A DNA stretch of 64,000 bases. Source: Tricholoma matsutake (Eukaryota; Basidiomycota; Agaricomycetes; Agaricales; Tricholomataceae). The stretch lies in NCBI GenBank assembly GCA_026075535.2, contig AP026544.2:11718001-11782000 (forward strand). Direction: 5' to 3'. The notes under the pieces are model-generated. The model searched no databases. It saw nothing but the letters and a program-made list of their open reading frames with translations, and was not told where the DNA came from. Of this stretch, positions 1-64,000 are shown one piece after another; position 1 is the first letter of the stretch; every line of letters starts with the position of its first letter. Position numbers and translations under genes: made by a program.

Positions 1-470
1 GGCGCGGTGAAACAATGACATATGTGCAAGTAAGAGAAGGTGCACTGATATGGGAAGTTGTGTTCTTCTGTTAAGGCGACACCCACTATCTGCTAGCTAA
101 GACCGTGTGGGTTCTCTCTACAAGAAGGGGGCGGGATCTGCGCACGTGATGGGGAAATTGATGGTTTTGATGTGAGGGGTTATTAATAGGTAAGTTTGTT
201 GAGATAGGCCTTTCACACCGAAAACGTAGGTGGAATACCTAAGAGAACACAACTGGGGTCCCCTAGGCATATATTTAGGGCTTATATACTATGTTACATA
301 TATTGTACATTGTTGTTACCGATGCACTCGTACATGCGCATACATTTTGATGCGTGCGAAATAAAATTCTCACGCTATCAAAATGTAGCGTCATTTGGCG
401 TCATGTAGCGTAATTTGACATAATAAAATAAAAATGAAAGTTTATTAGGTAATGGGGTGGTTTCCTAACA
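1..470. other. non-coding leader region with no recognised gene
   Basis: No convincing coding frame is seen here. The first 54 bases match, in reverse complement and with a few differences, the stretch at 50302-50355, so the window edge lies inside a dispersed repeat. Around 375-420 there are short near-repeats built on GTAGCGTCAT and related CpG-containing words. The stretch ends where the truncated 5' LTR of Copia A begins at 471. Confidence 0.5.
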
Positions 471-1238
471 ATTGCTGTATATGGACACCAACACATTTGA
501 CTTTGATGTGGACACTATATTTAGTGTGTCAGGTTCCCTTTGAGGTGTGTGTACTGATCCTCACAGTGGATGCCTTTATGATGCCTCCTGTAAGGGGACT
601 AGAGGGTGCCCCACATGTTTCTCCTATTTTTTATGTTCGTCCTATATTTTTCCCCATCTCGTTTCCTTCTATTCTTCATTTTCTATGATTTTTCCTCATT
701 TTATTACTAATTTCCCTTTCTATCATGTTTGTGCATGTTGACAGTTTTATATTTAGAGATGGAGTACCCCTTCCGACATCTACCCTTTGGTACAATGTCA
801 TTCAGTGGCCTTGATCAGCCTATCTCCGCCTTTTCTATTTTTAGATTATTATTTGATTTTTGCAGTTTTCACATATACTGGGCACTGGCAAAGGGGTCCT
901 TAGAGTTTTCTCTTTGGATTTCCCTTTGCTAGGTGTGCCTCCAATCCCTGTACTATGTAGTATAATTTTAACTTCGGATTTCCCTTTGCTAGAGGCTGAG
1001 GTTGCCCTTATACCTCCCCCTTTGTCTAATATGATACATATATATAGTATATAGTCAGACAACCACCTCAGTCTGTTATACAATGACTGAGGTGAGTAAC
1101 AATATTATTATTTAGATGAGAACGGCTACTTACTGTACCTATAGTTTATTCTTGTATATGCTAGGTACAGCATTCATGTATAGTCTGTTATACAATGACT
1201 GAGTTTATTCTTGTATATGCTCGGATTGACTTGCTACA
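471..1238 (+). repeat. Copia A 5' LTR (5'-truncated, interrupted by a solo Gypsy LTR)
   Basis: From ATTGCTGTATATGG at 471 to TTGCTACA at 1238 this matches the 3' LTR at 7411-7701, apart from the inserted LTR at 589-1012. About 37 bases of the 5' tip seen in the 3' copy, which begins TGTTGAG at 7374, are missing. It is followed directly by GGTTATGGGCCA (1239-1250). That is nearly complementary to the anticodon arm of initiator methionine tRNA, the half-tRNA type of primer binding site known from Copia elements. A hairpin of the CTCAGTC..GACTGAG type lies at about 1066-1092. Confidence 0.85.
589..1012 (+). mobile_element. solo LTR of a Gypsy element (same family as Gypsy1)
   Basis: The sequence starts TGTAAGGGGACTAG and ends CCCTTATA, and is closely related to the LTRs at 18765-19187 and 24403-25017. 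It is flanked by a 5-bp target duplication CCTCC (584-588 and 1013-1017). The uninterrupted site is present in the 3' LTR of Copia A near 7514-7530, which proves both the borders and the insertion into Copia A. No internal Gypsy sequence remains, so this is a solo LTR produced by LTR-LTR recombination. Confidence 0.93.
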
Positions 1239-1271
1239 GGTTATGGGCCACTCCCATCTTTGACTGACAGT

Positions 1272-2014
1272 TAGTGCTTAAAAGTCTGGTCCGGTCCTGG
1301 TTCTCACACTATTTTTGGCAAGACCGGAACCGGACTGGTCCTCCATAAAAGGAAATAACCAAATAACTGGACCAGAACTGCAAAAAACTGCAAAAAATTG
1401 GTCCTAACCAGTCATGACCGGTTTTACTAAAAGCCAGTAAGACTGATGTACAAAGTGGAAATAACTGCTCAAAAACACTTGTGGGAAACCTACCCATAGT
1501 AATTCCTTTGAAACTGGTCAAAAAACTAAGCAGATTGGTGAAGAATTGAGTGAGATATCACCGAAAATGAGTTTCCCGATGTGACTGGTTTTACTAAAAG
1601 CCAGTAAGACTGATGTATGAAGTGGGAATAACTGCTCAAAACCACTTGTGGGGAACCTACCAATAGTAATTCCCTTGAAACCGGTCCAAAAATTAAGCAG
1701 ATCGGTGAAGAATTCAGTGAGATATCACCAAAGATGGGTTTCATGACCTGAAACTTGATCGGGAAACTCGTTTTTGGTGATATCTCACTCAATTCTTCAC
1801 AGATTTGCTTAATTTTTTGACCAGTTTCAAGGTAATTACAAGAGGATTATGTGGCTGTGCTTAACCGGTTATGACTGGTCAGGACTGGTCTTGTAGGACT
1901 GGTCTTTTGCAGTTTTCTAACTTAAAATTTGAAAAAACTGGACTGATGGTCCGGTTTTTTCTGGTCCTGGTCCGGTTTATTTTCTGGTCACATGGACCAG
2001 ACCTTTAAGCACTA
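1272..2014. mobile_element. hAT-like non-autonomous element H2-a
   Basis: Terminal inverted repeats read TAGTGCTTAAAAGTCTGG on the left and TAGTGCTTAAAGGTCTGG on the right (reverse complement). The flanks CTGACAGT (1264-1271) and CTCACAGT (2015-2022) are an 8-bp target duplication with one mismatch. Both ends carry short repeats around ACCGGTCC. Inside, about 167 bp is tandemly duplicated (from 1420 and from 1587), and a further inverted partial copy follows, so the centre can fold. No transposase is present. The element sits in the untranslated leader of Copia A, just after its primer binding site. A second family member is split across 50753-62014. Confidence 0.85.
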
Positions 2015-2190
2015 CTCACAGTAGAAGAATATCCTAGCCACTTGACATCACTATGTCATTCTTTTGATCTATCTGATCGCCTTTGATCTCCTATTGGAAT
2101 CAGGATCCCCAACACATTCCCCTTCCCTTTGTCTCTTGACATTTTTTTTGCTTGCCACTTCACCATATTTTCTCCTTACAAATTATTGCT

Positions 2191-3294
2191 ATGACTGCTG
2201 AATACAGCCCACCTTCTATCTCCCTCATTAAATTATTGGTTCAATACTCCAGAGAGAAGCTGGACAAGCTCAAATCCAACTACAAAGAATGGTGCAAGGA
2301 AATCACCATCACCCTCTCCTTGAATAGCCTCTGTGAATATGTGACTGGTGATATCCCTTCGCCCACATCCATTGAAACATGTGCCCTCACTAACTGGAAA
2401 GCTAATTCCCACCTTGCATATGCATTCATTGCTTCTAGCATATCTCCCTCTGAACATCCTTTCAGAGACATCACAAAGGGTCCTGATGTCAACTGGAAAA
2501 ATCTCCAAGACTGTCATCAGAAAGAGGGTCCCATCCATCAGGTACAGCTGTTACAACAGGCAGTGCATGATGGACATCCCACTCCCCAAAACTGCTGAGA
2601 AGATCTGCACCCTCATTGAACATGCTTTTGCCATGGGCGACATCAAAGCCGATCTCCTTTGTTGCATCACACTCCTTAATTCCCTCAGTGATAATTTCCC
2701 TCATGCACACTCCATTATTTCCTGTGACATTGCAGCATCCACTACCATCTCTCTATATGGATCAAGGGACATCTGTTTGTTCCTGGAGAATGAACAGTCC
2801 CTACATGAGAATGATCAATGCAGTAACTCACATTCTCATGTCACACTCACTGCTTGTGCCAAACCTACCAAGTTGTCAAATACACCTACTTGCAGGAACC
2901 TCGCTTGTAAGAGAACTGGACACACAATGGAGTACTGTATCAAGGCAGGAGGGTGCATGGGCAGGAAAAACCATCAGGGAATCCAAAGCTGCCCATAAGT
3001 TAGTGCTTGAAAAGAAGTCACTGGGATTTAATACTTCCAAAATCCCAGTCATGGACGTCAATGGGTGGGCATTCATGGTAATGATTGACCCCAAAACTAA
3101 TCCAACACCTACTTTGCACTCAGAGTTTGCTGGTTTAGCTTGCAATCCCATTTGCACCACCACTATTGACAAAGTCAAATATGATGGGTGGATTGTTATC
3201 AAGGAGGAGGTGACTGTCACTGTTGACTGGAATCAGTACACCTCTGCACCTGTTGCAGATGCATTCACTGTCGAACTGCTGAGTCAGACTGGTT
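2191..3294 (+). pseudogene. Copia A gag (UBN2-like, CCHC knuckle), frameshifted
   Basis: The frame starting ATG at 2191 (MTAEYSPP) encodes a Copia-type gag region of the UBN2 class, with motifs such as KLKSNYKEWC and ENW-like NWKNLQDCHQKEG. A frameshift near 2560 moves the reading to the frame containing PLPKTAEKICTLIEHAFAMG. A zinc knuckle of the form C-x4-C-x4-H-x4-C (CRNLACKRTGHTMEYC) lies near 2892-2939, followed by the GGxMAGKTI-type stretch in a third frame. Gag would coat the genomic RNA in cytoplasmic particles. A second copy of this gag, also broken, lies at 11170-11650. The gene cannot make a full protein now. Confidence 0.85.
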
Positions 3295-3300
3295 GATCTC

Positions 3301-4440
3301 AACTTTCCCTGGACAACTACCCATTCATTGTGGATTCTGGGGTGACTGTACATATATCTCCCAACAAAGGGAACTTCATCACCCTTCATCCAACACAACC
3401 TCATTCTGTTAGGGGCATGGGGGGGACTTCAATTGCTGCCATCGGCATTGGTGAGATCAAACTCAGAATAACTTGGGGCACATCAATCATATTATGTAAC
3501 AAGCTCTACATCCCAGATTTGGCAGTCCACCTTATTTCAGTGGGCATGTTGGCTGACGACTCAAATGTGGTAACACATTTTGATCACTTGGGGTGCTGGA
3601 TTACTGATAAGTCCACTGGTGCTTTCATTACACATGGATCATGGTTGTCCAAGAAACTTTACTCACTCAATCTCCACACTGTTGCCACTGACCATGCTCT
3701 TACCATACACAAACCCCCTACCTTGGAGACATGGTATCATTGTCTTGGCCATGCAAATTACCAATCCCTCTGGGACATGGCCAAGAAGAGAACACTCACA
3801 GGTGTGCCTGTTATACACACCTTAAAACCACCCAAATGCAGATCTTGTGTCCTCAGAAAACAGATGAAAATGCCTGTCCCAAAGAAATGCGAGGAGGGAC
3901 CTGGTCACAGAGCGACTAGGAAGCTGGAGAAGGTGTGGGTAGATTTTTTGGGGCCATGCTGTCCCATTTCATACTGGGAGTTCATATATAATGGATATTG
4001 TTGATGGTTACACATCCTTTCTTTGGTCAATACCCCTCCACAACAAAGATGATTCACTCCTGAATTAAAAGCTTGGGAACTTGTACAAGAAACTGAGACC
4101 AGACTCAAGGTTGGGACTTATATCACTGACAACAGAGAGCAGAAGTCACACAAAATTAAAGCTTGGCTGAAGACATGAGGAACTGATCATTGTTTCACTG
4201 CTCCACACACCTCCACTCATATTGGCCATGTCAAACACATGCATCACACATTAATGGCTAAAGCCTGTACAATGCAGATATATACCTGCTTATCTGTGGG
4301 ACAAATTCTATCTAACAGCATCTCATCTGCACACCAAAACTACTACCTGTTCTCTGCAGGGATATACTCCTTGGGAACTGTGGTTTGGATGAAAGCCTAA
4401 CTACTCATACCTGCAAGAGATCTGGTGTTGCGCCTTTGTA
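3301..4440 (+). pseudogene. Copia A protease and integrase region, degraded
   Basis: The frame from about 3330 to 4004 starts with an aspartic protease motif read as DSGVTVHIS. The usual residue after DSG is Ala; GCG to GTG, a CpG change, would explain the Val. A GAG-pre-integrase zinc module follows, with the H and C pairs visible around 3733-3850 (WYHCLGHA and CRSC). The integrase core continues through a stop at about 4002 (DIVDGYTSFLW, then ITDNREQ near 4123). Several stops and shifts break the rest. The reading joins the linker and reverse transcriptase region at 4441. Confidence 0.8.
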
Positions 4441-5455
4441 CTTATGCCCAAAAAGGACAACCCTAAATTTTTTGAATGCTCTGTTGAATGTGTACTGGTA
4501 GGATATGATCCGAAATCCAAATCTTATTGCTGTTATAATCATGCAATGCATAAAATCCACAGCTCTTACCATGTTTGGTTCCTCGAGAGTCATGATGGGC
4601 ACTCACCACCCGCACCTACCATCTTTGAGGATGATGCAAGTACCAACCAATCTAGTAATGGGAAATCTAATCACAGTCCTTTAATCCTAGATGACAATAA
4701 TGATGACGATGAGCAGTTCATCAACCATGGTTCAAACAATGAGGATACCAGTGACTTAGATGAACAACACATACTGCTGCCTCAACCTATACCCTGCCAT
4801 TCCTCACGAGTCATTACCCCCACAGAAAAGAACCCAAATGGTGGACCAGTCAGCACTAGAATCACAACAGCTGTTCAAGAATCCCAGGAGAGTGCGACCC
4901 AAGTCAAGGAGGCATGACAGGAACATAGGGCAGCAATGGTGGCTGCTTGAACAGCCGAGCCAGATCACATACAAGATTCAATGATCAATCATGATCGTGA
5001 CATCATTGCAGATCTATGTCAATCGGTGATCAGGTGCATCAATTCCACACTTTGATCTTGAAATGGCAGATTTCAATCCCAAATCCCTTCAATCCAAGGA
5101 CAACCCAAGAACATGGGAGGAGGCCAAGAACTCCATTGATGCAGAATGATGGACAGGAAGCCTAAAAGATATGGGCATCCATAAGCTCATTCCCCAAGAT
5201 GATGTACCACATGGGAAACACATCCAAAAGGGGAAATCAGTTTTCCACATCAAGCAGGATGAGACCAGAAAAGCAGTAAGATGGAAGGTGTGCCTGGTCT
5301 TCAAGGGTTTTGAACAGATCTACGGCAAGGACTATATGAAGACTACCTCACCAACTCCACACATGGAATCATGGAGAATACTCTTACACTTAGCAGCCTC
5401 TCTTGGCTGGAATGCACAACAGATAGATGTGAAGACCGCATTCCTCTATGGACTA

Positions 5456-6185
5456 AGGTAGAAGTCACCCATAACCAACAAACGTCACATGATCATTCCA
5501 AATAAGGTGAAAAAACACTGAGATGGGCCTTTAGCATACCACAGTCACCTAATAAAAAAAGCGCTTTCAGGGAATTGTGCCAAAAGTGATGTTTTTGTTG
5601 CTGAGATAGTCATTTTTGAAATATTTCATTCAGGGAAGCTGATATAACCTGTTGTGTGAAAAAATACACCATTTCGCAGTTTTGGATATAAGTTGGCAAC
5701 CCCTCTGTTCTGCCATAAGCCCCATTGTGCACTGGCATATGGTATGCATATTAATAAATCCCAGAAACCAGTTTTATTTTATTTCATCTCAGTTATATTT
5801 TACAAAGCTTCTAAATGAATCCAGCATTGGGATGTATGTTAATGTTGAACAATGTAGAAACAAAAAAAAGTACTTTCTGAGATCTATTGATATGCATTCC
5901 ATATGCCTGTGAGTGACAGGGTTTATGGCAGAATGGAGCTCTTGCCGACTTATATTCAAAACCACAACATGGTGTATTTTTTCACACAACAGGTTATATC
6001 AGCTTCCCCAAATAAAATATTTTAAAAAGGACTATCTCAACAACAAAAACATCACTTTTGGCACAATTCCCTGAAAGCACTTTTTTTATTAGGTAAGTGT
6101 GGTATGCTAAAGGCCCATCTCAGTGTTTTTTCACCTTATTTGGAATGATCATGTGATGTTTGTTGGTTATGGATGACTTCTACCT
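5456..6185. mobile_element. foldback MITE with long terminal inverted repeats, TA target duplication
   Basis: The ends are AGGTAGAAGTCA and its reverse complement. The inverted arms run inward for roughly 300 bp each, leaving a short central loop near 5760-5890. The flanking TA dinucleotides (5454-5455 and 6186-6187) form the target duplication. Removing the element and one TA gives a sequence of exactly the length found in Copia B near 43013-43030, in frame. TA duplication suggests Tc1/mariner-type mobilisation. No transposase gene is present; the small open frames in the two arms are mirror copies of each other, not genes. Confidence 0.9.
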
Positions 6186-6914
6186 TACTACCAGATGATG
6201 AGGTACAATACATGCAACAACCTGGGGGCTTTGAGGAGTCTGGGAAGGAAGACTGGGTATGGCAGCTTCAACATGGATTATATGGTATGAAGCAGAAGTG
6301 GGTGCATATGGAACCAGACACTTAATGCCCAGATGATCGAATGGGGATTCACTCACCTATCTTGCGAGTCTTGCATTTATTACTGGAAGTCTGACTCAGG
6401 TATTATTATTGCAGCCATCCATGTCGATGATTATCTGTCCATTGTGGATTCAAGGGGCAAAATGAATGCTTCAAAATCCAGGTGACACAGGTATGGACTA
6501 TTTCGGAGTTTGGCATGGCGTGTTTTATTGTCAGAATTGCTGTCACCTGGGATAGAGTCACCCAAACTGTTGCACTCTCACAGACCGCTTTGATTGACAA
6601 AATAATTGAACAGCTTGACCAAAAAGATGCTCACCCTGTATCATTTCCCCTGGAGCCAGGCTCCAAATTATGCTGTCCAGATCAACAGTCTATATCCTCG
6701 GAGAATCAACACCAACTCAATAAACTTCCATACTGATCCCTAGTTGGGTGCTTATTTTATCTGGTCATATCAACCCACCCTGACATCTCATACACAGTCC
6801 AACAACTTTCTCAATACCTCGACTGCTATTCCTTTGAATATTGGGGGGCAGCCATCAGATTAGTGCATTACCTCAAGGGTATGAAAGATTTTAAACTCTA
6901 CCTTGGAGGCGAGC

Positions 6915-7184
6915 TGTAAGGGGGACAACCACTGGGTAGGGTACCCAGCCCCTTCCTATGTTTATATCAGTCATGGACTCATTCCTACATTCCTTTCCAT
7001 TACATTACTCTAGCTTTGTTATTGTTTGGCTACAGCCTTATCTTGGACAGTTGGAGTAGTGACCCTTCTTTAGTTCATTATTATTAGGATTTCCTCTGCT
7101 TATATCAATACACTGGCCATGCTTTAGTGCCCCTTCTCTCTCTGATTGGGTCTCCTCTTGTTGCTGCAGGGTCTTGCCCTTACA
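6915..7184 (+). mobile_element. solo LTR inserted in Copia A RNase H region
   Basis: This 270-bp sequence starts TGTAAGGGGGAC and ends GCCCTTACA. It is flanked by the 5-bp duplication CGAGC (6910-6914 and 7185-7189). Deleting it with one duplication restores an uninterrupted Copia reading (LGGELPINLQAF). The size and TG..CA borders fit a solo LTR. It shares only the first few bases with the Gypsy1 LTR and is otherwise a different family. Confidence 0.88.
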
Positions 7185-7373
7185 CGAGCTCCCTATCAAT
7201 CTTCAAGCATTCAGTGATTCTGATTGGGCCAATTGGCTTGACACATGCCATAGTGTTGGTGGCTACATTTGCTCCCTAGGTTCTGGTGCAGTTTCCTGGA
7301 CAGCACAAAAACAGAAGGTTGTTGTGACTTCATCATGCAAAGCAGAATATGTTGCAGCTTTTGAAATGAGGGG

Positions 7374-7701
7374 TGTTGAGAAATACACCATGAGAGTCTG
7401 TGAATGCCATATTGCTGTATATGGACACCAGCACATTTGACTTTGATGCGGACGCTATATTTAGCATGTTGGGTTCCCTTTGAGGTGCATGTACTGATCC
7501 ACACAGGGGATACCTTTATGACACCTCCCCCTTTGTCTAATATGATACATATATATAGTAGATAGTTGGACAACCACCTCAGTCTGTTATACAATGATGA
7601 TATTATTATTTAGATGAAAACAGCTACTTACTGTACCTATAGTTTATTCTTGTATATGCTAGGTACAGCATTCATGTATACACTAGGATTGACTCTCTAC
7701 A
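7374..7701 (+). repeat. Copia A 3' LTR
   Basis: It begins TGTTGAG directly after a purine tract (AAATGAGGGG) and ends CTCTACA, matching the 5' LTR at 471-1238 over its length except the Gypsy LTR insertion and about 60 bases around 1175-1210. It contains the uninterrupted CCTCC target site at about 7516-7520. No 5-bp duplication with the 5' flank is seen, consistent with the loss of the 5' LTR tip. Confidence 0.85.
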
Positions 7702-9409
7702 AATTGGACTTTTGCATATACAGTTGGAACTTTTGGTTCAGACCCCACACCCTTCCTGCCTTATATGGTAATTTCTAGTCATGTGCATGGTTCTGAGAAT
7801 GAGGTATTGTCAACCTGAGCTTGCAGGATGTCTCATCTGATCTATTCATGCAGTGTTTGCTGAAGTGGGGTTTGTGTAATTTGCCAAGCCCATTTTATCT
7901 CCACCCCTTCTCGCACTTGAAGCTTGTCATTGCCGACATGATATCTGTTGTGTGTTAGCCAACTGCTTGATATGGGGGTCAGTATTAGCATCATGCATGT
8001 TTCTTTTTGGCCTTGGGGCTGCTTTGGTCCATGTGTTTCTGTTTGGGCTGTGTTCTCCATCGGCCCATGGGTCTCAGGCTGTTGGGACAGTGGATCACCA
8101 TGACTCATTACAACCATGAAGACTTGTTTTTTTTTTATTTTTAACCATCTTGTTGTGTGTTTAATGTTCCATTCAATAGCACTAGTGAACACATTTGCCA
8201 TGGAATGAGATGCTCTGCAACAACAGTCGGTCTGTGGTGTGTGTGGCATTTGGTCACTAACATCATAGCAAATTCATGAGAAGGTGACAGGGTTCGGTCA
8301 GTTTGTTTTCTGAGTGATCTTGGACCAATGTGGCTCATGCTTTACAGATCCCTGTTGAAAGCTTTGAAATTTGTTAAATCAGGCCAATACATGAACCTTT
8401 CCTGAATCAACCCTAAGCATGTGTATGTGGATGAATGGCATACCAAGAATGTGGACAGAAAGAGGCTGAGTGTCGGTGTGATGACTGCCACTGTTACCGA
8501 AAGCTTTTTGTCTATGCCAGTTGAGGGAGGTCCAGGCAGTGGCCCGTGGATCCTGCATAGGATTACAATCGCATCCTTCACACAGGACATAAGGTGAGAG
8601 ACCTCACTGTGGGGACTTTTGTTTTGATTAGAGGACTCATGGGCCCCTATGGATTTAGTTTCACCACACAAGGTGAGGGCCACAGAGACAGGACAACGTC
8701 ATGTGTGTAGCTTTGCCTTAACTCATACAGCATGTGTTCTGATATCAGCCCAGCATTTTTACAAACAACAATGCCCCACACAAGCATTTTGAAAAATGTG
8801 TCATCTACTCTGGTTGTGAGGAATGCCAGCAAGGGCTACAATGCATATAGAGAGTTCCATGAAACTGGTGAGTTACAAATACAGTAGTGGCCCACCACTA
8901 ACTAGAATCCTCCACAGTATGACAGCCGGACTACCAATGACCAGCCTGCATTCATGTTCTCTGACAATGACTTTAGACGCCTCTTGACTTGGCCACTGTA
9001 CAAGAAAGGGGAGGCAGAGATTCCTGTGAATGCTATTATTTCAGTTGGATACACTGTTGGCACTTACATGGGGGGAAAACGGGCTCAACATTTTGACCAA
9101 CATTCAATTTGTAATTGTGCTTGCTGTTCCTGAATGTGTTTAGAAAGTTGCATTCTGCTAAAAATGTATTTGTATGTAAGATTGGTGTATAATAGCCTTC
9201 TTTCTGTGTAACAACCATTGTTTGGATCTACTGGCTGTCTTACCACATTCAAACACAAACATACTCTGCACAAATTTTACTGAGCATGGCTGATGGGCTA
9301 CATTTTTAAAATACACAGCCCATTGTTCTAGCAAGCTCAGTCACCCTTTTCCCAACCTGTTACTTACCACAAGTCAACTGGCAGACAATGCAACATGAGG
9401 AAACTGTGA
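7702..9409. other. unassigned region with degraded coding remnants
   Basis: No element borders were found here. On the plus strand from about 8423 to 9170 there is protein-like sequence broken by stops. Examples are YVDEWHTKNVDRKRLSVGV near 8424, FMFSDNDFRRLLTWPLYKKG near 8953 and LTNIQFVIVLAVPE near 9093-9134. These look like the end of one decayed gene of unknown function, possibly one of the hypothetical genes that travel with mobile elements in mushrooms. The minus-strand frames at 7842-8832 show no recognisable motif. The region ends at the target duplication of Z1-a. Confidence 0.4.
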
Positions 9410-9660
9410 AGAGTGCACTGTAATTTATGCTCCCCCCACCTATTCTGATTGGACTCTCTGGAATCCAGTTATTCCAACCAGATTCCACTGGAGTCTGATT
9501 ATTCCAACCAGATTCCAGTTATTCCGACCAGATTCCAGTTATTCCAGACTCCAAGTTATGCATGTTTAACTTACAGTATACAACAGTGGAAAGTCAAGTC
9601 AAGTCAAACTTCGAGTCCTGAAGTTCCTCAGTTGCCTACAAAATAAGTTTGTGCAGAGCA

Positions 9661-9738
9661 AGGATTGAACTCAAGGCCTCATGATAAAGTAATCACAAGA
9701 CAAACCAAACAAGTGTGCTCAACCAGTTGAGCCACAGG
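9661..9738 (-). ncRNA. tRNA-like module of Z1-a, left, outward-facing (type I)
   Basis: Read on the minus strand it has an A-box-like TGGCTCAACTGG and, about 55 bases later, a B-box-like GAGTTCAATCC, in the order and spacing of an RNA polymerase III internal promoter. Close copies lie at 18445-18521 and 56528-56604. It is not a functional tRNA gene: the acceptor stem is not convincing. Confidence 0.65.
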
Positions 9739-10059
9739 AGAATTATTAGCTAGCTAATATAAGGTTTATTTGTGATACTCAAACTCATAACTTCATTTTT
9801 TTGAAGTAGATAATTAAGATCAAATTTTTTTAAGTTTAAGGACATCCCTCATGGGGGATGATTTGATTATATATATACATAAAACTAACCCCTCGCATTC
9901 AGCATGAGGGGGGAGGGGGAGGTGTAATAATATTAAATAATTAAAACTACATCATGTGTCATGCAATATGCATGTATGCATATTCCGTTAATGGCTGCAG
10001 TTAACTATGCACCTTGGTTGGGTAATAAAGGTATTAAATGTATGTAGAGAAATAAATAC

Positions 10060-10125
10060 TTGGTAGCTCAGTGGTTAAGCATGCTGTTATGTGTGCAGAC
10101 CCAAGGTTGAGTGTTCAATTCTTGT
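10060..10125 (+). ncRNA. tRNA-like module of Z1-a, right, outward-facing (type III)
   Basis: The A box reads TGGTAGCTCAGTGG and the B box GTTCAATTCTTG, separated by a possible anticodon arm (GCATGCTGTTATGTGTGC). Transcription from it would run out through the short repeats to the right tip of the element. It differs in sequence from the left module, so it is not a simple inverted duplicate. Confidence 0.65.
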
Positions 10126-10382
10126 GGTATGTTGAACTTTTATTTGGGAAAGCATGTGCATTCCGGTTATTCCAGTTATTCTGGTTAGTCCAGTCAGATT
10201 CTGGGGATTCCAGGTGTAAATTTGATGCTTATTCCGACTGGAATTGTGCTCATAGGCAGAACTTCATACAAAAAAATCCAACCAGAATAGGTGGGGGAGT
10301 GACTCAGAGTGCATGACAACCATGTTATATATAAATATAGCAGCCAGAAAAACTACAGGAATTCAATGGTCAAACAACAGTT

Positions 10383-10721
10383 GTGCATATTACCATCCTT
10401 CTTAACATATGGCATGGCCTTCACCCTACCCACTGCACATTGTGGACAAACTTCAGGACCAATCCCATAGCCTCTCTGCTAAATGGGTTCCAAAATCATA
10501 CCAGCATAGTTCCCCCACTCACTAATGGCTTTTCTTTGGAAACTGTCTGGGACAACTTCAGACACCTTCTTGCTGATATCTCAGGAGAATTTGAATTTGG
10601 TAAATTTGCAAGTGTCCATAGCATACTGGAACAATTACTTGAAACTGGCCAACATGTGACATCATCCACCCAACAATGCTCAAGCTGTGAACATTCTACT
10701 GGGAGAGAGACAAATTGTTGA
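10383..10721 (+). CDS. open frame of unknown function, probably a gene fragment
   Basis: The 112-codon frame (MHITILLNIWHGLHPTHC.., ending at a stop just inside the following LTR) has ordinary composition and one stretch that looks like real protein (LADISGEFEFGKFASVHSILEQLLETG). I do not recognise the family. Its end is created by the Copia LTR that starts at 10716, so if it was a gene, the 3' part was displaced by that insertion. It could equally be the tail of the decayed gene upstream of Z1-a. Confidence 0.3.
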   Translation: MHITILLNIWHGLHPTHCTLWTNFRTNPIASLLNGFQNHTSIVPPLTNGFSLETVWDNFRHLLADISGEFEFGKFASVHSILEQLLETGQHVTSSTQQCSSCEHSTGRETNC

Positions 10722-10943
10722 CATCTACACTGTGAATATGCACCATAGGCGCCCCCTTTGATCTATTAATATTCACCTTTGATGCATATCTCCCCTTGTC
10801 TCTTTCTTCCTTTATGCCTTGGCCTTTATCGCTCCCCCATTGTTAGCAATATAGTATATATACTTACCTACATAGATTAGGTACCTTAGTCTACAGTACA
10901 ATAAGCTGAGCTCATTGTGTACTGCTTATGTTGGATCTCTACA
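10716..10943 (+). repeat. Copia 5' LTR of the chimeric element
   Basis: It starts TGTTGACATC and ends ATCTCTACA, followed by GACTATGGGCCA (10944-10955), a variant of the initiator-tRNA-complementary primer site seen in Copia A. It is related to, but distinct from, the LTRs of Copia A and B. No matching 3' LTR is present, because the element switches to Gypsy sequence at about 11650. Confidence 0.75.
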
Positions 10944-11169
10944 GACTATGGGCCACTCTTGTCACCTTTAAGTGACAATAGAAATCCCTCCTAGCAAATT
11001 AACAATCATGTGATTGTCTCATTTGATTGATGCTCAATCACCTTTTTTGTTGATCTTATCTTATCTTGACATGTTCTGGTTTACTGGCACGTTTCCGTCT
11101 CTTTGTTGTTGCCTTGTGCACTTACTTTTCTCCTCTCGTCGAACTTGGTTTACCTTGAGAGCTGCTACT

Positions 11170-11650
11170 ATGCCTGAATCCTCAGATCCAAACCCTCTGG
11201 AATTGAATCCCCCATCTATTTCCCTCATCTGACTCTCCACACACTATACTGGGGTAAAGCTTGACAAACTCCAGTCCAATTACAAAGAATGGTGTGAGGA
11301 TGTTACTGTCACCCTATTCCTTAATGGGCTGTTCGACTACATCACTGGTGACCTACCACAACCAACATCTGTGGAATCTTGAGCCCACTCTAACTTGAGA
11401 GCTAATTATTGCCTTGCCTACACTGTCATTGCATCTGGAGTGGTGTCTTCTGAATGCCCCTTCCTGGATTCTTCAAAAACTGCACAGGAGAACTGGGAGG
11501 CTCTTCAAGCCTGTCACCAGAAGGAAGGGCCAGTCAGGCAAGTTGCTTTATTACAGCAGGCGCTCTCCATACAATGCACAACTGACATGCCCTTACCCGA
11601 AACAGCAGAAAAGATTTGTATGCTCATTGAATGGGTGTTTGCCATGGCTG
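11170..11650 (+). pseudogene. Copia gag fragment (UBN2-like) fused to Gypsy sequence
   Basis: From ATG at 11170 (MPESSDPNPLELNPPSISLI) the frame follows Copia A gag (KLDKLQSNYKEWCEDVTVTL, ENWEALQACHQKEGPVRQ, PLPETAEKICMLIEWVFAMA). Stops at about 11229 and 11381 are TGA; the first fits CGA to TGA. The similarity ends abruptly at GCCATGG (11641-11647), after which Gypsy RNase H sequence begins. No Copia protease, integrase or polymerase follows. Confidence 0.82.
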
Positions 11651-13426
11651 GTAGCCATGGTCTTGGATCACAAAAACCTGGAATACTTCAGCACCACAAA
11701 ACTCCTTACTTGTCATCAAGCTTGGTGGTCAGAATACCTCTCACAGTTCAACCTCACCATCGCCATTTGCTTCTGCCATGGGAAGCTAGGGACAAAACCC
11801 AATGCACTCACTAGATGCTGGGACATCTACCATAAAGGGAGAAATAGCAACTTTGCCTCAGTAAACCTGAGCAATTTCCATCCAGTCTTTACTCAAGAAC
11901 AACTCACATCCTCCCTCCGAGCCACTTTCCTTGCTACTCCTATCATCTGACAAGCTGTTCTCATGGATGTTGAGAAACTCCACAACAATATCCAATCCTC
12001 ACTCCCTCTTGATTCCATCTCCTCCTTACACCTTCCATCACCATCTGCTCCAAATCAGTCTCTAGATGACAATGGACTTCTCCACCACTTTGACTGGATT
12101 TACATCCCAGATGTTGTGGACTTCCATCTTAAAGTCTTACAATACAAGGACAACCAGATTCTCTCAGGTCACTATGGGCAAAACAAGACCCTTCTGCTCA
12201 TCTGACATGATTACATTTGGCCCAACCTCCACACCTTTGTGCAGGTGTTTGCAAGTCTTGTACTATGTGCAAACACTCCAAATCACCCTGACACAAACCC
12301 TACAGATTTTTAAAGCAACTTCTGGTCCTGGAAAGGCCTTGGAACTCAATCTCAATGGACTTCATCAAACAGTTACCAGATTCCAATTGACACACTGCCA
12401 TTCTGGTCATTGTAGACCGACTCTCCAAACAGGGCATCTTCATCCCCACAGTAAATGAAATCACAGCACAAGAACTTGCTAATCTATTTGTCATGCATGT
12501 TTTCTCCAAACACGGTGTTCCTTCTCATGTCACCTGCGACCAGGGTTCTGAGTTCATTTCCCATTTCTTCCACTCTCTTGGACAGGCCCTGGACATGAAG
12601 ATCCACTTCACTTCAAATTACCATCCAGAAGGTGACGGGCAGACTGGGCACCTCAACCAGACCCTTGAACAGTACTTGCAGATTTTCTGCAATTACCAAC
12701 AGGATAACTGGTCCCAGTTATTACCTTTGGGGGAATTCACTTACAACAACACTCCCTCAGCTTCCACTGGAGTTTCACCCTTCTGTTCCAATAAGGGTTA
12801 CCACCCAAACATCACAGTTTTCCCAGAGCATGAACTAGCCTCACAATGTGCATGCCATTTTGTGGTCGACCTTGATGATCTCCACCAGGAACTCCAGAAA
12901 CAACTCACTGAAGCACAGAAGCGCTATCAAGGTCCTGTGGACAAATGTCAGGCACCTGCTCCTGACTTCAAAATTGGTGGCTATGCTTTTGTGAAAGGCA
13001 AACACTTACACACTACTTGACCCTCTAAGAAACACTCAGAGAGGTTTTATGGCCCTTTCGAAATCATTGCCCATCCAGGTACCCACTCAGTTACCCTTTG
13101 ACTACTGGATCACCTCCAGGCTATCCATCCGGTGTTCCATCTCTCCCAACTGGAGGAAGATACTCCCAACACAATTCCTAATCATCCACCTCCTCCAGTC
13201 ATTATAGACAATGAGCTGGAGTACAAGATTGTGGAAATCCTTCACTCAAAAATTGACAACCATCACCAATCCAAGCTACTTACTCTATTTCATGTGGTGG
13301 GAAGGCTACCAAGGAACCAATGAAGAAACCTCCTGGGTTCCTGCTATGGAACTTGATCATGCACAGGAGTTCATCACAGACTTTTACACTCACTACCCAG
13401 AGAAACATGGACCTCTTTCCACTTAA
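11651..13426 (+). pseudogene. Gypsy2 pol 3' half: RNase H end, integrase, chromodomain
   Basis: It begins in the RNase H domain (LDHKNLEYFSTTKLL, KPNALTR). An H2C2 integrase zinc module follows in broken frames (GHYGQNKT near 12176), then the integrase core and C-terminal part in the open stretch 12493-13020 (HGVPSHVTCDQGSEF, YHPEGDGQTGHLNQTLEQYL, EFTYNNT). A chromodomain closes the protein, split by a frameshift near 13300 (ELEYKIVEILHSKID, then WWEGYQGTNEETSWVPAMEL). These are the marks of a chromovirus-type Gypsy element. The 5' half (gag, protease, reverse transcriptase) is absent and replaced by Copia sequence. Confidence 0.88.
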
Positions 13427-13499
13427 TACTCCTACAATTCCAAAGCAAACTCTGATTCATTTCAACAGAAAATAAAGAAAAAATCCTATTATTAATATT

Positions 13500-14278
13500 A
13501 TTGGATCTCCACTCCTCCCTCACTCCCTCACCCTCTGCTTCCTCTTCCAGTCCTGGCAGCTCCCCCTGCACCTTGAACTCCTCATCCTCCACATCCTCCT
13601 CATCCTCCTCAGACCCCTGCCTCCACTCCAGATCCAAAACCCCCTGGATATCCATCATGGAGTCCTGGAGGGCCAATACTCCCTTGCTAATGACCCAGAG
13701 TTCCTTCTTCACCCCTTTCACTGCCCCCACCAACTCCCTCAGCAAGTCCATCACCCCTTCGTTGCTTGCCAGCCAGGTTCCTGCCAGCAACTCCTGCCCC
13801 TCCCACACTACCTCTTCACACTTGTGCATTGCCTTTGTACAAGGCTTGCACATGCAACCCCAGATTCCCATTGAGAAACACAACAATTTTTGATTCGAAC
13901 ATCTAGCAGAAATCAGCCTGGCACTTCACCAAGGAGCCAAAAAACTCACCATTTGCAAGGGATTGTGGCCTGCAACTGCATAGGAGCCTCAGACTCTGTG
14001 GGCTCAGCCCACACTTTTCCTTTTGCCTTCTTTTTGGGGGAGGCACTCCCCTCAGCCTCTTCAGGCTCCACCTCCCCAGCTTTCCACTTCTTTTCTGCCC
14101 TCTTGGCAGCAGCTGCTTTCTTCTGTTCCTCCTTTGTGGCCTTCTTCTCAGCCTCCACCCTAGTGCCACCACTCTGGCAGCCTCCTCTGCAGCTCAGTGC
14201 TCCTCAGCCTCCCTAGCCTCTTCTTCCAGCCAGAGCTCTTCCATCAATTGTGCCTGCAGGGCCTTGACAGCCATTATG
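13500..14278 (-). pseudogene. antisense gene in Gypsy2: Lys/Glu-rich protein with Cys cluster
   Basis: Reading leftward from ATG at 14276, the protein starts MAVKALQAQLMEELW, then a charged alanine- and lysine-rich helix (KKATKEEQKKAAAAKRAEKKW), then cysteines including CKPCTKAMHKCE near 13815-13850, then a heptad-like coiled coil (VMDLLRELVGAVKGVKKELW) and an acidic tail. At least one stop and two frameshifts break it. It lies between the chromodomain and the 3' LTR of Gypsy2, on the opposite strand. The layout (Cys cluster, then coiled coil) resembles the minus-strand gene at 37140-40640. The role is unknown; a nucleic-acid-binding protein is a guess. Confidence 0.55.
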
Positions 14279-14427
14279 TTTTCCACATATGAGGACATGT
14301 GAGTTGAAGGGAGTAGTAGTGGTGGTGGTGGTTGTAGAAAGACCTGGGAATTCCATAAAGATCAACATTCCTGATGTGGATTCAAACCTTCACATGCCTT
14401 GTAGGCTCAGCACTAAGGGGGAAATAC

Positions 14428-14790
14428 TGTCAAGACCAATTTCCCCAACTGGAATTCTGTTTGTTTTCTGCCACCTTTCCCAGCTGCCTTGCATCACAGC
14501 CCACCTCCTATCAGCAGCACTGCCTAGAGATGACATTCTCTCATTTCCAATTTGATGAAACAGTTTCAGGATATTTGCCTCAGAGGCCAGTTTGCAAATT
14601 ATCACAGCCTTGGAAACTCTGATCACCTCAGGCCTTTAGTATTTAAGCTAGCTACTTTCATCTGGTATTAGCAGTTTGTAAATCAACAAAGTCACCCACT
14701 TAATTCCAACCCTGTTTCACTCCAAATTCTCTTCTAAGTCTATCTTGAACTTTAGTTTGTCCTCTCCAGAAAACCTCCAGACCTCTGACA
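14428..14790 (+). repeat. Gypsy2 3' LTR
   Basis: A 363-bp segment starts TGTCAAGACC directly after a purine-rich tract (TAAGGGGGAAATAC) and ends CCTCTGACA. A TATA-like TAGTATTTAAGC lies near 14637. Position downstream of the chromodomain and antisense gene supports a 3' LTR. There is no partner 5' LTR in the window, so the exact ends are inferred from TG..CA borders only. Confidence 0.6.
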
Positions 14791-14797
14791 TTCCTCC

Positions 14798-16260
14798 TTA
14801 CCCTTGTCTTGAAATTAGGACACTTGACAAGGAGAAGGGCACAACTTTTATACGTTGAAGCCAAGTCCTATCTGTTCCCCACACATGGTACAGCACATCA
14901 AGTGAACCTTGCTCCGGAATCCTGTTGGGTTCCTTCTCCTGTTTGATCCTTCCCTTATCAACTTCTACTGCCCAAGTACGACCAGAAATCTGATGACTTC
15001 CTTCACTCAGCTCAGAACTTAACAACCGCATGCCTTGCACCAATTCCCCAGTTTCTTGTTTACAAATTCTTTTCCACAATCAATTTGTATCCCCTTCAGT
15101 TTTTGGTTTTGAGTTATCAGGTGAACCAAATAATTGATTACACCTTGTGCCACTCCTGATTTTTCCTTCAAACATTCCACAGTAATATATCTTTTTTGCA
15201 TCATCCACAAATAACAGGCAATATTGATGTCCATTAATAGATTTGATCACGTATTTCTCCCACAAGTCAATATGCATCAATTCTCTAGGTTCAGTGTTTC
15301 AGTTGGAAGTCTTAGGAAAGGGCTCAACATGTTGCTTTGCCTCAGTACACACTATGCAATCTGGTTTTGATGACAGGGTATCAATGTTGAATCTGTCCAC
15401 TAACTTGCTGTCCAATAATTTTTGAAGTCTGGTATACCCGATATGTCTGAAACATCAGTGCCAAGTTTCCCAATTCAGAGGTGCATCATTCCTGACAAAT
15501 GTTTGATGAGCACATGACCCATCAACATTGGGAAAGGTATTAGAATTCTGTGATTGTGGGGCACGATGGTGTAGTGGCAACCATCATACTCAGCCTAGGC
15601 CCTGTGACCAACTGACAATAGGCAGGAGGTCTCGAGTTTGAATCCCACCCCTGTTCAGCCACTGGGGGGTTTTAGTGGGTATTATCCAATGTGATGAGTC
15701 CCACACTACTGTAATCATACAGTGTGCATAAAATGCATTTCCTCCCTGGTAACCCTACTCTGAGGTTCAAATTCCTTGGAACCCCTAAGCAGGCAGCGAG
15801 AGCAGTAATGTTGTCATCCCCATATTAAGCAGGATGGTCTTCCAGAAATGGAATTCTAGTGTCTCAAAGCCTCCCACAAATTGTGGGAAAATGCTTCCAC
15901 CAAAAAAAAAAAAGAAAAAAAAAAAGAATTCTGTGATTGTTGAATGACCATCTCCATCCTGAATAAATGGTTATCAATCTTGGTTGGTTACCCCCTCTCA
16001 TAATTAGAGTGATTTGTCTGTCTCCACCCATATGTCTTCCTCTGGTGCCATCCCATTGCCCCAACAAAATCAAATTATTTCACATTCAGGGCACATGTAG
16101 TACATTCTCCAAATGTAGAGGTCTTCTACTCAGCCTTGGCTTCAAGTATCACAGTTGGAGGCTTTCCAACTGTATCTGGTTCTGTCCTGGACTTGGGTGC
16201 TTCCCTAGTCAATATGGTGGAGATGGTGGATCCATCTCCTATAGCAGAGTGGTGGATGCG
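14798..16260 (-). pseudogene. antisense Copia remnant: protease end, pre-integrase, integrase (SINE-interrupted)
   Basis: Reading leftward, 16260-15941 and 15541-14798 give a decayed Copia pol. Visible are a pre-integrase module with TWH*CFRHIGYTRLQKLLD and CIVC, then the integrase start HIDLWEKYVIKSINGHQYC, LLFVDDAKK, and IQIDCGKEFVNKKL. Two in-frame stops inside this region (in WH*CF and SN*NTE) are TGA where the family has CGA. The SINE at 15558-15924 is inserted within it. The reading fades out near 14800 at the border with the Gypsy2 LTR. Confidence 0.8.
15558..15924 (+). mobile_element. tRNA-derived SINE with poly(A) tail and 16-bp TSD
   Basis: Perfect 16-bp copies of AGAATTCTGTGATTGT lie at 15542-15557 and 15925-15940. 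Between them is a 367-bp unit starting GGGGCACGATGG, with an A box TGGTGTAGTGG (15567-15577), a B box GAGTTTGAATCC (15635-15646), a tRNA-unrelated body, and an A-rich tail from about 15901. Long target duplications plus a poly(A) tail show insertion by target-primed reverse transcription, so a LINE must exist elsewhere in this genome. Confidence 0.92.
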
Positions 16261-17236
16261 ATAGTGATAGCCTAAGCATGATCTGACTATGTACATGCAG
16301 GTGGCTACTGGTTAGGTGATCACGTGATGGAGTAGGTGCCCACACACCCTACTCCATCGGCCCACCTCCAAAAAAGGCCACATCCTCATCACCACAGAAA
16401 GAAAAACAAACAAACAAACAATAGGTAGAAATAATAGTAACATCACCAGAAAAATTCTATGGTTGATATAAAAAAAATAAAGTGAGGGAAAACTCAACAA
16501 GGAAGTACCCATCCCAAGGCTCGAAGTGCTTGACTCAAGTCAGCAAGCCAGGGGTCCTGATCCCAGTCAAGCTTCAGGACAGGAGCAGGAGTAGTTCTGG
16601 AAGGAATGATGACAACAGGTTTTCCAGGGGTGATACCAGAAGGATGTTGACAAGTAATAAACAGTTGAGATGAAACATGAGGTGGCAGAGATGGATGGAA
16701 AATATTTCGAGACAAAAAAATTGCGGGGGGGCTTGTTGTCATCTTGTTCATTGTTGCAGGGGTCCGAATGGCTGCCGATGGCCTGTCTTCAGACCAGAGA
16801 AGTCTTGTGGGGGTGCAGGTGCAGTATGCGGGGGAATAGGCAGAGACTCGGCATCATCTGCCCAGTTGAAATGCACATGAGGTGGTGTAGGGCTCAATGG
16901 TGGTTTGACGAGAGGTGGGGGTAATGAGATGGTGTGTTCCCAGGTGCACTGGGATCAGCATGGGTGCATGGGCAGAGATGGGTGTAATGTGAAGTGGTTT
17001 GGTGTTCTGATGCTGCTGAAAAAGATTATGTATGGTTCCTGTATTAGTATTATGTCCCAGTGTGCTGCTAGTGAGTCATTTATGAGCTCCAGGTGGTGTG
17101 GTGAGTGATTTATTCAGATTTATTTGTAGGATTCTTAACTTTGTTTCCTCACTTGTTTCATTATTCATAGTTCACATCAGGTTCTTGCCTGTCCCATGAT
17201 TGGCGCTTGAGTCCTCGTCCATTTGGAGCTACATGT
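16261..17236. other. unassigned, probably 5' part of the antisense Copia remnant
   Basis: On the minus strand, 16751-16494 gives an open stretch with PVLKLDWDQDPWLADLSQALRALGW, which looks like real protein. Proline-rich sequence precedes it (about 17000-16760). It may be the upstream part of the Copia remnant at 14798-16260 or an unrelated gene end. The stretch 16300-16490 is AT-rich with AAACAAACAAACAA and no clear frame. Confidence 0.35.
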
Positions 17237-17552
17237 GAGCTCTTTACACTGCCCCATGTATTCCTGGAGGAATCCTGGTCTTTCTGGTAGGACTACCAGG
17301 ATTCCTCCAGGATTCCTGGTAGTCCCTGCTTCAGCCATTGTCCACCAAATGCTTTATTCCTGGCAGTTTCTCTTCCAGTAGGATTCCTGGTGGATTCCTG
17401 GTATAATCCTGGTAAATTGGGCTCTTCCTGGTACCATTCCAGGAATTCCCCAGGACTTGGACTATGAGGAATCCAGGAGGATGGACCAGGAATCCAGTAG
17501 GATTGAACCAGGAGTCCTTAATACTAAGTAATAAAATAAATGACACAAGGCA

Positions 17553-17617
17553 GAATTGAACCCTAGGCATTAGACAACAACATTTCAGCACAGCCAATAT
17601 AACCACTACACCACATA
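17553..17617 (-). ncRNA. tRNA-like module of Z1-b, left, outward-facing (type II)
   Basis: On the minus strand the A box is TGTGGTGTAGTGGTTAT and the B box GGGTTCAATTCTGCC. It is related to the modules at 51071-51145 and 60294-60363. It would transcribe leftward through the short repeats to the left tip. Confidence 0.62.
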
Positions 17618-18444
17618 GACTTAAAAAGTGTGTCCACTAACTGCTCTAGGTACCATTGGGGCGGCTGTGCATGACAAAGCACACAGCTGCATCATCAACA
17701 CTGCCAGCTCATCAACCATCACCACCATGCTGCTGTCCTCTCCATTCTACCACCACCACCACTGCATAGACACCTGCCGCCACCATTCCCACACCCACTC
17801 CACCATCACCACCACCTTCAAACGAGCTGACTGGACAGAGCGCAGGCCCAAACGACGCAACTTGCTGCATTGTTTGGGCCCTACATAAGTTTTTTTTTTC
17901 ATTTGCTTTTTGTTTTTATAAACTAACCAATCTGTTTCTTTAGTTTTCTAGGTTATAATCTACGAACCGTTGGGATGGGGATGATGGGGAGATGGGGACA
18001 GGGACAGGGATGGGGATGAGGATGGGGAGCAGGACCCATGCACCCACACCATGATGAGACACCACCAGGCCACCCCCTCCCCCGCATTTTGCATGGGGAG
18101 GGTTTTTTTTTCATTTTTTTTCTTTCATATTAATGCCCTCGCCCTCACCTGCATTTTACAATGGCGAGGGGATTTTCTTTATTTATTAATAATTGTCGCC
18201 CTCCCCTCACGTTCGAGCGAGGGGATGTAGTTTTATGTGTAAATATTTTTAGGGCTCTCCCTTGCACGAGGTGCATGGGAGGGCTTTTTTTATGTAGTTA
18301 ATTGTATTGTATCCCTCTCGTCTAACGTGAGGGATGTAGTTGATTAAAATTATTTGATCTTAATAGTGACTTTGAGAGAGATTATATGCTTGAGTTTGAG
18401 TTTGAGTCATAAATAAACTTTATATGGATAACAAATAATTCTCC

Positions 18445-18521
18445 TGTGGCTCAACTGGTTGAGCACACTTGTCTGGTTTGTCATGTGATTCCTCATCATG
18501 AGGTCTTGAGTTCAATTCCTG
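18445..18521 (+). ncRNA. tRNA-like module of Z1-b, right, outward-facing (type I)
   Basis: The A box is TGGCTCAACTGG (about 18447) and the B box GAGTTCAATTCC (about 18508). It matches the type I modules of Z1-a and Z1-d. It would transcribe rightward through the repeat array that now abuts the Gypsy1 LTR. Confidence 0.65.
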
Positions 18522-18764
18522 CTTTGCACAAATCTGTTTTGTGGGCATGTTGTGAAATTTCTGAAGTTGAGGCACTTGAACTCATAAGATATCAAATTGA
18601 CTTTCCATTATGGTTGGATGTTTGGTAACAGACCAGGAACCCTGGTAAGTCCCACTGGATTCCTGGTGAGTCCTGGTGAGTTCTACTGAATTCCTGGAGG
18701 ATTCCTGGTGAGTCCTGGTGAGTCCTGGTGAGTCCTACTGGATTCCTGGAGGATTCCTGGTCTT

Positions 18765-19187
18765 TGTAAGGGGACTAGGGGGGTGCCCTGTGTGTTTTTC
18801 CTATTTTTTATGTTCATCCTATATTTTCCCCCACATTTCCTTCTTTTCTTCATTTTCTATGATTTTTCCGGATTTTATTACTAATTTTCCCTTGCTATCA
18901 TGTTTGTACATGTTGACACTTTTATATTTAGAGGCGGAGTACCCCTTCCGACACATACCCCTTGGTATGATGTCATTCAGCGGCCTTGATCTGCCTATCT
19001 CCGCCTTTTTCTATATTTAGGTTATATTTGATTTTTGTCATCTTCACATATACTGGGCATCAGCAAGGGGATCCTTAGAGTTTTCTCTTCGGATTTCCCT
19101 TTGCTAGGTGTGTCCCCAATGCCTGTATTATGTAGTATAATTTTAACTTTGGATTTCCCTTTGCTAGAGGCTTAGGTTGCCCTTATA
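18765..19187 (+). repeat. Gypsy1 5' LTR
   Basis: It runs from TGTAAGGGGACTAG to CCCTTATA, matching the solo LTR at 589-1012, whose target duplication fixes both ends. CACATATAC near 19046 is a possible TATA box, with a candidate transcript start at AGAGTTTTCT (19077-19086). The left flank GTCTT and the right flank CCAGG of the element do not match, so no target duplication remains. Confidence 0.9.
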
Positions 19188-19189
19188 GT

Positions 19190-19199
19190 AGAAAACTCT
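19190..19199 (+). promoter_or_regulatory. candidate self-primer binding site of Gypsy1
   Basis: AGAAAACTCT, two bases after the 5' LTR, is the exact reverse complement of AGAGTTTTCT at 19077-19086 inside the LTR. That LTR site lies about 30 bases after a TATA-like sequence. In Tf1/sushi-type chromoviruses the first bases of the transcript fold back to prime reverse transcription; this arrangement fits that scheme. No tRNA-like primer site is seen here. Confidence 0.5.
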
Positions 19200-19218
19200 C
19201 CCCTAAGGCCCGAAAATC

Positions 19219-20492
19219 GTGAACGCGCTGCCCAAGATATGCAGGTACGGACTGGACAACGCTTCCCAAAGCTCCACAGAGTCCCTACACACCGTTCCAG
19301 ATAATCTCGCCTTTATTACGCCACCATTTTCGCCAAACACGCTCCCTAGCGACATGGACACATCAGAACGCTTTGATGCATCAGAACGCTTTGACGCGCT
19401 TGAAAGTGACATTTCCGGAATGCACGCGCAAATCGACTCGCTTAAATCTACGATTGAAAACTTCGTTAGGACCCTCCAGGCTAACCCTACGACCAATAGT
19501 TCCCCCTTTACGACTCCAAGCGCACCCAACAATGATGTTTTGCCAAACGCGTCCACTAAGGAACGCGCCCAGATCAAACCGTCCCCCCCCCCACCAAATT
19601 TAATGGTGCACGTGCGCAGGGACGTGCATTCCTTAATTCCTGTGAGTTATACATTAGTCTCCAGTCGCATCAATTCATTGATGAGGCTGCAAAATTTTAT
19701 TGGGCCTTCACATACATGAAATCTGAACGCGCCTATCTCTATGTGGACCGTATCCTACATCAAACTAAAGAACTCGGTTCTCTACCTTTCTCCACTTGGG
19801 GTGACTTTTGAACTGAGTTCGTACGCCACTTCTGCCGCCTCAATGAACACCACCGAGCAGTGACACGACTTGAGTCATCCGCTTACCACCAGGGACGTTG
19901 ATCTGTGGATGACTATATCGATGAGTTCAAGGATTTGGTGGACATGGCAGGATATGGGAGTGGGTTACCAGTGGTGGTGAAGTTCCGATGGGGGCTCAAC
20001 CGAGAAATTCAGGACCAGATTGCACAGATGTTGGAAGGGCGCCCAGCGGATGATGATATCCTTGCTTGGTATGAAGCTGCTTCACTCTGTGACAAGAACT
20101 GACTCACAAATGCGGCGTTTAATGCTGCATTCTGTGCTCCGACTACCACTCATATGCCCTACACCTTCAATCAAAGCCTCCCCCACCCTAACCCCATTCC
20201 TGTTCATCAAACTCCCACACCAGCTGTCAATGTCCCAGTACCAATGGATGTTGATGCAGCCCGCAGCCATGCATGTAAGTTGGATCTCTGCTACCATTGT
20301 GGGGAACCTGGACACAGGGCTGGAGCATGTCCCCATTGTCAGGATATCCGCATGCTCACCCCCGAGGGACGAGACGAACTCCTGCAAGATTTGTTGGTGC
20401 TTGTAGATGTTGAGGAAGCGAAGCATCAAGTTGCAGAGGAGATTAAGTTGGAAGTTGTAGAGGAGCAGGATTTTCCTATTCACAGCGAGTGA
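19219..20492 (+). pseudogene. Gypsy1 gag with CCHC knuckle, three stops and one frameshift
   Basis: The frame begins near 19219 (a GTG stands where the start would be) and contains ERFDALESDISGMHAQIDSLKSTIEN, a coiled-coil-like start. A run of ten C near 19582-19591 shifts the frame to the conserved gag block (FNGARAQGRAFLNSCELY, AYLYVDRILHQTKEL). Stops at 19809, 19899 and 20100 are TGA where CGA is expected. The zinc knuckle is CYHCGEPGHRAGAC near 20291-20332. The frame ends at 20492, overlapping the pol frame that starts near 20489. Confidence 0.87.
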
Positions 20493-22930
20493 ATCGTACG
20501 CCCTCACTGCCTGTCCATAACCGCTTTGAAGTCTTGTCAGTTGAATCCCCAGAGAATGAATCCATTTCTGTGACTGCTCCCCTCTCTGACCCTTCGAAGT
20601 TGGCTAAAGATGTACCTGCTCTCCCCATCTCTCCTTCTACTCCACGTCCCAAAATTAAATCATGGGAGCATAAACTACCACGCAAGTATATTGTGGCATC
20701 CACTCCCTCTGCACATTCCTTGAACCTAGCCATTGAACTGCAGACGACCGACACTGGACAGATACTCGGTGTCTCTGCGCTCCTGGACTCTGGTGCGACT
20801 GGTCTCTTCATCGATTCCCATCTGGTACAACAACATCGCCTAAATACTCACTCACTCTCACGTCTGATACCTGTATATAACGTGGATGGATCCCCAAATA
20901 AAGCTGGTGCCATCCAAGAGGTTGCAGACCTGGTTCTCCATTACAAAGATCATAGTGAGCGTGCCCTTTTTGCTGTCACTCAATTAGGAAAGCAAAAGGT
21001 GATTTTGGGATATCCATGGCTTCAAGACCATAACCCAGAGGTCGACTGGCATACCGGGGAGGTTACCATGAGCCGATGTCCATCCCACTGTTGGACATGT
21101 TTCACAGAAGCCAGGCAAGAACATTGTGGACAGAAGGCGGCGATATGACGTACTCAGAAGTGTCATGCTGGACCCCTGCCTATACCTGAAGTGGAATTGG
21201 AAGGGGTTCCTGATCTAATGCCAGACTTGGATGATGATGATGAGGACCCAGAGGAAGTGGAGGAGGGTGATTGGATCTTCTACACTGTGATTCGCTCATC
21301 GCATGAGGTGTGTGCCACATCGAACATATCCCAACGCCTCGCCGAGGCCTTCCACAACAACAATGCTGCTAAATCCTCTACTAACTCCTTACTCCCTCAT
21401 CTCCATGAGTTTGAAGACGTGTTCTCCAAGGAGTCATTCGACTCTCTTCCTGCGCGCAAGCCATGGGATCACGCGATTGAACTCACCCCTGGTGCAACCC
21501 CTTCATCCTGCAAGGTCTATCCTCTCTCTCCAGCAGCACAATGGCAGCTTGACCAGTTCATCAACGAGCACCTGGCCTCTGGACGTATTCAACCATTGAA
21601 GTCACCCATGGCCTCTCCCTTTTTCTTTGTCAAGAAGAAGGATGGCTCACTTCGACCGGTTCAAGACTACAGAAGGCTCAACAACATCACGGTCAAAAAT
21701 CGCTACCCACTACCCCTCATCTCCAAACTTGTAAACCAGCTCCATGGAGCCCGATACTTCACCAAGCTTGATGTCCGTTGGGGCTATAATAATGTGAGGA
21801 TAAAGGAGGGAGATGAGTGGAAGGCAGCCTTTCGTACCAACCATGGTCTTTTTGAACTGCTTGTCATGTTCTTTGACCTTACTAATAGCCCTGCCACCTT
21901 TCAGACCATGATGAACGACATCTTCCATGAGCTCATCCTTGAAGGCGTTGTCTGCATCTATCTTGACAACATCCTCATCTTCACTTGCACGGTTGAAGAG
22001 CACCGTCGCATCACACGCCTCGTCCTAGAGTGACTTCGACGGTACAAACTCTACCTTCGTCAGGACAAATGCAAGTTTGAAAAGACCAAGATCGAGTACC
22101 TTGGCCTGATTATCTTGGAGGGTCAAGTGGAGATGGATCCTATCAAGGTAAATGGGGTCACAGCTTGGCCAATGCCCACAAACAAGAAGGAGGTGCAGTC
22201 TTTCCTGGGCTTCATCAATTTCTATCGGCGTTTTATCAAGGATTTCTCACATCATGCATGACCACTGTTCGACTTGACAGGAAAGGAGGCATGGAGGTGG
22301 GATAATGCACAACAGGAGGCGTTTGAAAAGCTTAAGGAGATGGTCACTTCCGCTCTGATCCTTACCTTTGCTGATGATTTGCATCCTTTTTGTGTAGAAG
22401 CCGACAGTTCTGACTTTGCGACAGGCACCGTTTTGTCTCAGCAGTCTCCGGAGGACCAGAAGTGGCATCCTGTTGCATTCCACTCCAAAAGCCTTAGTGC
22501 TGTAGAGCGAAACTACGAGATCCATGACAAGGAGATGTTGGCGATAATGCGTGCACTTGAGGAGTGGCGACACTTCCTCGAGGGTGCCCAACACAAGGTG
22601 GAAATTTGGATGGATCACAAGAATCTTGAGTACTTCATGACGGCCAAGAAATTGAACCATCGTCAAGCTCGTTGGTCCCTGTATCTATCTAGATTCGACT
22701 TCTCCTTGCACCACCGTCTGGGTCGCAGCATGGGGAAGACCAATGCCCTATCCCGACGTGCAGACCATGAGGATGGCAGCGGTGACAACCAAAACATTGT
22801 GCTGTTGCAGCCAGACCTGTTCACCATTCAGGCACTGGAAGGCATCGCACCCCAGGGCGAGGAGCGGGACATTCTACATGACATTCGTCGCGCAAACCGT
22901 AGCGGTTTACATGAGGATGTTGTTGCCTGA
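20489..22930 (+). pseudogene. Gypsy1 pol: protease, reverse transcriptase, RNase H
   Basis: The aspartic protease motif LDSGATGLFID is intact (about 20787). The reverse transcriptase spans about 21530-22100 with VKKKDGSLRPVQDYRRLN and LDVRWGYNNVRIKEGDEWKAAF. Its catalytic box reads YLDN instead of YLDD; GACGAC to GACAAC is a CpG to CpA change. RNase H follows (VEADSSDFATGTVLSQ, HDKEMLAIMRALEEWRHFLEG, WMDHKNLEYF). Stops at 21146, 22031, 22259 and 22928 are all TGA and each fits an original CGA. The reading frame is otherwise continuous, so the element is dead but only lightly degraded. Confidence 0.92.
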
Positions 22931-24391
22931 GCTGTTAAAGAACTGAGGAAGGGATCGACCCTTTCCTTACGTGCGGCCGAGTGGGCTGAAAAGGAGGACT
23001 TATTGTATTTCAGGGATCGCATCTATGTTCCCAATGACCCAGACCTTCGCTGGCGCATCATATCCCAACACCATGACTCACAGATTGCTGGCCACCCCGG
23101 ACGCTGGAAGACCTTGGAGCTCACCTCATGGAACTATTGGTGGCCACAAATGTCACGGCTCATTGGTCAGTATTGTCACACTTGTGACCTTTGCTTATGC
23201 ACCAAGGTCCCTCGTCGCAAGCCTATTGGTGAGCTACACCCTCTTCCTGTTCCAGAGAGTCGTTGGGATGTTGTCAGCGTCGACTTTGTGGTGGAATTGC
23301 CAGAGCCAAATGGGTTTGATGTGGTGATGTGCACAGTTGACTCAGTGGGAAAATGCGCTCACTTCATTCCCACTCACACCACTGTCAGTGCCCTAGGTGC
23401 CGCTCGACTCTACCTCCACCATGTGTGGAAATTACATGGACTTCCTGGTGCCTTCCTCTTGGATCGTGGCCCTCAGTTCATGGCAGAGTTCACTCGTGAG
23501 CTGTACCGACTCCTGGGGATCAAACTCCTCGCTTCAACTGCTTATCACCCACAAACTGATGGCCAGACGGAGCAAGTCAACCAGGAACTGGAGCAGTACA
23601 TCCGCCTCTTTGTCAATGAACGCCAGGATGATTGGGATGATCTCCTTCCTTTGGCCGAGTTCGGGTACAACAACCATGTCCATGCTTCCACTCAACAGAC
23701 CCCTTTCCTCTTAGACACTGGATGACATCCACGCATGGGATTTGAACCTCGCCAAACTCCCTCACACATCGAGACAGTGAATGAGTTCACAGAACGCATG
23801 AGGGATAGCTTGGAGGAGGCAAGGGCAGCCTTAGCAAAGGCGAAGGATGACTTGGCGCGATTTTACAACCAGCGCCACTCCCCAACCCCTCAGTACAAGG
23901 TTGGTGATCGAGTTTATCTTGACTCCAGTGACGTCTCCACTACACGTCCATCCAAGAAACTCGCTCATTGCTTCTTGGGACCTTTCCCCATTGTCAAGTG
24001 CGTTGGAACACATGCCTATCGTCTACGCCTCCCAGCCTCCATGCCCAGACTCCATCCCGTCTTCCATGTCGTCAAATTGCTTCCAGCTCCCCCAGATCCA
24101 TTCCCGGGACGCCATTCACACCCACCACCACCACCTACAGTGATCGAGGGAGAACCCCAATATGAAGTCGAGTCAATCTTGGACAGCCATTTGCGTCGAG
24201 GAAAACTCCAGTATTTGGTACATTGGAAGGGTTATGGGTATGAGGAGAACTCATGGGTCGAAGAGTCTGATGTAAATGCCCCTCGGTTAATCAAGGAATT
24301 CCACCGACAGCACACTGCTGCACTGCGTCGCATTCAAGTCACGGACTTTGGTCGTATACGATTTCGAATGCATCGGGGCAATGCATCTTAG
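22931..24391 (+). pseudogene. Gypsy1 integrase and chromodomain
   Basis: The integrase zinc module is visible (HHDSQIAGHPGRWKTLEL.. and CHTCDLC, about 23070-23190). The core follows with SVDFVVELPEPNGFD, LDRGPQFMAEF and STAYHPQTDGQTEQVNQEL, carrying D, D and E at the expected order. One TGA at 23723 interrupts TGRHPRMGF and again fits CGA. The C-terminal frame 23735-24391 ends with the chromodomain (YEVESILDSHLRRGKLQYLVHWKGYG, ENSWVEESDV), which in chromoviruses targets insertion to modified histones. A purine tract (24391-24402) precedes the 3' LTR. Confidence 0.92.
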
Positions 24392-24402
24392 AGAGGGGGT
24401 GA

Positions 24403-25017
24403 TGTAAGGGGACTAGGGGGGTGCCCTGTGTGTTTTTCCTATTTTTTATGTTTGTCCCATATTTTTCCCCACCTCATTTCCTTCTATTCTTCATTTTCTA
24501 TGATTTTTCCGGATTTTATTACTAATTTTCCCTTGCTATCATGTTTGTATATGTTGACACTTTTATATTTAGAGGCGGAGTACCCCTTCCGACACATACC
24601 CCTTGGTATGATGTCATTCGGCGGCCTTGATCCGCCTATCTCTGCCTTTTTCTATTTTTAGGTTATATTTGATTTTTGTCGTCTTCACATATACTGGGCA
24701 TCAGCAAGGGGATCCTTAGAGTTTTCTCTTCGGATTTCCCTTTGCTAGGTGCGCCCCCAATCCCTGTATTATGTAGCATAATTTTAACTTCGGATTTCCC
24801 TTTGCTAGAGGCTCAGGTTGCCCTTAATCTCTGCCTTTTTCTATTTTTAGGTTATATTTGATTTTTGTCGTCTTCACATATACTGGGCATCAGCAAGGGG
24901 ATCCTTAGAGTTTTCTCTTCGGATTTCCCTTTGCTAGGTGTGCCCCCAATCCCTGTATTATGTAGCATAATTTTAACTTCAGATTTCCCTTTGCTAGAGG
25001 CTCAGGTTGCCCTTATA
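24403..25017 (+). repeat. Gypsy1 3' LTR with internal 189-bp tandem duplication
   Basis: It starts TGTAAGGGGACTAG and ends CCCTTATA as in the other two LTR copies, but is 615 bp instead of about 424. The extra length is a tandem duplication with period 189 (24638-24826 and 24827-25015), which includes the TATA-like sequence and the candidate transcript start. The sequence beyond 25017 belongs to the KDZ cluster and does not match the left flank of the element. Confidence 0.92.
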
Positions 25018-25991
25018 CCAGGTCCACTTGTAGGAGCTGGGGGGAAGGGGCTTCAGGCGCTCAAGTTCTGCCTGTGCATTTGCTGCCACCAGTTCTGATT
25101 TTCTTCTTACTGCTGTTTGCCTTGAAGGTTGCCCAGTGCATTGAGGTGGTTTTGATCCCATTGCCAAAGCCTGTGGTTCAGCCTGGAGCTCCTTCAGCAG
25201 GGCAAGCTCATGAACTTGGTGTAATGCTGCTGCTTTCCTGACATTGGCATTCAATGCAGCATCTGCTGATGATTTGCAGCCGTCTATAAACTGAAGTGTA
25301 CTGCGCATTTCATGCAGCATATCATTCAAGAGGCCCTGGAGGTTGATGCAGGATTGGCAATCAGCAGCAGGAGCAGCAACGGCTTGGGAAACAGGAGTGG
25401 CAATGGCTTCGGAAGTGGGAGCAGGTGAGTCAGACTCAGTGAAGTACTGCTTATGTTGATTAAGGCACTGATCCAGGGTGTCGATCCCCATAATGCTGTC
25501 CACTGCTGGTTCACTATGATGTCTCCACCAATCCAGGGCATATGAGGGCACTAGACTGCTGGTAAGTTTGGGGGGGACACCATCATCCAACATGGCCAAG
25601 AGGGATGGATGGAATCCAAGTGGTAGGTGGTCGAAGTTTACCTCAGCAAGACTGTCAGCCAAGGAACAAAGCAGGATCAGCACCTCGAACACCAGGCTGA
25701 TTGATGTGGAGAAGCCGATTTGAGACATGATGCACAGCTGCAATATTTTTGAGTGACAAATCTCTTACTTGATTCATAAAAGATCCTGCTTACAAGCTCA
25801 CAATATAGAACCTTTTGCATCCATTTTTGCTTTAAGACATTTGCCCATTGCATGTGCAACAGGACTTGACGGAAACGAGACTCTGCATACCAAATGATCT
25901 GCTGTGTATGCATTTGGAGCAGACCTTTCAGCCCCGATTGTAAAGAAAAAGGGTTGAAGACTGAGAGACATTTATTTGACATGTTGATCAT
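25018..25991 (-). pseudogene. unrecognised minus-strand gene next to the KDZ transposase, 3'-truncated
   Basis: The longest frame (from 25743 leftward) has a hydrophobic start, a middle with SYALDWWRHHSEPAVDSIMG, and a helical alanine- and glutamate-rich part (ADAALNANVRKAAALHQVHELALLKELQAE). Sequence upstream to 25991 is open in another frame. It ends artificially where the Gypsy1 LTR begins at 25017. It follows the KDZ transposase end by only a few dozen bases on the same strand. I do not recognise the family. Confidence 0.45.
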
Positions 25992-26033
25992 GGTTAGAGA
26001 TCAAGATGATCGAGTTTACATAATAGAGGGTCA

Positions 26034-26714
26034 TAGAGGGGAGATGTAATCAATGATTGCTGATGTAAATGCAGTGTCAGCCCTGAATGCTAATTCGTGC
26101 CATAAAGCCCGCTGACGGTTAGCATAGGCTAGGGGGCCAGGCAAGATATTCTCTGAGTGCAAGGCTGACTGCCACTGTTCACTGTGATAAATGAAATACC
26201 ACACAGTCCACTGCATTTCATATGTGACCAGCAGAAATTCCTCCTTCCATCTATGTCTCTGAGCCTGCGAGCGAAGCCAATGTACTCGCCTGACTATCCA
26301 AGAAGTTCAGTGCAATGCAAAGAATAGCCACAAAATAGATGTACATTCCCAGAATCAATCAGTGGGATCGGGAGCAGGGCCATTAAAGGAAGTGGGAGTG
26401 GGAACAGGAGCAGGTATGGCAGCGGCAGTGGCATCAGGGAAGGCAGTAACACCAGTCTGAATGTGAGAATTTTGCCAAATCCAGGACAGATGAATATTAG
26501 TGGAGCCAGGCATATTTGGGTTCAGAATAGCTGTGCTAGAGTTGAGGTCATCCTTTTTTAACTGCTGAAACATATTTAAGGTGTCAGTGTCACAATCCAG
26601 TGCCACCAATCTGCTTTGGCAATGGTTATACATTCAGGAATGCAGGGCAATTTTATTAACCAACTCCTGGAAAGTGGCTCGTGCTCATGTGCAAACTACT
26701 TTTCTTGGGGCCGC
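26034..26714 (-). pseudogene. KDZ transposase, C-terminal part
   Basis: Reading leftward from 26714: ARATFQELVNKIALHS, MYNHCQSRLVALDCDTDTLN, MPGSTNIHLSWIWQ, an apparent intron near 26460-26300, HWLRSQAQRHRWKEEFLLVTYEMQW, then GPLAYANRQRALWHELAFRADTAF up to a stop near 26031. This is the conserved tail of Kyakuja-Dileera-Zisupton transposases. It continues the protein that breaks off at 30967 on the other strand. The Gypsy3 LTR at 26715-28012 lies directly upstream. One in-frame TGA (near 26685) fits CGA. Confidence 0.85.
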
Positions 26715-28012
26715 TGATGATGCTCAACCTGGAAACTGAAACAAAACCCACAAAATGGCTTCAGATGGTATAACACAAGTCAGAGGAAGGATGTGAGGCC
26801 CTCTAGATGTCACCTGTCAGACTGACCATCAAATAGTCATAAAAGGACTGCTTGTCAAAGCAATTTGAGGCTAAAAGAATGTGTTTCGAGGACTTGCGAT
26901 GATTTTCAAGATGTTGCAATGCTTTTTGAGATGTCACGATATTTTTCGAAGAGGTTTCGAGGAATTTCGAGTGTGCAAATATGTTCGGACACAAGATCGG
27001 GGGACTAGACGAGTAGTAGAAGTGAAGAAAAGGCTAATCAAGAGAAGCGAGAGCAAAAATAGCATAATGCGAGGAATTTTGAGGAATCTCGAGGAAGTTT
27101 AGCATAAAACAACAAACTTCGGACTGAATAAGACTAAACTGTACTCTCCAATCACTGTGATCTGGGAGGAAGACAACGACTTGCTTGTTTTTCTTTGTAT
27201 CTAGTGCATCTTTTTATATAAAATAAAGAAAGTACCTAAAAAGGCTAGAGAACATGAGGCAAACATGTGGAAAACTCGAGGCAAAAGACAATATAAGTAT
27301 ATCAGAAGAATAAAGCGAGCCTAGAAAGGGTGAATATAAGACATGATGAAGAAATAATAAGAAAGAATAGCTAAAACCAGACTGTCCTTGTTATAAATTG
27401 AATAAAAGATTGGAAACTGCTTCAAGCAGATTGTATGTGTGAACATGTGGTCAAAATGTGTTTGATATACTCGATATAGTGTCCCATGTGTCCAGCATGC
27501 ATCCGAAGATTGTTCAAACAGGAAATACTGTGTCCGACAATGTTTTTTGAGGTTCAATGTTTTTCGAAGATTTTCAAAGATTCTTCGGACTTCATTTGTG
27601 GCCTGATATCGGTGCGATATTGCTCGACAATGGGAGGGGATATGTCTGGCATGTGTGCAATGATTATTCAGATAGCAATATAGTGTCTGATGTCAATTTG
27701 CAATGTTCAATGATTTTTGAAGTCCGTTGAGGAAATATAGGACTTGTTCAAAGGCCGATATCGCTGCGATATTGCTCGAAACTGGTTCGGAACCCATCGA
27801 CTATGTTCCAAGTGTATATCCTGAGCTGTAGGAAGGTCGGGGGAATTGTATTATGGCAGCCGAAGGTATATGAAGAATTTCGAGTTGTTGCAAAGAATTT
27901 CGAAGCATTCTTGTGACTTTGTTGAGCTTTGGAGGGGTTCGTATGGATTCTTAGAGCTTCGACAACAATCGTATATGTGTTTTCAAGCTTTAATGACAAG
28001 GTGGACCTATCA
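26715..28012 (-). repeat. Gypsy3 LTR, minus-strand copy
   Basis: On the minus strand it starts TGATAGGTCCACC (28012) and ends GAGCATCATCA (26715), matching the plus-strand LTR at 30968-32296 over about 1.3 kb. A TATA-like TATATAAAA lies near 27212-27220 (on the minus strand TTTTATATAAAATA). Together with the plus-strand copy it forms a 1.3-kb inverted pair around part of the KDZ gene. Confidence 0.85.
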
Positions 28013-30967
28013 CTGATGAGCTGGTTTGGCCATGGATCAACATGGTCAGTTTCTGACATTGATTGACTTACCAAGGCTCATGTACAAATAACAGAGGCAG
28101 TGAGACTATGTCTTGGAGTTTGTTGGATGAATAGATGAACTGCTGCAAGCATATCACTGCTGCAAGCATATCTGTCTCAGACATGGTCAATCGACAACCA
28201 AGTTTGCAACCACTGTTCATTCAATAAATGGGCAATTTGGAGATGCATCAATTGTTTGCTAGGAAGAACACTTTGCCAAACATGTATGCAGGTAACACAC
28301 AGGCAAAATCCCTTCCATCGCATTGAATCTTGGACTGGCATGCACTTTCACAGGGCTGAGTTATGGGAGGTTGGCACATACCTCTTAGTTCAGCACCACA
28401 CAGATCAGCCAATTTGCAATGCTCTTCAGTTCCAAATGGAATATCTGGAAACATTCAAGGACATGAAGGATAAAGCAGAACTAGAGTCGGCCAATTGGGA
28501 AGGTGATGATCAGCATTGGCCTTCATCACATCAATCAGCATTGGCCCCATATCATGAGTTGTGAGTGGCAATGGCAGATGAAGCAGGGGACGATTAAGCA
28601 TTTTTTGATTCCCTTGATGAGCTTCTGATTCAAGCACACAATACATATGTTGATGATAGCCTACAAGACTTCTTTGATGGCGATGATGCACATGAAGTTG
28701 AACATGCTGATGAAGACATCCATGGGTTTGATCCATATTTGCCTAATGCTACTGAAACAGCTGAATGCATGAGGACCGATGCTGCTCCCACTCCCGATGC
28801 TGATGCCAATATTACATTCAGACCACCCACTGCTGATGCCTTGAACAACAGTTACATCCGTGTGGTGCATATGAATGGAATACATTGCTTGACGATGGTT
28901 ACCTGCCCCAGTGTCAAGGGGAGCACAGAATTCCCTTGGACCTGGTAAGCAGTAACTTGCTACCCACCAGCTTCAACAAAATATGCACTCTTTTCACTGT
29001 GCATGTCCTGGATCATTTTTGGCTCTGTAATCTGGAATTGAAGGCATCAGCCTACCAGTTTTACCAATTGATTTGGCACGTCACATTGCCAATGAGGCCT
29101 GCAGAAGTGGTCAACCTCTACCATGAGCTTTGGCGCATGTCCCGCTTATGGCATTGGATGAAAAGATTGAAGTGGGCTGGGTATGGTCACAATCAGAAAG
29201 ATCGATTGAAACCTGAACCAGGATCACTTGCCAACTTCTGTCCAGCTTGTCCTCAAGTAGGCATAAATATACCAGAAAATTGGAAGGACAATGAGAACCA
29301 GTGGATGATTAAGCACCTGCTTTGTGCAGTGGTCTCTAAAATGATATTACACCTTAGATTTGTTTTTAAACACGTATTTGTGGCTGATGGCAATTTCAAA
29401 GCTGACCATGTTTGGCAGAAAAACTCTGATACTGATATATGGCTATGGGATGGAGCTGGGATGGCCCCAAATCAGGCTGAATACAAGCAGTTCCTCCAAG
29501 ATGCCATAGAACAATTAACAGTAAGTACACTTCCCTTGCCACTGCCACTGCCATTGCCACTGCTGTTCCTGTGGCTGTGGCTGTGGCCATTCCCACCCCC
29601 GCTCCCGTGCCCACTCCTGATCTGATCTGATCTGATCCATGCCCCTTTTGCAGAAGGCACCTTGTGAAAATAAATTCCTAGCCATTGTGAATGCTTTTCT
29701 GGCATCGAAGGCATGTGATAGGACTGGAGTAGCTGCCATTGCATGTGTGCAACATGGATGTTATGCACCCAATGCATTGGTAGACTTGTTCCAGGGAGAA
29801 CAGCAAAAGAACATTGACTTTGCTTTCCTTCAAGCACTGAAGCCTACCAGGGTTGAACCTCAACAGGGAGTAATGCTGATTTATGACATTGTCTTCCAGT
29901 ACATCATCTACCTTCTGGAGTGCATTAGTCCACATCTTCCAGCTGACCTCACCATTGACCAGGCCATTGGGTTATGCATGTACATGGTCACAAGTACGAA
30001 TGCTTTTTTTGCTATGCTCCATCTTTCATTCCAGGCTCTGGCATCATAGCAGGAGAAATACTAGAGTCCCTGTGGTCATCACTGAATTCCATTTCCCCAA
30101 CAGTCAGGACAGTGACCTTGCCACATCAGGCAGAAATGCTCGATGATCATGCTATGGACTCAAATCACAAGAAAATGCTTGGCATGACCTCTATGCTGTG
30201 TGCAAAATCTCAAGGAGCCCTTGAGATCTCCACACAACTCGGCAAGTACCATGCTGACCTTACAGCAGCATTTGGTCAACAGGCGGTCCAAAGATGGGAG
30301 GATGAAGTGACTGCAGCAGAATTGCTCAGGCTGACAGATGTTAAGGCCATGGATATCTACACCACTCGGGGATTGGGAGTGGGAGTGGGAACGGCATCGG
30401 CATCAGCATCAGCAATGGGAGTGGCACCAGCATCGGTTCAATCTGTGGTTGAGGAGTGGATTGATTTCACAATCATCATTCAACAAATGCAGTAAGCACT
30501 GCCTAACATACTCATATATCACAACCCATTGTTGGCATACACCAGGATTGAATTATGAGACAAAGTCCACCAACTTGGTACATCACCAAATGTTTCTGAC
30601 ATGCAATCTGTTGAAAGGGAAAGGGAAGCTCTTGCATCGCACATGGAAACTTTAACAGATTTACAAAATGCTGCCAATGGTGCCAACCATGACATTGCTC
30701 CATCACAAATCAGCCATTACAGTGTTGACAACTCTGATGACTTAGACCCTTCAGACAAAGACACACCTACAGCATTGGGGCCTTCACATCTTCCAGCTGA
30801 CAGAAATGCTATTCCAGTTGAGGAGCAACAAGTATACCTCCCATTTAATGGCCCTCTGGCAGAGGTGGAGATTCTGCTCAGGAAGAATCAGGCAAGCCAA
30901 CTGCTGCATTGGCTGTGGGAGCTCATTGTGGACAATTCATTTCAATATTCACACATTATTGGAGAGG
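28013..30967 (+). pseudogene. KDZ transposase, CxC2-like domain and catalytic core (inverted segment)
   Basis: The N-terminal cysteine cluster reads CNHC..WRCINC..LCQTC..H..NPFHRIE..W (about 28205-28330), the CxC2-like domain of KDZ transposases, followed by LWEVGTYLLVQHH. The catalytic part has VVHMNGIH, LDLVSSNLLPTSF, FCPACPQVGINIPENWKDN, VFVADGNFKADHVWQKN, a 133-nt intron (29521-29653), KAPCENKF, ACVQHGCYAPNALVDLF, LIYDIVFQY, a frameshift near 29970, GHKYECFFCYAPSFIPG and GEILESLWSSLNSISPTVRT. A second intron rich in GGGAGTGGGA lies near 30368-30530. The reading stops in YSHIIGE at the Gypsy3 LTR; the remainder lies at 26714-26034 on the opposite strand. Confidence 0.9.
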
Positions 30968-32296
30968 TGATAGGTCCACCTTGTCATTCAAGCTCGGAAA
31001 ACACATATATGATCATTGTCAAAGCTCTACGAACCCATATGAACCCCTCTGAAGCTCTACAAACCTCTACAAAGTCACGAGAATGCTTCAAAATTCTTTG
31101 CAACACCTCGAAATTCTTCATATGCCTTCGGCTGCCATAATACAATTCCCCTGACCTTCCTACAGCTCAGGATATACACTTGGAACATCGTCGATGGGTT
31201 CCGAACCAGTTTCGAGCAATATCGCAGCGATATCGGCCTTCGACCAAGTCCTATATTTCCTTGATGGACTTCGAAAATCATTGAACATTGCAAATTGACA
31301 TCAGACACTATATCACTATCCGAATAATCATCGCACACATGCCAGACGTATCCCCTACCATTGTCGAACAATATCGCACCGATATCGGGCCACAAATGAA
31401 GTCTGAAGAATCTTTGAAACTCTTCAAAAAACATTGAACCTTGAAAAACATTGTCGGACACAGTATTTCCTGTTTGAACAATCTTCGGATGCATGCTGTA
31501 CACATGGGACACTATATTGAGTATATCAAACACATTTCGACTGCATGTGCATGCATACAATCTGCTTGAAGCAGTTTCCAATCTTTTATTCAATTTATAA
31601 CAAGGACAGTCTGGTTTTAGCTATTCTTTCTTATTATTTCTTCATCATGTCTTATATTCACCCTTTCTAGGCTCACTTTATTCTTCTGATATACTTATAT
31701 TGTCTTTTGCCTCGAGTTTTCCACATGTTTGCCTCATGTTCTCTAGCCTTTTTAGGTACTTTCTTTATTCTATATAAAAAGATGTACTAGATACAAAGAA
31801 AAACAAGAAAGTCGTCATCTTCCTCCCCGATCACAGTGATTAGAGAGTACAGTTTAGTCTTATTCAGTCTGAAGTTTGGTGTTTTATGCTAAACTTCCTC
31901 GAGATTCCTCGAAATTCCTCACATTACGCTATTTCTGCTCTTACTTCTCTCAATTAGCCTTTTCTTCACTTCTACTACTCGTCTAGTCCCCTGATCTTGG
32001 GTCCGAACATATTTATGCACTCGAAATTCCTCGAAACCTCTTCAAAAAATATTGTGACATCTTGAAAAGCATTGCAACATCTCGAAAAGCATTGCAACAT
32101 CTCGAAAATCATTGCAAGTCCTCGAAACACATTCTTTTAGCCTCGAACTGCTTCGACAAGCAGTCCTTTTATGACTATTTGACAGTTGGTCTGACAGGTG
32201 ACATCTAGAGGGCCTCGCATCCTTCCTCTGACTTGTGTTATACCATCCAAAGCCATTTTGTGGGTTTTGTTTGGGTTTCCGGGTTGAGCATCATCA
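30968..32296 (+). repeat. Gypsy3 5' LTR
   Basis: It runs from TGATAGGTCCACC to GAGCATCATCA (1329 bp). TATATAAAAAGATG near 31773 is a good TATA box. A primer-site-like TGGAGCCCACCGTGAGG follows at 32300-32316, then gag. Many copies of ATTTCGAA- and CTCGAAA-like words lie in the two ends of the LTR. A third, diverged copy is at about 39063-40121. Confidence 0.85.
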
Positions 32297-32299
32297 TTT

Positions 32300-34260
32300 T
32301 GGAGCCCACCGTGAGGGTTTTCTAGATCAGTTCATTGTCGGACCTCCCCACCTTTCCACCACCATTTTCTTTTGGCCTTTGGCTGAAGGAAGCTCGACAC
32401 TTTCAATTTTGCATTGAACTCATAGTGCCTCCGACCCTCCTCAACAACCAGGAGATCTCAATACAGTATCTCGACCATCGATAATATCATATTGCACTCT
32501 TTCACCCTTTGCATTTACTATTTCGCTACCGTCTTTGACTTCGAAACACACAAAGCCCGATATCGCACAAATTTCGACTTTGCAGCCCCCAAAATCTACT
32601 TCGAACATGTCGATGTCCTTTATGCCAGCTCATGGCCATTCTACATCTCCAAAATTTGATCTGAAACAGCCTAGAGAGCTGCGAAAATACTTCAAAGAGC
32701 TCAAATTTCTGTTCCCGACTTGCAGTATTACAGATCAGGACCAAAGAAGAAGCATGCCTGCAGGTATGTTGACATCAATTCTTGCGAACTCTGGGAATCA
32801 CTTCCAGAGTACCAGCCTGGCACCTCATTTAACGCATTTTACATCGCAGTACACAAGTTCTATCCCGGATCAGAAGACAAATGCAAATACAGCATTTGGG
32901 ACATGGACACACTTGTTTGCAAACAGCTTCGCATCGGTATCTTCGACTCAAATGATCTAGGAGTTTATTATAGGTCATTCTACAACATTACAAATTTTCT
33001 TTGCTCAAAACAGAGAATTTCGGAAGCTGAACAAAGTCGAGCTTTTGTTCGAGGGTTTCAAACGGATTTACGGACTCGAATTGCACATCATCTCGAACTG
33101 AAGTTCCCTGATCATTATCCCAATGACCCATACACTCTGAACAACATCCACAATGCTGCGAAATTTGTTATAGCATCTTCGAACTTGTATTCCATTCCCC
33201 AGCCATCGATTTCGACCTCGAATTCATCATTGCCTAGTGCTCCGATCAACTCCGAAGATATGTCGCACATTTTCGAACATTTCGCATCGAACATCACACT
33301 GGTTTTTGCATCCGACCAGAATAGCATCTGAAATTTCTGTCCCGACCTTGTTCTTTGCCATATCGCACCTTCGATAGCTTCGAACCCAATGGTTGATAGT
33401 ACGCATCACAGTTCAAACATTTCGGATAACATAGAAGCTCGTATCACATCGCTCGAATGGGAACTAGCTGTTGAAAAAGAGCTTGCGCTTGAACGAGAGA
33501 TTTTCGCACTTCGAAATTGTCATGTTGCGCCTCACAGTCTTCATCGCATAGTTCCAGCTTCATCACACATGTCCACATGAGTTTCATCGTCTTTGCCTTC
33601 GATAGTTTCAGTCCAGTCCACTCCAATAGTTGCAGTTTCATTAGCTTCAACAGTTTTGACATCGTCCAAAGAATGTGAAATTTTCGAATTACTGTTTTTG
33701 ACTTTGACTCGCCCTCTGACACCGTTTTTGCCTCCACAATCTAGCTTGATCTCATCTCTGATATTCTCGTCATATTCATCCTTGTCATCGCCCACTTCAA
33801 CCTCAATTTTGCATTCACCACTCCCGATATTTTTGTCCTCAATCTCGTCCTGTGCCATCATCCCATTTCATCATCTATTTCAATATTGCATTCGCCCTTG
33901 TACATTTCGCAACCAGTTTTGTGTTCACATTTGCATTTGCCCTCGAAGTCCAATATAGCACTCGAAATTCCCTATCCATCATATATCCATAGTCCTCCAC
34001 TCGCAACCCTTGTCATCATCCCCAAAATCTTTATTACATCCATTGTTGACCCCAGTTTCGTCGACCTCATTTTCGATCCCTCGATCTTTCGTTCGAACTA
34101 TATTTGACTAGTTCCTCGACCCGATTATAGTGATCATGGTTAGCACTCTCAACGTCAACCCAATTCGTGCATTTCCTTCTCTTTCACTCGCATTTTGACT
34201 TTGTTCTATTTATCAAACTCATCTTCACCATGCTTGACATTCTTCGATTAGCCTCGACAG
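32300..34260 (+). pseudogene. Gypsy3 gag and following internal sequence; pol absent
   Basis: The frame from about 32535 (SMSFMPAHGHSTSPKF, ELRKYFKELKFLF) shifts by one base near 32745 and continues as RYVDINSCELWESLPEY, FYPGSEDKCKYSIWDMD, SEAEQSRAFVRGFQTDL and HHLELKFPDHYPNDPY. This is a gag-like protein of fungal Gypsy elements. After a TGA at 33329 a charged helical stretch follows (ARITSLEWELAVEKELALE). From 33590 to 34260 the sequence is low-complexity Ser/Pro coding or non-coding. No polymerase is found; the element was cut at about 34307, where the KDZ N-terminus starts on the other strand. Confidence 0.75.
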
Positions 34261-34307
34261 CTTTTATTTCAGCTTTGACACTCCATTTCACATCGATTTA
34301 CCTTCGC

Positions 34308-34594
34308 AGTTCAATCAACTGACCAGGACAGTCATTGGCCACCTGAGGTTCTTGCATATCCCATTCTGGAGCAAGACCTGGATTGTCATGGATACCAGCT
34401 GAACTTGATTCACCACGTTCTTCTGTAACCAGAGGCAAGGGAACCTTGATATGCTTCATTTTTGGTCCATGTCTTGTGTTGACCTCAACTTCCTTATGTG
34501 TGACAGTATCCACTGCACCATCATTGTCCTCACGCAGGGTGGCATTGTTCTTTGATCGTCTCTTTCACTTGTAAGGAGCTCTTGTCAGGCTCAT
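34308..34594 (-). pseudogene. KDZ transposase, N-terminal exon
   Basis: Reading leftward from ATG at 34594 the protein begins MSLTRAPYK and continues RRSKNNATLREDNDG, TVTHKEVEVNTRHGPKM, LPLVTEERGESSSAG and ANDCPGQL, like the basic, low-complexity start of KDZ transposases. One stop (TGA for CGA) follows the ninth residue. The reading ends at about 34308. In frame, CAG TTG here could be followed directly by ATG AGC TGG at 28016, the start of the inverted middle segment. A divergently transcribed gene starts 85 bases away. Confidence 0.7.
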
Positions 34595-34678
34595 GATGAT
34601 TGGGGGAAATCAATTGCGTTGATGGGCTATTTATTGTACTATTGACCTCGTGTTATCCTCGTGTGATCCTCATGCCAA

Positions 34679-36683
34679 ATGACAAGTGAAACCCAATGGC
34701 AAGGACAATTCCTTCCTCCACATCAATCCCCTCCAATGCCACCTGAGCCATCAGAGAACCCAGGACCCAGACGGTACTGGCAGGGGAGCCGATATACGGT
34801 CAAAGAGCAGAAGATCATCGAGCCTTATAAAGATGGATTCCGATCTCAGGAAACAAAAGCTGCCCAATTGCAAATATGCAAAACTGACATTCTCCCCACC
34901 ATATTTAATTACTGGGCATCAATTGAGATGACCCCAATAGATCCAGAGGAGAGTCGCATGCATGCCAAGGTGGGGTATCATCCCATTCAATGTTGTATTA
35001 TTGATCACATTGCCAGGAACTAACAAACTGGCTTTCGAACAACTGGCGAATGATGAAAGGCTCCTCAAGGAAGTCAAACAACTTCAAAGTGAAGTGATCA
35101 GAAGTGATCTGGAGCTTACACCAGGACCAAGTTTGGAAAGAGATCAGAGATATGTTAGGTGTTCAGGATGCATCCACAAGTACACCTGGATGGTTCCAGA
35201 ACTGACTGCCAGCCATCAAGAGGGTTTTTGAAAGCATGACTGCAGAGGAAAAGGCAGTGCTTGAGGCCGAGCAGGAGAAAATGGAGGGGGAAGGTTATCC
35301 AGAGAAAATGAAGCAAATGTATGTTAACCCATTGCTGTTGCTGTTGCTGCTGCCAATGATGTTATTGATGTTTCACAGTCGAGCAGAGAAGAACCTGGTT
35401 AAGCATGTGGAGGAGACTGCACAACAACAGTGGCTAGAAATGGGGGTGCTTTCTGTGACATTCACGGCCTACACTGCACCTGATGGTTTGATGGTTGTTG
35501 ATGCGTGAGTGAAAATCTTCTGCTGCTGTTGCCACTGCCACTGCCATTGCCAATCCCACTCCTGATCACAGTCACAAAAATGTTTCATCATTGATGGCCA
35601 CCCCTGCACGATCCTTCATAGACACATATAATAATGAGATCACAGAGCTCAAGCGCCACTTCATGGGCTATATCAAGGCTTTACATGCATCAGACATTGC
35701 TTCAAGGTCAACAGCGCATGGTGACTCAATGCAAATCTGACTTGAGATGACTAGCGATGGGCTCCCCATCCTACCCACACCATGGAAAGGCTCACTGTAC
35801 AAGAAAAAAGAGCTGGAGGAATGGTTTAAGTTGTATGTTGGGCAGCATCACAGTATGATCACTTCCTTTTCAATGAGTTGTTACTTATCTGCATGCAGAA
35901 CTAGCGAAAAATGGTCGTACTTTCCATGTCCCATTCACAGCAATTGCTGAGCACACATTGACATGCATCAATCCAGAATATCTCCCAGCCAGGTTCAAAT
36001 GGACAGACCCACAGAACATGCAAAAGAGTGTCATAGAAGACTTCTTCAACCACATTCTGCAGTGGCAAATGGCACAGGGCCCTGAGAGGGCATTCAGGTT
36101 CAAAAGAATCAAGCTACACAATGGTAGTGTCTCTCCTGAGCAATATCCTAATGATTTGAATAGCCCTACACCTTCTTGACAGATGCGCAAACACACTGGC
36201 CGATGTAATGCAGATGCCACTGCCGTGCCTGATGTAGACTCCCCCACTGCTGCTACCACTGCTGTGCCCGGTGCAGACAACTCAGTGGCCAGTGCTGACT
36301 CAGCCGCTCCTGTGCCTGTGCCCATGCCTGACCCTGAGGGCCAATCCCAAGGTTTAGCTGCATCTTCTCCCAACCCACATTCACAATCAAGAGCCATAAA
36401 AGCTGCAAAAGGCAAATCCAAGCCAAAGAAACCTGGCCAAAGGTCGATGGCAGAACAGGCACACAACTTGAACACAAGTGCAATTCTGTTGAATGATGTA
36501 CAAGTCCATCAAACAACAATGGACATACTCTGTAAAGCTGGCAGCGCTCAGCCACAGCCAATTAATGGTCCAGGTGATGGTGAACTGCAGTATCTTATAC
36601 CTCGAGACACATACATGAGGTACATGGGACCCATGTCAGGCAACAATGTGAATGACCCCCCTATTAATCTGTCCCTGTTCTGA
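34679..36683 (+). pseudogene. KDZ-element companion gene, multi-exon, function unknown
   Basis: The first exon frame begins MTSETQWQGQFLPPHQ and includes RYTVKEQKIIEPYKDGFRSQ. Further open stretches are joined by apparent introns: LAFEQLANDERLLKEVKQL (35031), EEKAVLEAEQEKMEGEGYPEKM (35245), WLEMGVLSVTFTAYT (35430), GWLPI-like LPILPTPWKGSLYKKKELEEWF (35760), and TLTCINPEYLPARFKWTDPQNMQ (35955). A stop at 36177 precedes a long Ala/Pro-rich end (36183-36683). It is arranged head-to-head with the KDZ transposase. Introns near 35325-35370 and 35507-35580 are rich in GCTGTTGCTG and CCACTGCC repeats. I know of no assigned function. Confidence 0.55.
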
Positions 36684-36739
36684 AACGACCACTCCACTTC
36701 GCCTCCTCAACAAACATCACAATGTCCTAAACCTTGCCC

Positions 36740-37016
36740 CCTTTTTGGTGGCCTGGATATGGGAGCAGCCAGGATACAGGAGTGGCCAGGACATGGGAGC
36801 AGCCAGGACACGTGAACAGCCAGCATGCCCAACATAGGATTGTCAGTGGTTAGCTATCAACCAATGACCCCACCCCCATCCCAACAAAACCTGACAATCA
36901 GGTGATCACATTGGCAGCAGCCAGCACGGCAGTGGCCAGCTTGGCCGACATAGGATCATCAATGGTTAGCTATCAACCAATGACCCCACCCCCATCCCAA
37001 CAAAACCTGACAATCA
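36740..37016. repeat. short tandem and 116-bp direct repeats
   Basis: Units like AGCCAGGAYACAGGAGTGGCC repeat around 36760-36830. A block of about 68 bp containing GGTTAGCTATCAACCAATGA occurs at 36833-36900 and again at 36949-37016, a period of 116. It lies between the stop of the preceding gene and the 3' end of the minus-strand gene. Confidence 0.7.
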
Positions 37017-37139
37017 ACCAATCAGAGGGTCAACACCGAAAGACAGCTGATGACCTTGTGCAACAGGAGGCTATTTTAATCCCAACCCTTGGTAAAAGAG
37101 AGAAGAGGACAAATGTGAAATTCTCAGACTAATTATACA

Positions 37140-40100
37140 ACAATATTTCTGTATGAATGTAAAATAAAATGGTCCAACCATTACTTTTTTCTGCCTCCTT
37201 TGACCTCCTCTCTGTCCTCAGATGTTCCCACTCTCTTCTTTGGATTTGGCTGAGGGCTGGTACTTCTTGAAGGCTGGGCAGGTGACAAATGGTGAGGGGA
37301 TTGGTGTAATTGTGGAGGAGGAGGGGAATGTGATGCCAGCAGTGAAGGAGGGGCGGGTGGTACGAACACATTGCTGTTGGATACCGTTACCAGTTCCACA
37401 GGGTCAGCATTGGGGATTGAGGGGGGTTGAAGGAGGGGAGGAAGGGGCACATCCACAGAGGTCATACGTTGAACTGATTCCTGAGAATCTTGCGGTGTGG
37501 TGGGGAGGACCTTGATTTGAGGACCATGTCCTTCTTCCTCAAGCCCAGTGGGAGTGGGAGCGGGAGTGGCATGTGGAAGTGCGGGAGCAGCTGGTGGGGC
37601 AGCAGGTGTAAGTGCAGGAGTGGGAGCAGGAGTGGCAGGTGGCAGGTGGCAGTGCAGGAGCAGCAGGTGGGGCAGCAGGTGGAAGTGCGGGAACAGGAGT
37701 GGGAGCAGGAGTGGGAGTGGGAATGGGAGCAGGTGCGGGAGTGGGAGTTGGAGCCAGAGTTGGAGTTGGAGCCAGGGTGGTCCCCCGACCATCTTCCTCC
37801 AACCCTGTGGGAGCGGCAGCGGCCCCATGTCCATTGTCCTCAACACCACTGGGAGTGGCCCCATGTCCATGGTGCTCAAGTCCCGCTGAAGTGGGAGCAG
37901 CCCCATGTCTGTCTTCCTCAGCCCAAGCCACCTCGTGTCCATCTTCAGCAGCCCTGTGCCTGTGATGCTCCCAAAGGGTGGCCATGGCATCCTGCTCATC
38001 TTCATCGACCTCCATACCATACCTTCGCTGATAGCTGGGACCATCTCTAATATAGTGCAGCTCACCTGCACCATTGTACAACACAAGGGGTTGTGGGCAA
38101 AACCCCATGTACTCTTCCATCTCATCCATCCTCCTGCTCAAGCTGGCCATATTCTCCTGTATGTTGGCCATTGCTCTGGGGAAGTTCTGATGGAGCCAAT
38201 CACCCTGATCGTACAGATGATGCTCCAGTTCTTGTATATGCTTGTTGAAGTCACAGAGCTCCCCAGCAGTAACAGGAGTGGGAGAGGGTGAGGGTGAGGG
38301 AGAGGGTGGGCATTTGTGTGCAATGTCAACCATCTCGACATCAGAGGAATATGTCGCTGTGGTCAATGTTCAGTGGTTATTTGTATGGTGATATGTAGTA
38401 CTCACCCTTCAATTTTCCTTTTTCTTCCCTTGTGAACCTCCATGAGGATCCAGACTTCTTCACCTTTCTTCTGGCTGCACCCTTTCCTTTCTCTGGCTTG
38501 CCCCCACATGACCATCTTTCATTTTTTCGCACTTGACTTTGCCCTTCCCACATTCAAAACATGTGCCCTTCCCATTGACCTGTTTGTGACATTGTCGCCC
38601 ACACTGGAAGCATCGTATGCAGGGAGTGGGCCTTACTGCCCCGCGTGCTGGTTGTTGCCATTGTTCCCTTTGCTCCTTTTGCTCCAACAATCCATCTCCA
38701 TCGCTTTCCATCCCCTCTGATTCCCCATCATTTTCTAAATCCTCACCAGAGCTCCCACTGCTGCTCTGAAGTTGCCTGGTCCTGCCACTCCCACTTGGTC
38801 TTGCTGGAGTGGTTGGGGTGGGTGGTGCCAATGGGCACACATCTGGGCGTCAATGTTCTGGCTGGCATGACCTGGATCCCAATGGCTCTGCTGGCACCTG
38901 TGGTTTCCTTTGCCTGATCTCCCCTTGAGCTCCCATTCCCACTCCTGTCCCCGCTCCTGCTCCCCTCCATTGTCCTGCTCCCTTCTGTTGATAGGTCACC
39001 TCCTCGGCTCAAGGAATGATTCACCACTTTAGCATCATTCTAATCACATCAGCTAACTCCTATGATGTCCCAGGTGCAGCACGACCCAGTCTATCGATCG
39101 CGATATCATATCGACCATGTCAAAACATCACCAGCGACATCGATCGTATCAAGAGCCCACATTGCACAACCTTAGGACTACCCCAAAAGCCCCTAGAATC
39201 CCTCTACACAACCATCGAACATCCCCAATCAACTTCGAACAGCCACAACCGTGATCGAGCATCGTCGAGCATTGTTGAGCATCATCGATCAATATCAAGA
39301 GACTACGAGCGTCATCGGGCACCGCCTTCGTTATCTAAATGGTGGAAGACCATGTACTAGGACGTATTCCAACTCGTGCTCAAACCTGCTGATCATAGGT
39401 CAGCCTCGTTCCAAGTCCCTATCGTGCACAGAAGCTGCTGGATGCATTATTGTGAGACTTAGCACAGTTTATACACAAAGGACAGTCTCTTTTAGTTCTT
39501 TCCCTTTATTACTCTTTCATCATATGATATATATATCTTTCTTGTTCAGATTCCAGTCTCCTTTATGGCCTTGTGCCTTAACTCATATCTTTTGCCTCAT
39601 GTTCTACACATGTTTCTCATTCCATTTTAGGAAGTTTCTTTAAAACATATAAAACTCTGTAGTATCTACTTGGAAATAAAAAGAAATCATCTTCACCTAT
39701 CAACTCATATATAGTTCTAAGCATCCGATCAACTATCTAAAGTAGTCAAAAGTCTCTATGAGTTTTCTTGATTGATGAGAAACCTCTGTGATTGTTGCAT
39801 CCTCAATCCTCCCTCGATCCTCTCATCATTAGCACTAGCAACCCTTCCAACACTTCATAGACATTTGCCATACCCTTCGTACACTATCAACCTATTGAAA
39901 GGTCCTCGGAATTCACATATCGACCATCGACGATAGAACTTGTTTGCCGTCGATCTCATCGATCATTCTCAATATTGATCAATACCCCATCAGACCACAT
40001 CAAATACCTTGGTTTGACCATGAACATTTGGAACATCTTGCAACCTTCCTCTGACTCATCGCAAATATCATCAATTGCCTCATCGGCAGTTTTGGTGGTT

Positions 40101-40640
40101 TTCCCGGGTTGAGCATCATCACCGTTGTCCCACTCCCACTCCCATTCCCATTCCCATTCCTGCACCCCCACCTGCTGCTCCCACTCCTTGTGGTCCCCCT
40201 CCTGATCTTGAAGGACCAGCAGCCACTCCACCTCCCACTCCCGATGCCAAAACCCCTGAGGTTCCCACAATCCCACCTTTCTTGTCAAATTTCTTCATCG
40301 CGGGCAGCTGACCTTCCATGAAAATCTCATCTCCTGTTCTATCAGAACTTCCCCATGCTACCAAAAAACCCCGCAAGAAAGACTTGGCACCAAATGCCAC
40401 TTCCAAATCCTCCTCGAGATCCTGTCTTTGCCATGAAAATAATGTGTTCTACAGTATATTAGTCCCACTGTCATCCTGATAGTATTTTACTTACAAGTGC
40501 CTGTTTTTGTTCCCTCATGATGGCCTTGATGTTTCGTGTTTGAAGGCCATTTTGAACAGCCTGCTCAATTTGGCTGGTGTGGCCAAGGACTTGTTGAGCT
40601 GCAACATTCATGTTGAGATGAGTCAGGGTGGGGACAGGGA
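37140..40640 (-). pseudogene. KDZ-element minus-strand gene: Cys cluster, coiled coil, Pro/Gly repeats; split by a Gypsy3 LTR
   Basis: Reading leftward: helical exon QQVLGHTSQIEQAVQNGLQTRNIKAIM (about 40600-40500), FGAKSFLRGFLVAWGSSDRTGDEIFMEGQ (40395-40310), the LTR insertion at 40121-39063, then an exon with a Cys cluster CIRCFQCGRQCHKQV..GTCFECGKGKVKCE (about 38610-38510). A second part starts near 38366 (FNKHIQELEHHLYDQ, ANIQENMASLSRRMDEMEEYMG, a coiled coil) and runs into degenerate repeats rich in GGGAGTGGGAGCAGG (37540-37960). The Cys cluster followed by a coiled coil suggests DNA binding and oligomerisation, but this is inference. The antisense gene at 13500-14278 has the same layout. 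Confidence 0.5.
39063..40121 (+). repeat. diverged Gypsy3-type LTR inserted in the minus-strand gene
   Basis: The right end is identical to the other two copies (GGGTTGAGCATCATCA at 40106-40121), and the middle shares TTTTGCCTCATGTTCTACACATG and the TATA region. The left end is diverged (TGATGTCCC at 39063), so that border is approximate. No target duplication is evident. It separates exons of the minus-strand gene and probably is a solo LTR. Confidence 0.6.
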
Positions 40641-40798
40641 CAGGGACAGGAGTGATGGGGTTTGAAAGTCAACAAAAGTTGGAATGATGAAAATCAACCA
40701 TCACATGTGTTTGTTCATCAAGGCCAAACAAATAACATCAATATCTGATCACTAGATTAGATGCACATTATAACCTCTGTTACATTGATCCATCCACA

Positions 40799-41512
40799 AT
40801 GAGCGACCAGGAGCAAACACAAGGCAATGTTCTAGATGGTTACATCCCTATCCGAGCCAACGATGGGCACCACTATTTAGTGCCCCACTTTATGATTCCC
40901 ACCACTCATCAGGCGATGAATGCCTATCGCCAGAAGTTGGAACTTGATGTCTGTAATGCAGATGGAGGGGTAAGCTTTGTTTATTTCAAATCAGGTTGGA
41001 GTTAAGGGCTGCTGCCCTGTCTCTGGCCACTGCTGTGTCTTGGCTGCTCCCGTATCCTGGCTGCTCCCATTTCTCTATCCACTCCCATGTCTTGTCTATC
41101 CCAACTGACATTATGATCAATTTGCAGTCTGGCAACATGACTGCACTGCCATACTACCTGGTGACCCACAACCAGCTCACCCTACCTGCTGATCCAGTAA
41201 GTGTCATCCTCATTTGTGTTTCTACATTAGTTCATCCTGTTGCAGGACTTGACAGACAGGGAGTTGTTGAGCTGCCATGCTGAAGTGAAGGCCCTTGAAG
41301 ACCAGCTTGGCATATTGTACAAGGATGCCAGTCATTGTCTGTACATGGCCAAGGTGGAGAAGCTCGAACAACAAGATATAACATTGAAAACATATGCTAT
41401 TTTGAAGGAAAGGGTTGAAAATAAGTTGAAATCATTTGAAAGGAGGTTCTCAGAAGTTACACTGTCATCCCACTCAGACGCTATGGCCAATCCCCCTGCT
41501 GATTCCCAGTGA
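40799..41512 (+). CDS. small three-exon gene of the KDZ cluster, intact, function unknown
   Basis: Exons 40799-40969, 41128-41196 and 41246-41512 join in frame into 168 residues with no stop. They begin MSDQEQTQGNVLDGYIPI and contain ANDGHHYLVPHFMIP, NAYRQKLELDV, and a helical end (LLSCHAEVKALEDQLGILY, YMAKVEKLEQQD). The introns have GTAAGC..CAG and GTAAGT..CAG borders; the first is filled with CTGCTCCCGTATCC-like repeats. It is the only gene in the 25-42 kb cluster that seems undamaged. No known domain is recognised; the coiled-coil end suggests protein-protein contact. Confidence 0.65.
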
Positions 41513-42499
41513 TGTGGAAGGATAAGTAATACCTTACTCATTATATATATATCTATGTAGCTTTTGTCTGTATTCTGTTCTTAATGCACATCATTGTAGT
41601 AATATCATTGTTTTTGTGGTCCTGTCAAGCCCTGATGTCAGTGCCGCTTCCCCATTCACGTCCCCATCCCCGTCCCTGCTTCTGTCTATGTCCCTGTCCC
41701 CATCCCCATCCCCTTCCCTGCAATTGCATTTCAAACATTACTAATGTCTGTACTATGTTCTTAATGCACATCTATCTGCACGGTACAGCAAGTAAAGTAG
41801 TAATGTAGTCATTGGTTAATTAATAGAGTATGTACAGATATATAGCAAGTTTGATGGTGTCCATTGAAACAGATAACACAATGTGTACAGTCAATAGTCC
41901 CCATCCCCACTCCCGTCCCACTCCCATCCCCACTCCTGTCCCTGCTCCTTCCCTGCTCCCCATCCCCTTCCCTGCAATTGCATTTCAACCATTACTAATG
42001 TCCATACTATGTTCTTAATGCATGTCTATCTGTACAGTACAGCAAGTAAAGTAGTAATGTAGTCATTGGTTAATTAATAGAGTATGTACAAATATATAGT
42101 GAGTTTGATGGCGTCCATCAAAAGTCAGTAGTATTCATAGGTTAATATTGTGCCCATGCCTGACGGTGATGCTGTGGCCATCCCTGTGTCCCTGGCTGTG
42201 TCTGTGCCCATTGCATTTCAAATGTTACTAATGTCTGTATTACATTCCTAATGCATGTCTATTGTAAGGTATAATAATCAGTGTACAATGTAGTTGTTGG
42301 TTAATATAGTATAGTGACTTTATATAGTGAGTTCAACAGCATCCATCAAACCCATATCATTTGATACAATGTATGCATTCGATAGGTCGTATCATTCAAT
42401 ACAATGTAGCTTACCTATGTGAAAACACAGCATGCAGAATGGAAGAAAATCCTAGAGGGACTGCATAACATTGTTGCTTCCAATTGATCACCCACTGAT
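41513..42499. repeat. three tandem repeats of about 240-255 bp, no gene
   Basis: A unit containing ATTACTAATGTCTGTACTATG, TTCTTAATGCA and GTAGTAATGTAGTCATTGG recurs at about 41737, 41992 and 42228, with a pyrimidine-rich block (CCCATCCCCATCCCC) before each of the first two. The third copy is more diverged. No coding potential is visible. Copia B begins near 42500. Confidence 0.75.
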
Positions 42500-44240
42500 C
42501 ATGATTGAGTGACATCACCTCCCAATCATGATCGACTCGAGGCACTTTGCAAATCATTTGACAACCTTGCACTCAGGGGCAAGGCACATCAATTATCTGC
42601 CCTGATCTTGGAGATGTCAGAGATAGATCCAGAATCACTTCAATTCGAAGATGACCCATGTACTTGGGATGAAGCACAGAACTTGATCAATGCCAAGCGT
42701 TGGGAGGAGGGTTATCATGATGAACTCAAGTAATTGCAAGATATGAATGTATACAAACTCATCCCATGTGACTCAGCACCATCTGGATACCACATACATA
42801 AAGGTCAACCAGTATTTCACATCAAGTGGGATGAGAATAGAACTCCAGTTTGTTGGAAGGTATGCCTTGTCTTTAAAGGTTTCGAACAGGTTTTTGGCAA
42901 GGATTACACAAAGACCACCTCACCTACCACGCACATGGAATCTTGGCAAATTCTCTTACATATTGCTGCCTCACTTGGTTGGGATGCACAACAAATTGAT
43001 GTCAAGACTGCTTTCCTCTATGGACTTTTACCAGCTGATGAAATTCAGTATATGGCACAACCAGCAGGTTTTGAGGAGTTAGGAAAGGAGGATTGGGTGT
43101 GGGAATTACAATGAGGACTTTATGGTATGAAGCAGAGCGGATGCATCTGGAACCAAACACTAAACATGCAGATGATAACCTGGGGTTTTACCAGACTTTC
43201 ATGTGAATCCTATGTTTATTATCGGAAGACTGATTCTGGCACCATTATAGCAGCTGTATATGTCAACAACTACTTATCAATTGCCAGTCAGAAAGAAGAG
43301 AACAAGCACTTCAAGGATCAGATGCAGGAGGTTTGGACAATTTCAGAGCTTGGGACAGTGCATTTTGTAGTGGGCATTGCCATTTCCTGGGATCAGGAGC
43401 ACAGGATGGTTGCATTATCACAGGCAACACTGATTGACAAAATTGTTTCTCCATTTGGTCAGACTGATGCCAACCCCTTATCCACACTGATGGAACCAGG
43501 TCAGAAGTTGCATCGCATTGAGCACACCGCTCTCTCTCCACAGGAGCAGTCGAAACTAGCCATGCTACCCTATCGCTTGTTGGTTGGCTGTTTATTGTAC
43601 CTTGTGATCTTGACTCGCCCTGGTATTTCATTTGTGGTTCAACAACTTTCCCAATTCCTTGACTCATACTCTTTTGAGCATTGGGGCGCTGCCTTATGCC
43701 TCATCTGACACCTTAAAGGAACACATGATCTCAAACTTCACTTGGGAGGGGATAATCCTATCTCATTACTGGCATACACTGACTCTGACTGGGCTAGTTG
43801 CCTGGATACTAGATGAAGTGTTGGCAGATACATGTGCTCACTTGTGTCTGGAGGGATTTTCTGGACTGCATGTAAGCAGAAAACCATCGCTGCTTCCTCC
43901 TGTGAGGCCAAATATGTTGCTGCTTTTGAAGTGGCAAAGGAATGTATTTGGGTCCATACTCTACTCACCGCAATTGGTTATGCACCACATGCACCAACCC
44001 TGATGCTCTTGACAACACAGCATCTATCAGTTTATCTGAAGACCCTCTTCTTTGCTCAAGAGTGAAGCACGTTGACATAAAATTTCACTTCTTACATGAA
44101 AGAGTTCAATCACAGGAACTCACTGTATCCTATGTCAATATGTGCAATAACATTGCTGATCTCTTCACCAAGGCTCTTTGATGTCAAACAATTCACAAGA
44201 CTTCGCTGCTTCTGGGGCTGGCCTAATTTTCATTATTCCC
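42500..44240 (+). pseudogene. Copia B, 5'-truncated: reverse transcriptase and RNase H
   Basis: The reading starts within the linker before the polymerase (DRLEALCKSFDNLALRGKAH, 42526) and covers the reverse transcriptase: CLVFKGFEQVFGKDYTKTTSPTT, IDVKTAFLYGLLPADEIQYMAQP, then, after a TGA at 43112 that fits CGA, GLYGMKQ and YVNNYLSIA. The catalytic box is YVNN instead of YVDD. RNase H follows with frameshifts (SSCEAKYVAAFEVAKECIWVHTLL, HVDIKFHFLHERVQ, ADLFTKAL). Gag, protease, integrase and 5' LTR are missing. A purine tract (GAGGAGGAG) precedes the 3' LTR at 44281. Confidence 0.87.
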
Positions 44241-44456
44241 CTGATTCCATGTGAGGAGGAGTATTCATGGTGAGGAGGAGTGTTGAGATCTGCTCACTGT
44301 GAATACATGTTTCAATGCTGCTTGATGTGGTGTGTTATTTATAGCACACTTTGTGATGTGTACATTCCCCTCATCAATTATCCCTTTATCACATCCCTTT
44401 CTTCTATACACCATTGTCATACTCACAGTATATATATCAGACATAGTAGACACATA

Positions 44457-44761
44457 TGTTGAAATTAATCCCTGATGCATGCTGTATACATGAGGCAATA
44501 CATGCAGCATACACATGTATACATGAGGCGATACATGCAGCATACACATGTTACTGCGCTTACTGTGCATACATGCGGTAAACACATTCCCGAGTCATGT
44601 GACATCCTTAATATTATGTATATAAGGAGAACCTGTACCGTAGTAGGAATACAGTGTTCTTACCTCTGCTAACCCTAGCTGTAAGTCTAACTAAACCCCA
44701 GGTAGGTTGTAAGGAACGTGTAGTCTCTTCCCCTGTGCAGCGTATATAGTCTGCTCCAACA
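44457..44761 (+). repeat. Copia C 5' LTR
   Basis: It runs from TGTTGAAATTAATCC to CTGCTCCAACA. TATATAAGGAGAACC near 44618 is a TATA box. Near 44475-44560 it holds short direct repeats around ATACATGAGGCRATACATGC. It appears identical to 49928-50232. Confidence 0.95.
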
Positions 44762-44773
44762 GGTTATGGGCCC
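44762..44773 (+). promoter_or_regulatory. Copia C primer binding site (initiator-tRNA half-molecule type)
   Basis: GGTTATGGGCCC follows the LTR with no spacer. It is complementary to the GGGCCCATAACC anticodon-arm sequence of eukaryotic initiator methionine tRNA, the primer type known from Drosophila copia, where a cleaved half-tRNA primes. The related Copia A and chimeric LTRs carry variants at 1239 and 10944. Confidence 0.8.
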
Positions 44774-45032
44774 TGCTGGGCACGTCGCGAACGCGCTTTA
44801 ATTAGCTGCGAACGACGTAGACTTCATCGTCTCCAAATTTATAACCTTGCGCTCTTCGTGAGCTGCATTGCGCTCCCTGCGAGCTGCATTGCGCTCCCTG
44901 CGAGCTGCATATAAAACCTAGGTTGACTAGGGTTAACCACTCTGAAGGAGTGTTTTCTCCTGAGAACGTTAAACGTGTTTTATTGAGTAAAAAGACTGAT
45001 TGAGCGCTTTTAACAGCTGCCACCACATAATC

Positions 45033-48000
45033 ATGTCTTCAACTCTTGAAAAACTCGTTCAAACTTTCGATGGATCAAATTACATTCTATGGGCCGACTC
45101 AATGAAGGCGTGGCTCAGGTCTCAGGGCCTCTGGCAAATAACTAGCGGGGTGGAGCAAAAACCGCCCCCGGCGCCTCCTTTGACGGCGACAAACGCTACC
45201 TTGGTAGCGGACGCTAATGCCAAGCTCCAGACCTGGAGCAACAAAAATGACCAGGCTATTGGTAGCCTAGTGCTCCGCCTGGCCCCCTCCATTCGGCAGC
45301 GTGCCAACACAAAGGACACTGCTGAGGAGGTGTGGGATCTCATCCGCACCGATTATGGTGTGGACGGCCCCTCCCAAGTCTTTTCGGACTTTAGGTCCGC
45401 AATAGCAATCAAAATCCCGGCTGCGAACCCCGCACCGGAGATTGCAAGAATGGCTGACAAATTTGAGCGCCTCACGGCTGCTAACGTCGCCATCCCTGAG
45501 CTAGTACAGGCGATGATTCTACTTGCTGCGATGCCGCGCGAGTACGACTCATTGTCTGCAACGGTCCTTAACACGACCGCCACTAGCGCCTTGACATTTA
45601 AACATGTCAAGGACTCCATTGTTGCTGAAGCCTCAAGGCGCACAGCAGTTGGAAAGCCCGCTGGCCAGCCTCAGGCCAACAAACTTTCCGCTGTTAAGCG
45701 CAAGGGGGGAAACCCCAAATGGCAGCCCAAAGAAGGGCAAAACAGCAATGGAGACTCGTCCCGAAAACGTGGACGACGTGGGGACAGAAAGACTAAGGAG
45801 GAGAAGCCAAAAGAGAAACATACCCACCTCGCCTCCAACGCCTTTACCACCATAAATGGTAATGGCACCATCATACCGCCGATGCCGCTCATACAGCGCA
45901 TCGAGCGACGCGAACACACTCCCACAAGGGATCCTCGCCGCCGACCGCCTGCACAGGCATATACGGGCGCGGCCTCTTCTTCTCGTTCGGTTTACACCGA
46001 ATATCAGCAAGCTCGAGACACCCTCGAGCGCATGCAACTTCCGCGCACCGCGAAAAATCTGCGACCGCTGGAAGAGCACCTTACGGTGCGAGAAGGTAAG
46101 AGAAGGAGGATAGAGCCAGCAACCGAGGCTACGATCGAGGAGGTAGAAGACGATACCGTCTCCCTCGGATCCGAACCTCCGGTAACTGACGAGGAAGTGT
46201 GGAAAGCCGTCGACGAAATGCTCGTCGATGAACCCCTTGACACAGGGGCGTATGATGACAGGTCAGTCCTTTTCCCTGCCACAAGCACTAAGATTAAAAT
46301 TCCTATGAATACAGCGAACTTTTCATGTGAAATTTTACCGCTATTAAATGTATCATGGAATTATGTAGATCTTAATATATGTGCTATGTGTGCAAAGGGA
46401 GATTGTAAGAAAGGTGCCGACTGGATCATGGATTCAGGCGCATCAAAACACTTCACTGGTGAAATGAAAGATTTCGCTTCTTACGAGCCTTTACCGAGAA
46501 AGGACTCTACCTTGGTCCAAACGGCCACTGGTACTACTCATATAGTAGGAAAAGGAGCAGTCTTCATTAGGCACCAGGTAGTATGTAATGGGAAGTCAGA
46601 GACGCGTGAAACGCGACTATACCCCGTCTACTACATACCCGACATTAATACTCGATTGATGTCAATGGGGGTCTTTTTACAAGACGGAAGTGATGTGCGT
46701 GGTTCCTCCGCATACATTTCATTCATCGAGCATGGAAACCCAATCATGCATTGTGTCCCTCTAAGGAGGAATGACACGATCTATTGGGCTCGGACTCATA
46801 TATTGAGCACCAAAAAGGTTAATGTCGCGACCATTTATGTCGCTGACTACTTGACTTGGCATAGGCGACTTGGACACCCATCCAAAGAGGCGCTAGGGAA
46901 AATGCCTAAAAGCACAATAAAATTCCCAAGGAATTTAATTATTCCTAAAGACAAAATTATATGTCCAGGGTGTGCAGAAGGGAAAATGACCTCAAAATCT
47001 TTTCCCGAGTCAGACTCACGAGCTGACAAATCCTTTGAATTAATACATTCCGACCTAAAGGAACTCCCGGTACTATCGTACCACAAACATAAATACTTCA
47101 TTGTATTTCTGGATGACAAAACGTCACATATTTGGGTCCAATGTCTCAGAAAGAAATCTGACGCTGCTGCAGCGATTAGACAATTTCTAGCAATGGCTAA
47201 GACCCAATATGGCGCTACAATCAAGCGCTGGCGTGTTGATCCAGGGGGGGAGTTCAAGGATCGTGAGCTACAAAAACAGCTCAAGGATTTAGGCATCAAA
47301 ATAGAGATGTCTGCACCCCACGTTCATCAACAGAACGGGCGCGCAGAGCGTGCCATAAGGACAATAATGGAAAAGTCGCAAACCCTGCGATTTACCGCTT
47401 GTCTACCACAATCATGGTGGGAATTTTGCATAGAACATGCAACACATTTATACAACCGAACCCCAATAAGGCGCCTGAAATGGCTGACACCTTTTGAGGA
47501 CCTGACAAAGGTCCGCCCAGATCTAAACAATCTGAAGGTCTTCGGTTGCGGTGCTTATGTCTATCTACCAAAGGAAAAACGTCCAACAACATTGTCTCCT
47601 CGATCGGAGCTAATGACGTACCTTGGAGTAGAAGATGGCATTAAAGCATATCGTTTCATGCGACGAAACGGCGCAATATTCATTGGTGCTACGGCACTAT
47701 TTGATGAAACGATGTTCCCATGCTGTCCCGGAGCTAAAACTCCTGCCAAGACAGACCTTGGTGATTTTCCACCAGAACCAGAAGATGACGACCACTCATC
47801 TGGAACGGATGGCGATGACCCTATACCGCCACAAAATCCGCCCCTTCCTCCATCATCAGAAGATGATGATGATTTACCAAGCGAGCAAAAGGCGCATGAC
47901 GATGCGACTAACGCTCCTCCTCCGCCGCCTCCAGTTAGCACTGAGGACTTTCGTCCAAGACGTGAAGATCAACAGGAATGGCAGCAATTGCCCCGTCGAT

Positions 48001-49895
48001 CAGGCAGGCAGAGGAAAATCCCAAACCATCCCGGCAATACCTATGGAGAACAGCGACTCCCCTCTGACATAGAGAGAGACATTGCGCGTGATCGATATTG
48101 GAAGAAGTCTGTGGGTCAAGATTCGGATCATAACCGAACACGACCACGACCTCAACAGCAAGAACCGGTTACTGGACCGAGTTCGGCACCCCATGAGAGT
48201 GTGCCCGATTCCAATAATCAAGAACATGATCACCCAATGGGGGAACCGGACGAAGCAGGTTATATTAAAAAGATAACCAAGGAAGGTGGAGATGAGCTTA
48301 TCCGCTGGCTGTTGTCAAAAGCAGTCACACCATCAAGCGGAAAAAGCCTAGTTCCAAACCAATTTCGCGATATTGCGCGCCTACCCCGGCAGCAGCAACT
48401 TGAGTGGAAACAAGCTTGTCGTGAAGAGTTAGAGGCTCTTCGCAAGCGACAAGTCTATGACATCGTCGATCTTCCACATGATCGAAAAACGATCAAAAAT
48501 AGATGGGTTTTCTCCGTGAAATCGGACGGAAGAAAACGAGCCAGACTCGTGGCCAAAGGCTTTTCACAAGTCGAAGGTGTTGACTTTGATGAGATTTTCT
48601 CACCAGTAGTCCGCTACGAGACCGTACGCCTCATGTTTGCCCTTGCGTCTCTAGAAGGCATGTATATGACCGGTCTAGATGTAAAAACCGCATTTTTATA
48701 TGGCAAACTTGATGAGGAGATCTATATGGATCAACCCGAGGGTTTCAGACTCGAGGGTAAAGAGCGCAAAGTAATGCGCTTACGCCGAGCATTGTATGGC
48801 CTTAAACAGGCTTCACTAGCATGGTGGAGAGAGCTAGAGGCATTTATGCGCACCATTGGGTTCGTGCGCGCCAGCTCCGATGCCGGCATCTTCATACACA
48901 AGGATCCTAAGACAGGCAGCATCGTTATTGCGCTAGTCTATGTTGATGATGGCTTGTTCATGGGCAAGAACAAGAAACTTGTGGATGAAAAGAAGAATGC
49001 TTGTCTAAAGCATTGGGAGTGCCGTAGTACTGAAAAAGTCACGGAATTCTTAGGCATGCGCGTCACCCAGACCGCTACAAAAGTCAAACTCGATCAAACA
49101 GAATATCTCGCCAAAGTGCTTGAGAGGTTCGAGATGACAAATGCCAAGATTGCCCCCACTCCGCTCCCGACTGGCTACAAACCGTCGGAGAACACAGCGA
49201 CGCCAAACGCGGTGCTTAGATCAAAATATCAGTCTGTGATCGGATCTTTATTGTATCTGATGCTCGGAACGCGACCTGATATCGCTTATGCGGTAATCAA
49301 GATGTCGCAATTCTCGGCTAATCCTAGCCAAGAACATCTAGACAAAGCAATGTACATAATGCGCTATCTGGTGGGAACCCAGAAGTACAGTATGGTCTAT
49401 GATGGAGAAAAATCCGAGGGGCTACAGGCCTTCACAGATTCTGATTGGGCAGCTGACACAGTCAAGCGCCGATCTACAACGGGTTACTTTGCTACTCTGG
49501 CGAGTGGCATTGTGTGCTGGCAGTCCCGTTTACAAAAAACTGTAGCACTGTCATCCACAGAAGCCGAATACATGGCTCTCTCCGACACTTGTCGGCAGAT
49601 AGTGTGGATAGAGTCCTTATTCCAGGAACTTGGATATACACTGAAGCGCGTACCAATCTGCGCTGATAATCAAGGATCCATCTTTATTGGATCAAATCCA
49701 GTTCAGGAAAGAAGGACCAAACATATAGACATTCGCTACCACTACACCCGCGAATGCATAGAAAATGACAAAGTCACAGTCGTTTTCATTCCTGGAAGTG
49801 ATAATCCGGCTGACATGTTCACAAAGAACCTTGGCGCCGTCCTATTCAGGAAATTTAGAGACTCTCTCGGAATTACTTTCGAGATTCAAACTTAG
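45033..49895 (+). CDS. Copia C gag-pol polyprotein, 1620 residues, intact
   Basis: The start is taken at ATG 45033 (MSSTLEKLVQTFDGSNY), the first ATG of the frame. Order: UBN2-type gag (about residues 1-230), a basic stretch without a recognisable CCHC knuckle (about 230-280), a protease with DSGASKHF (D467), pre-integrase zinc module (H610, C644, C647), integrase with D674, D736 and E772 (spacing D-35-E), a Pro/acidic linker, reverse transcriptase with YVDD at 1303-1306, and RNase H with D1469, E1510 and D1545. It ends ADMFTKNLGAVLFRKF..TFEIQT. All catalytic residues are present. The polyprotein would be cut by its own protease inside virus-like particles. Confidence 0.96.
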   Translation: MSSTLEKLVQTFDGSNYILWADSMKAWLRSQGLWQITSGVEQKPPPAPPLTATNATLVADANAKLQTWSNKNDQAIGSLVLRLAPSIRQRANTKDTAEEVWDLIRTDYGVDGPSQVFSDFRSAIAIKIPAANPAPEIARMADKFERLTAANVAIPELVQAMILLAAMPREYDSLSATVLNTTATSALTFKHVKDSIVAEASRRTAVGKPAGQPQANKLSAVKRKGGNPKWQPKEGQNSNGDSSRKRGRRGDRKTKEEKPKEKHTHLASNAFTTINGNGTIIPPMPLIQRIERREHTPTRDPRRRPPAQAYTGAASSSRSVYTEYQQARDTLERMQLPRTAKNLRPLEEHLTVREGKRRRIEPATEATIEEVEDDTVSLGSEPPVTDEEVWKAVDEMLVDEPLDTGAYDDRSVLFPATSTKIKIPMNTANFSCEILPLLNVSWNYVDLNICAMCAKGDCKKGADWIMDSGASKHFTGEMKDFASYEPLPRKDSTLVQTATGTTHIVGKGAVFIRHQVVCNGKSETRETRLYPVYYIPDINTRLMSMGVFLQDGSDVRGSSAYISFIEHGNPIMHCVPLRRNDTIYWARTHILSTKKVNVATIYVADYLTWHRRLGHPSKEALGKMPKSTIKFPRNLIIPKDKIICPGCAEGKMTSKSFPESDSRADKSFELIHSDLKELPVLSYHKHKYFIVFLDDKTSHIWVQCLRKKSDAAAAIRQFLAMAKTQYGATIKRWRVDPGGEFKDRELQKQLKDLGIKIEMSAPHVHQQNGRAERAIRTIMEKSQTLRFTACLPQSWWEFCIEHATHLYNRTPIRRLKWLTPFEDLTKVRPDLNNLKVFGCGAYVYLPKEKRPTTLSPRSELMTYLGVEDGIKAYRFMRRNGAIFIGATALFDETMFPCCPGAKTPAKTDLGDFPPEPEDDDHSSGTDGDDPIPPQNPPLPPSSEDDDDLPSEQKAHDDATNAPPPPPPVSTEDFRPRREDQQEWQQLPRRSGRQRKIPNHPGNTYGEQRLPSDIERDIARDRYWKKSVGQDSDHNRTRPRPQQQEPVTGPSSAPHESVPDSNNQEHDHPMGEPDEAGYIKKITKEGGDELIRWLLSKAVTPSSGKSLVPNQFRDIARLPRQQQLEWKQACREELEALRKRQVYDIVDLPHDRKTIKNRWVFSVKSDGRKRARLVAKGFSQVEGVDFDEIFSPVVRYETVRLMFALASLEGMYMTGLDVKTAFLYGKLDEEIYMDQPEGFRLEGKERKVMRLRRALYGLKQASLAWWRELEAFMRTIGFVRASSDAGIFIHKDPKTGSIVIALVYVDDGLFMGKNKKLVDEKKNACLKHWECRSTEKVTEFLGMRVTQTATKVKLDQTEYLAKVLERFEMTNAKIAPTPLPTGYKPSENTATPNAVLRSKYQSVIGSLLYLMLGTRPDIAYAVIKMSQFSANPSQEHLDKAMYIMRYLVGTQKYSMVYDGEKSEGLQAFTDSDWAADTVKRRSTTGYFATLASGIVCWQSRLQKTVALSSTEAEYMALSDTCRQIVWIESLFQELGYTLKRVPICADNQGSIFIGSNPVQERRTKHIDIRYHYTRECIENDKVTVVFIPGSDNPADMFTKNLGAVLFRKFRDSLGITFEIQT

Positions 49896-49910
49896 CTGCT
49901 TAGAGCGCTG

Positions 49911-49927
49911 TACAGTTTGAGGGGGGG
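49911..49927 (+). promoter_or_regulatory. Copia C polypurine tract
   Basis: GTTTGAGGGGGGG directly precedes the 3' LTR and would prime plus-strand DNA synthesis. Confidence 0.8.
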
Positions 49928-50232
49928 TGTTGAAATTAATCCCTGATGCATGCTGTATACATGAGGCAATACATGCAGCATACACATGTATACATGAGGC
50001 GATACATGCAGCATACACATGTTACTGCGCTTACTGTGCATACATGCGGTAAACACATTCCCGAGTCATGTGACATCCTTAATATTATGTATATAAGGAG
50101 AACCTGTACCGTAGTAGGAATACAGTGTTCTTACCTCTGCTAACCCTAGCTGTAAGTCTAACTAAACCCCAGGTAGGTTGTAAGGAACGTGTAGTCTCTT
50201 CCCCTGTGCAGCGTATATAGTCTGCTCCAACA
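49928..50232 (+). repeat. Copia C 3' LTR
   Basis: It is 305 bp and appears base-for-base identical to the 5' LTR, which indicates that very little time has passed since insertion. It is followed by the target duplication ACATA. Confidence 0.95.
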
Positions 50233-50301
50233 ACATACACCTCAGTCTGTTATACACAGACTGAGATTGATTACTTGTGTATTCTAGGTTGGATTTCTAT
50301 A

Positions 50302-50752
50302 CCCATATCAGTGTGCCTTCTCTTACTTGCACATATGTCATTGTTTCACTGTGCCACATCTGATTACTCATCCTTTCACCATGAGCTGGAAGTACTTGTA
50401 TATACATAATCTACTTTTCTTTCATAAGCCGATGCCAGGCCTCGCCATACATTGTGACTGCCAGTGATCAAGAGGCAGTGCTCATCATTGGACAGCTGCA
50501 ACCAGACAACTGATTGGATCTGGTCTAGTTATGATTTACATTACTCTATTCAGATGACTATTTTAGTTACAAGCCAAATTCAGTGATAACTCCAAGATCA
50601 GGCATCCTAGCCAAAGAAGTGATTCATCACAGATCTACCCATTATGTCTGAACCATCAACTTCTAATCCTGGTTCTAATCCTGTTCCTGCACCAGTGCTA
50701 GAGGTGAAGATTGATGCACTTACAGTGCAAGTGTTGCAATTAGTGTCAGTAT
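50302..50752 (+). pseudogene. Gypsy4 5' leader and start of gag
   Basis: The leader from 50302 has no gene; its first 54 bases recur inverted at the left edge of the window. A start at 50647 reads MSEPSTSNPGSNPVPAPVLEVKID and continues to VLQLVSV at 50752. There the H2-b target duplication begins. The same frame resumes at 62023 (VASQARQAKVQPEMTVDRDDE), so this is the N-terminus of the gag at 62015-62940. The 5' LTR border could not be placed. Confidence 0.65.
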
Positions 50753-51070
50753 TAGTGTTTAAAGGGATGTCTTTACTCTAAGCCATGTATTCCATGTGTA
50801 TTCCATGTGGAATGGGTGGAATCCATGCAGAATCTGAGTTAGTCTGCATGGAATAGTCACCAAGCAAATTATTGATTTTGCTTGTGGAACACAAGGTCAG
50901 ATTCTGTGTGGAATCCATGCTCTTTGCTCGGAATAAGTGGATGCCGAGGATCCTAGTCTGAGCAAGTGATCATCAGCATGGACTTGGACTGTTCCTGGGT
51001 CTCTGAGAGTCCATACAGACTCACACAGACTGTCCATGTTCTATTTTAGGCAGTAGCAAAATAGGACTCC

Positions 51071-51145
51071 AAGGGGACTCGAACCCCAGACCAAATGATA
51101 ACAATAGGAACATGAGAACATCTACTTAACCACTACACCACACAG
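51071..51145 (-). ncRNA. tRNA-like module of Z1-c, left, outward-facing (type II)
   Basis: On the minus strand the A box is TGTGGTGTAGTGGTTAAG and the B box GGGGTTCGAGTCCCC, a perfect B-box core with a four-pair T-stem. It is the best-preserved module in the window. It resembles the modules at 17553-17617 and 60294-60363. Confidence 0.68.
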
Positions 51146-51258
51146 TCTTTTATTACATTGGGATACTATTCCTACATGACACCTGGCCACTTGACCAGGG
51201 TTATGGGTTAGTCTATTATTAGACAGCCCATCAAACACAGCCCACGTCCATTGGCAAT

Positions 51259-53401
51259 GGTCTCCATCAACAATGCTCACCACCCCCCGCCACACCACCC
51301 CATATATGCCCTCTCACTCACTATCAACACCCATGCCAATGACCTGAACATCAAACTCGAAGACCAGGAGTGGCTGTCAACTGGCCTCTCCCTCATCAAA
51401 GTTGACCACTGCCACATGCAAATGTGCCACATCATCAGTCGACAATGGAGCTGCAAGAGCCAAGAAAGCAAAAAAAGGCTCATCCAAAGACAAGGAGGAG
51501 GAAAGCAAGGGGAAGAAGGGGAAAAAAGCAAAGAAACCATGTGTATTGCCCCTGATTCACTGCCGTTGCCCTCACATTCCTTTTCCAGCCATAAAACTGC
51601 CACTACCCGGGCAATGGAGGACACTGCTGCAACTCAGCCATCCTGTTTGACCAAGTAAGTCAAATTCTTTCATTTTCTATCATTTTATGTCTTTATTCTA
51701 CACATTACAGGACTGAGATAGCCCTCGAGACCAGCGGCATCATGGTCACTCCCCAAAAATGCACTAACACTGCAGGAGCCACCGTCCCACTGCTCCCAAC
51801 CCAAGACACCTCGAGGTGCCGCTGTACCACCCAAGAAACCACCTCCGCAGCCCTGAAACATGGCTTGAACAAGTCATCAGGAACAGAGGAATCCACCACA
51901 GACAACAAGGGCAACACCAGCTCGGGAACCCAGTCGAGCAGCAGCAACAGGACTGGTAGCGGCCATGGCAGCAATAGTAGTGAGGATGAGAGTGATGAGA
52001 ACAACAAGGCTGAGGAGAACGATGAGGAGAATGACACCAAGGACAATGGTGACAAAGACAAGCACCGCAAATGGGGAAAGGGCCACAAACAGGACGAGGG
52101 CTGTGGTAAGTCACCGCTGTCTTGGCCTGACAGTATGTGCTCACCCCTCTCATGTTTTGGTAGGCAATGAGGGCCATAAACACAAACAAGGTGAGTCCCC
52201 CCCCCTCAGCCCTGCCTATTGGCATCCTCCAAACCTCCCCCCTTTTTTTGTAGGTAATGATGGGCATCCTACCACCTCCACCAACCCTGGCACCACCCCT
52301 CTCATTGGCGACAGCGGGTCCAAATTCTCTGGAGGCAACTACTTAGGTGACAACAACAACAAAGTAGGCAACAATGGGTGTGCGTCCAACACTGCCGCCA
52401 TCTCTGTAGGTGACAACCTAGGCAACAATGGGTGTGGGTCCAACACTGCCCCCATCACTGTCGGTGACAATGGGCATGGGTCCAACACTGCCACCATCTC
52501 TGTAGGTGACGACAGGCATGGGTCTGACAACACCACTGTCTTGTCTAACATCGCCACTGTCTTGTCCGACAACACCACCATCTTGTCTAACATTGCCACC
52601 GTCTTGTCTGACAACACTGCTGTCTCGTCTAACATCACCACTGTCTTGTCCAACAACACCACCATCTTGTCTAACATTGCCACTGTCTCATCCAACAATG
52701 CCGTGGTCTCGTCCGACAAAGCTGCTGTCTCATCTGACAAAGCCACCATCTCTGTTTGCAAAGGTAAATTTATTTCAAAATTATGTAGTGGTTAGATAAA
52801 ATTCATGACTCAAAAATTTAAACAGATGTTGTGATGGATGATGAATGTGTAAAGAATAGTGGGCCTATGTCAGGAGAAGGTGAGTCACAAACTATGACTG
52901 AAATCTATGCCTGTATAATATAATTCTCAGATGTTCATATGACAAGTCCACTGCAAAGTCCACCACAATTACAAGGAGCATCTTGTACAATGGGAGGGAT
53001 TTTACGAAATTGGGCTGTTGGAAATGTCTATAATTTAGCTGATGAGATGGAGATTGATGGAGGATTTGAGGATAGTCAAATATGCCCAGTGGGTAAAGTC
53101 CATGTCTACACTACTCATTGCAACCTGAGCAACTCGAAGCCATACCTCTTGCTCAAGCATCCAGTAACAAAGAGTCTCACTCCTGTTCTCAAAAAACTGG
53201 GGATTCAATATTCGCCTGTTAAAAGTAAGTGTTACATAATTTCTAAATATGATCAACTGTTAGAGCTAAACCAGTGAGTATTTGTATATGAGGACAATAT
53301 GTGGGCAGTGAAAGGTCAGTATGATCTGCTGTTAAAGAGGATGATGAGCTTGATTGGCCAAGTTTCAATGAGCAGTTTACACTCAAACTCCTCATTGTAA
53401 G
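51259..53401 (+). pseudogene. Z1-c gene 1, multi-exon, function unknown
   Basis: It starts MVSINNAHHPPPHHPIYALSL and contains THANDLNIKLEDQEWLSTGLSLIK. The frame then shifts into a Lys-rich stretch (AKKAKKGSSKDKEEESKGK). Introns at 51655-51710, 52106-52163 and 52191-52253 have GT..AG borders. A 240-bp minisatellite (about 52510-52750) encodes TVLSNIATVLSDN-like repeats. The last exons read ASCTMGGILRNWAVGNVYNLADEMEIDGG, VHVYTTHCNLSNSKPYLLLKHPV and, after a TGA that fits CGA, VFVYEDNMWAVKGQYD, ending at 53401. It seems to be a family that travels with CxC5/CxC6 genes. No function can be named. Confidence 0.55.
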
Positions 53402-53460
53402 TCAATGATTTTTACACTCTTCACATGTTCTCAAAAACAAGCTAGACATCAGACCTTGCA

Positions 53461-54074
53461 CAGGTGGGCAGTGTTCATTCATCTGCTGGTGATCCACCAG
53501 AATCTTTGACTCTGAGATCTGCTTCAATGCCTGGCCCCCCTCCATATTCTGCTCCCTCCACTGCCTCATTTAAAGATCAACTTATATCTCTTCTCTGCAT
53601 TCCACCTCATTTGACTGGCACTGCCGATGTTTCACTCCAAATTGCATACCATAAATACAAGGCATTTCTCATCACAATTCAGACGTATAATGAGATGACA
53701 ACTGCAGGTACTTGGACAGTCAAACAACCAACCAGAACTGATATCATCGCTTTGTTTGTCTCAAAATCATTTTTTCATTCACATTACAAGCACTATTTTT
53801 TGAAGGTTGCAGAGTATGAGGAAATGGTTGCATGGTTGGATGAAAGGGAGGATTGCCTGAGTGATCTAGAAGTGTGGGGAGTTGGAAAGACAATTTACAC
53901 CTTTACAGATTTGGCTGTGTGGTTGGAGAATGGAGGAAGTTTGGAGGTGAAGGAGGACTGCAAATATGAGGATGGAAATGGGAAAAAAGAGGAAAAAGGA
54001 AAGGGGAAAGAGAAAGAGAAAGAGAAAGAGAAAGAGAAAGAGAAAGAGAAAGAGAAAGAGAAAGAGAAAGAGAA

Positions 54075-54117
<43 letters not shown>

Positions 54118-54208
54118 GAAAGAAAAGGGAAAAGGGAAAGAAAAGGGAAAAGAAAAGGACAAGGGTAAGGACAAGGGTAAGGATAAGAAAGCTGGAAAAT
54201 CCACATAA
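53461..54208 (+). CDS. Z1-c gene 2: protein with long Lys-Glu repeat tail, function unknown
   Basis: An acceptor-like CACAG at 53458-53462 precedes an open frame of about 245 codons. The first half has PPPYSAPSTASFKDQLISLL, YHKYKAFLITIQTYNEM, SKSFFHSHYKHYFLKVAEYEEMVAWLDERED and DLEVWGVGKTIYTFTDLAVWL. The second half is a KEKEKE run encoded by a GAGAAA microsatellite, ending KAGKST. The upstream exon was not found. It is undamaged over this length. The charged tail may form a single long helix. I do not recognise a functional domain. Confidence 0.5.
54003..54125 (+). repeat. (GAGAAA)n microsatellite within coding sequence
   Basis: About twenty near-perfect hexamers encode Lys-Glu dipeptides; a phase change near 54092 adds Arg (ERERER) without breaking the frame. 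Length variation here would change the protein in steps of two residues. Confidence 0.9.
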
Positions 54209-56527
54209 GCAGGTTATCTGCAGACTATATGAGTGTGTTTGTCACATTGTATTTCTAGTACTGGATTATTTGTATGGATGTTCACTCTCCTCCATGCTGT
54301 ATTTTCAAGATTGTCAAAATCATTCCCAGATGACACTGTGTTTGGCAATGCTTCCAGTCACACATGCCTCCTCCACTACATCTCCATTCCCCAATATTCC
54401 ATTCAAGACATTCTCACAATTCATCATGCAAAACTTCAGTTCCAAAATAACTTTATCAACTGTCCTCATGGTGTTGTTCTCCTTGACAGAAAATCCCAAT
54501 CTGTTGAATTTGCATGCATGGCAGCAATATATCAAGTGCCAGGGGGAAAATCAAACTCAGGCATCAGGATGGATAAAAGGTCTGGCCCGGGCCATAAAAA
54601 AACAGGCCAAACAGCCTTTGAAGATGAAAGATGTGAATAAAGAGATGAGTGAGGAGGAGGAGGAAACTGCATTGGGTTTAAAACTGGATTCTCTTGCAAA
54701 GCTTTTGGATCTGCATCCATATGATGGAGATGGGAGATTTCAAGGCAGATTACAGCCAATCTCTGATGAACTTATCCAACCTGCACATGTCATTTGTCCT
54801 GATGCAATGGAGTGTCAAACTATGGAGTGCAAGTCAGGATCACTGCTTCAAAACACACCAACATGAGATGTGCCACATGTTACACTTATCCACAACAATG
54901 TGGTATATGGGAATGTTCCAGTTTTGACAGGCCAATGTTCCATTTGCAAAACCAAATATATGGCAGATCATGAGCGAGCAGTTGAAATTCAGGTGGAAAA
55001 GAGATTCAGTTGGTTATATCTGAATTCAGCAAAATACCTCAAAATTGGACAAGCTTTATGGGTTGATCAGTTATTCTCCTGTGGTGTTTTGAATGAGATA
55101 TATGACTTTCATGCATCTGCAGCAGCATATACAGCATATTGGAATCACACCTTTGGAAAAAATCAGCTGGTTTGTGTGCAACAGGTTACTCATTGTCAAG
55201 TTTGGCAAGCATTTGTTCAGGAATCAATTTATTCAATTGCTGCTTTATCAGAGGTGGATCTAGTACTCCAGGATGGGCTAGCCATTGATGAGGTCACAAA
55301 GGAAGCCTTTGCTATTCTTGGAGCCAATGGTGTCATTAGGGTGGCTGGAGGGCATACATGCTCAGAATGCACACATGAATACAAATTGATGGCCAATGTC
55401 ATTCCTGGTTCAGATCCATTAGCAACTGCTGGATTCAATGACAGAGTTCCGCAAGCTCCTGTTGCTGTTGGTAATATCCAACATGCTCAAACACCACCAG
55501 ATAACAGAGGTTCTTCAGTTGGGGATGATGATATGCAAGTTGACAAAGGAGTTGTACAATTAGTGGTTCTTGATGGCATAGTAACAGGCCCTTCAGTATG
55601 CTGCAAAGATTCTTGCTCAACTAATTTCTAACTGATGTGATTATCACAGTGCTGTGCTTATGGAGATTGCACTGATGCACTAGCAAATGCTCGTGGTGGT
55701 GTATTTTGTGCTTTGCATGAGCATGAGCATGGTGCAGAATGCTGTGTTGTGGGATGTTCAGATTCCAAGGTTGCTGGAACACAGGCATGTGTGCAACACC
55801 AAGCATATTGGACCAGATATAAAGGCAGTTCTTCTCACCAAAGGGTATCAGGGTTTTGAAGAATGTTGCCGAGGCCTGGAGAAAGTTTACCATGGCAGGC
55901 AGCTGCAGAACCAAATGCACAATGCCTTGATGAGGAAATGCCAGAAGTACAGCGATCAAATTACTTCACACCCCACCAGTTTTATTGTGTGGAAACTATC
56001 TGTGCTTCATGTGGAGTGGTTATTGCATGGACAAAGTTTGCAAATTCAGATTCACCATCCAATATTTTGCATTTCTTGGAAACAGTATACTATACTGAGG
56101 AATCCAGGCCAGCCTATATTTGCATTGACAAAGCTTGTCTGGTGCTCCATCACAGTATTGCCAGTAATGGCTGGGATATATGGAGAAAAACCAGCTGATT
56201 GATGGTTGACTCTTACCATTACATCAATCATCGGCTAACAGATTTCTTGTGCCAAAAGTGGTGCAATCCAGCACCAATGCAGTACTTTACAGTCCCCCAC
56301 CTGTCCTAGTGGACTCCGACCAGACTGACCGGAGTCCACTGGAGTCCAAGTGGAGTCCAAGTGGAGTCCAATTGAACTACACTAAGTCATGTAGAGTTCA
56401 ATCCCCCATTGGAGTCCAACTGGAGTCCGAGTGCAACCAAATGATAAGTCAATTAGATATGAGCTCAAAGGACTTCAGACTTGGTGAATTTCATAAAGTA
56501 CCCGCAAAATAAATTTGTGTACTGCAA

Positions 56528-56604
56528 GAATTGAACTCAAGACCTCACCATAAGGAATCACATGACAAACCAAACAAGTGTGCTCAACCACTTGAGCCAC
56601 AGGA
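56528..56604 (-). ncRNA. tRNA-like module of Z1-d, left, outward-facing (type I)
   Basis: On the minus strand the A box is TGGCTCAAGTGGTTGAGC and the B box GAGTTCAATTCTTGC. It closely matches the type I modules of Z1-a and Z1-b. Confidence 0.65.
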
Positions 56605-57182
56605 GATTTATTGGGGATCAATATAAGGTTTATTTATGACTCAACTTTTCATATTCTTCGAGGAGGCATTTTTCAAACAATTAAGATCAACAAATTTTAA
56701 TTAACCACATCCCTCGTGTAGGACACGAGGGAGTGGGTATAATATAATAATAAACAAAAAAAAAACCCCCTCTCGCATCTTGCGAGAGGGAGGGCAGAGA
56801 TAAATTAAAAATAATAAAAACCCCTCGGCATGCAAAATGCGGGGGAGGGGGGGTTGGGGGATGTGGTCTGGGGTGGGTGTCATCGCCCACCCCTCCTCGC
56901 ACGTGTCCATCGCCGTAGCAAGCCACACCCATCATCCACCCTATGAGCAGTTGCTTGTAGGGCGTGGGGATGGGTGCCATGGTTGTCTTATCCCTGGTGT
57001 GCCCGCCATCCACCCGATGAGCAGCTGCTCATCGGCATGGGCTCTCACAACCCATCCACCCTGCGAGCAGAGGCTCACAGGCATGGGGTGGGTGTGTTGT
57101 CAGCTTTGGGGGGTGCTGGTAGGCATTGTCATTGTCGTCATTGTCGTTGTCGACTGCACACACTCACGATCCACCCTATGAG

Positions 57183-57640
57183 CAGGGGCTTGCAGGCGTG
57201 GGGTGGGTGTGTTGGCTCGTTTGCAGGTGGTGGTGTTGTTACTAGTAGATTATATCCTAGAAAACTAAAAAAATGAGTTAGTTAGTTGATAAAAACAAAA
57301 ACCAAGTGAAAAAAACTTACATAGGGCCCAAACGACGCGATCTGCATCGTTTGGGCCCGCGTTGGCTGGTTTGCAAGTGGTGGTGTCGTTACTAGTAGAT
57401 TATAACCTAGAAAACTAAAAAAATGCGTTAGTTAGTTTATAAAAACAAAAACCAAGTGAAAAAAACTTACATAAAGCCCAAACAATGCAGATCGCATCGT
57501 TTGGGCCCGTGTTGGCTCGTTTGTGAGTGGTGGCGTCGTTGCCAGTAGATTATAACCTAGAAAGCTAAAAAAAATAGGTTGGTTAGTTTATAAAAACAAA
57601 AAGCAAGCGAAAAAAGAACTTATGTAGGGCCCATCCATTG
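57183..57640. repeat. three tandem units of about 150 bp with hairpin and intron-like part
   Basis: Each unit contains GTAGATTATAACCTAGAAA, a T/A-rich stretch and a GGGCCCAAACGA..TCGTTTGGGCCC hairpin (first one 57324-57358). On the minus strand the stretch between hairpins begins GTAAGTTTTTTTCAC and ends TTTTCTAG, like a short intron, so the array looks like repeated exon-intron units. Z1-b has one such unit at about 17849-17980. Confidence 0.65.
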
Positions 57641-57836
57641 GGCTCGTTTGCGGGTGGTGGTGATGGTGGATTGGGCATGGAAGCAGTAACGATGGGTGTC
57701 CACGCAGTGGTGGTGGTAGAGAGAGGAGGGAGGGAGGCGGCCGTCGATGGTGGTGGTGGTGATGGTGAGTGAAGAGCTGGCACATTTGATGACACAGCTA
57801 TATGCTTTGTCATACACAGCCGCACACAGTACCTAG

Positions 57837-60260
57837 CACTGGGTGCAGGGCACAATACCCCTGATGGGGTATTATGTAAGTATCTTGGAAGTATTCCTAA
57901 TACTGTCAAGATACTAGCCCAGAAGTATGTTGCAAGTATGCTGATTGTTGATTACCATACCTCCACATTAGTAACTTGTACATATTGTAACTGTATTCTG
58001 AATGTCTTGGCTGAAAGATAATACAATATTTCCTCCCTACTATCACAATAATATCAAGATACTTCTAATGGAGTATTGAAGTGAAAGATCAAAATATTTT
58101 TCAAGTACTGAGAAGGCAGTAACTTGGTGGTATTGAGGTAATTTCTTCAGTACTACCAAGATACTATCTACAATACTATCAAGGTGATATCACAATACTC
58201 TGCTTGGGATATATTAGCAATGTGATGGAAAAGATCTAGAAAACCTCTGTGTCAGTATGCTTGAAATATCATGGAAGTACACAAACAAAAAGAGTAGTCA
58301 TACACCCCATACCTTCACCATACTAAAGCCAGGGAATATTGGAAGTATTGAAGTGTTGTTTATTCAATACTGTCAAACTACTCTATGGGAAGTATATAAG
58401 AAGAAATTTGATAAATTGGGAAATTATTATTAGCAGATGTCTGCACATGCAGGTCTGATGTTGCAAGTATCCACTTCCATGTCTGAGCACCTACACACTG
58501 GCTGGACAGTAAGATACTTCTGAGAAGGAGTATTCTGGAAATAGTCCTAATACTGCCACCATACTCACCAAGGGATATTTTGCCAGTATGCATACCAATC
58601 TAGAATACTACTTCAGTACCTTCAGCACTATCAAAATATAGTACAATACTGTCAAAATACTTCTAGTGAAGTATGTTGACAATATTAGGAATACTGTCAG
58701 GATACTTTCACAGTACCTCTCAGGCAGTATTGTGCCTTGCACCCAGTGATGTACCTGAGTAAGTACTTGGATGTACAACATGGATGTGCAAGTGGTACTT
58801 GAGTACATACCTGGACACACAAGTAGATATCAAGTAGGTACTTGGATATACAAGTAAGGACTCAAAACAGTAGGTACTGAAATAAGTACCAGTCCGGTAT
58901 GTACTTGAATAAGTCCCGGTATGTACTTGAATAAGTACTGGTAAGTACCAGTAAGTACTTGAATAAGTACTGGTAAGTACTGGTAAGTACCGGTATGTAC
59001 TTGAATATGTACCGGCATGTACTTGCTGGTATGTACTTGAATAAGTACCAGTATGTACTTGAATAAGTCCCGGTATGTACTTGAATAAGTAACAGTACTT
59101 ACCGGTACTTATTCCAGTACATCCCGGTACTTACCAGTACTTATTCAAGTACATACCAGGACTTATTCAAGTACATACCGGGACTTATTCAAGTACATAC
59201 CGGACTGGTACTTATTTCAGTACCTACTGTTTTGAGTCCTTACTTGTATATCCAAGTACCTACTTGATATCTACTTGTGTGTCCAGGTATGTACTCAAGT
59301 ACCACTTGCACATCCATGTTGTACATCCAAGTACTTACTCAGGTACATCACTGGGTGCAAGGCACAATACTGCCTGAGAGGTACTGTGAAAGTATCCTGA
59401 CAGTATTCCTAATATTGTCAACATACTTCACTAGAAGTATTTTGACAGTATTGTACTATATTTTGATAGTGCTGAAGGTACTGAAGTAGTATTCTAGATT
59501 GGTATGCATACTGGCAAAATATCCCTTGGTGAGTATGGTGGCAGTATTAGGACTATTTCCAGAATACTCCTTCTCAGAAGTATCTTACTGTCCAGCCAGT
59601 GTGTAGGTGCTCAGACATGGAAGTGGATACTTGCAACATCAGACCTGCATGTGCAGACATCTGCTAATAATAATTTCCCAATTTATCAAATTTCTTCTTA
59701 TATACTTCCCATAGAGTAGTTTGACAGTATTGAATAAACAACACTTCAATACTTCCAATATTCCCTGGCTTTAGTATGGTGAAGGTATGGGGTGTATGAC
59801 TACTCTTTTTGTTTGTGTACTTCCATGATATTTCAAGCATACTGACACAGAGGTTTTCTAGATCTTTTCCATCACATTGCTAATATATCCCAAGCAGAGT
59901 ATTGTGATATCACCTTGATAGTATTGTAGATAGTATCTTGGTAGTACTGAAGAAATTACCTCAATACCACCAAGTTACTGCCTTCTCAGTACTTGAAAAA
60001 TATTTTGATCTTTCACTTCAATACTCCATTAGAAGTATCTTGATATTATTGTGATAGTAGGGAGGAAATATTGTATTATCTTTCAGCCAAGACATTCAGA
60101 ATACAGTTACAATATGTACAAGTTACTAATGTGGAGGTATGGTAATCAACAATCAGCATACTTGCAACATACTTCTGGGCTAGTATCTTGACAGTATTAG
60201 GAATACTTCCAAGATACTTACATAATACCCCATCAGGGGTATTGTGCCCTGCACCCAGTG
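57837..60260. mobile_element. 2.4-kb near-perfect palindrome with CACTG tips and TAG duplication
   Basis: Two arms of 1100 bp (57837-58936 and 59161-60260) are reverse complements with no length difference around an axis at 59048.5. A 224-bp centre consists of repeats around GTACTTGAATAAGTACYGGTA. Both outer tips read CACTGGGTGCAGGGC. The flanks TAG (57834-57836 and 60261-60263) form a 3-bp target duplication. CACTG-type tips with a 3-bp duplication are typical of CACTA/EnSpm elements, so this is best read as a foldback element of that kind. Mirror-image open frames in the arms are not genes. Confidence 0.85.
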
Positions 60261-60293
60261 TAGCACAAGTAGATGATACCTTAAACAAGTTAC

Positions 60294-60363
60294 TGTGGTG
60301 TAATGGTTATATTGTGTGTTATGGTTACATAAGCAACCGACAGGGATCTGGGTTCGATTCCTT
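60294..60363 (+). ncRNA. tRNA-like module of Z1-d, right, outward-facing (type II)
   Basis: The A box is TGTGGTGTAATGGTTAT and the B box GGGTTCGATTCC, a perfect B-box core. It lies between the palindrome and the right-hand GGACTCCAAC repeats and would transcribe toward the right tip. Confidence 0.67.
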
Positions 60364-62014
60364 TTCTTACACACTTTTTGAGTGGAATCCGACTGGACTC
60401 CCAGTGGACTCCAACTGGACTCCAACCGGACTCCAACCAGAATCCAACTGGCATCCAATTGGACTCCAACCAGAATTCAACCGGACTCCAACCAGACTCC
60501 AACTGGACTGGGACTGGACTGGCAACTTTGCAGGCAGTTGGCTGGTGACCAGTCCCAGTGGACTCCAGTTGGACTCCGGTTGGACTCCGGTCAGTCCGAC
60601 AGGAAAGGTGGGGGAGTGTAAAGACCTCCACCAATGGATGGATCTGCACCAAATCTTGTTATCATGGAGTATGACAGAGAGGGGGTTCCTCACTATAAGT
60701 GTGCATTTAATACACAGGCTTTTGAGCAACTTAATGCCTGGCTTGGTGGTTTTGATTCAGTTTTGAGGAGAATGACGGTGGGGAATTTTAACTGGTTTTT
60801 TCATGCAATGTTATCTTACCATGCTTGGATGGTAATGGAAAAGCAGAGGTTGAGATGTGACAAGGAGAGCTCTGGTGATAGTAGTGACTCTGATAGTGAC
60901 TCCAATAGTGACTCTGATGATTAGTAATAGCTAACTTCCCCAGTAACATTCATGTACTTGTAGTAAACAAATATGATGACAATCTTCCATGCATCCTGGG
61001 CTGTGCCGATTCCACATGGAATGGCAAGGATTCATAATCCGAGTTTTTGGTCACAATCCGTGTGGACTCCACATGGAATTGCTTACAAATCCCCCTTTGG
61101 GGTACTCAATGTGCACAATCCAAGTAATTCTGTGCAGAATGAGCAGAGGCTGCATGGAGTACACAAGGACACATGGGTGAGTGTAAATTACAGTTTAAAG
61201 GTCCGGTCCTACAAACTGGAAAAAGACCAAAACCAAACTGAACTGAACTGAAGTCTGGTTCATCAAGTGGCTATTTATAGGACCAGTCTTTTGCAGTCCA
61301 GTTGCCAGTCTTTCACTTTGAAGAATATCATCAAACCAATGAAAACCGGTTCATATGTCACGTGAGCTATTTCCCCTGATTCCCACACATAATGCCTTCA
61401 GTTTCGCTCCCTGGATCATCAAAAACGGTTGAGAACTGAGAGAGATATGACCAAATACATTTTGGATGAGTATCTTGTTGTGATTAAAATAACTTTGATT
61501 GTACTGCTTACACCTTGCATTACAAAAATGTTGGGTACAATTGGACACCATCCAAGACATAAAAATGACACACATAAACATCTGTACCATGTATCTTTGA
61601 TTAATTTAACATCCCTCACAAGCTGCAACTACATACTACAACTACAACTACAACCTACAAACTACAACATGTAATACAATGTACTTTTGTTCTGGTCATA
61701 TCTCAGTCAAATCTTGATGAAATCTCATAAAAGTTAGACCGGTCGCCGGGGAATTACGATATCCAACTGCTGGTGTAACTGTTAAATGGTCCGGATAATA
61801 GTTGCTGAGAAACATATGGGATATATTGGTACAACAAATTTTACAACAAAAAGTCGGTTTGGACTGGTTTTTATTGGTCCATGGACCAATATGGACTGGT
61901 CCTATGTGGTCCAGTTGCGGTCCATCAATATCTTGGTCAGTCCTGGACCGGTTGCGGTTGCAGTTGCCCCATTTAGACATCAAAAACCGGACTTAACCAG
62001 ACCTGTAAATGCTA

Positions 62015-62940
62015 GTCAGTATTGGTAGCATCACAGGCCAGACAAGCAAAAGTACAGCCAGAGATGACAGTAGACAGAGATGATGAGATGGAGATGGTGG
62101 AGTGGGTATCATAGGATGATGTGCAGACAGTGGAGAAGTCTGAAAATGGAAAAGCATGCTTACCTAAGTATGTGCCCCCACAAATCTTTGACAGTACCAT
62201 GGAGAATACAAATTTTTTCATCAGCTCTATTGTATTGTAGATCTATGGGAAGAAGCCAGAGTTTCATACAGCTGAGTCCAGGATAATGTTTGCTCTCTTG
62301 TATATTCAGAGGGGAAAAGCACTATTTTGGAGAAATGAGGCTATTGATCAAATTGCTGTGGGGAATAAACCATTTGCAACTTTCAAGGAATTTTTTGGAG
62401 AGATTGGGGGCACAGTTTGGGGACCCTAACCCAAAGGCAACAGCCAATGCAAAATTAAAAACCATGTGCCAAGGTTCCCTAATGGTGGATGAATTTATTT
62501 TGCAGTTCAAAGTGGAAGCTTTGCAAATGGACATGGGAGAAGCTGCATTGGTAGAATTCTTGAAAGCAGGATTAAATCCCTCTCTATTCAATGCTATCTA
62601 CCAACTACTTTCTATGCCAGAGAAGTTGGACAAGTGGTATAATTGGGTGATGCACCTTGATCAGCAATATTGGCAGGAACAAGCAGAATTGAAGTTGATG
62701 TACAGAAGTAGTAAATTTGGAAAGCCATCAGGAGGAAAGTCTGAGAAAGGAAAGGTGCCTCAGGTGCAAACTCCGAGGGCACAGCCACCAGTCATGGCAG
62801 TGACACCAATTGTTGCAGAGTCAGTAGTATCAGATACTATGGAGGTTGATCAGGTGGGGAGATGAGACCCACTTAAATGTTTTAAATGTGGGCAGTTGGG
62901 ACACATTGCTAGGAATTGCAGGCAGAAAGAAAGATTAGGG
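62015..62940 (+). pseudogene. Gypsy4 gag with CCHC knuckle
   Basis: Continuing from 50752, the frame reads VASQARQAKVQPEMTV and, with shifts and stops near 62112 and 62240, the capsid-like block FLERLGAQFGDPNPKATANAKL, GSLMVDEFILQFKVEALQMDMGE, ALVEFLKAGLNPSLFNAIY, LDKWYNWVMHLDQQYWQEQAE. A TGA at 62863 (fits CGA) precedes the zinc knuckle CFKCGQLGHIARNC (62880-62921). This gag is intact enough to define the family but cannot be translated through. Confidence 0.85.
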
Positions 62941-64000
62941 AAGCTACAATCAAGGAAGTGAAGGCAGGCAGAAGAATTTTGTGGAAGAGTCCCAGTGAAA
63001 GTTTGGTGACCCAGAATTGTTACAATGTATTAGTATCCGAAGAAACCCAGAGCAAATCAGAAAAGGAAATTGATGGGGAGTACAACCATTGTGAATCACA
63101 TGATGAAGAAAATTGCCAAGCACTATTTCCGAAAACCCCTAAATTCTTTATTCACTCTGCACAAATAGAACCTGAAATCACCTTCACTGTGGATTGAAGA
63201 CAGTGGACACACATGCAGCAATTGATGTGAGAGCATTGCTCAATAGCGGTGCTACAGGATTATTTATTAATTGGTCCTTAATTACTGGAAATGGCATTAG
63301 CACATGCAAGCTATTGCAACCTATGATGGTGTACAATATTGATGGAACAGTTGATTGTGGAGGAACCATTAAGGAGGAGGTGACCATGGTACTAAGGTAT
63401 CAGGGACATCAGGAACAAGCCATATTCGAAGTATGTGATCTTGGGAAAACCAATCTAATAATAGGATGTCTGTGGTTATGGAAGCATAATCCTGAAATTG
63501 ATTGGAAGACTGGGAAAGTACAAATGACTCATTGTCTTAAGGAATGTAATGTGTATGGGAGGAAGGTGAAAAAGGAGAAGAAGGAAAAGAAAGAGAAAGA
63601 ACATCCAAGGAAGTATTCTGTTATGATGGAGGAAGTGGAGGATGAGGAAATGCCAAATGGGGAAGTTCCAATCATGATCAAGAAGGAAGAGCAGAAGCAA
63701 ACCTTTATAGAAATTCATGGAGGACAGTCATGGGATAAGAATGTCATGAAGGTGGCAAAGCCAGTGGAGGAGTGGGTACCAAAAGCATATCATGAATATC
63801 TGTCAGTCTTTCAGAAGAAGGAGTCTGAGCAAATGCTGGTGCAGAAGCCATGGGATCATGTGATTGAGATGAATCCAGGGTTTGTGCTGAAGAAGTCAAA
63901 GGTATATCTGTTATCTTTGAAGGAACAAGGAGAAGTTGATGTGTTCCTAAATGAGCAGTTATGCAAAGGATACATATGACCTTCAAAATCACCACAGACA
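62941..64000 (+). pseudogene. Gypsy4 pol: protease and start of reverse transcriptase, runs off the window
   Basis: A linker frame (62916-63197) leads to the protease in the frame 63194-63979. Its motif reads LLNSGATGLFIN where LLDSGATG is expected; CTCGAT to CTCAAT, a CpG to CpA change, accounts for the lost catalytic Asp. IIGCLWLWKHNPEIDWKTGKVQM follows. A Lys/Glu-rich hinge leads to the polymerase start (KPWDHVIEMNPGF, KVYLLSLKEQGEVDVFLNEQL), broken by a TGA at 63977 that fits CGA. The rest lies beyond 64000. Confidence 0.88.

Follow-up and report, generated by a model that had tools for sequence, protein, structure and literature searches.

Pol III promoters are understandable in mobile DNA whose transcript itself serves as template, SINEs and TRIMp3 elements being examples, and cut-and-paste transposons need no RNA copy for their movement. 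A and B boxes of tRNA origin are what the heads of SINEs have, and tRNA genes form boundaries in yeast. According to passages of PMC10886601, the TRIMp3 elements Helenus, Cassandra, and Ajax are short elements whose LTR contains a Pol III promoter, and the tRNA-derived promoter motifs of Helenus and TRIMp3 are conserved but the RNA structure is not; a term search of that paper returned no mention of DNA transposons. A tRNA-gene barrier is reported in PMC11830863. For the Kyakuja-Dileera-Zisupton (KDZ) transposons, part of PMC12730594 reports 8-bp target site duplications (TSDs) in Zisupton and in one Dileera lineage. Searches of open-licence PMC papers found none that describes Pol III modules in KDZ elements or in any other DNA transposon, which agrees with the remark in the original prediction that it knew of no family with such a layout.

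Comparing these systems with the elements reported here, TRIMp3 is the nearest precedent, since tRNA-derived promoter motifs are conserved without RNA structure in both, as far as the passages of PMC10886601 go. However, TRIMp3 elements have LTRs and are copied through RNA, which they need, whereas the KDZ-associated elements here end in short inverted repeats, are flanked by 8-bp TSDs, are associated with a DDE protein, and do not need RNA. Likewise, tRNA-type SINEs have tRNA-derived A and B boxes in common with our elements, but here the boxes have a fixed place and orientation inside the ends of a DNA transposon. The chromatin boundaries formed by tRNA genes are similar in that Pol III units are possible barriers, and differ in that they involve host genes or constructs, whereas paired units lie in a transposon here and their barrier role is putative. 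The 8-bp TSD is as in Zisupton and the one Dileera lineage in the relevant part of PMC12730594, whereas the terms tRNA, subterminal, and Pol III were absent from that paper by term search and outward modules are present here.

Elements, modules, and transposase-like gene in the window

Four elements lie in the window, the 64,000-nucleotide stretch of DNA that was analyzed: an F6 element at 9418–10305 (TSD AGAGTGCA), an F7 element at 17237–18764, whose right tip is lost, an F5 element at 50766–61193 (TSD TTTAAAGG), and an F1 element at 56280–60628 (TSD CACCAATG), which sits inside the F5 gene. As predicted, they share tips, and the three with both ends preserved, F6, F5, and F1, have perfect 8-bp duplications when read by eye from the flanks; the automatic TSD test, run with near-consensus tips, recovered F1 as the sole window element. 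The tip word TTTACACTCCCCCACC has five window matches at three or fewer mismatches versus 0.64 expected, and none of 100 shuffles reached five. Both F6 tips and the left F5 tip are too divergent to match at this threshold, and the match at 36233 falls outside all described elements.

The F5 element, a KDZ-associated DNA transposon, encodes a CxC5/CxC6 transposase-like protein. The first part of the gene occupies 54336–56279 on the + strand (Pfam; tblastn with residues 36–667 of the homolog P0001), and its C-terminal part, severed by the F1 insertion, lies at 60625–60864 on the + strand (tblastn, P0001 residues 664–743). The Pfam scores were 78.9 bits for CxC5 (cut-off 26.9) and 43.8 bits for CxC6 (cut-off 27.5), and a DDE RNase H-like (integrase-like) core was recognized in the protein. 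Foldseek gave no match to the PDB at an E value of 0.001, and the integrase core emerged on a second examination. The Pfam KDZ transposase domain matched neither the window frames nor six homologs at E ≤5. CxC5/CxC6 clusters are named after KDZ transposases, and together with the DDE-like core they provide the likeness to KDZ; terminal inverted repeats with an 8-bp TSD, a KDZ/Zisupton-type feature, are also present (15 elements by automatic pairing, the window elements by eye). The group consists of KDZ-associated cut-and-paste DNA transposons together with many non-coding relatives. Within F5, at 52365–52751, tandem repeats of 21, 42, 54, and 84 bp resemble a repetitive coding stretch.

All seven tRNA-like modules of the original prediction were recovered in the window, and all seven point outward. 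Type I modules, given here and below with their flanks, are located at the left end of F6 (9621–9746, − strand), the right end of F7 (18435–18559, + strand), and the left end of F1 (56487–56610, − strand). Each is paired with a module of a different type at the other end, as had been proposed for all three two-module elements: type III in F6 (10052–10162, + strand), type II-like in F7 (17512–17625, − strand), and type II in F1 (60284–60401, + strand), the last being followed by TTTT and TTTTT. F5 has a module at its left end only (type II-like, 51035–51152, − strand), and neither inspection nor the test for A box, B box, and T run found a recognizable one at its right end. ARAGORN and Rfam made no tRNA call on the window modules (E ≤1) or on the modules of five further loci (E ≤5). 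We rejected functional tRNA genes on account of these results and of acceptor and T stems that pair at chance level (3.12 of 7 pairs versus 3.27 in shuffled sequences and 2.96 of 5 versus 3.12, respectively, in the 25 representatives defined below).

Subterminal repeats were located at the left end of F6 (9458–9559, TTATTCCAACCAGATTCCAG), the right end of F7 (18641–18761, TCCTGGTGAG), and the left and right ends of F1 (56331–56371, GGAGTCCAAGT, and 60383–60591, TGGACTCCAAC). The claim that each element uses one repeat word at both ends stood for F1, F3, F4, F5, and F7 as judged by 7-mer sharing, and did not clearly do so for F2 and F6, whose arrays are close to each other when the 7-mers common to left and right arrays are compared with those of other families. 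Elements conserved this closely by selection may also have exchanged ends by recombination. The family-specific repeats are probably transposase binding sites, and the simplest reading is that one transposase would bind both arrays, its specificity shifting by family.

Further structures were seen in and near these elements. A foldback element at 57837–60260 within F1 has arms of 1112 nt with 100% complementarity; since it has TAG on both flanks and the homologous end L021_R lacks it, we read it as a recent insertion with a 3-bp TSD. The interiors of F1 (56700–57620) and F7 (17800–18400) contain series of GC-rich hairpins, identified by eye, such as CCCTCGTGTAGGACACGAGGG and GGGCCCAAACGA...TCGTTTGGGCCC. 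Two 167-bp tandem units at 1415–1852 overlap below-cut-off matches to microRNA models on both strands, which probably reflect merely inverted-repeat structure.

Copies and module orientation across the genome

The genome searched comprises 161,040,721 bp in 13 contigs. With at most one mismatch, TTTACACTCCCCCACC was found 1364 + 1380 times versus 20 + 17 times for the reversed word, and the exact tip TTTACASTCCCCC has 2529 copies, its reversed word 120. The tip variants GAGNNCTTTACACTCCCCCB and TTTACACTSMCCCATG occur 567 and 92 times, and their reversed words do not occur. The first 20 of 100 listed exact tips were examined with 9.8 kb taken around each. At 11 of these 20 loci, the tip selected is part of an element whose 8-bp TSD is exact at standard offsets; L026 joins them when the offset is relaxed, and the TSDs of L011 and L015 contain one mismatch. 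Automatic pairing yielded 15 tip pairs with a TSD, of which three come from additional elements in L016 and L027 and one from the window, and 12 of the 15 are 1.7–2.4 kb long. L025 was rejected as an autonomous element because its length is due to a Copia-type insertion. At L027 (3084–7111), an F3 element (3190–5338) lies within an F4 element near the F4 tip, both with exact 8-bp TSDs, so families insert into each other.

The random orientation that would have spoken against the original prediction did not appear among the genome-wide copies. Using a generic B box (GTTCRANYC) with the distance counted inside the exact tip, we found 925 outward and 7 inward boxes at 200–260 bp. A further 528 outward boxes are located at 261–320 bp, the comparison of outward with inward boxes covering the 200–260 bp range; as one tip may match in both ranges, the 1453 boxes in total cannot be read as an exact fraction of the 2529 tips.

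The modules were then considered at 88 ends, comprising 8 from the window, 34 from 17 paired elements, 40 with the two other tip variants (drawn from 92 and 100 listed places), and 6 single ends. A full test required both boxes as well as a T run no more than 26 nt away; 62 ends passed it outward and 2 inward, and a looser B box gave 66 outward, one of them probably by chance, and 2 inward; the families have a common ancestry, and copies are not independent in these orientation counts. Both inward passes are the opposite end's module in short elements. L027b_L and L027c_L have one module in common because the elements are nested. When the T run was not demanded, an A/B score of at least 14 was reached outward in 69 and inward in 21 of the 88 ends. 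Of these inward pairs, 17 fall in F1 ends, where repeats mimic the boxes, and we rejected them as modules, as they are words of the repeat array that score equally high and have no T run.

The 26 ends that failed the full test fall into four groups. Twelve have no module by eye (W50766_R, L037, L042, L043, L046, L047, L048, L049, L053, L010s, L023s, and L024s), eight have a damaged or doubtful one (L015_L, L018_L, L035, L055, L056, L064, L065, and L067), three lack the T run alone (L017_R, L040, and L044), and three have a B box below the cut-off (L011_L, L034, and L069). These module-free ends show that past mobility of an end did not require a module. Module capture as end definition, the alternative offered in the original prediction, is at most a candidate reading.

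The orientation bears on whether the modules could be separate SINEs that inserted near the tips by chance. Although tRNA-derived A and B boxes are typical of SINE heads, as stated in a passage of PMC10886601, this reading was already disfavored and is hardly credible given the excess of outward B boxes and the homologous flanks that type I modules retain on both sides across families. Moreover, among the 17 type I words in the part of contig C1 common to the lists of type I words and exact tips, 13 have an exact tip within 500 bp in front and none has one behind; the separate SINEs that would have spoken against the original prediction did not appear. In a scan for module homologs, 43 of 47 have a tip-like 12-mer (three or fewer mismatches) in front and 9 of 47 also have a three-mismatch match behind, numbers of limited weight as the loci were chosen by tips and the tip-like match of the module at 51035 is not its own element's tip.

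Promoter boxes, terminators, and their conservation

A and B boxes at tRNA-like spacing (consensus score at least 14) are present 150–450 bp from the tip in 67 of the 88 ends, and these 67 modules were reduced to 25 representatives at 90% likeness. A run of at least four T within 20 nt after the B box occurs in 23 of the 25 representatives, compared with 9.4% of random places in the same ends. Among the first 100 of the 925 genome places, which had been chosen by B box and tip alone and not by the T run, 98 have such a run within 26 nt; it starts after 14–17 nt in 82 and immediately in 16. In these 100 listed places, all 14 distinct post-B-box lineages have a T run at the kept spacing. In the 62 passing ends, the T run begins 74–425 bp (median ~260) before the outer end. 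We therefore rejected the suggestion of the original prediction that Pol III transcripts cover the element ends: terminators precede the repeats, and transcripts should not cover the tips.

The boxes could instead be internal transposase-binding sites that merely resemble Pol III promoters, and their rather fixed distance to the tip would suit such sites. This is very unlikely, however, as the two boxes are spaced much as in tRNA genes and a T run follows at the distance of a terminator, and as the subterminal words vary between families but the boxes do not.

In an alignment of type I modules and flanks from five families, conservation is 97% in the A box, 94% in the B box, and 90% in the T4 run, compared with 81% between the boxes, 74% after the B box, and 53–64% in the flanks. 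A second anchor, present in 23 ends, is a hairpin around CTTTGTCATACACAGC some 45–50 bp upstream of the A box; in 21 of these 23 ends, selected by the hairpin alone, a B-box-like word stands at the expected place. Eight representatives of the right modules anchored in this way have 82% conservation in the A box and 81% in the B box, figures that are raised because the boxes were located by consensus, as well as 34–43% between the boxes, 38% after the B box, 28% further out, and 70% in the hairpin. The right modules thus diverge more than the type I modules. Selection by boxes inflates box conservation in the 25 representatives and partly so in the hairpin-anchored right modules. As judged from these alignments, the A box, B box, and T run are conserved better than their neighbors between families, which suggests that the units have been kept by selection.

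Alternatively, the modules may be passive relics, in which two tRNA or SINE heads entered an ancestor by a single capture and the families inherited them with their orientation, now functionless. The type I modules are homologous across five families including their flanks, so that a single event accounts for much of the orientation, and many ends have lost or damaged modules. We nevertheless consider this explanation unlikely, because both boxes and the T run are kept better than the sequence between and around them and the T-run spacing is held in every post-B-box lineage. It is also conceivable that the RNA product matters, each unit making a short non-coding RNA for use by the element, for example, against silencing. 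The promoter and terminator look complete, and the type I inter-box stretch exceeds the flanks in conservation; yet the right modules are only 34–43% alike in this stretch, and the folding of four modules was no better than that of shuffles, which makes a role of the RNA quite improbable.

Candidate boundary role of the Pol III units

We judge it likely, on the sequence evidence, that the units are retained, working Pol III promoter units, and we lean toward Pol III units acting in cis in KDZ-associated ends as the best explanation of the whole. The sequences show the layout of such an end, which consists, from the outside inward, of a tip with a short inverted repeat, family-specific subterminal repeats, and a tRNA-derived Pol III-type unit, whose A box, B box, and T-run terminator read outward and stop before the repeats. 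TFIIIC, TFIIIB, and Pol III are predicted to bind these units, which would act in cis on the element. A protein-bound unit would be placed between the interior and each end, leaving the tips untranscribed.

As a cut-and-paste element needs no RNA, the conservation of outward units needs a different explanation, for instance access to chromatin or insulation. Most likely, the ends would be protected from nucleosomes and silencing in the way of a tRNA-gene boundary, and the units would block read-through into the transposase sites. We tentatively propose that the pairs of outward Pol III units are under selection and serve the element as inherent boundaries of the tRNA-gene kind, through which the ends that bind transposase stay accessible; this boundary or access function in itself, although possible, is the least certain step of the mechanism. 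If true, these elements would be the DNA-transposon counterpart of retroelements with Pol III promoters. Moreover, the outward units occupy well above a thousand ends and would scatter many candidate TFIIIC sites over the genome, of which more than 70% is repeats according to a section of PMC10627285.

A further tRNA-related repeat was observed at L029–L033 (contigs C1, C3, and C12), where a 74-nt tRNA-Ile(TAT), scored at 52–56 bits by Rfam, is contained in an LTR-like unit of the form TGTTGG...TTTAACA. At L030, two copies are located 296 bp apart. The unit resembles Helenus as portrayed in passages of PMC10886601. In Tricholoma bakamatsutake, 275 of 277 tRNA-Ile genes have the TAT anticodon, which the relevant part of PMC10627285 reports without explanation, and the LTR-like tRNA-Ile(TAT) unit might explain them.
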